Notes: a model not told the origin generated them from the sequence alone. Shown: positions 1 through 43,343, counted from the stretch's first letter. The stretch is 43,343 nt of DNA from Verrucomicrobiales bacterium (GCA_022361255.1 JAKSBG010000390.1:1-43343), one strand, 5' to 3'. Made by a program: numbers and translations.

Positions 1-32
1 CCCGCGACGAAGCCGAGGAGCCGGTTTTGTAG
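1..32 (+). CDS. C-terminal end of an upstream gene (partial)
   Basis: The frame starting at base 3 is open to a TAG at 30-32 and would encode the last nine residues, RDEAEEPVL, of a protein whose body lies outside the window. Only the open frame and the stop position support it. It ends 21 bases before the next gene, which would fit an operon. No function can be given. Confidence 0.3.
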   Translation, partial: RDEAEEPVL

Positions 33-53
33 TGTCCCTCCTGCAGGTCTCAG

Positions 54-593
54 TTGAGTGTGCAGTCGGAAGTCGGGCATCTCGACGAGAACTGCCCGGT
101 GTGCCGGGCGGAAATCAATCTCAGCGTTTTTCCCCGCCTCTATCGGGAACCGGTCGACAAGTCTGTTCCCAAACTGGCGGACGGATCGCAGGCGAAATGC
201 AATTTCTATCCCGAGCTGGCCGCGGAAAAAGTCTGCGACGAATGCGGGTGCTTTCTTTCCGAAAAAGCCTCGGTGCACTGGGGCAATCTCGATCTCTGCC
301 TGCCCTGTCTGCATCGGCTTCGCGAAGAGAAGAAGTCGTCTACTTTCGTTGCCCGATCGATTCTTCACGACAATCGCGCTCTCGCTTTGGTGACTTTGCT
401 GGCTCCTTTCACTCTGTTTACTGCGCCAGTTGCTGTTTTCCTTCTCCTGAAAAACCGGAAGAACCTTTCGAGTTTTGCTCCCCGCGGCCGGACTCGCTGG
501 TGGGTTGCGATGACCCTGTCGATCCTCTGGATTATCGTATGGACGGTCCTGATCGTGGTGTGGAGTTCCCTGATTCTGGAAGATTTCACCTGA
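54..593 (+). CDS. B-box/zinc-ribbon-type protein with two C-terminal membrane segments
   Basis: The 179-residue product has a Cys-rich N-terminal half: CPVC at 14-17, Cys49, CDEC at 61-64, Cys66, His75, CLPC at 82-85 and His87. This is the spacing of zinc-ribbon and B-box-like metal-binding modules. Two hydrophobic segments follow at about 108-131 and 149-174, with a basic connector (KNRK...RGRTR) between them. It is probably an inner-membrane protein with a cytoplasmic zinc module; the substrate or partner is unknown. The start is TTG at 54, since no ATG lies between the upstream in-frame stop at 30-32 and the first CxxC; GTG at 60 is an alternative. A bidirectional terminator lies just downstream. 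Confidence 0.7.
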   Translation: MSVQSEVGHLDENCPVCRAEINLSVFPRLYREPVDKSVPKLADGSQAKCNFYPELAAEKVCDECGCFLSEKASVHWGNLDLCLPCLHRLREEKKSSTFVARSILHDNRALALVTLLAPFTLFTAPVAVFLLLKNRKNLSSFAPRGRTRWWVAMTLSILWIIVWTVLIVVWSSLILEDFT

Positions 594-619
594 TCGATAT
601 CTGATCCCGACAGGCACGA

Positions 620-647
620 AAAAACCCCGGATCGCTCCGGGGTTTTT
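620..647. terminator. Bidirectional Rho-independent terminator
   Basis: A run of A, the arm CCCCGGA, the loop TCGC, the arm TCCGGGG and a run of T form a perfect 7-bp GC stem flanked by A and T tracts. It sits between the convergent zinc-finger gene (ending at 593) and the bactofilin gene (ending at 695), so it can serve both strands. Confidence 0.9.
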
Positions 648-694
648 GAAAGATCATTCCTCCGCCTGCCGTGGAGGAAAAAATGCGAAAGACG

Positions 695-1081
695 CTAGGC
701 CTTGGCTTTTCCGACCTTGCACTGGCCCTCGAGAGAGGCGCCCTCCTCCATCTGGAGGCTGACGGTGCTGACAGAGCCGGAGATGACAGACGTCGGGGAA
801 AGCCGGCAGGAGTTGAAGTCGCCGTTTCCGGCCACTTTCCCTTCGATGATGGCCTTTTCGGCTTTCAGGTCGCCTTTTACGGAAGCGTTCTGGCCGATAG
901 TGAGGCTCCCTTTGGAATTGATGTTTCCGGTAATTGCTCCATCGAAAATAAGATCGGTGGAACAGTTCAGATCACCTTCGATCTGGATGTCGCTGGATAG
1001 ATGGCTGCTCACGGTAGAAATACGGTTTGATTCAAATTGCTGCTTCCTTACGTCCTCGTGACGAACGGTGCGGCTTGGCAA
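695..1081 (-). CDS. Bactofilin (polymer-forming cytoskeletal protein)
   Basis: This 128-residue protein is built almost wholly of short repeats typical of the bactofilin beta-helix (DUF583), such as IQIEGDL, LIFDGAITGNI, LTIGQNASVKGDL and AIIEGKVAGN. Bactofilins form nucleotide-independent filaments at the inner membrane that organise cell-shape, stalk or polarity factors. The core occupies about residues 25-120 with a short basic N-terminal tail and no membrane segment. The only start near the 5' end of the frame is TTG at 1081; GTG at 1012 would remove the tail and leave the helix intact. It is convergent with the zinc-finger gene and divergent from the TPR gene at 1276. Family confidence is high and the start uncertain. 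Confidence 0.85.
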   Translation of the reverse strand: MPSRTVRHEDVRKQQFESNRISTVSSHLSSDIQIEGDLNCSTDLIFDGAITGNINSKGSLTIGQNASVKGDLKAEKAIIEGKVAGNGDFNSCRLSPTSVISGSVSTVSLQMEEGASLEGQCKVGKAKA

Positions 1082-1275
1082 AGATACCGTCGAAACGTGT
1101 GCGTGTGGAGACTTTTTTTCGAAAAAACGAAGCGCACGAAATCCCGTGATTCATTCCGCTGTCGACCGGGCTGTTTTCCGCTTTTCAGCCGGTTGAAAAT
1201 CAACAGGTCTCACGTAACTTTGCGATATACCGGAGCGTCTTTTACAGCGGAATCCGGGTGATTGCAGGTCTGTAG

Positions 1276-2619
1276 ATGGCTGAGAACATGATATCAAACC
1301 GGCCTGAGGCCGGAAAAACCTTTCAGTCGGCGATGTGGGTCATCGGCGTGGTGGCGGCTTTGCAGTTGTTCGGGGTGTTCTGGGCGATCATGAAAAGGCC
1401 CGGTCCCGGAGGCCCTCCAGAGTCTTTTGCCGTAACATCGCCGGCCTTTCAGCAGCCACCGCCGGATATGACGAACACTTTTCCACCGATGCCGCTCGGG
1501 AACGAAGGCGGACAGGAAAAGGGGGCCGTGAGGCAGGTTCCTGCGGGGAATCCGCCGACACAGATTCGTCCTTCCGTTTCCGGAGTAGGGTCCGGGGAAG
1601 CAAGGGGTGAAGCCGGAAATTCCCCCCCGGTTTCCGGTGGCATTTCTGAACTCTCGAACCCGCTTCCACCAGTGGAGAGCGCGGTGCGCTCCGGCGCAGA
1701 GGGAGAAGACAAACCGCCGGCACTTGAGCCGGTTCGAAGTGCTGAGCCTCCACTTGATCAACCAAGTTTCGTCGGGCCGGAGGAAGCGGTACCGGTGGCT
1801 TCCGGTTCGCTGACCGATTCCCTGACTCAGGCGTCTCTTTCTGCCGCTGAGATCGCTGATCCGATTGTTGAACGTCTCGTTACCGCCGGTGTGGAATTGC
1901 GTTCGACGGACAATATGCAGGGGGCTTTACAGGCTCTGAAAGAGGCGGAGGCGGCACTCCCGCAGCATCCGCGCATCATGTCTGAGCTCGCGGCGACCTA
2001 CCGGCAGATGGGGCTCGACGCAAAGGCGGAGAATTACTGGGAAAAAGTCGAGTCACTGGGGGAAATTGGAGGCGGTGCCTACTACCCAATCGCCCGGCAG
2101 CAACTGCGGGGGGAAGCGGTTCCCGCTCCGGGGACAGTTGATCGAATCATGAAAATCGGTGAGGTCATCATCGAGGAAAAACCCGCAGGGGATGCCGCGC
2201 AGGTAATCTCGGCCCGAATCATCATTGAGGCGGAAGAGGGCGCTATGCCGGATGGGGAGAGCCTGTCGGTGTTGGTTTTTTTCTATGATCAGGTGGATGG
2301 CAGTGACATCAAGCCATCCACCGCCGACACTTCCTATCTTTTTCCGACTGAACCCTATGACTGGAAAGTTGAGAACAGGGAGGAGATCGTCGTGAACTAC
2401 AGCCAGCCCGTTTTCAGCGAAGAAGAGGCGCGGGAATTAGGTGAAAGAAAGTATTTCGGATATGTGATTCAACTGTATTATCAGGACGAATTACAGGATC
2501 GTGTCGTGCGCCCTCCTGAATTGGAGACGTATCATCTCGACACCCCACTCAGTGCCCCGCAACCGTCGGGGCAGCTGGAACCGGAAAATGCCCTGTTCCC
2601 GGATCGTCCGGGGATGTGA
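1276..2619 (+). CDS. Single-pass membrane protein with TPR-like segment
   Basis: The 447-residue protein has one N-terminal membrane helix (about residues 17-38) with no cleavage site, a Pro/Gly/Ser-rich linker to about residue 190, and a helical segment (about 195-265) with TPR-like periodicity: QGALQALKEAEAALPQHPRI, then AELAATYRQMG-type helices ending in KAENYWEKV. A mostly beta C-terminal domain of about 170 residues was not recognised. It is probably anchored in the inner membrane with the bulk periplasmic. It lies 12 bases upstream of the REC-pseudokinase-SUMF1 gene on the same strand, so the two are likely co-transcribed. A scaffold role in that signalling unit is inference. The ATG at 1276 follows AGGT at a usable distance. 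Confidence 0.7.
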   Translation: MAENMISNRPEAGKTFQSAMWVIGVVAALQLFGVFWAIMKRPGPGGPPESFAVTSPAFQQPPPDMTNTFPPMPLGNEGGQEKGAVRQVPAGNPPTQIRPSVSGVGSGEARGEAGNSPPVSGGISELSNPLPPVESAVRSGAEGEDKPPALEPVRSAEPPLDQPSFVGPEEAVPVASGSLTDSLTQASLSAAEIADPIVERLVTAGVELRSTDNMQGALQALKEAEAALPQHPRIMSELAATYRQMGLDAKAENYWEKVESLGEIGGGAYYPIARQQLRGEAVPAPGTVDRIMKIGEVIIEEKPAGDAAQVISARIIIEAEEGAMPDGESLSVLVFFYDQVDGSDIKPSTADTSYLFPTEPYDWKVENREEIVVNYSQPVFSEEEARELGERKYFGYVIQLYYQDELQDRVVRPPELETYHLDTPLSAPQPSGQLEPENALFPDRPGM

Positions 2620-2631
2620 ACCGTAACCGCC

Positions 2632-4416
2632 ATGTCCAAAGAAACCGTAGTTTTGCTCATTGATGAATCCGAAGCTGATCGGAACGACATTCGTTCGATC
2701 CTGGGCGAACGGGTCTCGGAATTTGTTGAAGCCTCAAGCGCTTCCGAAGCCTTCGAAAAGGTGCGGGAACTGAAAGCACTGACTGCTATCGTCGCCGGAA
2801 TTGATGCGAAAACCGGGAGTGATATTCTGGACCTTCGCGATCATCTGCATCGTGAACTTCATCTGTTTCCCAGCGTCTATTGCAGCCGCGAAGACATGAC
2901 GGAGTTTTACCCGAGAATCCTAGAGAACGAGCGGCTTTTCTTCAAGCCGGTGAATCGCGGGGTCCTCCTCGAGTGGTTTGATTCCATTTCGAATACCGGC
3001 GAGAGCGAAGCTGCACCGCCTGCCGAAGCCGCAGAACACCCGACTGAGACAGGGCCTGTCAGCTCACCTCCCCCTGAAATTGCGACAGCTCCCAGCACGG
3101 AACCGAACCCTGAGCCTCTTCCTTCGGTTGAATCGGCGCCAATTCAACTTCCCGAAGATGCCTTGCCCGTTGGAACTCGTCTGGGTGATTACAAATTGCT
3201 CCGCGAAATTCAAAGGGACAATGATTTCGCTCTTTACGAGGCTGAGCAGACATCGATCGGTCGGCGGGTTGCTCTGAAGACGCTGTATCGCAAACACCGC
3301 AAAGACATTAACTGGGTGCAGGGGTTTGTAAATGAGGCCAGTGCCCGGGCTTCGGTAAATCATCCGTCCATCTCGCTGGTGTATGAGTGCGACCAGGAGC
3401 TGGGAGTGAATTTTTATACCCTCGAGCTGGTCGATGCGCCAAGTCTCGCTGATCTGGCCCGTCGCAGGAGCCAGCTCGACGAATCCGTTCTCTGGCGTGT
3501 CCTGGAGGCCGGTGCTGACGCGCTGATCTATTTGCGGGAAAGCGGCATGTCTCACCGGGTTATTTCCGCAAACAGCATCCTGATGCTGCGAAGCGGGGAG
3601 CCGCGAATTGCGAACCCCGTTCGCGGGCGGGGAGTTCCGCTTTCTGTAGAGGAAGAGCGTCAGCAGATGCAGCTGCTTGCTGATGCGGTTGCCCCGTTCC
3701 TGAAGCCGGGCGGTGATCCGGGACTGCATTCTCTCGTCGATCGCATGGGGGCGGACCGGATCGACGCGATCAATACCATAGACGGCCTCAAAAAATCTCT
3801 TTCCCCAACCGATCCGAATCAGGGACTCTCCGATGCAGAAGTTGCCAAGCTGAATGAGAAAGAGACGAACAAAACCGCTCTCGTCGTTGGAACGCTGATC
3901 GGTTTGCTTATCGTGGCCGCCGCAGCGGCAGCGGTTCTGTTCATGGGAAAAACGCCGGAAATTCGCGATCTCAGTGATTTGACGAAAATCCCGGCCGGTG
4001 CCTTTCCGTATCAGGATGAGGGCGATGCCGAAGTGCAGGAATTTTTCATCGGGCGCAACGAGGTCACCATTTCGCAGTATGCGGAATTCCTGGAATGGGT
4101 GGCAGACAACCCGGACAAGGCGAATTCGCTGCGTCACCCGGAGCAGCCCGAAGGCAAGTCTGATTACATCCCCGAGAAATGGGCTCAAGTCTACAAGGCT
4201 GCGATGAAGGGCGGCAAGTTCATTGGGCCGGTTGATCCCAATTGTCCGGTCGTAGGGGTGGACTGGTGGGACGCCCATGCCTACGCCAAGTGGGCGGGAG
4301 GTCGCCTGCCAACCGAGCAGGAGTGGGAAAAAGCCGCCCGAAGTGGAGCTGGAAATGCATTCCCCTGGGGCAATGACTTCGATCCGAAGAAGTTGAACAG
4401 TGGCGTTGATCACTAA
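2632..4416 (+). CDS. REC-like / pseudokinase / TM / SUMF1 protein, stopped early by in-frame TAA
   Basis: Residues 1-120 resemble a receiver domain (LLIDESEADR near the start, FKP near the end), but a Gly seems to sit where the phospho-acceptor Asp is expected. After a Pro/Glu-rich linker, residues 178-385 match a Hanks-type Ser/Thr kinase fold. The VALK lysine (K216) is kept; the Gly loop is lost, HRD is HRV (308-310) and no DFG is seen, so catalysis is unlikely. A membrane helix follows at 417-440. From about 451 a SUMF1/FGE-sulfatase C-type-lectin-like domain begins, including the stretch GGRLPTEQEWEKAAR. Codon 595 is TAA, in the middle of that domain, and the same frame continues to 4905 with the rest of it. 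As it stands the product would be a 594-residue truncated protein. Confidence 0.8.
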   Translation: MSKETVVLLIDESEADRNDIRSILGERVSEFVEASSASEAFEKVRELKALTAIVAGIDAKTGSDILDLRDHLHRELHLFPSVYCSREDMTEFYPRILENERLFFKPVNRGVLLEWFDSISNTGESEAAPPAEAAEHPTETGPVSSPPPEIATAPSTEPNPEPLPSVESAPIQLPEDALPVGTRLGDYKLLREIQRDNDFALYEAEQTSIGRRVALKTLYRKHRKDINWVQGFVNEASARASVNHPSISLVYECDQELGVNFYTLELVDAPSLADLARRRSQLDESVLWRVLEAGADALIYLRESGMSHRVISANSILMLRSGEPRIANPVRGRGVPLSVEEERQQMQLLADAVAPFLKPGGDPGLHSLVDRMGADRIDAINTIDGLKKSLSPTDPNQGLSDAEVAKLNEKETNKTALVVGTLIGLLIVAAAAAAVLFMGKTPEIRDLSDLTKIPAGAFPYQDEGDAEVQEFFIGRNEVTISQYAEFLEWVADNPDKANSLRHPEQPEGKSDYIPEKWAQVYKAAMKGGKFIGPVDPNCPVVGVDWWDAHAYAKWAGGRLPTEQEWEKAARSGAGNAFPWGNDFDPKKLNSGVDH

Positions 4417-4905
4417 AAATCAGAGGCTGGCGGGCCGGGGGAAATTGATGGATACCGCTACTGGAACCCGGTCGACGCCATTTCAGCTGACGAAAGCCGC
4501 TACGGAGTCATCGGTTTGGCAGGCAATGTCAGCGAGTGGACTGCCACCTGGGACGCGCATCCTGATTCCCCGGACAAGCGAGTTCCCTTGAAAAGAGGCG
4601 CTTCCTTCGCCACGAAATCCGGTTTTGACCTCAAGTCGCGGCGGGCTGCTGACTCCGCCGGCGAACGAAATTTCTGGACTGGATTCCGAATTGCTTCCGA
4701 TACGGCAAACCCGAAAAAGCGGGGGGGAGGGAATTCGGCGCCTCAGAGTTCCAATGGCGCTGATTCCGGGGGAAACAAGATGCCGGATGATGGAGTTGAG
4801 ACGGTGGATGAGTCACCTGTAAAAAAGGTGGAGGAGGATCTTCCTGCGACTGATGCCAAACCGGCCGCTCCTGCTGAAACTCCAGCGGAAGCACCTCCGG
4901 AGTAG
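4417..4905 (+). pseudogene. Severed C-terminal half of the SUMF1 domain
   Basis: Directly after the TAA at 4414-4416 and in the same frame, the sequence encodes GEIDGYRYWNPVD, GVIGLAGNVSEWTATW and then WTGFRIASD. These are the conserved C-terminal blocks of a SUMF1 domain that began upstream. A Pro/Glu/Ala-rich tail of about 60 residues then runs to a TAG at 4903-4905. No frameshift is needed: one base change (for example TAC to TAA) separates the gene from an intact 757-residue protein. It could be a recent nonsense mutation, a sequencing or assembly error, or readthrough. A TTG at 4516 could start a short product, but that would be half a domain. Confidence 0.75.
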
Positions 4906-4931
4906 GGATTCGCGGGCGATGGCATGGAGAT

Positions 4932-5114
4932 TCAGTCGTGGATCCCCCTGGCTTCCGCGAAGATTTCACCGTCTTCCCCCGAAAACGAAACCACCATCGG
5001 TCGGCAGCAAATTTCGCAGTCGTAGTCGACTTCACATGGAATTTCCGCCGGTCCCGGCAGCGGCACCGAAAATACCTCAAAGCAGGTTGGACAGGTAACT
5101 TCGTCAATTTCCAT
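4932..5114 (-). CDS. CPXCG-motif small cysteine-rich protein
   Basis: This 60-residue protein has the layout of the CPXCG cysteine-rich family: CPTC near residue 9, then an acidic beta-rich segment and CEICCRP near residue 38, followed by an acidic tail. The family is a small zinc-binding ribbon of unknown role. Here the Gly after the first CPxC is replaced by Phe. The ATG at 5114 is chosen because family members begin a few residues before the first Cys; the open frame continues upstream but without similarity. It is convergent with the interrupted SUMF1 gene and divergent from rpsA. Confidence 0.8.
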   Translation of the reverse strand: MEIDEVTCPTCFEVFSVPLPGPAEIPCEVDYDCEICCRPMVVSFSGEDGEIFAEARGIHD

Positions 5115-5192
5115 GAAACATGATACGCGATTCAGCTCGCGTGCGGGATTAAATCGGGCCTTTTGGCTCTGCGAAACCTGCGGGAAAATTGC

Positions 5193-5220
5193 TTGTGAAA
5201 GCGTGTTTTCCCCGTAGATT
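5193..5220 (+). promoter_or_regulatory. Candidate sigma-70-type promoter for rpsA
   Basis: TTGTGA (5193-5198) and TAGATT (5215-5220) lie 16 bases apart upstream of rpsA, predicting a leader of roughly 95-100 bases. The call rests on box similarity and position only. Confidence 0.5.
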
Positions 5221-5241
5221 GGCCGCCCTCCACCCGTCGCT

Positions 5242-5311
5242 GGTGCTTCGATGACGGGATGGGGTTTTCTCGAAGCAACACCGGAAGGCCGAAAAACCAA
5301 CCAACCAACCC
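5242..5311 (+). promoter_or_regulatory. Structured rpsA leader: inverted repeat plus ACCA repeats
   Basis: TGCTTCGA (5244-5251) and TCGAAGCA (5270-5277) are perfect inverted arms with an 18-base spacer, followed by a GAAAAACC(AACC)n run up to about 5311 just before the rpsA start. Leaders that bind S1 and repress rpsA translation are known in Proteobacteria. That this hairpin and A/C-rich tract do the same here is inference. No canonical Shine-Dalgarno is visible before the ATG, which is common for rpsA. Confidence 0.45.
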
Positions 5312-5323
5312 TAACTTACAAAT

Positions 5324-7051
5324 ATGGCAGCGACCATCATACCCAAGAATCCAGAGCTGTTTTCTCTGATCGAAAACCAGTTCCACACCCACCGCGAAAA
5401 CTCAATCGTGCGGGGAACCATCATCGAAATCCGCACCCAGGTAGTGGTCGTGGACATCAACGCAAAGTCCGAGGGCATCATCCCGATTTCCGAATTTGAG
5501 GACGAAGAATTTGCCGTGGGAGACGAAATCGAAGTTCTCCTCGAAAAACTTGAGAACGACGAAGGCATGGTCGTTCTCTCCAAAGAGAAAGCCGCTCACA
5601 AACAGAACTGGGACAAGATCGTCAAAGTTTACGAAGACGGTGGTCTTGTGAAGGGCAAAGTGAAGTCTGTTGTCAAAGGTGGCCTCATGGTCAACGTAGG
5701 TGTCGAAGCGTTCCTTCCCGGATCGCAAATCGACATCATCCCGCCGAAGGATCTCAACGAGTATGTCGGCAACATCTACGAATTCAAGATCGTCAAGGTC
5801 AACGATATCCGGAAGAACATCGTTCTCAGTCGCCGCGAGGTGATCGAAGCGGAGCGTGCTGAGCAGCGTGCTGAATTCCTCGAGTCAGTTAAGATCGGCG
5901 ATCAGGTCGAAGGTCTTGTTAAGAACATCACCGATTTCGGTGCTTTCATCGACCTTCAGGGAATGGACGGTCTTCTCCATATCACCGACATGAGCTGGGG
6001 ACGTATCAACCACCCCTCCGAGATGCTCGCAATCGGTCAGCCTCTCGAAGTCATCATTCTCGACGTCGACAAAGAGAAAGAGCGCGTTTCACTCGGCCTC
6101 AAGCAACTCCAGGACAACCCCTGGGAAAACATCGACTCGAAATTTCCTATCGGCAGCGAAGTCGGCGGAAAGATCACCAAACTCGTTCCTTACGGCGCAT
6201 TCGTCGAACTCGAGCGTGGGGTCGAAGGTCTCATCCACGTTTCCGAACTTTCCTGGACCAAGCGCATCACGCGCCCCAGCGATGTTCTCGAACTCGATCA
6301 GGAGGTCAAAGCAGTTGTTCTCCAGATCAACAAAGAAGAGCAGAAAATCTCTCTCGGGGTTCGCCAGCTCGAGCCAAATCCATGGGACGAAGTCGAAAGC
6401 CGCTACCCGATCGGAAGCACGATCAAAGGCGAGGTGCGCAACCTCACTCCTTACGGTGCATTTGTAGAACTCGAAGACGGAATCGACGGAATGATCCACG
6501 TTTCAGACCTCAGCTGGACCCGGAAAATCAATCACCCCTCCGAAATTCTCAAGAAAGGCGAGGAAATCGAGGCAGCTGTTCTCGAAATCGACAAGACGAA
6601 CCAGCGCATCAGCCTGGGCGTCAAGCAGCTTGAGAACGATCCGTGGAGCGAAATCGATACCCGCTTCAAGGTTGGTGATCTCGTCAAAGGAACCGTCGCG
6701 AAAATCGCGAGCTTCGGTGCTTTTGTTCAGCTGGAAGACGATATCGACGGACTGGTTCACATCTCGCAGCTCAGCGAAGATCACGTGGCCAAGGTCAAGG
6801 ATGTCATCAAGGTCGGCGACGATGTCGAGGCCCGTGTCATTAAGGTCGACAAAGTCGAGCGACGCATCGGTCTTTCCATCAAGGCAGCCGAATACTCCGA
6901 AGAGCAGCTCAAGAAAGAGACTGCGGCATTCGACGCGCTTCGCCCGAGTTCCGACCTCGTCGGACTGGAGCAGGCTTTCAACCTCGCCAGCGAAGAATGG
7001 CGTCCGGGAGAAGGCGGCGACGACGCTGCGGAAGGCGATTCGGAGGAATAA
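5324..7051 (+). CDS. rpsA: 30S ribosomal protein S1
   Basis: The 575-residue protein contains six S1 (OB-fold) RNA-binding domains, the layout of full-length S1. The first two are divergent (around 27-100 and 105-180). The last four are near copies marked by DFGAFIDL, PYGAFVEL, PYGAFVEL and SFGAFVQL, each followed by GLIHVSELSW-type strands. S1 binds mRNA leaders and brings them to the 30S subunit. The tail is acidic. It is monocistronic, with its own promoter and leader upstream and a strong terminator at 7110. Codon usage looks more biased than in its neighbours, as expected for a highly expressed gene. Confidence 0.97.
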   Translation: MAATIIPKNPELFSLIENQFHTHRENSIVRGTIIEIRTQVVVVDINAKSEGIIPISEFEDEEFAVGDEIEVLLEKLENDEGMVVLSKEKAAHKQNWDKIVKVYEDGGLVKGKVKSVVKGGLMVNVGVEAFLPGSQIDIIPPKDLNEYVGNIYEFKIVKVNDIRKNIVLSRREVIEAERAEQRAEFLESVKIGDQVEGLVKNITDFGAFIDLQGMDGLLHITDMSWGRINHPSEMLAIGQPLEVIILDVDKEKERVSLGLKQLQDNPWENIDSKFPIGSEVGGKITKLVPYGAFVELERGVEGLIHVSELSWTKRITRPSDVLELDQEVKAVVLQINKEEQKISLGVRQLEPNPWDEVESRYPIGSTIKGEVRNLTPYGAFVELEDGIDGMIHVSDLSWTRKINHPSEILKKGEEIEAAVLEIDKTNQRISLGVKQLENDPWSEIDTRFKVGDLVKGTVAKIASFGAFVQLEDDIDGLVHISQLSEDHVAKVKDVIKVGDDVEARVIKVDKVERRIGLSIKAAEYSEEQLKKETAAFDALRPSSDLVGLEQAFNLASEEWRPGEGGDDAAEGDSEE

Positions 7052-7109
7052 GATTCCCAATCACCAGAGGCTGCCCGGCTTCAGTTGCCGGGTGGATACC
7101 TTTTCAAAG

Positions 7110-7141
7110 AAAGAGCGGGACGGAAGTTCCGCTCTTTTTTT
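7110..7141 (+). terminator. rpsA Rho-independent terminator
   Basis: The perfect arms AAAGAGCGG (7110-7118) and CCGCTCTTT (7129-7137) are followed by an unbroken T run to 7141, about 60 bases after the rpsA stop. A smaller GC hairpin (CCCGGC...GCCGGG) lies just before it. Confidence 0.92.
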
Positions 7142-7180
7142 GTTCCGGTTTCAAGGGCAACCGTCTGTTGGAATACTGCG

Positions 7181-7212
7181 GATTCAACCCTGTCGGGTCT
7201 GTGATTCAACGA
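7181..7212. repeat. Three-box intergenic repeat, copy A (partial)
   Basis: The AACCCTGTCGGGT block at 7186-7198 and the TCAAC at 7206-7210 match boxes 2 and 3 of the full copies at 32382 and 40937, with the same 19-base offset between box starts. Box 1 is not recognisable. The copy lies in the 353-base gap between rpsA and the PEGA gene. The rest of that gap holds the rpsA terminator and no other structure I could identify. Confidence 0.65.
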
Positions 7213-7404
7213 GATCAGGTGGTCGAACGTAATTTGTTTCCCCTATCGCAAAAAATTTGGAAAATCAGACTGATAGTGGGTCACAAAACGGTGCTTTACG
7301 AAAAGTATGATTGAGCGGAAAGTATTCCGTATCGATTTTGTCGAGTTTCAGAATGAAGTGACCCGCAAACCGATGCTGAAATAGTTCCTGCCGCTCGCCG
7401 CCGG

Positions 7405-9483
7405 ATGAATCGGGAAACCACCAGAATTGACCTGCCGCCTGCCCGGATGATCCATCCGCGGAGGCCCTCTCGTTGGTTGTGGGTTTTGCTGATTCTTGTT
7501 GCTCTTGTAATTGGAACTGGTGCTGGTCTTATCGTTGGAATCAAACGAAGCGAAGAAGCAAAGACAGTAGAGCGGGAAACAACAGTAAGAAATCGCAGGG
7601 TTGCGGAGAAAGTGGCCGAGGCGCGGATAGCGGTCGCTGACGGTGACTGGTTTCGTGCCCGCAGAATCTTCGAGGAAGTAAAAGAGCTTGATCCGGAAAA
7701 TGCAGACGCCCTCGCGTCTTTGCCACTCATTGACCGGAGGCTTGATGAGGCCCGCGGCAGTGTGAATGTCGTTACGAGGCCGGAAGGCGCCAAGGTTACG
7801 ATTGACGGAGTCGGGGAATTTACCAGCCCGGCCCTGATCACGAGACTGCCTTTTGGGGAACATCGTCTCGAAATATCGAAAGATGGATTTGAACCCGTTG
7901 TTCAAACGGTTTCTGTGCAGAGTGAAGAACCTATTTCACTGAATTCCATTACCTTGAGCAGGAGCGCCGGGCAGCTGGAAGTGGTCAGTGAGCCGAAAGC
8001 GGAGTTCAAGATCATCAAGAAAGCGGAGAATGATCAGAAGGAGCTGGTCAAGGTGGGGAGTACTCCAGTGAAAATTGAAAAACTCGATCCGGGAGAATAT
8101 CAGGTCCTTCTCGAGGTGGAGGGTTGGCCGGAGTACTCGGAAAACGTTCGGGTTGAGAACAATCGCAATACTTCTGTATCCGCTGTCTTCGCAAAAGGAG
8201 GACTGAAAATTACCAGTGACCCGATTGGGGCAGAAGTCTGGATTCAGGCGAAAGAGGCGAACGATGCAGCGAAGAAAGTCGGGAGCACTCCGATCAATTT
8301 GAGTGATCTCCCGGTGGGAAAACACCGCATCGAGCTTCGTTATGAGGATTGGAATCCGATCGTCCGGACGGTTGATGTCGTCGATGGAGTGACGGAGGAC
8401 CTCGATTTTTCCTGGGAGCGTGCTCTTGTCGCTTTCGAAAGTGATCCACCCGGAGCAGCCGTTTTCGCTGCTGGAAAGAGAATCGGAAACGGAGTCGAGG
8501 TGACTCCGTTTCGTGCGGAACTCCCGGAGGGGGACTTTGTGTTTAATGCGCAGCATGAAAAGTTGGGCGCAGTGCAGCAAAGCAAGCGAATCGAATCAGG
8601 GGACGGCACGAATGTTGTGAATTTTGAGTTTGCCTACGGAAGCGTGAATCTGACCAGCGAGCCTTCCGGAGCGACGGTTCTTTCGAATGGGGTCCCCATC
8701 GGACGGACTCCGCTCAATTTACCGGTGGTTCCGCCCGGAGCGTATTCGTGGACACTGAAGAAGGAGCAATACCGGGACGGGTCCGTTTCCGGGACGATCA
8801 ATGCGGGTGGCAAAATGAATTTCAATACAGCATTGATCTATGATCCCGCGCCCGCAACGAGCCGCAGTTTCAAAAATGGAATTGGGCAACAGCTTTCGTG
8901 GGTCGGAGTGCTGGGTGGCTGGGTGGCAGCCCATGAAACCACTCAGGCAGAGTTTGAACGGGTGACAGGTAACAATCCCAGCTATTTCAAGAAGCCCGAT
9001 CACCCGGTCGAGAGTGTAACCTGGTATGATGCCGTAAAATTTTGCGAGGCGCTCACTGTTCTCGAGCGTGGCCTCGGTAACATTCCGGAGGGGTATCGCT
9101 ATCGCCTCCCGACAGACTCGGAATGGAGCAAATTTGTCGGCAACCAGAAGCTCGACGCGGCGATTTCGAGTCTTTTCGATCGGAAAAAATCCACTGCTGC
9201 TGTCGGGACGCTCGCCCCGAATGAATATGGACTCTACGATGTTCGCGGCAATGTCTGGGAATGGGTCAGCGACTGGTATTCCCAGACAATTGTGACAAGA
9301 GTCCGGCAGGAAGGCTCAACTCCGGTAATGGAATGGGTGGGCACGGACAGGAAAGTCCTGCGCGGCGGCGGGTGGACCCGGTCTTCGCAATACGACCTCG
9401 CCATCGCCAACCGAATGGGAGCCCGGCCATCTTCCGATGATCGCTACGACGTAGGGTTCCGGGTTGTTCTCATGAAAGACTGA
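7405..9483 (+). CDS. Membrane-anchored protein with five PEGA domains and a SUMF1 domain
   Basis: The 692-residue protein has a basic N-terminus and a membrane helix at about 24-47. A helical, TPR-like segment (about 55-115) is followed by five PEGA beta-sandwich repeats starting near residues 118, 189, 265, 340 and 412 (VVTRPEGAKVTIDG, SEPSGATVLSNG). A SUMF1/FGE-type domain fills 490-690: HETTQAEFERVTG, LPTDSEW, YDVRGNVWEWVSDW, LRGGGW. The Cys pair used by formylglycine-generating enzymes is absent after RGGGW, so it is unlikely to mature sulfatases. PEGA proteins are usually extracytoplasmic surface or envelope proteins, and SUMF1 may act here as a ligand-binding lectin-like fold. A Lys/Arg-rich start supports ATG 7405; ATG 7447 is also possible. 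Confidence 0.85.
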   Translation: MNRETTRIDLPPARMIHPRRPSRWLWVLLILVALVIGTGAGLIVGIKRSEEAKTVERETTVRNRRVAEKVAEARIAVADGDWFRARRIFEEVKELDPENADALASLPLIDRRLDEARGSVNVVTRPEGAKVTIDGVGEFTSPALITRLPFGEHRLEISKDGFEPVVQTVSVQSEEPISLNSITLSRSAGQLEVVSEPKAEFKIIKKAENDQKELVKVGSTPVKIEKLDPGEYQVLLEVEGWPEYSENVRVENNRNTSVSAVFAKGGLKITSDPIGAEVWIQAKEANDAAKKVGSTPINLSDLPVGKHRIELRYEDWNPIVRTVDVVDGVTEDLDFSWERALVAFESDPPGAAVFAAGKRIGNGVEVTPFRAELPEGDFVFNAQHEKLGAVQQSKRIESGDGTNVVNFEFAYGSVNLTSEPSGATVLSNGVPIGRTPLNLPVVPPGAYSWTLKKEQYRDGSVSGTINAGGKMNFNTALIYDPAPATSRSFKNGIGQQLSWVGVLGGWVAAHETTQAEFERVTGNNPSYFKKPDHPVESVTWYDAVKFCEALTVLERGLGNIPEGYRYRLPTDSEWSKFVGNQKLDAAISSLFDRKKSTAAVGTLAPNEYGLYDVRGNVWEWVSDWYSQTIVTRVRQEGSTPVMEWVGTDRKVLRGGGWTRSSQYDLAIANRMGARPSSDDRYDVGFRVVLMKD

Positions 9484-9515
9484 GCTCCACGGAATTTGGT
9501 TAGCGGGCGCGGTTT

Positions 9516-10394
9516 TCAGTTCACGTTGAAGCTGCTGCTGGTAGCCGGGGGGACCGCGCCGTCCGGCTTGAAGTGGAACATCCGGTTGGCCGGCTTTCCC
9601 GGTTCTTTCGCTGCGTAGATCGCGATTTCAACTTTTGGCGATTTCCCGTCGACCTCTTCCAGTCGTCGCACCTGAATATCGATCGTGTTAACGCCGGACT
9701 TCAGCCCCCCATTTACCAATTCCGTGACTTTTACATTGGAGAATTTCCCCGTGAGATGACCGTTAACGGTAAGGGTCACCTCGTATCCGGTTGAATCGAT
9801 CCAGGCTTCCGCGATAAACTCAGGTTGGTTAACGGGCTGGGGGACCGGGGGAAGAGCAGCGAGAGGTTGAAACTCCATGTCCGCAAGAAAGGAGAAATCA
9901 GCGTTGCGAATTTTCAGCAGGAGGTCCGCGTTTCCACCCAGTTTAACGACGCGAAGGTTGTCGAATTTCCAGGTTCCCTCCTCACGGAGAAAATGGAGAA
10001 CCAGTAGATTGTCGCGCACAGATTCCGCTCCGCCTCCGAAGTTGGCTTTGCCATAGTAGGTGGATGTTGCGGTTTGCCCGGTGCTGTAAACACCCAGAGC
10101 AATCATTCCGCCAAGGGAAGGAGGTTGAATGGGATCTTCAAACATAGCCTGAGGAAAAGGGGCTTTTTGAGAGACGATGCGGTTGCGGGTTTCAATCTGT
10201 CGCGAGTAAGCAGTAAATTTTTCCCATTTTTCCAGATTCCCCGCTACCATAGCCTGTCTCCACCCATTGTATGCACCTTCGAGAGTCACGCGAATTGCCG
10301 GGTCCTGACGCGCATTTTTCGCGACTCCCTGGGCGGTAGTGGTTACCGGAAGGGACGCTATGAGGAGTAACATCGGCACGAAGAGTTTCTGCAT
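9516..10394 (-). CDS. Exported protein, NTF2/SnoaL-like N-terminal half, unknown function
   Basis: The 292-residue product starts with a clear signal peptide (MQKLFVPMLLLIASLPVTTTA). Residues 35-165 (GAYNGWRQAMVAGNLEKWEK..., then a strand-rich part ending LLVLHFLREEGTWKFDNLRV) look like the cone-shaped NTF2/SnoaL fold, as in putative lumazine-binding or ketosteroid-isomerase-like proteins; this is a fold guess only. A Pro-rich linker leads to a beta-rich C-terminal domain (about 190-290) resembling carbohydrate-binding or Ig-like modules. It converges on the PEGA-SUMF1 gene with a 32-base gap. A periplasmic or surface location is likely; the role is unknown. Confidence 0.65.
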   Translation of the reverse strand: MQKLFVPMLLLIASLPVTTTAQGVAKNARQDPAIRVTLEGAYNGWRQAMVAGNLEKWEKFTAYSRQIETRNRIVSQKAPFPQAMFEDPIQPPSLGGMIALGVYSTGQTATSTYYGKANFGGGAESVRDNLLVLHFLREEGTWKFDNLRVVKLGGNADLLLKIRNADFSFLADMEFQPLAALPPVPQPVNQPEFIAEAWIDSTGYEVTLTVNGHLTGKFSNVKVTELVNGGLKSGVNTIDIQVRRLEEVDGKSPKVEIAIYAAKEPGKPANRMFHFKPDGAVPPATSSSFNVN

Positions 10395-10491
10395 GCCTGA
10401 ATTGTATCACTTCCGGAGCGGTTGAACAGTAAGGTTTACGATGGGACGAGAGAGGACGGAAAGGAGAAGTTCTTCGCCGGGGCGAATCGTC

Positions 10492-10519
10492 TTGAATTCC
10501 GTAACCGTCCGGATATTCT
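10492..10519 (+). promoter_or_regulatory. Candidate promoter for the esterase-like gene
   Basis: TTGAAT (10492-10497) and TATTCT (10514-10519) are separated by 16 bases and lie 15 bases upstream of the ATG at 10535, implying a leader of only about 10 bases. This is a consensus-based guess. Confidence 0.35.
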
Positions 10520-10534
10520 CGCGGACTCACAGGC

Positions 10535-11416
10535 ATGGCAAAATCGATTCAACTGTTCAACGAACGCGAACGGATTCTTTTAGAGAGTGCGCAGCCGTTG
10601 GTTTATCGCGAAGTAGAAGGCGGACCTGACCTCTCGATTCGATTTTACTTTCCCCGGGATCTGGAAGAGAAATCTGATCGACCCGTTTTCCTTTTTCTTC
10701 ACGGTGGTGCGTGGGATCGCGGAGTGATAATTCAATTCGCTCCCCACGCCCTCTACTACGTGGAAAGGGGGGCTGTCTGTGGTCTCGTTGACTATCAACA
10801 CAGGAAATCCCATCCCGATTCGACAGCTATTGATGCCATTCAGGATACGATGACGGCTGTTCAGTTTGTTAGGCATTTCTCTGAGAAGCTTCATATCGAT
10901 CCTGAGCGGGTGGTTTTGATCGGGGCCGGGGCGGGAGCCAATATGGCCGGCTGCGTAGCATTGGGGGCTCACATTTCGAATCCCGATTCTCCCTACAGCG
11001 ATTCCGACGAGCGCCCCAATGCGGCGGTGCTACTCAGTTCTATCATCGACATTGAAAGAGGTGGCTACGGTTTTGACAGGTTTGCCAGCGCGGGAGATGC
11101 CAGGAAGGCCAGCTTGTCGCGCTACACGGGTGCTTCCCATCCTCCTATGCTCATGATTCACGGTACGGGCGACCGCCTTGTCCCTTTTCATGATGCGCTC
11201 GAATTTTCGGATAAAATGTCGAAGCGCAAAGGTGCTTTCAAATTTGTGGAATTTGAGGGCCGCGATCGCACGTTTTTTAATCACAATACGGATCCTGTTT
11301 CCTACGAGGCCGTGCTTTCCACGATAAATGCTTTCCTTGATGAGAACATGGTTCTTGCCGCACCGAGGGATGACGATGAGTCGCAGCTCATTTCATGGCG
11401 CGAGACAGATTACTAG
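10535..11416 (+). CDS. Alpha/beta-hydrolase (BD-FAE/esterase-like) lacking catalytic Ser and His
   Basis: The 293-residue protein follows the acetyl-esterase/carboxylesterase fold: the oxyanion loop LHGGAW (55-60), YYVERGAV, then the nucleophile elbow and the Asp region (GTGDRLVP). The elbow reads GAGAG (130-134) instead of GxSxG, so position 132 is Gly rather than Ser. Near the end EGRDRTFFN replaces the usual EGxxHGFFN, putting Arg where the catalytic His sits. The intact esterase in this window (38749-39654) keeps both GGSAGG and HGFFN, which makes the contrast clear. There is no signal peptide, so it is cytoplasmic. It is probably a binding or regulatory pseudo-enzyme, unless an unusual chemistry is used. 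It is divergent from the exported NTF2-like gene. Confidence 0.8.
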   Translation: MAKSIQLFNERERILLESAQPLVYREVEGGPDLSIRFYFPRDLEEKSDRPVFLFLHGGAWDRGVIIQFAPHALYYVERGAVCGLVDYQHRKSHPDSTAIDAIQDTMTAVQFVRHFSEKLHIDPERVVLIGAGAGANMAGCVALGAHISNPDSPYSDSDERPNAAVLLSSIIDIERGGYGFDRFASAGDARKASLSRYTGASHPPMLMIHGTGDRLVPFHDALEFSDKMSKRKGAFKFVEFEGRDRTFFNHNTDPVSYEAVLSTINAFLDENMVLAAPRDDDESQLISWRETDY

Positions 11417-11442
11417 AATTGCAGAGATGATTGCATCTCAGA

Positions 11443-11487
11443 GAGAGGGCTGTTCCATTACATGAACAGCCAGCTCCCTTTGTTTTT
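11443..11487 (+). terminator. Terminator after the esterase-like gene
   Basis: The arms GGCTGTTC (11448-11455) and GAACAGCC (11464-11471) are perfect, with an 8-base loop, and a pyrimidine-rich tract ending in TTTGTTTTT follows. A smaller hairpin (GAGATGATTGCATCTC) precedes it. Confidence 0.7.
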
Positions 11488-11811
11488 GGGGTGTCCATAA
11501 CCTTAGTTGGCAGGCTTTCTGGTTAAACAGGATTTCCCTCCCGTTAACGGTGAGCATTTTCGGTCAGTCCACGGCACGATTCTTTTCAGTTGAGAAAAAA
11601 GAATCGTAATTCGGTGAAGCTGCATTTCTGCTTTGCTCACAGTTCAGGAAAGAAGTTCAACGGAAATTGTAAAATATCAGACTTTTCTGAGTGTGTGAAT
11701 TCTAAAAATTTTAATATTTCTTGACTTTTTATAATTTATCCTGTTTGTTTTAAAGTATAGAGCCTTTGAAGCCTCTGAAATCCTCAAAAAACAAACAACT
11801 GGATAAATAAT
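11488..11811 (+). promoter_or_regulatory. Gene-free AT-rich upstream region of the beta-barrel gene
   Basis: No coding frame is supported. From about 11650 the sequence turns strongly AT-rich, with AAAAATTTTAATATTTC followed by TTGACT (11721-11726). A clean -10 at normal spacing is not seen; TAAAGT (11751) and TATAAT (11730) are both off-spacing. The AT-rich tract resembles the one before the roadblock operon (16990-17060). The leader ends in A-rich sequence before the ATG at 11812. Promoter function is inferred from position and composition. Confidence 0.45.
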
Positions 11812-12519
11812 ATGAAAAAACAAATGATTTGCCTGGCTCTAGCCTCGCTTCTCACGTCGGGGATTGCAGACGCCGGCGACTGGTTCAGTTCCGGTAAGGA
11901 ACTTGCTCCGTTAGCCCCGCCTGCAGTCCATGATTGCCTCTCCTACGATTTTATTGATCTGGAGTACATCCACACCGATTTTGGCTCACAGTATTTCCGT
12001 GATTCGGATGGCTACGGGATCGGCTTTTCGAAGTCGATCGGAAAAAGTTTCTACCTGAATGGTTCGTTTGCAGGCGGAAGTTATGTTTACGATTGGGTGG
12101 ATCACGTACTTCCTGTTGATACGAAGCGCTACCGCCTCGGAGCTGGCACTCGTGTTCGTCTTGCAGAATGCGTTGATTTGATTTTCGAAGGCGGTGCCGA
12201 ACACCTCGATGCGGAATATGGAGCGGGATACGAAGATCACGACTACGATTCCTGGGGATGGTACATGGGAACCGGGATTCGAGCACGCACAGGCCGTCTT
12301 GAGTGGTATGCCAAAGCCTACTACCTGGGGCGTGAGGGGGACTATAGTCAGGAATACCTCAGCCACCACGTTACAACTCACGGACGTGTCGATGATTACG
12401 GATGGTTGTTCACTCCGGGGGTAATCCTCCACGTGACTGACAACGTTGGCGTTAAATTCGGTATGGAGATCGACGAGTATAATACTTCGTTTCTCGCCGG
12501 AGTTCGTTTCCACTACTAA
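11812..12519 (+). CDS. Outer-membrane beta-barrel protein
   Basis: The 235-residue product has a signal peptide (MKKQMICLALASLLTSGIADA) and then alternating polar/aromatic strands (LYLNGSF-type, WGWYMGTGIRAR, LEWYAKAYYLG, VKFGMEIDEY). It ends in VRFHY, the aromatic C-terminal strand signature of outer-membrane barrels. Eight to ten strands fit the size, similar to OmpW/OmpX-sized proteins, but no specific family is recognised. It has its own AT-rich upstream region and a strong terminator, so it is monocistronic and likely well expressed. Confidence 0.75.
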   Translation: MKKQMICLALASLLTSGIADAGDWFSSGKELAPLAPPAVHDCLSYDFIDLEYIHTDFGSQYFRDSDGYGIGFSKSIGKSFYLNGSFAGGSYVYDWVDHVLPVDTKRYRLGAGTRVRLAECVDLIFEGGAEHLDAEYGAGYEDHDYDSWGWYMGTGIRARTGRLEWYAKAYYLGREGDYSQEYLSHHVTTHGRVDDYGWLFTPGVILHVTDNVGVKFGMEIDEYNTSFLAGVRFHY

Positions 12520-12553
12520 TCACAAGGCAACCGCAACAGCCTCAACAACAGGG

Positions 12554-12584
12554 AAAAACCGGACGGGAAACCGTCCGGTTTTTT
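12554..12584 (+). terminator. Rho-independent terminator of the beta-barrel gene
   Basis: An A5 tract, arm CCGGACGG, tetraloop GAAA, arm CCGTCCGG and a T6 tract form a perfect stem 35 bases after the stop codon. Confidence 0.95.
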
Positions 12585-12634
12585 GTGGTTGTATCTAAAG
12601 TTGAAAACAACGGTCTCGAATTCCGCCATTGCGC

Positions 12635-12664
12635 CTGACGCTGAGTGGAAGGGTATGCTACCGT
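12635..12664 (+). promoter_or_regulatory. Candidate promoter of the lactonase gene
   Basis: CTGACG (12635-12640) and an extended -10, TGC-TACCGT (to 12664), are 18 bases apart. Transcription would begin at about the ATG at 12670, giving a leaderless message. The same extended TGCTANNNT form precedes the sulfatase gene and, as TGCTATAAT, nsrR. This is a consensus match only. Confidence 0.35.
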
Positions 12665-12669
12665 CCCGC

Positions 12670-13791
12670 ATGATAAGCAAGGCTACTTTTCTTTGTTCAC
12701 TTTTCTCTCTTGCCGCTACGGTTGCGACCCTTTCAGCAGAAACTCATCACGTTTACTTTGGCACGGGCGGCGCAAACGCTGAGGGAATCTATCAGGCAAC
12801 TTTCGATACGGGGACCGGGAAGCTCACTCCGTCAAAATTGGCGGCAAAAACGGGGCGGCCCGGTTTTTTGGCACTTCATCCTGACGGTGAAAAGCTCTAT
12901 GCTGTTGCGACAGAGGGAAAAGAGGGAGGCGTTGTCGGCTATCGGGTCGGGAATGATGGATCGCTCGAAAGAATTAATTTTGTTGCTACCGGCGACGGAG
13001 GGGCTGCCCATATAGCGGTGCACCCTTCGGGAGAATTTTTGCTGACAGCTCAATATGGTGGAGGTTCAGTTGCATTTTTCCCACTGGACGACGAAGGAAA
13101 ACTGGGAACACCCAGCGTGACAGAGCATGAGGGGGGCTCCGGGGTCGTGGAAAAGCGACAGGAATCTCCGCATCCTCATTGGGCGGGATTTTCCCCTGAT
13201 GGACGTTACGCTCTTGTACCCGATCTCGGGATGGACGGAATTGTCATCTATAAGGTCAGCGATGACTTTACGGCTGTTTCGAGACACGGTTTTGCCAAGT
13301 CTGTGCCCGGAGGGGGGCCTCGTCACATGCGGTTTTCCAATGACGGAAAACACATTTTTCTGCTGAATGAGCTTACCTTATCCGTAACTGTCTATCGGTG
13401 GGATGCTGACTCCGGAGTCGCGACCCAACTCTCTGTTACCCCGGCATTGACGGAGGAGCAGAAGGCGGGCGAGAATTTTAATTCCGCAGCCGAGATTCTC
13501 GTTCACCCGGACGGTCCGTTTGTTTATTCATCAAACCGCGGGCATGATTCCGTGTCGGTTTATCAGTTCGAGGGGGCGGATAAAGAGCTCTCAATCGTTC
13601 AAGTGCAGCCGATTCGTGGAGCTTTCCCGCGAAATATTAATCTGGATCCCACAGGGAAATGGTTGTTAGCGGCGGGAGCGGATTCCAATACTGTCGCGGT
13701 TCATGCTGTCGACCCGGAAACCGGTAAACTGACATATCAGCGCGGGCACGTGATCAATGTGCCTTCACCAATCTGTATTCTCTTCAAATAG
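12670..13791 (+). CDS. Exported 6-phosphogluconolactonase-type beta-propeller (lactonase family)
   Basis: This protein of about 373 residues belongs to the seven-bladed YbhE/Pgl lactonase family (HVYFGTGGANAEGIYQA near the N-terminus, HPSGEFLLTAQYGGGSV, GGGPRHMRFSNDGKHIFLLN, HPDGPFVYSSNRGHDSV, NINLDPTGKWLLAAG). Cytoplasmic members hydrolyse 6-phosphogluconolactone. This one has a signal peptide (MISKATFLCSLFSLAATVA), so its substrate is more likely an extracytoplasmic lactone or sugar; secreted copies are common in PVC bacteria. ATG 12670 is preferred because it gives a compact signal peptide and fits the promoter. ATG 12655 in the same frame is possible, but the AGG run before it is too close to be a good ribosome site. 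Confidence 0.88.
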   Translation: MISKATFLCSLFSLAATVATLSAETHHVYFGTGGANAEGIYQATFDTGTGKLTPSKLAAKTGRPGFLALHPDGEKLYAVATEGKEGGVVGYRVGNDGSLERINFVATGDGGAAHIAVHPSGEFLLTAQYGGGSVAFFPLDDEGKLGTPSVTEHEGGSGVVEKRQESPHPHWAGFSPDGRYALVPDLGMDGIVIYKVSDDFTAVSRHGFAKSVPGGGPRHMRFSNDGKHIFLLNELTLSVTVYRWDADSGVATQLSVTPALTEEQKAGENFNSAAEILVHPDGPFVYSSNRGHDSVSVYQFEGADKELSIVQVQPIRGAFPRNINLDPTGKWLLAAGADSNTVAVHAVDPETGKLTYQRGHVINVPSPICILFK

Positions 13792-13909
13792 GGACATCCT
13801 TGCAAGGGACTCGTGTCGGAAAGCGAGGGAATTTGTGACAGCAAATTCATCCTCGCTTGTGCTACGGTCCCCGCTTGCCAATTTTGGGAAAATCCGCGAC
13901 AGTTGACCG

Positions 13910-15361
13910 ATGAAATTCGCAACGACTCTCCTGCTGGCCTTCTTTTTCCTCTCCTCGTCACTTTTTGCCCGGACATGGAAGCAAAAGGAAACAGGTAAAG
14001 AAATCGAGGCGGAGCTCGTGAAAGTGGAAGGGGGAAAAGCACACCTCCGGCTTGCGAACGGTCGCGTGGGACAGGTCGATATCACCTCTTTGAGCGATGC
14101 TGATCAGGAATTCATTAAGCAGCAGGCTTCGGGCGGATCGACGAATTTTGCGAGTTCAGCGGGAGCCAATTGGCCACAGTTCCGGGGGGCGAACCATGAT
14201 GGGATTTCGCCCGACGCCGATCTCCTCGACGAATGGCCCGAGGGCGGACCTGAGAAGCTCTGGGTTTACGAAGGCGCAGGACTGGGGTATTCAGGCATCA
14301 TTGTTGTAGGCGGAAAGCTTTTCACCCAGGGCACTCAGGGCGACGACGTCACTGTGGTTTGCGTCGACGTTGCTTCCGGGAAAGAAGTCTGGAATACAAG
14401 TTACTCGAAAGATGATCAGCAGGGATACAGTGCAGGTTGGGGGCACGGGCCGCGTGGTACGCCGACGTATTCTGACGGCAAAATTTATGCTCTCGGTCCC
14501 AAAGGGACTCTCGTCTGCCTCAATGCCGAAGACGGCAAAAAGGAATGGGACAAGAACTACGTGGATGATTTTGGTGGCAAATGGGGGGGATGGGGATATT
14601 CCGCATCTCCGTTTGTGGATGGAGAAAATCTCATTATTGCCCCGGGTGGGGAGGATGCAGGAATTGTCTGTCTGAAGAAAGACACCGGAGCAGTCGTATG
14701 GAAAGCCAGTGATGTGAAGCCCGGAAAAGCGGAGTATGCCACAATCGTTCCGGCCGAGATCAACGGGGTGAGACAGTATGTGCGTCTTTTTGAGAGAGAA
14801 CTGGTCGGGGTCGCCGCAGAGGACGGGAAGCTGCTCTGGAGCTCTCCTTGGGATGGAAAGACAGCAGCGATTCCGACACCGATTGTCGACGGGAATGAAA
14901 TCTATATCACCTCAGGCTACGGTGTGGGATGCAAGCTCGTCCGGGTGAAAGAGGACTTTTCCACTGAAGACGTCTGGGTGAATAAAACCATGAAGAATCA
15001 CCACGGTGGTGTCGTGAAAGTCGGTGAAAAGCTCTACGGATTTTCTGACGGAGGAGGCCTCATCTGCCAGGATTGGGATTCCGGTGAAATGACCTGGAAC
15101 GAAAAAGGGCAATACACTTCCAAAGGTTCGGTTCACGTCGCGGATGGAAAACTCTATGCTTTGAACGAAGGGGATGGTGTTCTTACGCTGGCTGATGCAA
15201 GCCCGGACGGATTCGAGCAAAAGGGACAACTGACTCTTGAACCGCAGAGCGCGAACAGAAATCCGAAAGGCAAGATCTGGACTCACCCCGTCGTGGTTGG
15301 TGGAAAGCTTTTTCTTCGTGATCAGGAAATCGTGATCTGCTACGACGTCAGTGCAAAGTGA
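13910..15361 (+). CDS. Exported SHD1 + PQQ-binding-like beta-propeller protein
   Basis: The 483-residue protein has a signal peptide (1-20, ending SSLFA) and then an SHD1 (SLA1 homology 1) domain at 21-70 (RTWKQKETGKEIEAELVKV ... VDITSLSDADQEFI). From about 84 (WPQFRGANHDG) it is a PQQ-type/BamB-like propeller with repeated VCVDVASGKEVWNTSY, LVCLNAEDGKKEWDKN and IVCLKKDTGAVVWKA blades. This architecture is frequent in Planctomycetes and Verrucomicrobia, where such proteins are periplasmic and mostly uncharacterised. Whether it binds PQQ cannot be told. A second SHD1 domain ends the thioredoxin-like protein at 25374-26066. The ATG at 13910 gives the signal peptide directly. Confidence 0.88.
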   Translation: MKFATTLLLAFFFLSSSLFARTWKQKETGKEIEAELVKVEGGKAHLRLANGRVGQVDITSLSDADQEFIKQQASGGSTNFASSAGANWPQFRGANHDGISPDADLLDEWPEGGPEKLWVYEGAGLGYSGIIVVGGKLFTQGTQGDDVTVVCVDVASGKEVWNTSYSKDDQQGYSAGWGHGPRGTPTYSDGKIYALGPKGTLVCLNAEDGKKEWDKNYVDDFGGKWGGWGYSASPFVDGENLIIAPGGEDAGIVCLKKDTGAVVWKASDVKPGKAEYATIVPAEINGVRQYVRLFERELVGVAAEDGKLLWSSPWDGKTAAIPTPIVDGNEIYITSGYGVGCKLVRVKEDFSTEDVWVNKTMKNHHGGVVKVGEKLYGFSDGGGLICQDWDSGEMTWNEKGQYTSKGSVHVADGKLYALNEGDGVLTLADASPDGFEQKGQLTLEPQSANRNPKGKIWTHPVVVGGKLFLRDQEIVICYDVSAK

Positions 15362-15399
15362 TCGGGAGTCGGTTTCGCTAAACTGGGACTGGTCGTCGA

Positions 15400-15437
15400 G
15401 TCAGCAGGGTTCAGTTACTCCTGCAACCCTGGTTGAC
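15400..15437. repeat. Three-box intergenic repeat, copy B (boxes 1 and 2)
   Basis: TCAGCAGGGTT at 15401 and CAACCCTGG from 15424 keep the exact 25-base box-1 to box-2 offset seen in the full copies. The GTCGA preceding box 1 matches the copy at 32382. Box 3 is lost. The copy lies between the PQQ-type gene and the CPBP protease gene. Confidence 0.65.
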
Positions 15438-15478
15438 GTCGCTTTCGAGGCATCCCTTTTCCGGCCCCCGCATTTCAC

Positions 15479-16924
15479 ATGATTGAAATTCCGCCGTCTT
15501 CCCGGCTCGGTCCACCCGCATTGCCTAACGAGAAGGCGGGACTATGGGCCTGGCCGCTTGTCGTTCTCTCGGTATTTTTCATCGGTTGGTCGGTGAATTT
15601 GTTTTCTCCGGATTCTCCTGTAGCTGAATCGGGTGAGAATTCTTCCGAGGTTGATCCTGCGGACCTGGCGATGCTGAAGATTCAAAGTCAGGTCATCATT
15701 GCTGCTGGAACTCTCAGTCCGGCAGAGGCAGGGCAAACGCTGGAGGAACTGCGTGAGATGGGAGGTGGCGACCGGGGAATTGCTTCGATCGCTATGCTGG
15801 AGAGCTTTCTGAAAGTCCCGGGATCCAATCCCGAAAAGACCGCAGAAAATATCTCCAGTGAAGCATCAGAGGAAATGCGTGAACTCGTGCTGAAGGCGGT
15901 AACGGAAGGAGTTGAAGATGGGGAGAGGGAAGCGTTAAAAGCCTATCTTGGATGGTTTGCGGAACTGGCCCGTGCCCCGGGTCTGGACCCGCCACCGAAA
16001 TCGACAGAGATCCGGACCCGTGCGCTCGTATTTTTGCTCGTTGTGGCAAGTGTTTTTCTGGTCGCGCTGGGGGCCATCATTTTCGGCGGCGTAGCGATTA
16101 TTACGATGATCGTCCGTCAGCGTGAGGGGAAGAAGGTCTCTTACTTTGACAAAAGCGTCAGCCCACGGGGAGTCATGTTGGAGTGCTTTGCCATTTACCT
16201 CGGAATAATGGCACTGGGTGAGGTGGCGGGAGTTGCTGCGCTACGATTCGGAGGAGATTTCCAGATGCTCGTGTCATCTCCGTCGGTGCCGATGATTTTC
16301 TTCGGGGCATCTGTCGTCATTCCGTTCCTCTGGCCAATATTTCGCGGGATTCCCTACCGTGCTTTTCTCCGATCACTTGGAGTTCATCGCGGCAAAGGTA
16401 TGATTAAGGAAATTGGGGCCGGAATCATCGGGTATGCTGGTGTTGCTGTGTTTGCGTCGATCGGAATTTCGCTCACTCTCTTGCTGACACTTGTAGTGGG
16501 GTGGTTCGATTCTTTGCCGGTTTCCCCGGAGGGCTTACCGGGTGGATCCGAAGCGAAGGGCGGTCCCTCGCCCGGGCCTACCACGCATCCAATTGTGGGA
16601 TGGATCTATCAGGGAGGGGTTGTCGAAAGAATGTTGTGTCTTCTCTTGGCATCGGGCTTCGCGCCGCTCTTCGAAGAGTTGTTCTTTCGCGGGGCTCTTC
16701 ATCGATACCTGCGAGGGCGTTTCAAGTTTTTGGTGTCAGCAGTTTTGACAGGATTGATCTTCGCAGCACTTCATCCGCAGGGTTGGATGGCGATTCCTGC
16801 GCTGACAGCTATGGGAGCGGGATTCTCGATGCTACGGGAATGGAGGGATTCGCTTATCGCGCCGATGGTCGCTCATGCGGTGAACAATGGGATCCTCGTT
16901 GGTATCCTGTGTCTTGGACTTTAG
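15479..16924 (+). CDS. CPBP-family intramembrane metalloprotease (CAAX protease/Abi-like)
   Basis: The 481-residue multi-pass protein has an N-terminal helix (about 24-43), a soluble helical segment (55-175) and then a cluster of membrane helices (from 182). The CPBP/Rce1 signature is present: EELFFR at 399-404 (EExxxR), a His in AALHPQG near 432, and a His/Asn pair in MVAHAVNN near 466. These form the metal and catalytic site in the family. Bacterial members process prenyl-like or peptide substrates or act in bacteriocin immunity and stress. A specific substrate cannot be given. The extra N-terminal soluble domain is not part of the core family. ATG 15479 begins just after a short gap holding repeat copy B. 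Confidence 0.88.
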   Translation: MIEIPPSSRLGPPALPNEKAGLWAWPLVVLSVFFIGWSVNLFSPDSPVAESGENSSEVDPADLAMLKIQSQVIIAAGTLSPAEAGQTLEELREMGGGDRGIASIAMLESFLKVPGSNPEKTAENISSEASEEMRELVLKAVTEGVEDGEREALKAYLGWFAELARAPGLDPPPKSTEIRTRALVFLLVVASVFLVALGAIIFGGVAIITMIVRQREGKKVSYFDKSVSPRGVMLECFAIYLGIMALGEVAGVAALRFGGDFQMLVSSPSVPMIFFGASVVIPFLWPIFRGIPYRAFLRSLGVHRGKGMIKEIGAGIIGYAGVAVFASIGISLTLLLTLVVGWFDSLPVSPEGLPGGSEAKGGPSPGPTTHPIVGWIYQGGVVERMLCLLLASGFAPLFEELFFRGALHRYLRGRFKFLVSAVLTGLIFAALHPQGWMAIPALTAMGAGFSMLREWRDSLIAPMVAHAVNNGILVGILCLGL

Positions 16925-17031
16925 AAGTCCGTTTTCTGAAATCCACGGTTTGTTCTCGCAGTGTCTGCGTGCGAAATGAAACGGCACAAGCTTTTGAATT
17001 TTAATTAATATACATTAATAATAAAAACTTC

Positions 17032-17058
17032 TTGATAAATCAATTTCGCCACTATAAT
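17032..17058 (+). promoter_or_regulatory. Candidate promoter of the roadblock-GTPase-motor cluster
   Basis: TTGATA (17032-17037) and a consensus TATAAT (17053-17058), 15 bases apart, lie in an AT-rich island in the 232-base gap before 17157. The predicted leader is about 90 bases. The spacing is slightly short, so the assignment is moderate. Confidence 0.5.
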
Positions 17059-17156
17059 CTGAGATTACTAAAATATTCATAATTCATCGATTTTTCTGGA
17101 CTGCTGACTGATCGATCTGGATTTGAGAATTCCCAAACCACTCACCACTGGCCTCC

Positions 17157-19208
17157 ATGTCATTTACATTCCGAAATCTTTTCTCTGAAGAAGATGGAAC
17201 CCCCGGCGCGGAGCCCCCCGGCGATAGTGCCAGCGCTAGTGGTCGAAACGCTGCCGAAGGGGTTCCGGGGGAGAGAACACCGGAAGGAGAAAACCCTGTC
17301 GATTCCGCTCCCTCGGCTCAGGCAGCTAGTGCGCAGGCCTTTCAGGTAAACGAGCTGTTGCCGTTTATACCCCCCGCGATCTCTGCAGAGAGTGGAATTC
17401 CCATGGAAAAGGAAGTGTTGATTCCAATGCCCGCAGACGGGAGTGGTGACGTCTCGCTTTCGACAATTTATCGGATTGTTCCGGAGTTGTTTGCCGCGGA
17501 AATCACTCCGCTCAATGATTCGAAAGTGACGCTTCCCACAAAACTGGGCGGAATGATGGGGGAGTCGGCACAAGGTGGTGGGAGTCCAGGGCAGACTGTT
17601 TCAACGCAGAAACTGACCGGTGGGGGGACGGACAATCCATTCTGGTCACCAGGGGTGGACGAAACTTCTGTTGCAGCAAAGGCAGCCGCCCCTTCCGGGA
17701 AGCCACCAGTCAGCCAGGAAGTCGGCGGGCAGGGGGAGACGAAAAGTCCGTTTGGTGCACCCGAACCCTCCCCGGAGAACCCATTCGCTGAATTTGAGGA
17801 TATCATGCCGGGCGGGCAGGAAGTTGAGGTCTCAATTCCGACAGGATTCGAATCACCGGAATCGAAAGCCCGGGAGGAAGCGTCCGGTGAGCCGGTTGAC
17901 GGGGGAGGGGAATCTCCGCCTGATGCCCAGCCCGGGTTCGGGACGGGTGCAAATCCGTTCGCAGATTTGAATTCTCCCGGTAGTCCACCGCCTTCCGCGC
18001 CGCAACCGGAGCAGGTTGCTCCCGCCGGGTTGAATCCGTTTGACAGTGATGCGGGATTTTCGACTCTTTTCTCCAAGGAAGCCGATAAAGACAGTGATAT
18101 ACCGTTTCCTGATTCCGGGAGCAAAGAATCGAAAAGGGAAGACGATGGTGACTCCTGGGGCGCGATGTTTGATGCTGATCTGGCACCTGGTTCTGGAGAA
18201 GAAGACGCGGAAAAGCCCAAATCGGAGGCTGTTTCGAATAGTCCGGCACCAGGACCGCTGCCGTCAGGTTTTAATCAGGGGTTTGGCGATATGATCAATC
18301 AGAGCAGTGTTGCAGCGGAGTCTTTCGCGCCGAAAGAGGAGGCTCCTGCCGCGGCTGAGTCGAAGGAGGATCTACCATCAGGTTTTCAGTCCGTAGAAGG
18401 TTTCTCACCACCTGAATCAAGCGCTCCTTTTGAAGAAGGGGAGAAGGAAAAACCAGCCCCTGAGGAGCCGGAAGCGACCGAAGTCGAACGCATCGAAACG
18501 GCTCCTGAACCGACTATGGAGGAAGAATCCCCCTCATCTGATTTTTCCGCTTTTCCAGATTTCGCTCCCATCGGTGACCCTGCTGGATCTGAGGCAAAGC
18601 GTGATGTCTGGAGCGATGGAGGTGACCATACCCCTGAACCCAATTTTCAGCTGGATGACCTCGGAATTGCAGTTCCGGAATCTGGCGTTGAGCCGACCGT
18701 CGAAGAACCGGTTCCTTTCGGGGATGACGATTCCGCTGAGTCGGAAGAACCTGAAATTCGTGTAGAGACGGTAGCTCCCACTGCAGGTCCAGCCGAATCT
18801 ATGCAAGTCGACGGGGATATCAGTCTCCGGGATTTGGAATTTCGCGCTATTTTTTCTACCGATGAGAGTTTTACCCTCGCTGCACTGGCCCGGAAGATTG
18901 TCGGCCTTCAGGGGATTGAAGGGTGTGCGCTTGCAACCAGGTCAAAACTGGTTCAGGCCTCAAAAACGGAGCAGAGCAGTCTCGGTAGCGAGGCGAGGGA
19001 AATGATTGGTACGATTCGAAATCTCGCCAAACTTACCGGTCTCCCGGAGGCCCGTTCATTTACTCTCCATACTGATCGCGGAACCGTCAGCCTTTTTCTG
19101 GAAGGGGAATGCTGCGTGACAGTAAATCATTCATCTGCGGGATTCAGTCCCGGGGTGAAAGAGAAGCTCATCTTGATTGCTCGAAACATCCACAAACTCA
19201 AGGAATAA
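17157..19208 (+). CDS. Long acidic disordered protein with C-terminal roadblock/LC7-like domain
   Basis: The 683-residue protein is Pro/Glu/Ser/Gly-rich and very acidic up to about residue 555, with no membrane segment or signal peptide, so it is predicted disordered and cytoplasmic. Four NPF motifs stand out (residues 160, 208, 266, 293), each in an acidic setting, plus SGFNQGF and SGFQSVEGF near 370 and 405. The last 125 residues fold like a roadblock/LC7 domain: GIEGCALATRSKLVQ, a helix, then SFTLHTDRGTVSLFLEGECC and a final helix. Roadblock proteins such as MglB are partners or GAPs of small GTPases. The next gene, 7 bases downstream, is an MglA-like GTPase, so this is probably one of its partners. 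It is the first gene of the cluster. Confidence 0.75.
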   Translation: MSFTFRNLFSEEDGTPGAEPPGDSASASGRNAAEGVPGERTPEGENPVDSAPSAQAASAQAFQVNELLPFIPPAISAESGIPMEKEVLIPMPADGSGDVSLSTIYRIVPELFAAEITPLNDSKVTLPTKLGGMMGESAQGGGSPGQTVSTQKLTGGGTDNPFWSPGVDETSVAAKAAAPSGKPPVSQEVGGQGETKSPFGAPEPSPENPFAEFEDIMPGGQEVEVSIPTGFESPESKAREEASGEPVDGGGESPPDAQPGFGTGANPFADLNSPGSPPPSAPQPEQVAPAGLNPFDSDAGFSTLFSKEADKDSDIPFPDSGSKESKREDDGDSWGAMFDADLAPGSGEEDAEKPKSEAVSNSPAPGPLPSGFNQGFGDMINQSSVAAESFAPKEEAPAAAESKEDLPSGFQSVEGFSPPESSAPFEEGEKEKPAPEEPEATEVERIETAPEPTMEEESPSSDFSAFPDFAPIGDPAGSEAKRDVWSDGGDHTPEPNFQLDDLGIAVPESGVEPTVEEPVPFGDDDSAESEEPEIRVETVAPTAGPAESMQVDGDISLRDLEFRAIFSTDESFTLAALARKIVGLQGIEGCALATRSKLVQASKTEQSSLGSEAREMIGTIRNLAKLTGLPEARSFTLHTDRGTVSLFLEGECCVTVNHSSAGFSPGVKEKLILIARNIHKLKE

Positions 19209-19215
19209 AACAAAG

Positions 19216-19845
19216 ATGGCTTTGATTCATCACGAGCGGGACGAAATTCATTTTAAAGTCGTTTATTGCGGCCCGCCTCTTGGCGGAAAAACGACTAATA
19301 TTCACTACATTCATCGTCGTTTGGATCCGAGGTGGCGTGGGGACATGGTCTCAATTGCGACTGAGCAGAATCGCACGATCTCTTTCGACTTTCTTCCCGT
19401 CGAAGCGGCAGAGATCAATGGATACCGGGTAAGAGTCCAGTTGTACACAGTACCGGGTCAGGAAGTGATGAGGGAAACGCGGAAGGCAGTGCTCGCCGGA
19501 GCCGATGCGGTTGTATTTGTGGCGGATTCAGCTCCCGGAAGACTGGAGTCAAACCGCAGGGCATTGGACGACACATACTCGTGTCTTCGTGAAAACCGCA
19601 TTGCGCCCGAAACCATTCCGTTTGTGTTTCAATTTAACAAAAGAGATCTCGTTAATGCAACGCCGCCTGCAGTTCTCGATGAGGTGCTCGAGGTGACGTC
19701 CCCGAGTTTTCTCAGTTGCGCCTCTACCGGATATCAGATCTTTGCGACGCTGGATTGGACCACCCGGCAGGTCATCAAAGGATTTCGCCGCTCTATCGTT
19801 TCAAAAAACAGCCATCGACGAGCCGCTATTGAAGCGGTAGTATGA
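19216..19845 (+). CDS. MglA-like small GTPase
   Basis: The 209-residue Ras-like GTPase is close in layout to Myxococcus MglA. It has the P-loop YCGPPLGGKTT (17-27), Arg53 in the ATEQNRT stretch at the position of MglA's intrinsic arginine finger, TVPGQ with Gln82 at the MglA catalytic glutamine position, VVFVADS, and NKRD (141-144) for guanine recognition. The residue numbering matches MglA as I recall it. Position 21 is Pro where MglA has Gly. MglA switches between polar GTP-bound and diffuse GDP-bound states and recruits motility machinery. The start is ATG 19216, not the earlier in-frame TTG at 19177 that overlaps the preceding gene. It is flanked by two roadblock proteins, the usual regulators. 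Confidence 0.9.
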   Translation: MALIHHERDEIHFKVVYCGPPLGGKTTNIHYIHRRLDPRWRGDMVSIATEQNRTISFDFLPVEAAEINGYRVRVQLYTVPGQEVMRETRKAVLAGADAVVFVADSAPGRLESNRRALDDTYSCLRENRIAPETIPFVFQFNKRDLVNATPPAVLDEVLEVTSPSFLSCASTGYQIFATLDWTTRQVIKGFRRSIVSKNSHRRAAIEAVV

Positions 19846-19874
19846 GGGTGTTTTGAATACGGTTGGAGTTTTTC

Positions 19875-21344
19875 ATGGAAAAGGAAGAGCAGAATGACGG
19901 GGATGTTTCCCCGGCGGTACCATTGGAGATTAGCGCAGAACTGGTAACACAGGTCGACGACCAGTTGCGAGACTTTGCTGAGGATGCGGAACTGGAAACG
20001 GCTTTGGTTGTCGATCAAAGCGGAGCAGTGGTATCAGGAATTTCATCAGAAGAGGAAGTTACGATTGAGGTGATTTCGGCACTTGTCGCTGGTGCCTGTG
20101 GAGCGATGCGGGCTTTGGTATCTGAGCTGGGGGAGACAAGTGGTATCGAAAGTTTCCATCAGGGCGAGAACCGGGTTGTGTACCTGAGTGAAATCATTCA
20201 CCGGTTTGTACTGGTGGGGGTTTGCAGAGCGGGAACTCCGGTTGGAGTGATTCGGGAAACCGCAAACCAGATCAAGCCGGCACTTGTTGACCTGTTGGTT
20301 GATTTGGAAGTTCCCGAGCTGCCGGCGGATCCGGATCCTCCGAAGCGATCCTTCCGACGAATAACAGCGAGCGCTGCATCGGTTGCAGCGATGCGGGAAA
20401 CTCCATTTACGCAGGAGGAAGAAATTGTTGAGGGTGTCCGTGAAGAATCGGAAGCGAAGGAGGCTCTCGAGGAGCCGGAGGAGGAAGTGGCAGAAAAGAG
20501 TGGAGGGGGACACGACATCGAAAGGGAAGGCGACGCGGAGGATCCTCCCGGCTCGGAAGAGGTTGAAAGGATGAAGGAGGAGGTGGTTTCATCCGAAGAT
20601 GCCGTAGATAAATTAGAAGAGCAGGGGGTGGAGAACGAGTCATTCCTCGAAGAACCGGAACCGTTTGTTGAAGAACCGGAACCGTTTGTTGAAGAACCGG
20701 AGCCGCCTGTTGAAGGGCCGGAACTGTCTGTTGAAGAACCGGAGCCGCCTGTTGAAGAGGCTGAGCCAGTCATTGAAATTCTTGACTTTGGCGAGCCGGA
20801 GATCGTAATCGAAAGTTCCGTTTCAGGGACTTCGGAGGAGGTTTCAGAGTCGATCTTCGAAATGGCCGATGAATCGGATACTGAGTCGACGGGGGTGGAC
20901 GAATCGCAGACGTCCCTTTCGGAAACAGCAGATTCAATCTTTGAGCTGGAATCCGAACCGGCGGAGGGAATATCAGATACAGGCGATTCTCCAGGAATTT
21001 TTGAGGTGGATGAGGAAGATTCGTCCTTAAGGGAACCATCCGGGGAGAGGGAGGGGGCGCTTGAGTCCAATTCAGTTCCTTCGGATTTTTCGAATATTCC
21101 GGGCGCGATTGAATCCGTCCCCGAGACTCATCCTGAGAATATCTTTGAATTAGAAGAAGAATCCGTTGAAGAGGAGTATATGCCGCTGGAGGAGGTGAAA
21201 CGACCTGTGGAGGAGTCTGTTGCCCCCGATATTTTTGAAATCGATGAGGAGGAAACAGATACCGTTGATTCACCCGCGGAGGATTCAGGACAAGAGGAAG
21301 AGCAGGAGCAGGAGGGCGGAATCTCCAGGCCTCAATATTTTTAA
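19875..21344 (+). CDS. Roadblock/LC7 (MglB-like) protein with long acidic repeat tail
   Basis: The protein is 489 residues from ATG 19875, which has GGAG six bases upstream; an earlier TTG at 19863 is less likely. Residues 15-140 form a roadblock/LC7 domain: VDDQLRDFAEDAELETALVV, DQSGAVVSG, a helix with ALVAGACGAMRALVSELGE, then RFVLVGVCRAGTPVGVIRE. The remaining 350 residues are acidic and predicted disordered. They contain six 7-residue EEPEPxV units (about 259-300) and five IFE(M/L/V/I) motifs at 327, 355, 375, 423 and 453, each followed by acidic residues. The domain is the likely MglB-type partner of the GTPase 29 bases upstream. The repeated motifs look like multivalent docking sites. 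Confidence 0.82.
   Translation: MEKEEQNDGDVSPAVPLEISAELVTQVDDQLRDFAEDAELETALVVDQSGAVVSGISSEEEVTIEVISALVAGACGAMRALVSELGETSGIESFHQGENRVVYLSEIIHRFVLVGVCRAGTPVGVIRETANQIKPALVDLLVDLEVPELPADPDPPKRSFRRITASAASVAAMRETPFTQEEEIVEGVREESEAKEALEEPEEEVAEKSGGGHDIEREGDAEDPPGSEEVERMKEEVVSSEDAVDKLEEQGVENESFLEEPEPFVEEPEPFVEEPEPPVEGPELSVEEPEPPVEEAEPVIEILDFGEPEIVIESSVSGTSEEVSESIFEMADESDTESTGVDESQTSLSETADSIFELESEPAEGISDTGDSPGIFEVDEEDSSLREPSGEREGALESNSVPSDFSNIPGAIESVPETHPENIFELEEESVEEEYMPLEEVKRPVEESVAPDIFEIDEEETDTVDSPAEDSGQEEEQEQEGGISRPQYF
20649..20774 (+). repeat. Six tandem 21-base units coding EEPEPxV
   Basis: Units begin at 20649, 20670, 20691, 20712, 20733 and 20754. The first two are identical at the base level and the third and fifth are identical to each other, so recent slippage or unequal exchange is likely. 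The frame is kept because the unit is 7 codons. Copy number may vary between strains. Confidence 0.9.
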
Positions 21345-21467
21345 ATCTACACTGATCCCAGCCGGGAAAATTCCCACTTTTCCCGATTCCGGGGCTATGG
21401 TAAGAGGTTCAAAGATTCAGAAGCGGCGAATCGAAGCCGTGCCCAATCGCAACACATCTCATAAGCA

Positions 21468-22139
21468 ATGGATTTAATCACCAAAGGCGGGCCTCTCATG
21501 TGGCTTCTGCTCGGTTGCTCGATCATCGCGATAGCTATCTTTCTGGAGCGACTTTTCTACTTTCATCGTGCTAGAATCGATGTCGGTGATTTGATGTTCG
21601 GTTTGCGTAACCTCATCAAAAACAAGGCTTATGCCGAGGCTCTTTCTGAGTGTGCGGCAACTCCCGGTCCCGTGGCACGGGTCATTCATTCTGCTATTCG
21701 TCGCTATTCTTCTCCCAGAAGCGAACTGAAAGAAATTGTTCAGGAAAGCGGCCAGTTGGAGGTTCCAAAACTGGAGAAGCATCTCGCCGTTCTGCTGACC
21801 GTAGCCTACATCGCTCCTCTTATCGGACTACTGGGATCGGTGCTTGGTTTGGTTGATACCTTTGTTCAAATCAATGCGGTCGGTGGATTTGCTACCGTTT
21901 CCGAAATCTCTCAGGGAGTTTACGAGGCCCTGATTACATCGGCAGCAGGCCTCATGGTGGCCATCCCGGCATTTGTCTTTTATTCCCACCTTCGGGCTTA
22001 CGCGAAAAACATCATGCATGACATGGAAAGCGCCGGTATTGAAATCGTGAATGCGATTTGTGATTTTCGGAATGCTCCGACTGATATCATATCAATCCGT
22101 CCGGATTCGAAGGAAGATGCGGCTGAAGAAAACGGGTAG
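21468..22139 (+). CDS. ExbB/TolQ/MotA-family proton channel protein
   Basis: The 223-residue protein has the ExbB/TolQ plan: an N-terminal membrane helix (about 8-27), a cytoplasmic helical domain, then two helices around 105-130 (VAYIAPLIGLLGSVLGLVDTF) and 145-170 (VYEALITSAAGLMVAIPAFVFY). The GLLGSVLGL and TSAAGL segments include the small and Thr residues lining the proton path in the family. With ExbD it forms the stator-like motor that harvests proton motive force for a partner protein. It lies 123 bases after the roadblock gene and 3 bases before exbD. Sequence alone does not separate ExbB, TolQ and AglR roles. Confidence 0.92.
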   Translation: MDLITKGGPLMWLLLGCSIIAIAIFLERLFYFHRARIDVGDLMFGLRNLIKNKAYAEALSECAATPGPVARVIHSAIRRYSSPRSELKEIVQESGQLEVPKLEKHLAVLLTVAYIAPLIGLLGSVLGLVDTFVQINAVGGFATVSEISQGVYEALITSAAGLMVAIPAFVFYSHLRAYAKNIMHDMESAGIEIVNAICDFRNAPTDIISIRPDSKEDAAEENG

Positions 22140-22142
22140 CCT

Positions 22143-22592
22143 GTGAATTGCTCTGGCAATTCAATCAATAAGAACTGGAATTTCCAATTGAAACTGGAAT
22201 CAACATTGGGCGACCGGGCCGGGATGCTCTACACGGGGCCGCTTGTCGATGTCATATTGTTGCTTTTGATCTTCTTCCTCTTCGGATCAAACTTCGTTCT
22301 GAAATCCGGCGTCGAAGTTAAGTTGCCGCTCTCGAATTCGGTGCTCCCGGCTGCGGAGGACGCGCATATCATTACGCTGATACCGGAGGACTCATCTGAA
22401 TTCTATTTCAACGACGAGCGTGTCGATCTTGCTGGACTTGAATCAAGGCTTGATGCCGCATTCACAAGATCGAAAGAGGTCATTCTCCTCGCGGATAAGT
22501 CCATTGACTACGGAACTGTCATGGAAGTTTCTCAACTTGTTTTGCGAAGAGGATTTGAAGTTTCGTTCGCGACGCAAGAAGAAGGGCTCTGA
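22143..22592 (+). CDS. ExbD/TolR-family protein
   Basis: The 149-residue protein starts with GTG three bases after exbB. It has a cytoplasmic N-terminus, one membrane helix with the essential Asp (GPLVDVILLLLIFFLFGSN) and a periplasmic C-terminal domain with the ExbD pattern (LPLSNSV, then EVILLADKSIDYGTVMEVSQ and a final strand). The Asp in LVDV is the proton-carrying residue of the family. It partners with ExbB and the TonB-like protein encoded one base downstream. The N-terminal stretch before the helix is longer than in typical ExbD. Confidence 0.92.
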   Translation: MNCSGNSINKNWNFQLKLESTLGDRAGMLYTGPLVDVILLLLIFFLFGSNFVLKSGVEVKLPLSNSVLPAAEDAHIITLIPEDSSEFYFNDERVDLAGLESRLDAAFTRSKEVILLADKSIDYGTVMEVSQLVLRRGFEVSFATQEEGL

Positions 22593-22593
22593 G

Positions 22594-23358
22594 ATGCGGA
22601 ATACTTTTTTCACAAAGCACTTGGTGCACGGGGAAGGTGAAAAAGATCCCGAAATGGATTCGGTTTTCAACTGGACGAAAAATCAACGGGCCTGGATGTA
22701 CCTGACCGGGTTTTTGTTTTTTTCGCTTATTATTCACGGAGCGGGATTCTATCTTTTCAAAGTGGTTTACCCGGCGCCGACCCGCATTGAAGCGAAAGGC
22801 GAGTCGATAACATTGATGGATCCGACTGATCCGGGTGTGCGAGCTTTGATGAAACGGATTGAAGACCGGACCGTTTTTTTATTTCCCCCTTCAAAGGATG
22901 CCGGAATCCGCGTGGAAATCGGAGAAGGTGATGTCCGGTATAGTCCTTCCTATCGGGATGCAAACCTTGAATTGAAGCAGCCCAGCTATCCCTGGAGTCT
23001 TCCACCTGCAATAGATACCGTCATGCCGCCTGCCGGTCTGAACGCTCCGCAACCACGATTTGACGTTGCCTTTCTGGGCGCAATATCAGAATGTAAAGTC
23101 GCTCCCTGGTCGATACTCCAGGATTATCTGGAGCAGTTAGATGCCCTTCCCTCTCTTTCAGTGAAGCTCTCTGTATTGCGTGACGGGACTGTTGCTGTGG
23201 CCGGTGTGGAGGGGGATATGTCGGAAAGTGACCGAAAGAAATTTGCCGATGTCGTGGAGACTACGTTGCGCTTTCTACCCGTGGATGATCCAGTAGAAGG
23301 GCGAATCAGGATTCAGAAAAAGCCCGGCAGATCTTCGCAAATGATTGAATCCGAGTAA
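22594..23358 (+). CDS. TonB-like single-pass protein
   Basis: The protein is 254 residues from ATG 22594, one base after the exbD stop. Its cytoplasmic N-terminus of about 35 residues leads to one membrane helix (MYLTGFLFFSLIIHGAGFYLF) followed by a periplasmic region with scattered prolines. The C-terminal 80 residues (LSVKLSVLRDGTVAVAGVEG ... TTLRFLPVDDPVEGRIRIQK) resemble the beta-alpha-beta TonB/TolA C-terminal fold, where DGTV is typical. It most likely receives energy from ExbB/ExbD and transmits it across the periplasm. It lacks the usual long Pro-Lys/Pro-Glu spacer, so its reach may be short. It could alternatively be a third motor subunit. Confidence 0.72.
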   Translation: MRNTFFTKHLVHGEGEKDPEMDSVFNWTKNQRAWMYLTGFLFFSLIIHGAGFYLFKVVYPAPTRIEAKGESITLMDPTDPGVRALMKRIEDRTVFLFPPSKDAGIRVEIGEGDVRYSPSYRDANLELKQPSYPWSLPPAIDTVMPPAGLNAPQPRFDVAFLGAISECKVAPWSILQDYLEQLDALPSLSVKLSVLRDGTVAVAGVEGDMSESDRKKFADVVETTLRFLPVDDPVEGRIRIQKKPGRSSQMIESE

Positions 23359-23369
23359 TTTTAAATACC

Positions 23370-23609
23370 ATGTTTCCTGTCACCCTTGATGGAATGATTG
23401 CAGTGTTTCTCGCGATTATTCTCTGTTCTGTCTTCTTTGCCTGGGTGGCAGCCGAAGTTTTCCAGAAAGGTCGTGAGAACCGGAGAAGGAAATACTTCGT
23501 TATCTACAATATTTGCGATCACGTTTTTGAAGATCCTTCAGAACATGATCTCGCGGAGTGTCCCCGCTGCGGGGCAATGAATGAGAGGGAGAAGGTTATC
23601 GAAATTTGA
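23370..23609 (+). CDS. Small membrane protein with C-terminal rubredoxin-like zinc ribbon
   Basis: The 79-residue protein has an N-terminal membrane helix (about 8-30), a basic stretch (KGRENRRRK) and a compact metal site: Cys in YNICDHVFED and CPRCG near residue 66, with His residues nearby. It lies 11 bases after the TonB-like gene on the same strand, so it belongs to the motor cluster by position. A cytoplasmic ribbon tethered to the membrane next to the motor is the likely arrangement. Function unknown. Confidence 0.75.
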   Translation: MFPVTLDGMIAVFLAIILCSVFFAWVAAEVFQKGRENRRRKYFVIYNICDHVFEDPSEHDLAECPRCGAMNEREKVIEI

Positions 23610-23708
23610 GGTCGGGAATCATTCTTTCACCTTCAAATTTCACACGAGAAATCGCCTTGCAATGGACGTTAAGCGCGGTGAGTTTGCGGCTAATTTTACC
23701 TACGAAAC

Positions 23709-24956
23709 ATGGAGCGACGAGTAGTCATTACAGGTATGGGAATCGTGTCACCGGTCGGGAACGATCTAGACACGGCATGGTCAAATCTGGTTGCAGGAAA
23801 GAGCGGGGTGGCCCGACTACAAGACCCCGCATTGGAGGGCTACGATTGCCAGATTGCCGGGGAAGTAAGGGATTTTGATGCGGCTCCCTATTTTTCGAGC
23901 CCGAAGGACGCACGTCGCAGCGATCGTTTTGCCCAACTGGGAATGGCCGCTTCGGTGATGGCGATGGATGATTCCGGGGTTGATCTCGACAAGGTGGACC
24001 GGGATCGTTTCGGTTGCATGGTTGGTAGCGGAATCGGAGGATTGACGACTCTCGAGACGCAGCACAAAAACCTTCTCTACAAAGACCCGAGCCGCGTTTC
24101 CCCGTTCACCATTCCGATGATGATCGCGAATATTTCCAGTGGGATGGTATCGATGGAATACGATTTGCGAGGTCCCAATATGTGTATCGTAACTGCCTGT
24201 GCGACATCGAATCACAATATCGGAGAAGCGTGGCGTATGATCAAATTCGGTGACGCTGATGCCTTTATTGCCGGCGGATCAGAATCGACGATCTGCCCGA
24301 TGGGCCTTGCCGGATTCGGGAATATGAAAGCTCTCAGCACCCGGAATGACGAACCTGAGCGGGCTTCACGTCCGTTCGACGTTGACCGGGACGGCTTTGT
24401 GATGGGCGAAGGCGCAGGTGTGGTTGTGATTGAAGAATTGGAGCACGCGAAGAAGCGCGGGGCACGGATATATGCGGAGCTTACCGGATACGGTGTATCC
24501 GCTGACGCTCATCATCTCACTTCACCCCATCCGGAGGGCGACGGTGCAGCCCGGTGTATGGAAATGGCGATCAAACATGGCGGTATTTCCCGTGAGAAAG
24601 TCGATTATGTCAACGCTCACGGAACCTCGACCGGTCTGGGCGACGTTTGCGAAACCAAAGCGATCAAAAGGGTTTTCGGAGATTACGCGAAAGACGGCCT
24701 CATTGTCAGCTCGACGAAATCCATGACCGGGCACCTGCTGGGAGCTGCCGGGGGGATTGAGCTTGCCGCCTGCGTTCTGGCAATTCGTGATGGAGTGATT
24801 CCTCCAACCATCAATCTCGAGAATCAGGATCCCAAGTGCGATCTCGATTACGTGCCGAACCAGGCCCGCGAAGTGGAAATCAAGACGGCTCTGACAAACT
24901 CTTTCGGGTTTGGCGGCCACAACGCCTCGCTTCTCGTTCAGAAATTCGAAGAGTAG
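23709..24956 (+). CDS. fabF: 3-oxoacyl-ACP synthase II
   Basis: The 415-residue condensing enzyme elongates acyl-ACP with malonyl-ACP in type II fatty acid synthesis. The catalytic triad is complete: Cys164 in TACATSNH, His304 in VNAHGTSTGLGD, and His342 in STKSMTGHLLGAAGG. The N-terminal RRVVITGMGIVSPVGND and the C-terminal TNSFGFGGHNASL blocks are also typical. It follows the motor cluster by 99 bases on the same strand; no terminator is seen between them, so it may be partly co-transcribed. No other fab genes lie in the window. The assignment to FabF rather than FabB follows length and motif form. Confidence 0.95.
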   Translation: MERRVVITGMGIVSPVGNDLDTAWSNLVAGKSGVARLQDPALEGYDCQIAGEVRDFDAAPYFSSPKDARRSDRFAQLGMAASVMAMDDSGVDLDKVDRDRFGCMVGSGIGGLTTLETQHKNLLYKDPSRVSPFTIPMMIANISSGMVSMEYDLRGPNMCIVTACATSNHNIGEAWRMIKFGDADAFIAGGSESTICPMGLAGFGNMKALSTRNDEPERASRPFDVDRDGFVMGEGAGVVVIEELEHAKKRGARIYAELTGYGVSADAHHLTSPHPEGDGAARCMEMAIKHGGISREKVDYVNAHGTSTGLGDVCETKAIKRVFGDYAKDGLIVSSTKSMTGHLLGAAGGIELAACVLAIRDGVIPPTINLENQDPKCDLDYVPNQAREVEIKTALTNSFGFGGHNASLLVQKFEE

Positions 24957-25124
24957 GAACTGCGGCAGATGATTCGCCTGGTTCCGGGGTGATTCAGGTC
25001 GGGGTGATTCGGGTTTTCTTCCCTGACCTCTTTGTCCATAGTTTGAAGGCGAGTGCTGTTCAGAGCCGTTCCGCCAAAGTGGTGCTTCGTTGCAATTCTT
25101 CTCCTTCCGCAAGGACCCGTCCCC

Positions 25125-25352
25125 TCATTCGGCGACTGGTTCAGCCATCTTTTCGGCTCCGGGTTTGGCGAGAGCATCCTGATATGCTTCCGGCCCGACC
25201 CTGGCTATGAGCCCGGTTCCCTCGAACCCGACACACATCTTGCTATCTACGAGAAAGGCAATGCCGTCCTTCAGGTGTTTCGTCTCAAATGAAACGTCGG
25301 CCTTTCTCAAGCTGCATTCCACCCGGTCGGCCAGATCTTCGTCGCAGGCCAT
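25125..25352 (-). CDS. TfoX/Sxy N-terminal-domain protein, short at the C-terminus
   Basis: The 75-residue product matches the TfoX N-terminal domain pattern: DEDLADRVECSLRK near the start, KDGIAFLVDSKMCVGFEG, then LIARVGPEAYQDALAKPGA. Family members usually continue about 20 residues further with a Gly-Trp-Val strand; here a TGA ends the frame after MAEPVAE and no continuation was found in other frames. It may be a shortened but functional stand-alone copy or a decaying one. Stand-alone TfoX_N proteins have no defined role; in gamma-Proteobacteria the domain is part of competence regulators. Confidence 0.62.
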   Translation of the reverse strand: MACDEDLADRVECSLRKADVSFETKHLKDGIAFLVDSKMCVGFEGTGLIARVGPEAYQDALAKPGAEKMAEPVAE

Positions 25353-25373
25353 TGCTCGTTGAAGTGTTGAAAC

Positions 25374-26066
25374 TCAGGGTTTCCGGAGCGCTTCGATCCT
25401 GCTTCGGCTTTCTTCGGAAAGCTTCGCGATTTGATAGGGAACCTCGCGTCCGCTCATTACGAAGACAACGTTCGTTCCGTCCACCGATTTCACAGCTGCG
25501 GTGATGGTTTTCCCATCGGTATTGGTCCAGATCTGCGATTCTGCGAGAAGGCCGGATTTTTCCGTAGTGCTCGTCGCTTCGGCCTCTGCGGGAGGTTCTT
25601 CGGATTCAGCGGAAGAACCTGCCACGTCCACGGTTTTCAGCTTCTTTTCCAGATTCCGGCGTGCATCGCGCATGTCAGATTTCAGGAGGTCGTAGGAGAT
25701 TCCCTGAATGCTCTTCTCGCCGTCTGCGGTTGTAACGAGAACCATTGGTATCGTATTCCCGGCGACAGATCGTGCCGCCTTGGCTCCCTTCGGCATGGCG
25801 CTCCAATCCGTTTTGCTGTTGGCAAAAACAACCACCCCGGTGCTGCGAAATGTCTTAAAAGCCTCCGAACTGGAAGCGAGGCAGGGGCCTCACGTGGTGC
25901 CCGGATCAGTGTAGACGAAAATCAGGGGTTCTTTATCCGCAGTGGCTTTGGCCTTTACCTCCTCCAGCTCATCCATCTTGAAGACAGACGAAGGAACTCG
26001 TAATTCCGCCCTCGCTGATAAAGAAAAGAAAAGGGCAAGACAGCAGACCGTGAGGAGCAATTTCAT
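25374..26066 (-). CDS. Exported thioredoxin-like + SHD1 protein; candidate selenoprotein (UGPC)
   Basis: Read from ATG 26066 through an in-frame TGA at 25890-25892, this encodes 230 residues. It has a signal peptide (MKLLLTVCCLALFFSLSARA), a thioredoxin-like domain and a C-terminal SHD1 domain (about 172-228: QIWTNTDGKTITAAVKSVDG ... QIAKLSEESRSRI). The TGA is codon 59 and falls exactly on the first Cys of the thioredoxin CGPC motif: FVYTDPGTT, stop, GPC (60-62). The expected cis-proline follows in NTIPMVLV (Pro107). There is no frameshift. A hairpin lies just after the TGA. The likely reading is Sec-Gly-Pro-Cys; a nonsense mutation or base error at that Cys is the alternative. A caller blind to Sec would report only a 153-residue piece from GTG 25835. 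Confidence 0.78.
25861..25892 (-). promoter_or_regulatory. Possible bacterial SECIS-like hairpin after the in-frame TGA
   Basis: On the coding (minus) strand the TGA is followed after 7 bases by GCCTC, a 12-base loop with AGTT, and GAGGC: a 5-bp GC-rich stem at 25861-25882. The loop lies 13-24 bases after the TGA, close to where bacterial SECIS apical loops occur and containing a G. An alternative pairing with GAGGC overlapping the TGA itself exists. The stem is short, so support is suggestive only. Confidence 0.4.
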
Positions 26067-26105
26067 GCAAATAGCATGCCCTGTGTGAATTTTTTTGTCG
26101 AGAAC

Positions 26106-26792
26106 CTATTCGCGGTCAACGATATCGAGGCTTGATCGATTTTTTACGATCTTCCCGCTGTCGAGGACTCCCTGCCAGCTCGTTGTGGGATAAATAATGC
26201 AATCGCGCCCCAGCAGGGAGCCGGGATTGAGAACCGAATTGCAGCCGACTTCGGTGCGATCGCCGACAATGGCGCCGAATTTTCGTAAACCGGAGTCGAT
26301 CTTTTCTCCCTCGTGCAGAACTTTAACATTGCTGCGGTCCAAGCGAACGTTGGAGCAGACCACTCCTGCTCCGAGGTGGGCTTTGTGTCCGAGGATGGAA
26401 TCTCCAACATAGTTGAAATGGGGGACTTCGCAGTTGTCGAAAAGGATGCAGTTCTTGAATTCAGAGGAATTGCCGAGAACGCAGTGGTTTCCGACGATCA
26501 CGTTGTTGCGAATGTAGGCCCCGCTGCGAACGACTGTGTCGGAACCGATCCAGGCAGGGCCCTGGATCACTGCATTGGCTTCGACGATGGCATCTGCCGC
26601 GACGTAGACCCTGGTTCCCACATTTGCATTCGGATGAATGCTGCCGTGAACCAGCGTTCCGTTGACCGATTTCAAAAGATGATCGAGATAGTCCTCAATT
26701 TGCGCGAGCGCTGCCCAAACCGGTTCGTTCTCGCTGAAGAGATCCGGATGACTCGTATGAGTTAAGTCGAGAAAATCACTGGGGGGAAACAT
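26106..26792 (-). CDS. Left-handed beta-helix nucleotidyl/acyltransferase-like protein
   Basis: The protein is 228 residues from ATG 26792. From about residue 45 it shows hexapeptide repeats of the left-handed beta-helix (VHGSIHPNANVGTRVYV, AIVEANAVIQGPAWIGSD, NNVIVGNHCVLGNSSEFKNC, GAIVGDRTEVGCNSVLNPGS), as in the C-terminal acyltransferase half of GlmU and related sugar-nucleotide enzymes. There is no pyrophosphorylase domain. A role in making an acetylated sugar nucleotide for envelope polymers is likely, with acyl donor and substrate unknown. An in-frame GTG at 26819 falls inside repeat copy C and its extra nine residues are not conserved-looking, so ATG 26792 is preferred. It follows frr by 133 bases on the same strand. 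Confidence 0.85.
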   Translation of the reverse strand: MFPPSDFLDLTHTSHPDLFSENEPVWAALAQIEDYLDHLLKSVNGTLVHGSIHPNANVGTRVYVAADAIVEANAVIQGPAWIGSDTVVRSGAYIRNNVIVGNHCVLGNSSEFKNCILFDNCEVPHFNYVGDSILGHKAHLGAGVVCSNVRLDRSNVKVLHEGEKIDSGLRKFGAIVGDRTEVGCNSVLNPGSLLGRDCIIYPTTSWQGVLDSGKIVKNRSSLDIVDRE

Positions 26793-26795
26793 AGT

Positions 26796-26850
26796 TGAAC
26801 AGGGTTGGATGACCGACACAACAGGGTGAAGCCTGTGGTGAAACAGGGTA
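26796..26850. repeat. Three-box intergenic repeat, copy C (variant)
   Basis: TGAACAGGGTTGG at 26796 and GAAACAGGGTAA at 26840 keep the 44-base box-1 to box-3 offset of the full copies. The middle box is CAACAGGGTG in direct instead of inverted orientation. The copy lies just upstream of the beta-helix gene, between it and frr. Confidence 0.6.
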
Positions 26851-26925
26851 ACGCGTTTTTCGTCCTGAAAATGTCTTCTCTTTCTCCGCCGGTTTCGCCC
26901 GTAGCGAACAGGAATGGAAGGCGGT

Positions 26926-27492
26926 CTACACCGTCATTACATCCTCTTCTTTCGCGGCGAGATGCTCGTCGATGGATTTGACATGTTTGTCGGTAAGGTT
27001 TTGCACCTCTTTTTCCATGTCGTGAAAGGAATCTTCGGTAATGTCGCTATCCTTGAGTGCGGCTTTCAGCTGATCCATTCCGTCTTTGCGAACGGAGCGA
27101 ATCCGGACGCGGCCCTGTTCGGCCATATCCTTGATCAGCTTCACCAGTTCGATACGGCGTTCCTCCGAAAGTTCGGGGATGGGAAGGCGAATGAGCCGGC
27201 CATCGGAGGCGGGAGTGATCCCGAGTTTCGATTCACGCAGAGCACGTTCCACGTCGGCCATGATTGATGGATCGTGAGGCTGCACGGTGAGAAGTCTCGG
27301 TTCGGGAGCGGAAACCAGTGCGAGTTGCTTCAGTGCCATGGTCGATCCATAGGCTTCCACGTTGACATTGATATTGTCGAGCAGTGCTGGACTCGCCTTC
27401 CCGGTTCGGATGCTGGACATTTCCGAAGAGACAAAATCGGCTGCTTTTTGCATCGACTCTTCGAGTTCGAGAAGAAAAGTTTCGGTATCCAT
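26926..27492 (-). CDS. frr: Ribosome recycling factor
   Basis: The protein is 188 residues from ATG 27492, close to the 185 typical of RRF. Together with EF-G it splits post-termination ribosomes. Family blocks are clear: SSIRTGKASPALLDNINV, the domain-II region, DGRLIRLPIPELSEERRIELVKLIK, and the C-terminal helices with VRIRSVRKDGMDQLK. The frame is open 28 codons further upstream but that part is not RRF-like. It follows pyrH by 80 bases, the usual pyrH-frr pair. Confidence 0.97.
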   Translation of the reverse strand: MDTETFLLELEESMQKAADFVSSEMSSIRTGKASPALLDNINVNVEAYGSTMALKQLALVSAPEPRLLTVQPHDPSIMADVERALRESKLGITPASDGRLIRLPIPELSEERRIELVKLIKDMAEQGRVRIRSVRKDGMDQLKAALKDSDITEDSFHDMEKEVQNLTDKHVKSIDEHLAAKEEDVMTV

Positions 27493-27572
27493 AGGGCAGG
27501 GGATTGATTGAATAAAGAAAACGTAGGGATTTGGAGTAAAAAAGCAAATGTCGGGATGCAGGGGCGAAAGGT

Positions 27573-28304
27573 TCAATCATCGGCCGGTCCGGCGTGGACG
27601 ATTGTGCCGAGTTCCTCTCCGGTGAGGGCCCGTCTGATATTTCCTTCCTGATTCATATCGAAGACGACGATGGGAATATCGTTGTCCTGGCAGAGGGTAA
27701 AAGCGGTGCCGTCCATCACCTTTAGGTTTTGGGATAGCGCTTCGTTATAGGTCAGGCTTTCGTACCGCACGGCGTCTTCGTTTGTCCGGGGGTCTTTGTT
27801 ATAGACTCCGTCGACATTGGTCGCTTTGAAGATCATGTCTGCCCCGATTTCGCTGGCCCGCAGGGCAGCGGTAGTGTCGGTGGTGAAAAATGGGTTGCCG
27901 GTTCCGCCTCCGAAAATGACAACGCGGCCTTTTTCCATATGGCGAATCGCGAGACGGCGAATGAAGGTCTCCGCGACATTCTTCATTTCGATCGCGGTTT
28001 GGACGCGACTCGGGACACCAACCGCCTCCAGCATGCTTTGAACAGCGAGAGCATTCATCACAGTCGCCAGCATTCCCACGTAGTCGGCTGTCGCGCGGTC
28101 CATTCCACGACCTGCTGCGGCCGCACCCCGCCAGAAGTTCCCGCCTCCTACAACGATAGCGATTTGGAGGCCGGATTCGTGGGCCGTCTTGATTTGATTA
28201 GCGATGCCCTCGACAATCTCAGGGGAGATATTGTCGTGGCTCCCGTGTTCGCGAAGGGCTTCTCCGCTAAGTTTTAAAATGACGCGCTTAAACTCTCTCG
28301 ACAT
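27573..28304 (-). CDS. pyrH: UMP kinase
   Basis: The protein is 243 residues from ATG 28304. PyrH phosphorylates UMP to UDP with ATP. The amino-acid-kinase fold motifs are present: [11 protein letters not shown] at the N-terminus, [29 protein letters not shown], the UMP-site region, and [19 protein letters not shown] with DGVYNKDPR near the C-terminal half. Extra in-frame codons upstream (to 28349) are poor in family similarity, so the internal ATG is chosen. It pairs with frr as in most bacteria. Confidence 0.97.
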
Positions 28305-28428
28305 GTGGTGGCTGGTGGTGGTGTGTTCATCCTCAACCCTCTCCACCAAATTTCCAAGCGCAATGTTGTGGGATTGCCCCGGCTCACCATTTTTCTTTCC
28401 GGAGCGATCCCTTTGTAAACGGGGAAAG

Positions 28429-28899
28429 CTATTTTTTCCCTTCCGAAGGCTTGTTCAGAACATCGTCTTTCGTTGAGGCGACCAGAGTCATAATTTCCTC
28501 TACCAGTTTGTGGTCGAGCTTCAGTTCCACGAGAGTGTTCTGTAAATGTTCGGCCACTACTGAGAAATCCTCTTCTCTCAAATCCAGATTCTCGTGCGCC
28601 TTTCTCATGTCTTTCCCGGTCCACGGCTCCGGGCCACCGAGCGCGGCTGAGAGGAACTCTTTTTGCTTTCTGATCTGGACCTTCATATTGACGTCATCGA
28701 AGAAAAAATTCACTCGTTCGTCTGCGAGCAGTTTTTCGTAGAAAAGATCAACGGCGGCATTGATCGCCTCCTGCCCTCCGACCCGCGCGTAGAGGCTTTT
28801 CGGGTCGACCTTGTTTCTGACATCATCACCGACTGCTACTGAAAGGAGAGAGATCGTGAGAGCGAAAGGGAGAAGGCAAAAAAGCAGTTTGTTTTTCAT
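28429..28899 (-). CDS. Truncated hemoglobin (group 1 type) with a signal peptide
   Basis: The 156-residue protein begins with a signal peptide ([23 protein letters not shown]); the 2-on-2 globin fold starts near residue 33: [52 protein letters not shown], then the proximal His102 in RKAHENL. Tyr54 (FY) fits the distal B10 tyrosine of group-1 globins. Known group-1 truncated globins bind O2 and NO, and some remove nitric oxide. Most lack signal peptides, so an exported copy is unusual. An NsrR-type operator overlaps its promoter and nsrR lies directly upstream on the same strand, which points to a nitric oxide response. The C-terminal tail is Lys-rich. Confidence 0.9.
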
Positions 28900-28907
28900 G
28901 TGATTTT

Positions 28908-28930
28908 AAGATGTAATTTAAATACATCTT
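28908..28930 (-). promoter_or_regulatory. NsrR-type operator upstream of the truncated hemoglobin gene
   Basis: The dyad AAGATGTAATT-T-AAATACATCTT is two 11-base arms with a 1-base centre, 9 bases before the globin start codon. The perfect inner arms are AGATGTA and TACATCT. It fits the published form of the NsrR motif (two AAGATGyATTT-like halves with one base between). On the coding strand it overlaps the likely -10 region downstream of TTGTCA, so bound NsrR would block transcription. Confidence 0.75.
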
Positions 28931-28987
28931 TTTGCAAGTGACAAAACAATAGAGGCATTGCGTAGCTACGGACGGAAAGCAGGGGAG

Positions 28988-29416
28988 TCAGATCCCCATT
29001 CGGGAGATCAGTTCCTTCCTGTTGGTGACGAGATCAGCCACCGTCATCGAGTCGAGCTCGGTCAGGAACGCGTCGTTGGCCCGGTGGAGCAAACTCTGGA
29101 GGTTGCAGATACCGGCAATGCGACAATTCCCTTTTGCGGGAGACATGCATTCAACGAGGCTTAGTGGTTCCAGCGCACGAACAATCTCGCCCACGCCAAT
29201 TTTGTCTGCAGGCTTGCCGAGAATGAGCCCTCCAGCCCTGCCTCGAAACGTTTTCAAATATCCCAGCTGCGACAGTTTGTGAACGACCTTCACAAGATGA
29301 TTTTCAGAAATGGAAAAAGAATCGGCAATTTCGTGAATGGATGCCCGCTCTTCTCCTTTCAATGCGGCGAAGATGAGGGTTCTCAGGGCGTAGTCCGTGA
29401 ATTGATTCAGTTCCAT
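28988..29416 (-). CDS. nsrR: NsrR, nitric-oxide-sensing Rrf2-family repressor
   Basis: The 142-residue protein follows E. coli NsrR along its whole length: QFTDYALRTLIF at the start, a winged helix with SISENHLVKVVHKLSQLGYL, FRGRAGGLILGKPA, then ALEPLSLVEC with Cys90, Cys98 and Cys104 as Fe-S ligands and FLTELDSMTVADLV near the end. NsrR binds an Fe-S cluster that reacts with NO, releasing operators. The cysteine spacing here (7 and 5 intervening residues) is slightly longer than in E. coli. An operator lies immediately downstream in front of the globin gene. An extended -10 (TGCTATAAT) lies 11 bases before its ATG. Confidence 0.93.
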   Translation of the reverse strand: MELNQFTDYALRTLIFAALKGEERASIHEIADSFSISENHLVKVVHKLSQLGYLKTFRGRAGGLILGKPADKIGVGEIVRALEPLSLVECMSPAKGNCRIAGICNLQSLLHRANDAFLTELDSMTVADLVTNRKELISRMGI

Positions 29417-29427
29417 AAACCCCGTGA

Positions 29428-29436
29428 TTATAGCAG
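29428..29436 (-). promoter_or_regulatory. Extended -10 element of nsrR
   Basis: On the minus strand TGCTATAAT ends 11 bases before the nsrR ATG (29416). No good -35 is seen at 17 bases, as allowed for extended -10 promoters. The leader would be about 5 bases. Confidence 0.5.
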
Positions 29437-29491
29437 TTCGCCGGGGATCGCGTAGAAAATTTGTAGCGCTCTCCTGCTGTGCGAAAGCAAA

Positions 29492-29519
29492 TTGACGGCG
29501 CTGGAGCGTTTGCTAGGAT
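29492..29519 (+). promoter_or_regulatory. Promoter of the sulfatase gene, predicting a leaderless start
   Basis: TTGACG (29492-29497) and the extended -10 TGC-TAGGAT (29514-29519) are 16 bases apart. The ATG at 29527 begins 7 bases after the -10, which is where transcription itself should start. Confidence 0.5.
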
Positions 29520-29526
29520 CCACACA

Positions 29527-30915
29527 ATGAGAATGAAACCCTTCGCCATCTTTTTTGCCATTGCCCTCTCCTGCCTTGCGGCTCATTCTGCTGAAAAGCC
29601 GAATATCATTTACATTCTTCTCGACGACGCAGGTTACGGTGATCTGGGATGCTATGGTCAGACAAAGTTTCCGACCCCGAATATCGACCGGCTTGCGACA
29701 GAGGGATTGAAATTCACGGATCATTACGCAGGAAGCACCGTGTGCGCACCGACTCGATGCGTTCTGATGACGGGGGTTCATACCGGACATGCCTATGTCA
29801 GGGGGAATCGCGAGGTGAAGCCGGAAGGTCAGGCCCCGATGCCGGCAGATATTGTGACGATTCCCCGACTGCTGGCCAAAGCTGGGTACAAGACCGGAGC
29901 CTTCGGAAAATGGGGACTCGGCGCGCCGGGATCCACCAGCGATCCCATCGAGCACTTCGACCGGTTTTTCGGATACAACTGCCAGCGGGAGGCACACTCA
30001 TACTATCCCGATCATCTCTGGAGCGACAGAGAAAGAGTTGAACTCGATGGCGAAACCTACAGCCACCCTCTCATCATGGATGAGGCACTTGGTTTTGTTC
30101 GAGAGAACAGAGAGAATCCTTTTTTTATCTATCTCGCAATCACGATTCCTCACGCCGCGATGCATGTGCCTGAAGAATATGCGAAGCCCTGGCGGGAAAA
30201 ATTCTCACAGTTTGAAGGGAAAATCGGAAAATATGCCGGCACCGAATTCGACAACCCCGCAGCTGGTTTTGCCGGCCAGATGACCATGCTCGATGAGGGG
30301 ATTGGCGACTTACTTGCGCTGCTCGAAGAGTTGGAAATCGATGAGAATACGCTGGTGATGTTTTCCTCCGACAACGGACCTCACAAAGAAGGGGGGCACG
30401 TTCCGGATTTCTTTGACAGCAACGGACCTTTGCGCGGATACAAGCGCAACCTGACCGAAGGCGGGATCCGGGCACCGATGCTGGCCCGTTGGCCCGGGAA
30501 AATTGCTCCGGCAACGGTGACAGGTCATGTCTCCGCCCACTGGGATATTCTTCCCACCGTTTGTGAATTGGCGGATGCGGAAATTCCTGCATCTGTCGAT
30601 GGAATATCAATGGTGCCGACTTTGCTCGGAGCAGGTGAGCAGGATCAGCACGAATACCTCTACTGGGAATTTTACGAACAGGGAGGCAAAAAAGCAGCCC
30701 GCTGGGGTGATTGGAAAGCCGTTCAAACAGGGATCAACAGGAATCCGAATGCGCCTATTGAGATTTACGATCTGTCAAAAGACATTGGTGAAGAAAACAA
30801 TCTCGCAGCGGTGCGTCCCGATCTCGTGGAAAAAGCGAAGGGCATTTTTTCCGATGCGCACGAACCTTCACCCAACTGGGTTTTTGCCGATAAGAAAAAA
30901 GGAAAGAAGAAATAG
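29527..30915 (+). CDS. Exported arylsulfatase A-type (S1 family) sulfatase
   Basis: The protein is 462 residues from ATG 29527 (ATG 29533 is nearly equivalent). It has a signal peptide (PFAIFFAIALSCLAAHSA), then PNIIYILLDDAGYGDLGCYG with the metal-binding Asp pair, and the sulfatase signature CAPTR with Cys73 for formylglycine. GAFGKWGLG, the SSDNGP metal block and the C-terminal EIYDLSKDIGEENNL region complete the type I sulfatase fold. Substrates are probably sulfated polysaccharides, as is usual in marine PVC bacteria. Neither SUMF1 protein in the window has the Cys pair of the maturation enzyme, so maturation must come from elsewhere. A promoter abuts the start. Confidence 0.95.
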   Translation: MRMKPFAIFFAIALSCLAAHSAEKPNIIYILLDDAGYGDLGCYGQTKFPTPNIDRLATEGLKFTDHYAGSTVCAPTRCVLMTGVHTGHAYVRGNREVKPEGQAPMPADIVTIPRLLAKAGYKTGAFGKWGLGAPGSTSDPIEHFDRFFGYNCQREAHSYYPDHLWSDRERVELDGETYSHPLIMDEALGFVRENRENPFFIYLAITIPHAAMHVPEEYAKPWREKFSQFEGKIGKYAGTEFDNPAAGFAGQMTMLDEGIGDLLALLEELEIDENTLVMFSSDNGPHKEGGHVPDFFDSNGPLRGYKRNLTEGGIRAPMLARWPGKIAPATVTGHVSAHWDILPTVCELADAEIPASVDGISMVPTLLGAGEQDQHEYLYWEFYEQGGKKAARWGDWKAVQTGINRNPNAPIEIYDLSKDIGEENNLAAVRPDLVEKAKGIFSDAHEPSPNWVFADKKKGKKK

Positions 30916-30984
30916 TCATCTGTCGCCGGTTTCGCCCCTCTTTGAGAGTGTCACGAGACCTGCGAACTGAGGCAAGAAAGGGAG

Positions 30985-31170
30985 ATGAAACGCATCTTCC
31001 TTCTCCTCCTCCTGGCGACTGCGGTTCTGGTCACATCGTGCAATCAACAGAATCGCTATCGCTACAATCGAATCAGCCCCTACGGCGGATATGGCGAGAG
31101 CCGTAACTTTGACTACGGCTATGGCTGGAAAGTGAAAGACGGCGGGGCCCGTATTCTTTACGATTACTGA
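30985..31170 (+). CDS. Small lipoprotein
   Basis: The 61-residue product has a lipoprotein signal (MKRIFLLLLLATAVLVTSC, lipobox VTSC with Cys19) and a Tyr/Gly/Arg-rich mature part (YRYNRISPYGGYGESRN...). It is too small for an enzyme and similar in kind to small Tyr-rich envelope lipoproteins. It has AGGGAG close before its ATG, so translation is plausible. No family was recognised. Confidence 0.7.
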   Translation: MKRIFLLLLLATAVLVTSCNQQNRYRYNRISPYGGYGESRNFDYGYGWKVKDGGARILYDY

Positions 31171-31286
31171 GCAGAATGCCTGAAATCAGGGAGTTTGGGC
31201 CTTACCCTGCGATAAGCGATACGAGTGCTTCTGCCTGAACGTGCGGGAATTTTCATTCTGCAGAGTTCGACGGCATCGCGTTCCTC

Positions 31287-32306
31287 TCAATTCTTGAGCA
31301 GGCCGCGAAGCACCAGATTGTTGAGTCGACGGGCTACGGACTCGACCCCGTCGATTACTGCCTCACTGTAGGTGCGGCCATCTGTGGTATCGAGACCGTG
31401 GCCGGGATCGAGATTGCGAAGTGCTTCGAGAGCGGGATCTTCGTGGTGAAAGAGTTCGACGAATGCATATTCAAGCTTTCCGGTCTTTGCTGCCGCAGTA
31501 AGAAGGGCCCCAATCCAGCCGTCATCTGTGCTGAGACATCCACGGGTTGTTTTCGCAGAGGCGTGAAACATTCCCATTTCATCTGATTCGGCAATTTCGG
31601 CAATGAGTGCCTCGTTCTCCGGAATGCTAAGGTCGGAATCACCGCAGTGCGCCGCGTCGACCATGATTTTGAAGAACTTCTCGCCGAGCTCCGCGTTGGC
31701 CGCTTTGACGAATTCCCAGCACTTCTGCACGTCGGTGAAAGTCTGGAATTCTCCGCCCCGCAGAAATTCGATGTGCCAGTTCTTCACGCAGCTGTTGGCA
31801 CAGTCTGCTTCGCGCGCCGCGCGGCAGTGAACTTTTACATTCTGGGCAACTGCTGCTTCGAAATCGGCTCCGGTTTTCGGAGTGGCACCGGGCTGCATCC
31901 ATTCTTCGATGGAGGTGGATGCAATTTGGGTAATGCCGTATTTCTTGGCCACTTCGATCCCGGAAACGAGCATTTCCACAACGGCATCCTCGTCGTCCGG
32001 ATTCATCGGGTCGGCGCCTCCGACCATCATGATGATATGAACGTCGAGTCCGAGTCCGCGCAGACCGTTCATGAGGTCGTCGGTGTCGCCTTCATCCACT
32101 CCGGGGAAGGCCGTGACCTGGGCGCTCTGAATTTTCACCGGGGAGGCCGCCGTCAGTTTTGCCATTTCGGAAACCACGAGAAGCTCGCCGTCGTCGCCGC
32201 GGGGGAGACGACCATTGTCATCCGGCACCAGTCCGCCAACGAATTTGATGTGAGTGGGAACTACGCCGAGCTCGACGCCGGTTTTCAGAGAAATGCTTTC
32301 AGCCAT
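31287..32306 (-). CDS. Xylose-isomerase-like TIM-barrel protein, possible sugar (phosphate) isomerase/epimerase
   Basis: The 339-residue cytoplasmic protein shows the alternating pattern of an AP-endonuclease-2/xylose-isomerase-like barrel: VHIIMMVGGADPM, QIASTSIEEWM, HCRAAREADC, FFKIMVDAAHCGDSDLSIPENEALIAE and FELFHHEDPALEAL-like C-terminal blocks. The Glu, Asp and His residues in IEEW, VDAAHCGDSD and the later HASAKTTRG segment are candidate metal ligands, as in metal-dependent sugar isomerases. No closer family is recognised. It lies alone between the small lipoprotein gene and repeat copy D. Confidence 0.65.
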   Translation of the reverse strand: MAESISLKTGVELGVVPTHIKFVGGLVPDDNGRLPRGDDGELLVVSEMAKLTAASPVKIQSAQVTAFPGVDEGDTDDLMNGLRGLGLDVHIIMMVGGADPMNPDDEDAVVEMLVSGIEVAKKYGITQIASTSIEEWMQPGATPKTGADFEAAVAQNVKVHCRAAREADCANSCVKNWHIEFLRGGEFQTFTDVQKCWEFVKAANAELGEKFFKIMVDAAHCGDSDLSIPENEALIAEIAESDEMGMFHASAKTTRGCLSTDDGWIGALLTAAAKTGKLEYAFVELFHHEDPALEALRNLDPGHGLDTTDGRTYSEAVIDGVESVARRLNNLVLRGLLKN

Positions 32307-32380
32307 GGGGAAAATGAAGTTCAGGTTGGGCGGGAACTTTGCCAGTTCGGCGCGATTGCGACAAGTGGAAATCTTGTCGA

Positions 32381-32440
32381 TTCAACAGGGTTGAACAGGG
32401 AGTGCAACCCTGTCGGGTGGTTGACTCAACAGGGTTGGAT
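32381..32440. repeat. Three-box intergenic repeat, copy D (complete)
   Basis: Box 1 TCAACAGGGTTG starts at 32382, inverted box 2 ACCCTGTCGGGT at 32407 and box 3 TCAACAGGGTTGG at 32426. The offsets of +25 and +44 are identical to copy E at 40937, with exact identity in all three boxes. Box 2 can pair with box 1 or box 3, giving two competing hairpins. Confidence 0.88.
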
Positions 32441-32481
32441 GAACGAAGATGGTTGTCCTTCCGTGAGAGAAGGAGGTGCAA

Positions 32482-33603
32482 CTATGCCATTCGTGGCTGC
32501 AGGCTCTCAAGAACAGTGAGGTGCTCGAGGGTCTCCGCAGCCTGCTCTCTCCAGTAGGCGAGAGTCTTCCGGGAGAGCGCCACTTTGTCTGCCGCTGCCT
32601 GCTCGATCTCGGAATACCCTTCGGAGAGTCTTTCCGTCAGTTCAGCCAGCTTCTCCATCGCCGCTTCACGGGTCGGACAGGAAATATTCCAACGCTTGCT
32701 CTCAGTGAGCTGTTTCTCCGCCTGGCGCTGCGTTTCACGAAGCTCGGCGAGAATGATTTTTTCCTCCGGAACTTTCTTCAAATCATAAGCGAGTCCCAGT
32801 TTGTTCAGCGTCCAGATCGCCCACTTGGTAGGGTCCAACTGCCACGGTTTCACGCCGTTACGGTAGTCGTGCTGAAAGGAATGGTGGTAGTTGTGATACC
32901 CCTCTCCGAAAGTGAAAATCGCCATCAGCCAGCTGTCACGGGCACTGGTCCGGGAATCGTAGGGACGGTTTCCGAGCGTATGACAAAGGGAATTGATGAG
33001 AAAGGTGCAGTGCTGAACGGCAACGACACGAGCGACTCCACTGACGAGGAAGCCACCAAGGGCTCCGACCCACCCATTATAGAGGGCTCCGAGGAGAGTC
33101 GGGAGGGCGAGACCGACCAGCAGGCCGATGATCTGGTGATGGCGATGCTGCCACATCACGAGAGGGTCCTTTTTCAGGTCATTCACATTCGCGAGAGGGC
33201 GGGGGTAGAGCTTGAAGAAGATCCAACCGATGTGTGCGTAGAAAAATCCTTTGGTGATGGAATACGGATCGTCGTGTTCGTCATCGACGTGTTTGTGGTG
33301 CTGACGGTGATCGGACGACCAGTCGAGTGCGGAATCCTCAAAGGCAGCTGCCCCGAACAGAAGGGTGATGAGTTTCACCGGCTTTTTCGCTTTGAACGCT
33401 TTGTGAGCAAACAGGCGATGATAGCCGAGCGTAATGCTCATACCCGTCGCGATGAAGAAGGCAATGAACATTCCGATGATGAAAGGATCAAAACCGAAAT
33501 GGTAGAAATAAATCGGGGTGCCAATAACGGCGGTGAAAAAGGTAATCACGAGGAAGCTGCTCGAAGTCCAATTGACTCGATCAAAAGGGATGTTTTTAAA
33601 CAT
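32482..33603 (-). CDS. Acyl-CoA/acyl-lipid delta-9-type fatty acid desaturase
   Basis: The 373-residue membrane di-iron enzyme has all three His boxes: HRLFAH (62-67), HRQHH (99-103) and EGYHNYHH (about 236-243), with four hydrophobic helices between them. NRPYD and the DW after FEDSAL match stearoyl-CoA-desaturase-type enzymes that place a cis double bond in saturated acyl chains. After the catalytic core, a C-terminal helical extension (about 290-373) rich in Glu, Lys, Arg and Ala (KIILAELRETQRQAEKQ, EAAMEKLAELTERLSEGYSE) looks like a coiled coil and is not part of the core family. It begins right after repeat copy D on the opposite side. Confidence 0.93.
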   Translation of the reverse strand: MFKNIPFDRVNWTSSSFLVITFFTAVIGTPIYFYHFGFDPFIIGMFIAFFIATGMSITLGYHRLFAHKAFKAKKPVKLITLLFGAAAFEDSALDWSSDHRQHHKHVDDEHDDPYSITKGFFYAHIGWIFFKLYPRPLANVNDLKKDPLVMWQHRHHQIIGLLVGLALPTLLGALYNGWVGALGGFLVSGVARVVAVQHCTFLINSLCHTLGNRPYDSRTSARDSWLMAIFTFGEGYHNYHHSFQHDYRNGVKPWQLDPTKWAIWTLNKLGLAYDLKKVPEEKIILAELRETQRQAEKQLTESKRWNISCPTREAAMEKLAELTERLSEGYSEIEQAAADKVALSRKTLAYWREQAAETLEHLTVLESLQPRMA

Positions 33604-33687
33604 GATGATTCGTAGGAAGAATTGGGTGAAACGGTTCTTGGTGCAAGGGGGGGAGTGTGTTTCGGGAAAGTATGATCGATTCGTGGA

Positions 33688-34086
33688 TCAGAGGCTTCGA
33701 TAGCGTTTGCCATCGTCGCTCCGGCCTCCGCCTCTGCGCTGGCCTCCGTCGCGGTAGCCTCCATCGCGATTGCCGCCGCCGCGGTAGTCTCCACCACCGC
33801 CGCGGTTTCCGCCGCCACGATGGCCACCGCCACCTCCTCCGCGAGGCCGGTCTTCGGCTTCGCGGACACGGGCAGCGCGACCGCCGCAATCGGCGCCGTC
33901 GAGGTTCTCCACGGCTTGTTCGCCTGCTTCGCGGGACGCGAGTGTGACAAAGGCAAAGCCCCGGGGACGGCCGGTGTCCCGGTCGAGAGGCATGTGAAGA
34001 TCTTCGATCGGCTCGTAGTCGGCGAGAAATTCGCGCAGTTCCGATTCGGAGATCTCGTAGGGAAGGTTTCCAATATAGAGTTTCAT
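33688..34086 (-). CDS. RRM-type RNA-binding protein with Gly/Arg-rich tail
   Basis: The protein is 132 residues from ATG 34086. The RRM has RNP2 LYIGNLPYE (residues 3-11) and RNP1 GFAFVTL near residue 50. The last 50 residues are RGG-like (GGGGGGHRGGGNRGGGG, DYRGGGNRDGGYRDG). This resembles cold-induced Rbp proteins of cyanobacteria and other bacteria that bind RNA. An in-frame extension to 34113 adds residues that do not look like an RRM. No terminator was evident in the 84-base gap before the desaturase gene. Confidence 0.92.
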   Translation of the reverse strand: MKLYIGNLPYEISESELREFLADYEPIEDLHMPLDRDTGRPRGFAFVTLASREAGEQAVENLDGADCGGRAARVREAEDRPRGGGGGGHRGGGNRGGGGDYRGGGNRDGGYRDGGQRRGGGRSDDGKRYRSL

Positions 34087-34299
34087 AGTATGACTTCTTG
34101 TCTGGGGCATCATTGCGCGAGTCCCGGGAATTGGGGCTTTATCCGGGGAAGCGCGCAGACAAGTGTCGCAGCAGGAACCGAAGAAAGGGGCGAAACGAAG
34201 TAATGGTTCGGCGTTAGGGTTCCTTATATTTGCCCGGAAGCCAAGCGGTTTCGGAGAAAAAGAATACGCGAAAAATCTGCAATCGCGGCTGGACCCGGT
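34087..34299. other. Intergenic region without recognised elements
   Basis: The 213 bases between the RRM gene start and the next gene end show no open frame with family similarity and no clear hairpin-T terminator. It should contain the RRM gene promoter on the minus strand; no clear consensus pair was seen. Confidence 0.5.
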
Positions 34300-35154
34300 T
34301 CACCCGAGACCCAGAATTTTGTCCATTCTCTGCGAAATTTCGGCCAATCGTTCCCGATTTCCTCCTTTTACTTCGGCGGTTGCCCAGCCTTTGAATCCGA
34401 TTGCACGGAGTGCGGCGCGGACGGCGGCCCAATCGATAGTGCCCTCGCCCAGTTCCGAGCTGAACCCTGCCCGGAGCCCTTCGGTTGAGTGCTTTTTCTC
34501 GTTCCATTCTTTAATGTCGAGCTTTCCGATGCGATCGCCGAGGACCTGAATCCAGTGTTGAGGAACGCCCCAGCGAACGTTGTTTCCGACATCAAAATAC
34601 GCCCCGAACCACGGATGGTTGACCTCGTCGACGTAGCGCTCCACGTCGAGCGCGCTGATGAGAAATCCGGCCCAGACATTCTCTACCAGAATCTTCACTT
34701 TGTGTTCTTCGGCGGCTTCGAGACCGGTGCGAATCACGGCGATTGTCTCATTCCAGCTGTCCATGAGCGGTTTTGTCCGGTCATATTTGGCGACGTAGAG
34801 GACGGAATCACCGCCCATATCGCTGGAGAACTTCACGGCGGTTGTTAGATCCGGCTTGTTGGAATTCACGATGCCGTGAACGCGGAAGTCCGACTTATCG
34901 AGAGCTTCGCGATACATTTTGTAGTCGGTGTGGTGCTCTGTTCGCAATTCGGTGCCGTGGAAGCCGACATCTTTGAGCATTTTGAATTTATCCTCCACCG
35001 ACATGTCCGGTTCCTGGACCATTGTGAATTTGACGCCTTTCTTGAGAATGCCGTCCATTTCTCCGGCGCGGGTGGTCGAAGGAAACGCAGATGGCAGGAC
35101 CGCAGCGGATGCGGCCAGGGCGGATGAGGAAAGAAACTGGCGTCGGTTTGTCAT
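34300..35154 (-). CDS. Tat-exported xylose-isomerase-like TIM-barrel (sugar phosphate isomerase/epimerase family)
   Basis: The protein is 284 residues from ATG 35154. It has a twin-arginine signal (TNRRQFLSSSALAASAAVLP), then a barrel with FHGTELRTEHHTDY, VRVHGIVNSNKPDL-like strand, GGDSVLYVAKYDR, VKILVENVWAGF, FGAYFDVGNNVRWG, LDIKEWNEKK and GEGTIDW. The Glu (VENV), Asp (FDVGN) and His/Glu residues are at metal positions of AP-endonuclease-2-type isomerases. Twin-arginine-exported members are common in Planctomycetes and Verrucomicrobia and act on sugars. It is the last gene of a minus-strand cluster that begins with the esterase at 39654. An open frame extends further upstream but the Tat motif fixes the start. 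Confidence 0.9.
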   Translation of the reverse strand: MTNRRQFLSSSALAASAAVLPSAFPSTTRAGEMDGILKKGVKFTMVQEPDMSVEDKFKMLKDVGFHGTELRTEHHTDYKMYREALDKSDFRVHGIVNSNKPDLTTAVKFSSDMGGDSVLYVAKYDRTKPLMDSWNETIAVIRTGLEAAEEHKVKILVENVWAGFLISALDVERYVDEVNHPWFGAYFDVGNNVRWGVPQHWIQVLGDRIGKLDIKEWNEKKHSTEGLRAGFSSELGEGTIDWAAVRAALRAIGFKGWATAEVKGGNRERLAEISQRMDKILGLG

Positions 35155-35225
35155 GCCCGGAAGGATAGGGCAGGCCCTGCAGCCGAATCGAGCCCGCAAT
35201 CGCGGCAAACGCCGGGCAAAATCTG

Positions 35226-36821
35226 TCAGGATACCTCGTCCCGCGTTCGGTGGCCGTTCAACATGCGCAGAACTCCTCGAGGGTTGGCATTCTGCAACTC
35301 CATCGGGAGTTGGCTGTCGGGCCAGTCCTGGTAGCACACGGGGCGGACAAAACGCTCGATGCCGCGCGTTCCAACGCTGGTGAACCGGCTGTGCGTGGTT
35401 GCCGGATATGGTCCGCCGTGGTGAATACTGTGGCAGACCTCAAGTCCGACGGGGAACCCATTAAAAATAAGGCGTCCGGTCTTTTTTTGCAGAACGGAAA
35501 CCAGCTCCCGATATTCCGCGAGATCGTTTTCCGTACCGTGAATCGTGGCGCTGAGAGAACCCTCGAGCTTTTCGGCTACCTCGATCATATCGTCCGGGCC
35601 TCCGCATCCGGCAAAAAGCGAAACAGGACCGAAGAGTTCATCGAACAGGGCCGGATCGTCGATCAAACCCTGTTGAGTGGTCCGGAACACGTGGGGCGCA
35701 GCTTCGAGGGCTTCATCGCTGGCGGCTGCTTCCGAGCGCGCGAGAAGTTCCAGCGATTCGTGCTCGATGCGCTGTTCCAGCCCGGTTCGATAAGCCGAAT
35801 GGATTCCGGCGTGGAGCATGGTCGCGGGTTCCGTTTTCCCGACGTGTTCAGCGGTCGTTTCACAGAAAGAGTTCCAGGCATCCGATTCGAGTCCGAGGAC
35901 CATTCCGGGATTGGTGCAGAACTGACCGACTCCCTGGGTCAGGGCCGCAACGAATCCTTCGGCGATCGAGGAAGGGCGGGATTTCAATGCGCCGGGAAGA
36001 ACGAAAACGGGGTTCACACTTCCCATTTCGGCGTAGAAGGGGATCGGGACGGGGCGGCGGTTGGCGGCATCGAAGAGAGCGCGCCCCCCGGCCAGAGAGC
36101 CGGTAAAAGCTGCCGCGAAAATGCCGGGGTGCTCGACGAGTTGGGTGCCCACTTCGTGGCTCGTTCCGTGAAGGAGCGAGAAAACTCCCGAAGGCATACC
36201 GGTTCGCTGCGCCGCACGATGTACTGCTGCGGCAGCCATCTCACAGGTGCCGGGGTGTGCGGGATGCGCCTTGATGACAACGGGGCAGCCGCTCGCGAGA
36301 GCAGACATGGTGTCGGCACCGAGAACCGAAATCGCGATGGGGAAATTGCTCGCGCCGAAAATGGCGACCGGTCCGACGGGCTGAAACAGCGAACGCACAT
36401 CGGGTTTAGGCATCGGCTTGCGTGTCGGATCCGGCAGGTCGATTCGGGCATCCACCCAGGAACCTTCCCGGATCAGGTCGGCGAATTGGCGGGTGTGGGC
36501 TACAACCCGGCCGCGTTCGGCTTCGCATCGGGCGGTCGGATATCCGGTTTCCGCCGCAGTTCGCTCGAGAAACGAATCTCCCAGAGCAAGGACTTCTTCC
36601 GCAATGGCTTCAAGAAAATCGGCACGGGTCTCGGCCAGCTTGTTGCGGAACGGGTCAAAGGCCGCATTGGCGGCGGTGACCGCTGCATCAATTTCCGAAG
36701 CGGTTGCCTCGCGAAATTCAGGATCCAGCGTTTCGCCTGTCGCCGGGTTCGCTGCCCGAAAGGTTTCGCTGGATTCGGAGGAAGGATTCCCCGCGATCCA
36801 CTGGGAGCCGGTGAGATTCAT
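35226..36821 (-). CDS. 2,5-dioxopentanoate (alpha-ketoglutarate semialdehyde) dehydrogenase
   Basis: The 531-residue aldehyde dehydrogenase matches the type-III ketoglutarate-semialdehyde group: PVGPVAIFGASNFPIA for cofactor binding, Lys184 in VVIKAHPAHPGT, Glu265 in YAEMGSVNPV and the catalytic Cys302 in GQFCTNPG. These enzymes oxidise alpha-ketoglutarate semialdehyde to 2-oxoglutarate with NAD(P)+, the last step of hydroxyproline and sugar-acid (glucarate, xylonate, arabinonate) breakdown. It lies 44 bases downstream of a DapA-family gene, and enzymes of that family make the semialdehyde. The cytoplasmic location and pathway role follow from this pair; the true substrate source is unresolved. 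Confidence 0.9.
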   Translation of the reverse strand: MNLTGSQWIAGNPSSESSETFRAANPATGETLDPEFREATASEIDAAVTAANAAFDPFRNKLAETRADFLEAIAEEVLALGDSFLERTAAETGYPTARCEAERGRVVAHTRQFADLIREGSWVDARIDLPDPTRKPMPKPDVRSLFQPVGPVAIFGASNFPIAISVLGADTMSALASGCPVVIKAHPAHPGTCEMAAAAVHRAAQRTGMPSGVFSLLHGTSHEVGTQLVEHPGIFAAAFTGSLAGGRALFDAANRRPVPIPFYAEMGSVNPVFVLPGALKSRPSSIAEGFVAALTQGVGQFCTNPGMVLGLESDAWNSFCETTAEHVGKTEPATMLHAGIHSAYRTGLEQRIEHESLELLARSEAAASDEALEAAPHVFRTTQQGLIDDPALFDELFGPVSLFAGCGGPDDMIEVAEKLEGSLSATIHGTENDLAEYRELVSVLQKKTGRLIFNGFPVGLEVCHSIHHGGPYPATTHSRFTSVGTRGIERFVRPVCYQDWPDSQLPMELQNANPRGVLRMLNGHRTRDEVS

Positions 36822-36865
36822 GATGACTTGAGGGTGAAAGTGGGAAGGAAAGAGTTCCCGAAAAG

Positions 36866-37774
36866 TTACGCTTCCAGCAACGCTACGGCGGCAGCTTTCA
36901 CTTCAGCTCTTTCCGCGTCAGTCAAACCACTCAGCAGCGGCAGGTGCGGTCCGGTTTTTGCGATATCGGCGAGCTCGACAGCCTCATGCAAAACACGGAC
37001 CGGATTGATTCCGTTCCGGAGATCTTCGAGCGGGCGGAAGGTTCCCTGAATTTCGCGGGCGCGGTCGAGATTTCCGTTTTGAACAGCTTCCCGGAGTTCT
37101 TCGCTCAGGTCCGGTCTGACACAGACACAACCGGCGGTGAATCCGTTTACCCCGAAGCCGACGAGGTGATCGATGACGGGTTGTTCGCCGATGCCGCTAA
37201 CGATGATTTTCGGATCCACTTCTTCGACCAGTTCCGCGAGGTAGGGATCATCGGACGGGTCCTCGCGAACGATTGCGTATTTGATCCAGGAAACGAGGCC
37301 GTCATCGACAAGTTGTTTTGCGCCCGCAACATCGATGAAATCACCGTATTTGATGTAGAGGACGATCGGCTTTTCGACCTTTTCCGCGAACTTGCGCAAG
37401 CCGGTGACGACGCCGTCTGAAGTGGTGAGTCCCTGCTGAGGAAGGACCATGACGGTCGGGTATTCGGTCTGACGGAGAATTTCCGCCTGATCCATCATTG
37501 TCCCGTAGGCAGGTCCTGCGGCGGGGACGGCGAGAGTATCCGCGCCGGCGATTTCCGCGAGCTGGCCGAGAATGTCTTCGTATTCGCTGAGTGCGATGTG
37601 GTAGAAATTTGCGTTTCCTCCGTAAAGGAGCGTTGAGGTTCCGCCGGCCTCGATGTGGCGGATGATCTTTTCATTTTCGCTGCGACAGAAGATGAGGTTT
37701 TCATCCCGCGCCATTGGTGGCACGGCGATAACAGAGCGGGCGAGGTCTTCGGGAGTGACGGGGTTGGTTTGCAT
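36866..37774 (-). CDS. DapA/NanA-family lyase, probable semialdehyde-forming dehydratase or deaminase
   Basis: The 302-residue TIM-barrel protein is of the DHDPS/NAL family. The Schiff-base lysine is probably Lys165 (SWIKYAIV) with Tyr140 in LYIKYGD, matching the Tyr133/Lys161 pair of DHDPS in position. The GTSTLLYGGNANFYHI segment replaces the usual GTTGE loop, so it is not a lysine-pathway DapA. The neighbour is a ketoglutarate-semialdehyde dehydrogenase. Two DapA-family enzymes feed that step: 5-dehydro-4-deoxyglucarate dehydratase and the 1-pyrroline-4-hydroxy-2-carboxylate deaminase. Either fits; the sequence alone does not decide. Confidence 0.85.
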   Translation of the reverse strand: MQTNPVTPEDLARSVIAVPPMARDENLIFCRSENEKIIRHIEAGGTSTLLYGGNANFYHIALSEYEDILGQLAEIAGADTLAVPAAGPAYGTMMDQAEILRQTEYPTVMVLPQQGLTTSDGVVTGLRKFAEKVEKPIVLYIKYGDFIDVAGAKQLVDDGLVSWIKYAIVREDPSDDPYLAELVEEVDPKIIVSGIGEQPVIDHLVGFGVNGFTAGCVCVRPDLSEELREAVQNGNLDRAREIQGTFRPLEDLRNGINPVRVLHEAVELADIAKTGPHLPLLSGLTDAERAEVKAAAVALLEA

Positions 37775-37837
37775 CAGAAAAATAGGATTGTGTTCCGGGG
37801 GAAGTTTGGACGAAAGGGGCGCAGTTGCAACTTGCGC

Positions 37838-38749
37838 TCAAGGTTCTTTTGTCTGAAATCCTCCCCGAATTGCCCCGGCTTCGGTGGCTCCGAAGTTTGC
37901 GGCAAAGCGGGGGTCGAGTGGACGGCTGTCCGGCATGCTCAGCCAGATACGGAAGAGGCAACGTTTTTCCGCAGGATCATCGTGATCGACGAAGGCGGAA
38001 CGCCGGTGCAGCGTGACCCAGTTGTTGAGAAGAAGAACGTCGCCGGGCTGTTGGTGAAGAAAGGCTGCATTTCCCGGCTCGGCGGCCACTTCTTCGAGGA
38101 AATTCATCGCCTCGACTTGTGTGTCTGTCAGGTTCGGGAGATCCGGATCGGCATGTGCGCGATCAATGAGGACACGGAGAAAGCTGCAGGCGAAGTGCTC
38201 CTGACAAAATGAAAACACGGGCTGTTCGCAGTAAGTCTGATCATTGCCGAGGTCGACCGTGTGACGCTTGTAGAGAAAGGTCTCTTCGAGAACGGCGAGC
38301 AAATCCGGGCGGCGGCGGGCAATCTCGTTGTAGAGGCGCATGGAACTGACGATTTCATTCTCCCCGCCTTCCTTTGCCTGTTTCCAGCAAAGAAAGGCAA
38401 TGACGTCGCAGCGATCGGTGTGAAACGACAGTTTGTTGCTCGTATTCGGTCCGCGGGTGCGTGGGTCGTTCTTTCCGAATCCGGCATCGGAGACATCGAA
38501 GACTGTGTCTCCCCTTTCGTTTTGAGAAAGCGGGTGGCCAATGGAACGACACCAGTTGAGAAAGGCCTCACGCGCGCTGTCCTGTGAATGATCCCGCAGC
38601 GGGAAATCACGCAGCAGGACGACCCCGCTGCCTTTTTCGAGGCGGTTTCGGAGGTCGTCCGGGTCGGCTTTCGCGAATGGAATGATCCACTCAGATTCCT
38701 CTTCGAAATCTTTGCGTGTCCATACTGCCGGGTGGTCGAGAGAGCGCAT
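37838..38749 (-). CDS. TauD/TfdA-family Fe(II)/2-oxoglutarate-dependent dioxygenase
   Basis: The 303-residue jelly-roll enzyme has the facial triad HTD at 110-112 (LSFHTDRCD) and a distal His248 in WVTLHRR, and a 2-oxoglutarate-binding Arg at about 267 in CLFRIWLSMP. Members hydroxylate small molecules using O2 and 2-oxoglutarate. The start codon overlaps the stop of the upstream esterase gene (TAATG), which implies translational coupling. It lies 63 bases upstream of the DapA-family gene. Its substrate may be the compound released by the esterase; this is inference. Confidence 0.9.
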   Translation of the reverse strand: MRSLDHPAVWTRKDFEEESEWIIPFAKADPDDLRNRLEKGSGVVLLRDFPLRDHSQDSAREAFLNWCRSIGHPLSQNERGDTVFDVSDAGFGKNDPRTRGPNTSNKLSFHTDRCDVIAFLCWKQAKEGGENEIVSSMRLYNEIARRRPDLLAVLEETFLYKRHTVDLGNDQTYCEQPVFSFCQEHFACSFLRVLIDRAHADPDLPNLTDTQVEAMNFLEEVAAEPGNAAFLHQQPGDVLLLNNWVTLHRRSAFVDHDDPAEKRCLFRIWLSMPDSRPLDPRFAANFGATEAGAIRGGFQTKEP

Positions 38750-39654
38750 TACTTCTTCTTCCCGCCGGCCATGCTTCGAAGCAGTTTTTCGTCCGGTTCC
38801 CCTTCGAGAAAACCGAGTTCACCAAGAAACGCGTCTGCCTTCAAAACGGTGTCGATAAAATGCTCCGCCTTTCCCTGGCCTACTTTCAAATTGAAGAAAC
38901 CGTGGGGTTCGCCCTCGTAGAGGTGAAGGTCTGAGCGGATGCCGAGTTCCTTCTGTTTGTCGCGAAATTCCTCAGCCTGGCTCACCGGAATCAGCTTGTC
39001 TTTTGTCCCGAGGAATACAATGGCAGGAGGATCGTCCTTCGTGAGATTGTGTGCCGGGGAAATGGCGGGAAACCACTCTTTGACGCGTTCGTGACCGTAG
39101 CCGTCCGGTCCGTTGTTGTATACCGGATTGAAAAGGACGAGCGCGCCGGGTCTTGAGGAAACGGCAGTGTCTTCGCCCGGTTCCTCAAGGCCGTCACAGA
39201 TGCCGGTAGTTGCCGCGACATGTCCCCCGGCCGACCCTCCGCCCGCCGCGATACGGTCCGGATCGACTCCGAGTCGTTCTGCATTTTTCCTCACCCAACG
39301 AATCGCTGACTTTCCGTCGGCGACACATTCGCGGGGTGTCGTTTCATATTTTTTTCGTGTCCGGTAGTCGGGAAGGAAGACAACAAGACCACGTTTTGCG
39401 AGGTAGCGCCCCTGCGGCTCGAAATGGGTCGGCTCGCCGCCTACCCAACCTCCTCCGAAGAAGAGAACGATGGCTGGTGCTTTGTCCTTTTCCGGATCGT
39501 GTCCCGGAGGGTCAAAACGGTGGATGAGAAGCTCGACCTGGGGAGTCTTTTTGAAGACCTCGGCAACGGCTCCGTTGATCTTCAACGGGGCTTCCTCCGC
39601 AGCTGCCGTGCCGAAGATTATGAGAGAGAGAAGAGCGGGAAATATTCGATTCAT
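38749..39654 (-). CDS. Exported alpha/beta-hydrolase (BD-FAE-type acetyl/feruloyl esterase)
   Basis: The 301-residue protein has a signal peptide (RIFPALLSLIIFGTAAA), an oxyanion FFGGGWVGG, the nucleophile elbow GGGSAGGH, an Asp in GTKDKLIPV, and a His in GEPHGFFN. The catalytic set is complete. Related secreted esterases in PVC genomes are annotated as acetyl-xylan or feruloyl esterases acting on plant or algal polysaccharide decorations. Its stop overlaps the TauD-type gene by one base. It is the first gene of the minus-strand catabolic cluster. The tail is Lys-rich (AGGKKK). Confidence 0.92.
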   Translation of the reverse strand: MNRIFPALLSLIIFGTAAAEEAPLKINGAVAEVFKKTPQVELLIHRFDPPGHDPEKDKAPAIVLFFGGGWVGGEPTHFEPQGRYLAKRGLVVFLPDYRTRKKYETTPRECVADGKSAIRWVRKNAERLGVDPDRIAAGGGSAGGHVAATTGICDGLEEPGEDTAVSSRPGALVLFNPVYNNGPDGYGHERVKEWFPAISPAHNLTKDDPPAIVFLGTKDKLIPVSQAEEFRDKQKELGIRSDLHLYEGEPHGFFNLKVGQGKAEHFIDTVLKADAFLGELGFLEGEPDEKLLRSMAGGKKK

Positions 39655-39788
39655 GATAACACCGTAGCGGAAATCTCAAATCGGGCTACTGCGAATCTCC
39701 GTAGGGGAAAAGGGGGATTTCGAGGATGCGGTCTTCCTCACATTTTCCCTGCCAAGCAACTGCGATGCGCTATGGTCTCGCGCTTCTC

Positions 39789-40751
39789 ATGAGCGAAACG
39801 TCCCTTTCCATCCGCCATCTTGTCGGCCTCATTGCCGGTGCTCTCTGCATTGCGTTCGCGCCGATCTTTGCCGTGCTCGCGCGTCAGGGCGACGGGGCGG
39901 TTGGAATGTGGGACTCGGCGTTCTGGCGGGTTTGTCTCGGTGCTGTTGCGCTCGGGATTCTATTCGGGGTTCAAAGGAAACGGCTGATCCCGAAACGGAG
40001 CGAGTGTTCCGAAGGATATATGTGGCTCTGGCTCCCCGGTCTCGTTTTTGCGGCGGATTTCTGGGCCTGGCACTGGTCGTTCGAGCATACCTCCGTCGCC
40101 AATTCGACGCTGCTCGCGAATACTGCGATTCTCTGGGTAACCCTCTTTGCCTGGCTCGTCTGGAAAGAAAAGCTCACCCGCCTTTTTATTCTCGGAGCAT
40201 CCGCTGCCTTTGCCGGGATGGTGATGCTGATGCTGAGCTCTACGACCCGTGAACCACCGACTTCGGGAAACCCGGTCTTCGGAGATTTCCTCGCGCTTCT
40301 AACGGCCGTATTCTACGCCTCCTACCAACTCTGTATGAAACGCTACCGGCGGAATCATTCGGCTCCGCTACTGATGTTCTGGGCGAGTGCGGTGGCGGCG
40401 TTGATTTTGTTTCCACTGGCGTGGTTTCACTCCGATCCGTTCTGGCCGGGAGACGGGAAGGTCTGGGGCGCCCTGATCGGTCTGGGAGTTCTCTCGCACG
40501 CCTGTGGTCAGGGGTTGATCGCCTATGGGATCGGTGGGCTTCCCGCGAGTCTTGCGACCGTGACTCTTCTGATCCAACCGGTTGCGACTGCTTTTCTCGG
40601 TATTTGGATTCTCGGCCAACCGCTCGTACCGATGCAGATGGTGGGAGCCGCAGTGGTGGTCGCGGGGTTGTTTTTTGCGATTCGGGGAAAGGCAGGGGGG
40701 CGGGCGAGAATTCGCCAGGCTACGGATGGGGCATCGTCCTTACCTGATTGA
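39789..40751 (+). CDS. EamA-family (drug/metabolite) transporter
   Basis: The protein is 320 residues from ATG 39789, with about ten membrane helices in two EamA halves: LVGLIAGALCIAFAPIFAVL at the start and LATVTLLIQPVATAFLGIWI near the end, with FEHTSVANSTLLANTAILW in the first half. EamA proteins are inner-membrane exporters of amino acids, nucleosides or related metabolites. The substrate is unknown. In-frame ATGs at 39765 and further up are possible, but the earlier residues do not look like membrane protein. The last 32 bases overlap the 3' end of the opposite-strand DUF4250 gene. Confidence 0.9.
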   Translation: MSETSLSIRHLVGLIAGALCIAFAPIFAVLARQGDGAVGMWDSAFWRVCLGAVALGILFGVQRKRLIPKRSECSEGYMWLWLPGLVFAADFWAWHWSFEHTSVANSTLLANTAILWVTLFAWLVWKEKLTRLFILGASAAFAGMVMLMLSSTTREPPTSGNPVFGDFLALLTAVFYASYQLCMKRYRRNHSAPLLMFWASAVAALILFPLAWFHSDPFWPGDGKVWGALIGLGVLSHACGQGLIAYGIGGLPASLATVTLLIQPVATAFLGIWILGQPLVPMQMVGAAVVVAGLFFAIRGKAGGRARIRQATDGASSLPD

Positions 40752-40923
40752 TTTCGTCGCGATACTCATACCCGATCTCCTGAAGCCGCTCGAGCAGGGC
40801 CGCTTTGTCGAGGTCGTGGGTTTTTACGAGATCGTCGAGACTTTCGAAATCGTTTCTCAGAGCGGTGTTGATGAGACCCGGAAGCAGGTTCGGGTCCATT
40901 GTTTGAAAATGAGAGAGGTTCAT
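40720..40923 (-). CDS. DUF4250-type small protein
   Basis: The 67-residue protein matches the DUF4250 pattern: LLPGLINTALRNDFESLDDL, a short acidic helix, and ALLERLQEIGYEYRDEINQ. The family is a small helical protein of unknown function found in diverse bacteria. Its 3' end overlaps the transporter gene tail-to-tail. ATG 40923 and ATG 40899 are both possible starts. It lies 13 bases from repeat copy E. Confidence 0.8.
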   Translation of the reverse strand: MNLSHFQTMDPNLLPGLINTALRNDFESLDDLVKTHDLDKAALLERLQEIGYEYRDEINQVRTMPHP

Positions 40924-40935
40924 CGACAGATGAGT

Positions 40936-40995
40936 TTCAACAGGGTTGGGTCGATGACTCGACCCTGTCAGGTAGCGGGTTCAACAGGGTTGGTC
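40936..40995. repeat. Three-box intergenic repeat, copy E (complete)
   Basis: Box 1 TCAACAGGGTTG begins at 40937, inverted box 2 ACCCTGTC at 40962 and box 3 TCAACAGGGTTGG at 40981. The offsets match copy D exactly. A perfect inner hairpin GGGTCGA-TGAC-TCGACCC also forms. It lies between DUF4250 and pyk. Confidence 0.9.
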
Positions 40996-41003
40996 CGGGA
41001 AGG

Positions 41004-42410
41004 TTATGCTCTACGCAGGAGGATCGATTCGGTGTCGAATGCCCCTCCCAGCACGTCGCTCAGGATAACGATGGGGTCGCCGGATTCGATCTGCTCTTTC
41101 TTTTTCAGAAAAGAGATTGCTTTGCGGATACTTTCTTCGGGTTGGTCGGCAAATTCCATGGTGTAGGAATAGACCCCGCGGTTCAATTGTAGTGCCCGGA
41201 CGACGGAATCGTCGGGGGAAAAGGCGAAAATCGTGGAGTTTTCCGGACGCTGATGCGCCGTGTAGTTGGCGAGAACGCCGCGAGCGGTGAATACAATGAT
41301 GGTCGAGTCGGGCAGTGAATCAGCGAGAACGACGGCCGATTTGACGGTTTTCTGTTTTTCGGTTCGCAGCTCGATATCCTGACAGAATCCCGCGCCGGGT
41401 TCACGCTCCATTCGGCGGGAGATGCGATCGAGGACTTCGATGCACTTGACCGGATATTCTCCGACCGAGGTTTCCCCGCTGAGCATGACGGCGTCGGCCT
41501 GCTCAAACACGGCGTTGGCGACATCGGTAACTTCTGCGCGTGTCGGAACGGGGTTCTCGATCATGGATTCGAGCATGTGTGTCGCAACGATGACTTTTCT
41601 GCCGATCCGGGCGCATTCTTTGAGAATGGTTCGCTGAACGGCGGGAAGTTCTTCGATATGCACTTCGATCCCGAGGTCGCCCCGGGCGACCATGATGGCG
41701 TCGGATTCGAGAATGATTTCGGAAAGATTGCGGACCGCTTCCTGGTCTTCGATTTTGGAAACGATACGGGCTGAGCAGTCACGGTCGCTGAGCTGGTCGC
41801 GGAGATAGCGAACGTGCTCGGCATCGCGGACAAAGCTGATCGCGACAAAATCCACTTTGAGTTCAGCGGCGAGATCCACGTCCAGCATGTCCTTTTTCGT
41901 GAGGGGAGGGAGATTGACGCGGATACCGGGAAGGTTGATGTGCCGGCGCGACCCCATGCACCCATCGGTGATGACTTCGCAGGAAAGTCGTCCTTTGTCG
42001 ATTCTCTCGACACGGAAGTGAATTTCGCCGTTATCCACGAGCATGACGTCCCCGACCGAGACGTCTTCGTAGAGTCCGTCGTAGTTCGTGGTGACGGAGA
42101 CTTCAGACGCAGGCTCAAGGTCAGCGTTTCGAAACTCGACGATGTCTCCTTTTTTCAGATCGAGTTTTTCATCGACATCCCCGGTTCTGATGGAGGGGCC
42201 CTGGAGATCGATCAGGATGGCAACGGGTGATTCCAGTTCACGGGACTGGGTTCGGATATCGGAGACAATCTGACGTACCCAGTCGTGTTTCGCATGACTC
42301 ATATTGAGGCGGAACACGTTGGCCCCTGCTACGATAAGATCCCGAATCGTGTCGGGTTTCTCGGTGGCCGGGCCAAGCGTGGCGATGATTTTCGTTTTTC
42401 GATGATCCAT
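41004..42410 (-). CDS. pyk: Pyruvate kinase
   Basis: The 468-residue protein from ATG 42410 catalyses the final step of glycolysis, PEP + ADP to pyruvate + ATP. Signature blocks are present: KIIATLGPAT, NVFRLNMSHA, ILIDLQGPSIRTG, DFVAISFVRDA, IVSKIEDQEAV, IMVARGDLGIE, then ATHMLESMIENPVPTRAEV with the active site, and DAVMLSGETSVGEYP. The C-terminal regulatory domain is complete (residues about 350-468). The frame continues to 42452 but the added 14 residues are not conserved. It stands alone between repeat copy E and the OmpA-like gene. Confidence 0.97.
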   Translation of the reverse strand: MDHRKTKIIATLGPATEKPDTIRDLIVAGANVFRLNMSHAKHDWVRQIVSDIRTQSRELESPVAILIDLQGPSIRTGDVDEKLDLKKGDIVEFRNADLEPASEVSVTTNYDGLYEDVSVGDVMLVDNGEIHFRVERIDKGRLSCEVITDGCMGSRRHINLPGIRVNLPPLTKKDMLDVDLAAELKVDFVAISFVRDAEHVRYLRDQLSDRDCSARIVSKIEDQEAVRNLSEIILESDAIMVARGDLGIEVHIEELPAVQRTILKECARIGRKVIVATHMLESMIENPVPTRAEVTDVANAVFEQADAVMLSGETSVGEYPVKCIEVLDRISRRMEREPGAGFCQDIELRTEKQKTVKSAVVLADSLPDSTIIVFTARGVLANYTAHQRPENSTIFAFSPDDSVVRALQLNRGVYSYTMEFADQPEESIRKAISFLKKKEQIESGDPIVILSDVLGGAFDTESILLRRA

Positions 42411-42510
42411 GAAGCGTTGCTGTAAATTTGCTCTAGATAGAGGGAGCGGCAAAACGGCTTTCCGTCAACTTCCCGACACACAATCAAAGCAAGGATAGTG
42501 CCGAACAGGA

Positions 42511-42543
42511 AAAAGGCCCGCTCCGTGAAGAGCAGGCCTTTTC
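42511..42543 (-). terminator. Terminator of the OmpA-like gene
   Basis: On the minus strand AAAAGGCC-TG-CTC, a short loop, GAG-CG-GGCC and a T5 tract follow the OmpA-like stop. The stem is strong with one mismatch. It sits 25 bases after the stop and 101 bases upstream of pyk. Confidence 0.8.
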
Positions 42544-42567
42544 GGAAAAATAGGTTCGGTTTGCGAG

Positions 42568-43343
42568 TTACTTCAGGCGCCACACTTCGACAACCCGGTT
42601 CGGGGTGAGGTAGTTGGCGTTGAAGCGTGTCGTTTGACCAAAGTAAATCGCTTTGATCTGATTTTGCGGCACTCCCGAAATTGCCGAAATTTTCTGAGCT
42701 ACATTGGAGGCTCGCTGAGAGGAGAGCTTGCGGTTGGATGCGGCGTCGCCGTCTGTGGAGGCGTAGCCAACAACGAGAAATCGGGCACTCTTTTCCGTGT
42801 TGTTGAGCGCGGCTTTGAGATCCTGTTCCTCTTTTCCGGCGACTGCGGCGGATCCGACCTGAAACGGGACGAGATGGATGTCTTTGGAGTTTCCATCTTT
42901 TGTCAGTTCAGCGTAGACCTTTTCGCGCTCCCCGGGGCCGCCTTTGACCTGATTCAAGCCTTGAAACAGGGAAAAGAATTTTCCGTCCAAAGTGGTAGGA
43001 TCGTTGACCAGCATGGGGAGGTCGATCTTCGGAAGGTTTGCGGCGGCAGAAGGCATGGCGGCCTTTTTCAAGCCTGCTATCTCTGCCTTCAGCTTCTCGA
43101 TTTCAGCTCTCAGCTTGTTGATCTCTGCGGTGAGTTTCGACTTTTCGCCTTCACAGGTTTTCTTTTGATCTTCGAGAGCCTTTTTCGCGTCAGCTGCGGC
43201 TTTCTCTGCGGCGGTCAGTTTCAACTTGATCTCGCCATGTGCTTTCGATTCCGCAGCGAGCTTCTTCTTCAGCTCAGCAAGTTCCTTGCCGGCGGCATCG
43301 GCGTCGCCTTTCATGTTCGCGGAGGCGCTGACTTTTTTGGTCA
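42568..43343 (-). CDS. OmpA-like peptidoglycan-binding protein with coiled coil (N-terminus beyond window)
   Basis: The frame runs to the window edge on the 5' side, so the N-terminus is missing. A Lys/Glu/Ala-rich coiled coil (ELKKKLAAESKAHGEIK... ELEKLKAEIAGLKK-type heptads) covers about the first 85 residues from Met43314. The last 110 residues follow an OmpA-type domain: ARFLVVGYASTDGDAASNRKLSSQRASNVAQKI and IYFGQTTRF. The Asp in YASTDGD and Arg in SSQRASNV match residues that bind diaminopimelate in this domain. The residues just before Met43314 (KKVSASAN) suggest a signal peptide end upstream. It is probably periplasmic, tethering the envelope. Confidence 0.82.
   Translation of the reverse strand, partial: TKKVSASANMKGDADAAGKELAELKKKLAAESKAHGEIKLKLTAAEKAAADAKKALEDQKKTCEGEKSKLTAEINKLRAEIEKLKAEIAGLKKAAMPSAAANLPKIDLPMLVNDPTTLDGKFFSLFQGLNQVKGGPGEREKVYAELTKDGNSKDIHLVPFQVGSAAVAGKEEQDLKAALNNTEKSARFLVVGYASTDGDAASNRKLSSQRASNVAQKISAISGVPQNQIKAIYFGQTTRFNANYLTPNRVVEVWRLK

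Follow-up and report, generated by a model that had tools for sequence, protein, structure and literature searches.

A roadblock and MglA-type GTPase gene set adjoining TolQ/TolR-like motor genes in Verrucomicrobiota

The closest described counterparts of the locus reported here are the MglA-MglB systems of Myxococcus and Thermus, with which it has in common a Group 1 GTPase signature and an MglB-like roadblock protein. M. xanthus also has MglC (PDB 7ct3), a second roadblock protein, and the pairing of rb1 and rb2 with one GTPase in our locus resembles that of MglB/MglC (PMC9481161). Group 1 is defined by an intrinsic arginine beside the G2 threonine and by TVPGQ in G3, and the 2014 survey giving this definition lists Verrucomicrobiota with Group 5 only (PMC4316618). 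Actinobacterial conservons (Cvn) similarly combine a roadblock gene and an MglA-family GTPase in one gene set, but theirs is a Group 2 GTPase accompanied by a histidine kinase and CvnC (PMC4316618). On the motor side, the Tol-Pal proteins TolQ-TolR-TolA are the nearest comparison, together with the AglRQS-Glt machinery, in which an MglA-type switch acts on a TolQ-type motor equipped with a pair of TolR-type subunits. AglR, the TolQ-type subunit of that motor, is among the gliding effectors of M. xanthus MglA (review PMC12288465), and the comparison with Myxococcus drawn in an earlier note on this DNA is sound in that respect.

The window, i.e. the whole 43,343-nt stretch analysed from an uncultured Verrucomicrobiales bacterium (GCA_022361255.1 JAKSBG010000390.1:1-43343), carries seven genes, all on the + strand. 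The earlier note had correctly given their coordinates and small gaps, and had recognised two roadblock proteins, an MglA-like GTPase (P-loop, Arg53, Gln82), ExbB, ExbD, a TonB-like protein and a membrane zinc ribbon, identities that our analysis bears out. The features are as follows.

17157..19208, + strand: rb1, open reading frame of 683 aa, predicted roadblock protein
17349..17540, + strand: N-terminal domain of rb1, located with an N-domain profile
19216..19845, + strand: MglA-type small GTPase, 209 aa, with Arf/Ras-type Pfam and MglA matches
19875..21344, + strand: rb2, roadblock protein (Robl_LC7, PF03259, 4e-7; MglB chains, 6e-8)
21378..21406, + strand: promoter-like element in the rb2-exbB gap, by consensus match and conservation in relatives
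21468..22139, + strand: exbB, ExbB/TolQ-type proton-channel subunit (PF01618, 8e-28; TolQ chains best in PDB)
22143..22592, + strand: exbD, ExbD/TolR-type subunit (PF02472, 3e-19; TIGR02801 tolR, 2e-12, below cut-off)
22594..23358, + strand: tonB, TonB/TolA-like transducer (SxxxH helix; TonB_C in some orthologues)
23370..23609, + strand: znr, open reading frame for a small membrane protein with a zinc-ribbon-like C-terminal segment
23709..24956, + strand: fabF, beta-ketoacyl synthase by family match, retained after the motor set in most relatives

The gaps, read from the sequence, run from 1 to 123 nt: 7 nt between the rb1 stop (19208) and the GTPase ATG (19216), 29 nt between the GTPase stop (19845) and the rb2 ATG (19875), 123 nt between the rb2 stop (21344) and the exbB ATG (21468), 3 nt before the exbD GTG (22143), 1 nt before the tonB ATG (22594) and 11 nt before the znr ATG (23370). 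The locus is best read as two adjoining gene sets, A (rb1-GTPase-rb2, the switch set) and B (exbB-exbD-tonB-znr, the motor set), the latter followed by fabF. The order rb1-GTPase-rb2 differs from the mglB-mglA of the known systems, as do the extra N-terminal domain and long disordered linker of rb1 and the neighbours of this type of switch, which are motor or PilB genes.

The GTPase matches MglA of Thermus and Myxococcus with E values of 7e-43 to 9e-41, and also Arf/Ras-type Pfam models. It contains the P-loop GPPLGGKT, Arg53-Thr54, TVPGQ and NKRD, thus both a P-loop and an NKxD motif; in the alignment to MglA, Arg53 and Gln82 fall at the MglA positions. An mglB-like gene lies within four genes, rb2 being directly downstream. 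By these marks the protein is of the MglA Group 1 type and presumably an active GTPase; the window's genome encodes a single copy.

The window rb1 has no Pfam match. Its C-terminal domain (about aa 558-680), however, is modelled by AF2 with a pLDDT of 90 and has MglB and Ragulator as its top Foldseek matches, and Robl_LC7 (PF03259) is found in 11 of 47 rb1 orthologues; on the predicted structure and these orthologue matches, rb1 is a roadblock protein. This domain is preceded by a long low-complexity, disordered linker with NPF repeats and by a conserved N-terminal domain of ~65 residues ('IPP...CPELF', about aa 65-128). Among the loci searched, the N-terminal domain is almost confined to rb1-type proteins; it is duplicated in many relatives, and a fold search with it returned no PDB match. 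A giant rb1-like reading frame in one relative (G429, L136) was set aside, since it crosses undetermined bases and only its last ~55 residues are reliable. In rb2, an N-terminal MglB-like roadblock domain, the one Pfam roadblock domain in the window's genome, gives way to a long low-complexity tail rich in acidic residues; its score against the NCBIfam MglB model (2.6e-11) is below that model's cut-off.

The motor set encodes MotA_ExbB and ExbD domains, with the Asp of the ExbD transmembrane helix kept (GPLVDVILLL). Both proteins score slightly better with TolQ/TolR than with ExbB/ExbD models, all below the equivalog cut-offs. The TonB-like protein has an N-terminal transmembrane helix with SxxxH (SLIIH), a Pro-rich middle and a C-terminal domain; it has no Pfam match itself, and TonB_C is found in 7 of 49 orthologues. 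The znr product shows one hydrophobic segment, the Cys pair motif CPRCG and one further Cys, all read from the sequence, and has no family match; its gene follows tonB in most class members examined. The membrane zinc ribbon and fabF stand where Tol-Pal has tolB-pal, and no TolB_N match was obtained in the window's genome (G000, about 96% complete). Like Tol-Pal, the motor is near-universal in its phylum. Because the motor set is present even in a 0.9 Mb genome (G086), because one of the four TonB-dependent receptors of the window's genome adjoins a different ExbB pair (contig C453), and because no TolB was found, we favour a Tol-like housekeeping role for this motor over receptor energisation.

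Between the two sets, a generic sigma-70 scan of the rb2-exbB gap returned nothing; comparison of relatives alone made an element visible, which in the window reads TTTTCC, 17 nt, TAAGAG preceded by TGG. Its genus form is TTGGCG or TTTGCC, 17 nt, TGnTA; most members have it some 65-90 nt before exbB, in loci where exbB is next to the switch as well as in those where exbB is elsewhere. The scoring pattern was shaped on these same sequences, which renders a shuffle test of the element partly circular; more weight falls on its near-fixed position and on its occurrence in unlinked genomes. Since the element occurs in the gap of linked loci and also upstream of unlinked exbB, switch set and motor set are likely two transcription units, with a boundary that is promoter-like by consensus. 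Of the strong terminator and separate promoter that the earlier note had named as evidence that would refute its reading, only the promoter-like element was found, and no convincing terminator was seen in the gap.

The distribution of the genes in relatives tells the two sets apart. An exbB orthologue was found in 57/57 relatives and the GTPase in 41/57; in the phylum sample the motor genes occur in 271/338 genomes and the GTPase in 35/338, figures that are only indicative as they were counted at different E-value limits. The motor genes are near-universal, core to the phylum, and exist without the GTPase, which is found in 91 of 365 class genomes. The full order from rb1 to fabF is kept in 16 genus members whose contigs are long enough to show it; six other members, four of which form one clade in the ExbB tree, have the two sets apart, and beyond the genus linkage is missing from most of the order. 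Unlinked genes in relatives were one of the observations that the earlier note had said would refute its reading; linkage is retained within much of the genus and absent from most relatives beyond it. Across the class the GTPase set adjoins exbB on the same strand in families f1, f4 (G054), f18 (G302) and f124 (G603), whereas 7 of 9 genomes of f10 have switch and motor sets convergent at a distance of about 5 kb, an orientation that precludes co-transcription; a named Verrucomicrobiota record (L204) has rb1-GTPase-exbB. Adjacency in 5 of about 36 GTPase-bearing families, at a chance rate near 0.003, has a probability of ~8e-8 to 1e-7 if families are independent, which they are not fully. The tree requires 12 changes of linked state, which fits an old arrangement that keeps breaking. 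Outside Verrucomicrobiota mglB usually precedes mglA, and about 70 MglA loci yielded a single ExbB neighbour, a weak and distant one. The neighbourhood of switch and motor is old and non-accidental, and extends to at least five families of the class.

The GTPase has been lost or has decayed in several genomes. In G011 and G016 it is absent from between a retained rb1 and rb2 that are still next to exbB, and in G014 it is frame-broken while both roadblock genes keep their place; an assembly error is possible for G014 and less likely for the clean absence in the other two. In G022, rb2 adjoins exbB with no GTPase match, on a contig whose coverage stops short of the region preceding rb2. Decay of the motifs is seen in G030 (no Arg53 or PGQ) and G025 (no PGQ). 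Family f15 yielded no GTPase of this type, and rb1 is 12-61 nt upstream of exbB in 6 of its 8 sampled genomes; in the GTPase-less G568 (f102) it is 37 nt upstream. The GTPase is a dispensable part beside the motor, and the roadblock gene is the one most faithfully kept there. The position of rb1 directly upstream of exbB in the GTPase-less f15 and f102 genomes is our most informative result and suggests that the motor has its partner in rb1 and not in the GTPase; the roadblock protein would then be the probable link to the motor.

A PilB/MshE-type ATPase is the second recurrent neighbour of rb1-GTPase-rb2, in families f10, f18, f22, f26, f81, f100 and f106, and the two such ATPases checked by Pfam contain T2SSE and MshEN domains. 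In G302, pilB-rb1-GTPase-rb2-exbB-exbD-tonB-znr form a single run. Among the known outputs of MglA are type IV pili, and in M. xanthus it acts on pilus effectors (review PMC12288465); for this reason the switch may act on pili, on the motor, or on the two together. The gliding drive suggested in the earlier note is unsupported; the adjacency of PilB points instead to pilus or polarity control. Co-occurrence with PilT was also considered as a sign of a pilus role (PilT in 90/91 GTPase-bearing versus 247/274 other class genomes; p about 0.005, from counts made by eye on two lists and ignoring relatedness), but it carries little weight because PilT is near-universal in the class (337/365).

Based on the above data, we tentatively put forward, as the best of several explanations and with something less than even confidence, an MglA/MglB-type spatial switch that serves envelope machines. 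In this mechanism, rb2 and/or rb1 would act on the GTPase in the manner of MglB, controlling its GTP cycle, and rb1, through its extra N-terminal domain, would bring the switch, or only itself, to an envelope machine, which would be the TolQ/TolR-like motor here and the PilB-type pilus ATPase in relatives. The switch or rb1 would thereby set where or when the machine works, with a motor that can do without the GTPase and a GTPase that is an optional input. Against this explanation, the shared gene order could be inherited without function, a promoter-like element lies between the sets, and linkage is broken in six genus members and most of the order.

The foremost rival, which we consider a serious contender although we hold it to be somewhat doubtful, is that the sets are mere neighbours: the switch would control polarity or type IV pili, as it does in other phyla, the motor would be housekeeping, and their order an inherited one that means nothing. 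The separate element of exbB, found also where exbB is elsewhere, the much wider occurrence of the motor than of the GTPase, the recurrent PilB-type ATPase, the convergent sets of f10 and the near absence of ExbB from MglA loci in other phyla are all in its favour. It does not, however, readily account for rb1 standing right before exbB where the GTPase is missing and PilB is unlinked, nor for an adjacency that survives in several arrangements. The survival of rb1 beyond the GTPase in several lineages suggests another possibility, rather unlikely in our judgement, in which rb1 would be a cytoplasmic regulatory partner of the TolQ/TolR-like motor, bound through its N-terminal domain and positioning the motor whether or not a Ras-like switch is present.

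That the motor is a regulated Ton system powering TonB-dependent receptors is improbable: the SxxxH helix, the TonB_C-type transducer and the four receptors speak for it, but one receptor has a different ExbB pair beside it, the window ExbB is closer to TolQ, and the set is kept in the 0.9 Mb genome. Least probable of all is one dedicated GTPase-controlled, proton-driven machine, for instance for gliding as in Myxococcus Agl-Glt, for although M. xanthus MglA effectors include AglR and GltJ and the TonB-like protein recalls the TonB-like motif of GltG, the motor genes lack the GTPase in most of the phylum, the GTPase has been lost with the rest retained, a single ExbD lies between exbB and tonB against two TolR-type subunits in the Agl motor, and no Glt cluster was noticed around the window genes. 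Of the self-contained machine that the earlier note had proposed, what stands is a long-standing neighbourhood of roadblock and motor genes in many families; self-containment itself fails, as the motor is wider than the GTPase and kept without it, the sets are often unlinked, and a promoter-like element separates them. The better-supported statement is that roadblock and motor genes are neighbours across many families of the class, GTPase-less genomes included.

The locus is thus an unusual neighbourhood and a variant of the MglA/MglB kind, in which the proposed connection of a TolQ/TolR-like motor with a roadblock protein can be put to the test. If the switch reading is true, it would extend MglA Group 1 to Verrucomicrobiota and add to the MglA/MglB kind an arrangement of two roadblock proteins that brings in a new domain. 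The series of genomes in which the GTPase beside the motor is intact, decayed, deleted or not found offers a natural test of what the motor needs. The targeting of TolQRA-type motors to their proper cellular location has been described as largely unknown (PMC12204202); if this motor is positioned by an MglA/roadblock switch, or just by the roadblock protein, the locus would provide a genetic handle on motor targeting outside Proteobacteria.

The first of the two roadblock proteins flanking the MglA-type GTPase, rb1, opens with a domain that is conserved in rb1-type roadblock proteins and frequently present in two copies among them, as judged from the loci of an N-domain profile search; Pfam, NCBIfam and PDB all lack a match to it.

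17349-17540, + strand: 'IPP...CPELF' N-terminal domain of rb1

At the other end of the switch set, the last few residues of the second roadblock protein, rb2, tend to be aromatic (PFYF or a like motif) just before the stop (21330-21344), an ending common to the genus relatives despite the disordered tail that precedes it.

Genes for a PQQ-type beta-propeller and a CPBP (Rce1-like) protease lie upstream of rb1 (13910-16924) and are kept 5' of it in most of the genus, including members with unlinked exbB. Several families of the class have a gene for a PilB/MshE-type ATPase beside the rb1-GTPase-rb2 set, and in f10 and f11 an IMP dehydrogenase-like gene separates fabF from znr, which encodes a small membrane zinc-ribbon-like protein.

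L102, L103, L104, L106, L123, L125, L133, L135, L139: PilB/MshE-type ATPase next to rb1-GTPase-rb2
L103, 10705-11880: IMP dehydrogenase-like gene between znr and fabF
L129, 6127-7356: the same

The GTPase orthologues at L068 (genome G030) and L054 (G025) have lost G2 or G3 motifs and are either decaying or repurposed copies. The GTPase set is also present in L164, a record titled Akkermansia muciniphila and matched to G044. The Akkermansia-like genus f2/g4 lacks the set, G044 falls outside that genus, and the title of L164 is probably wrong.
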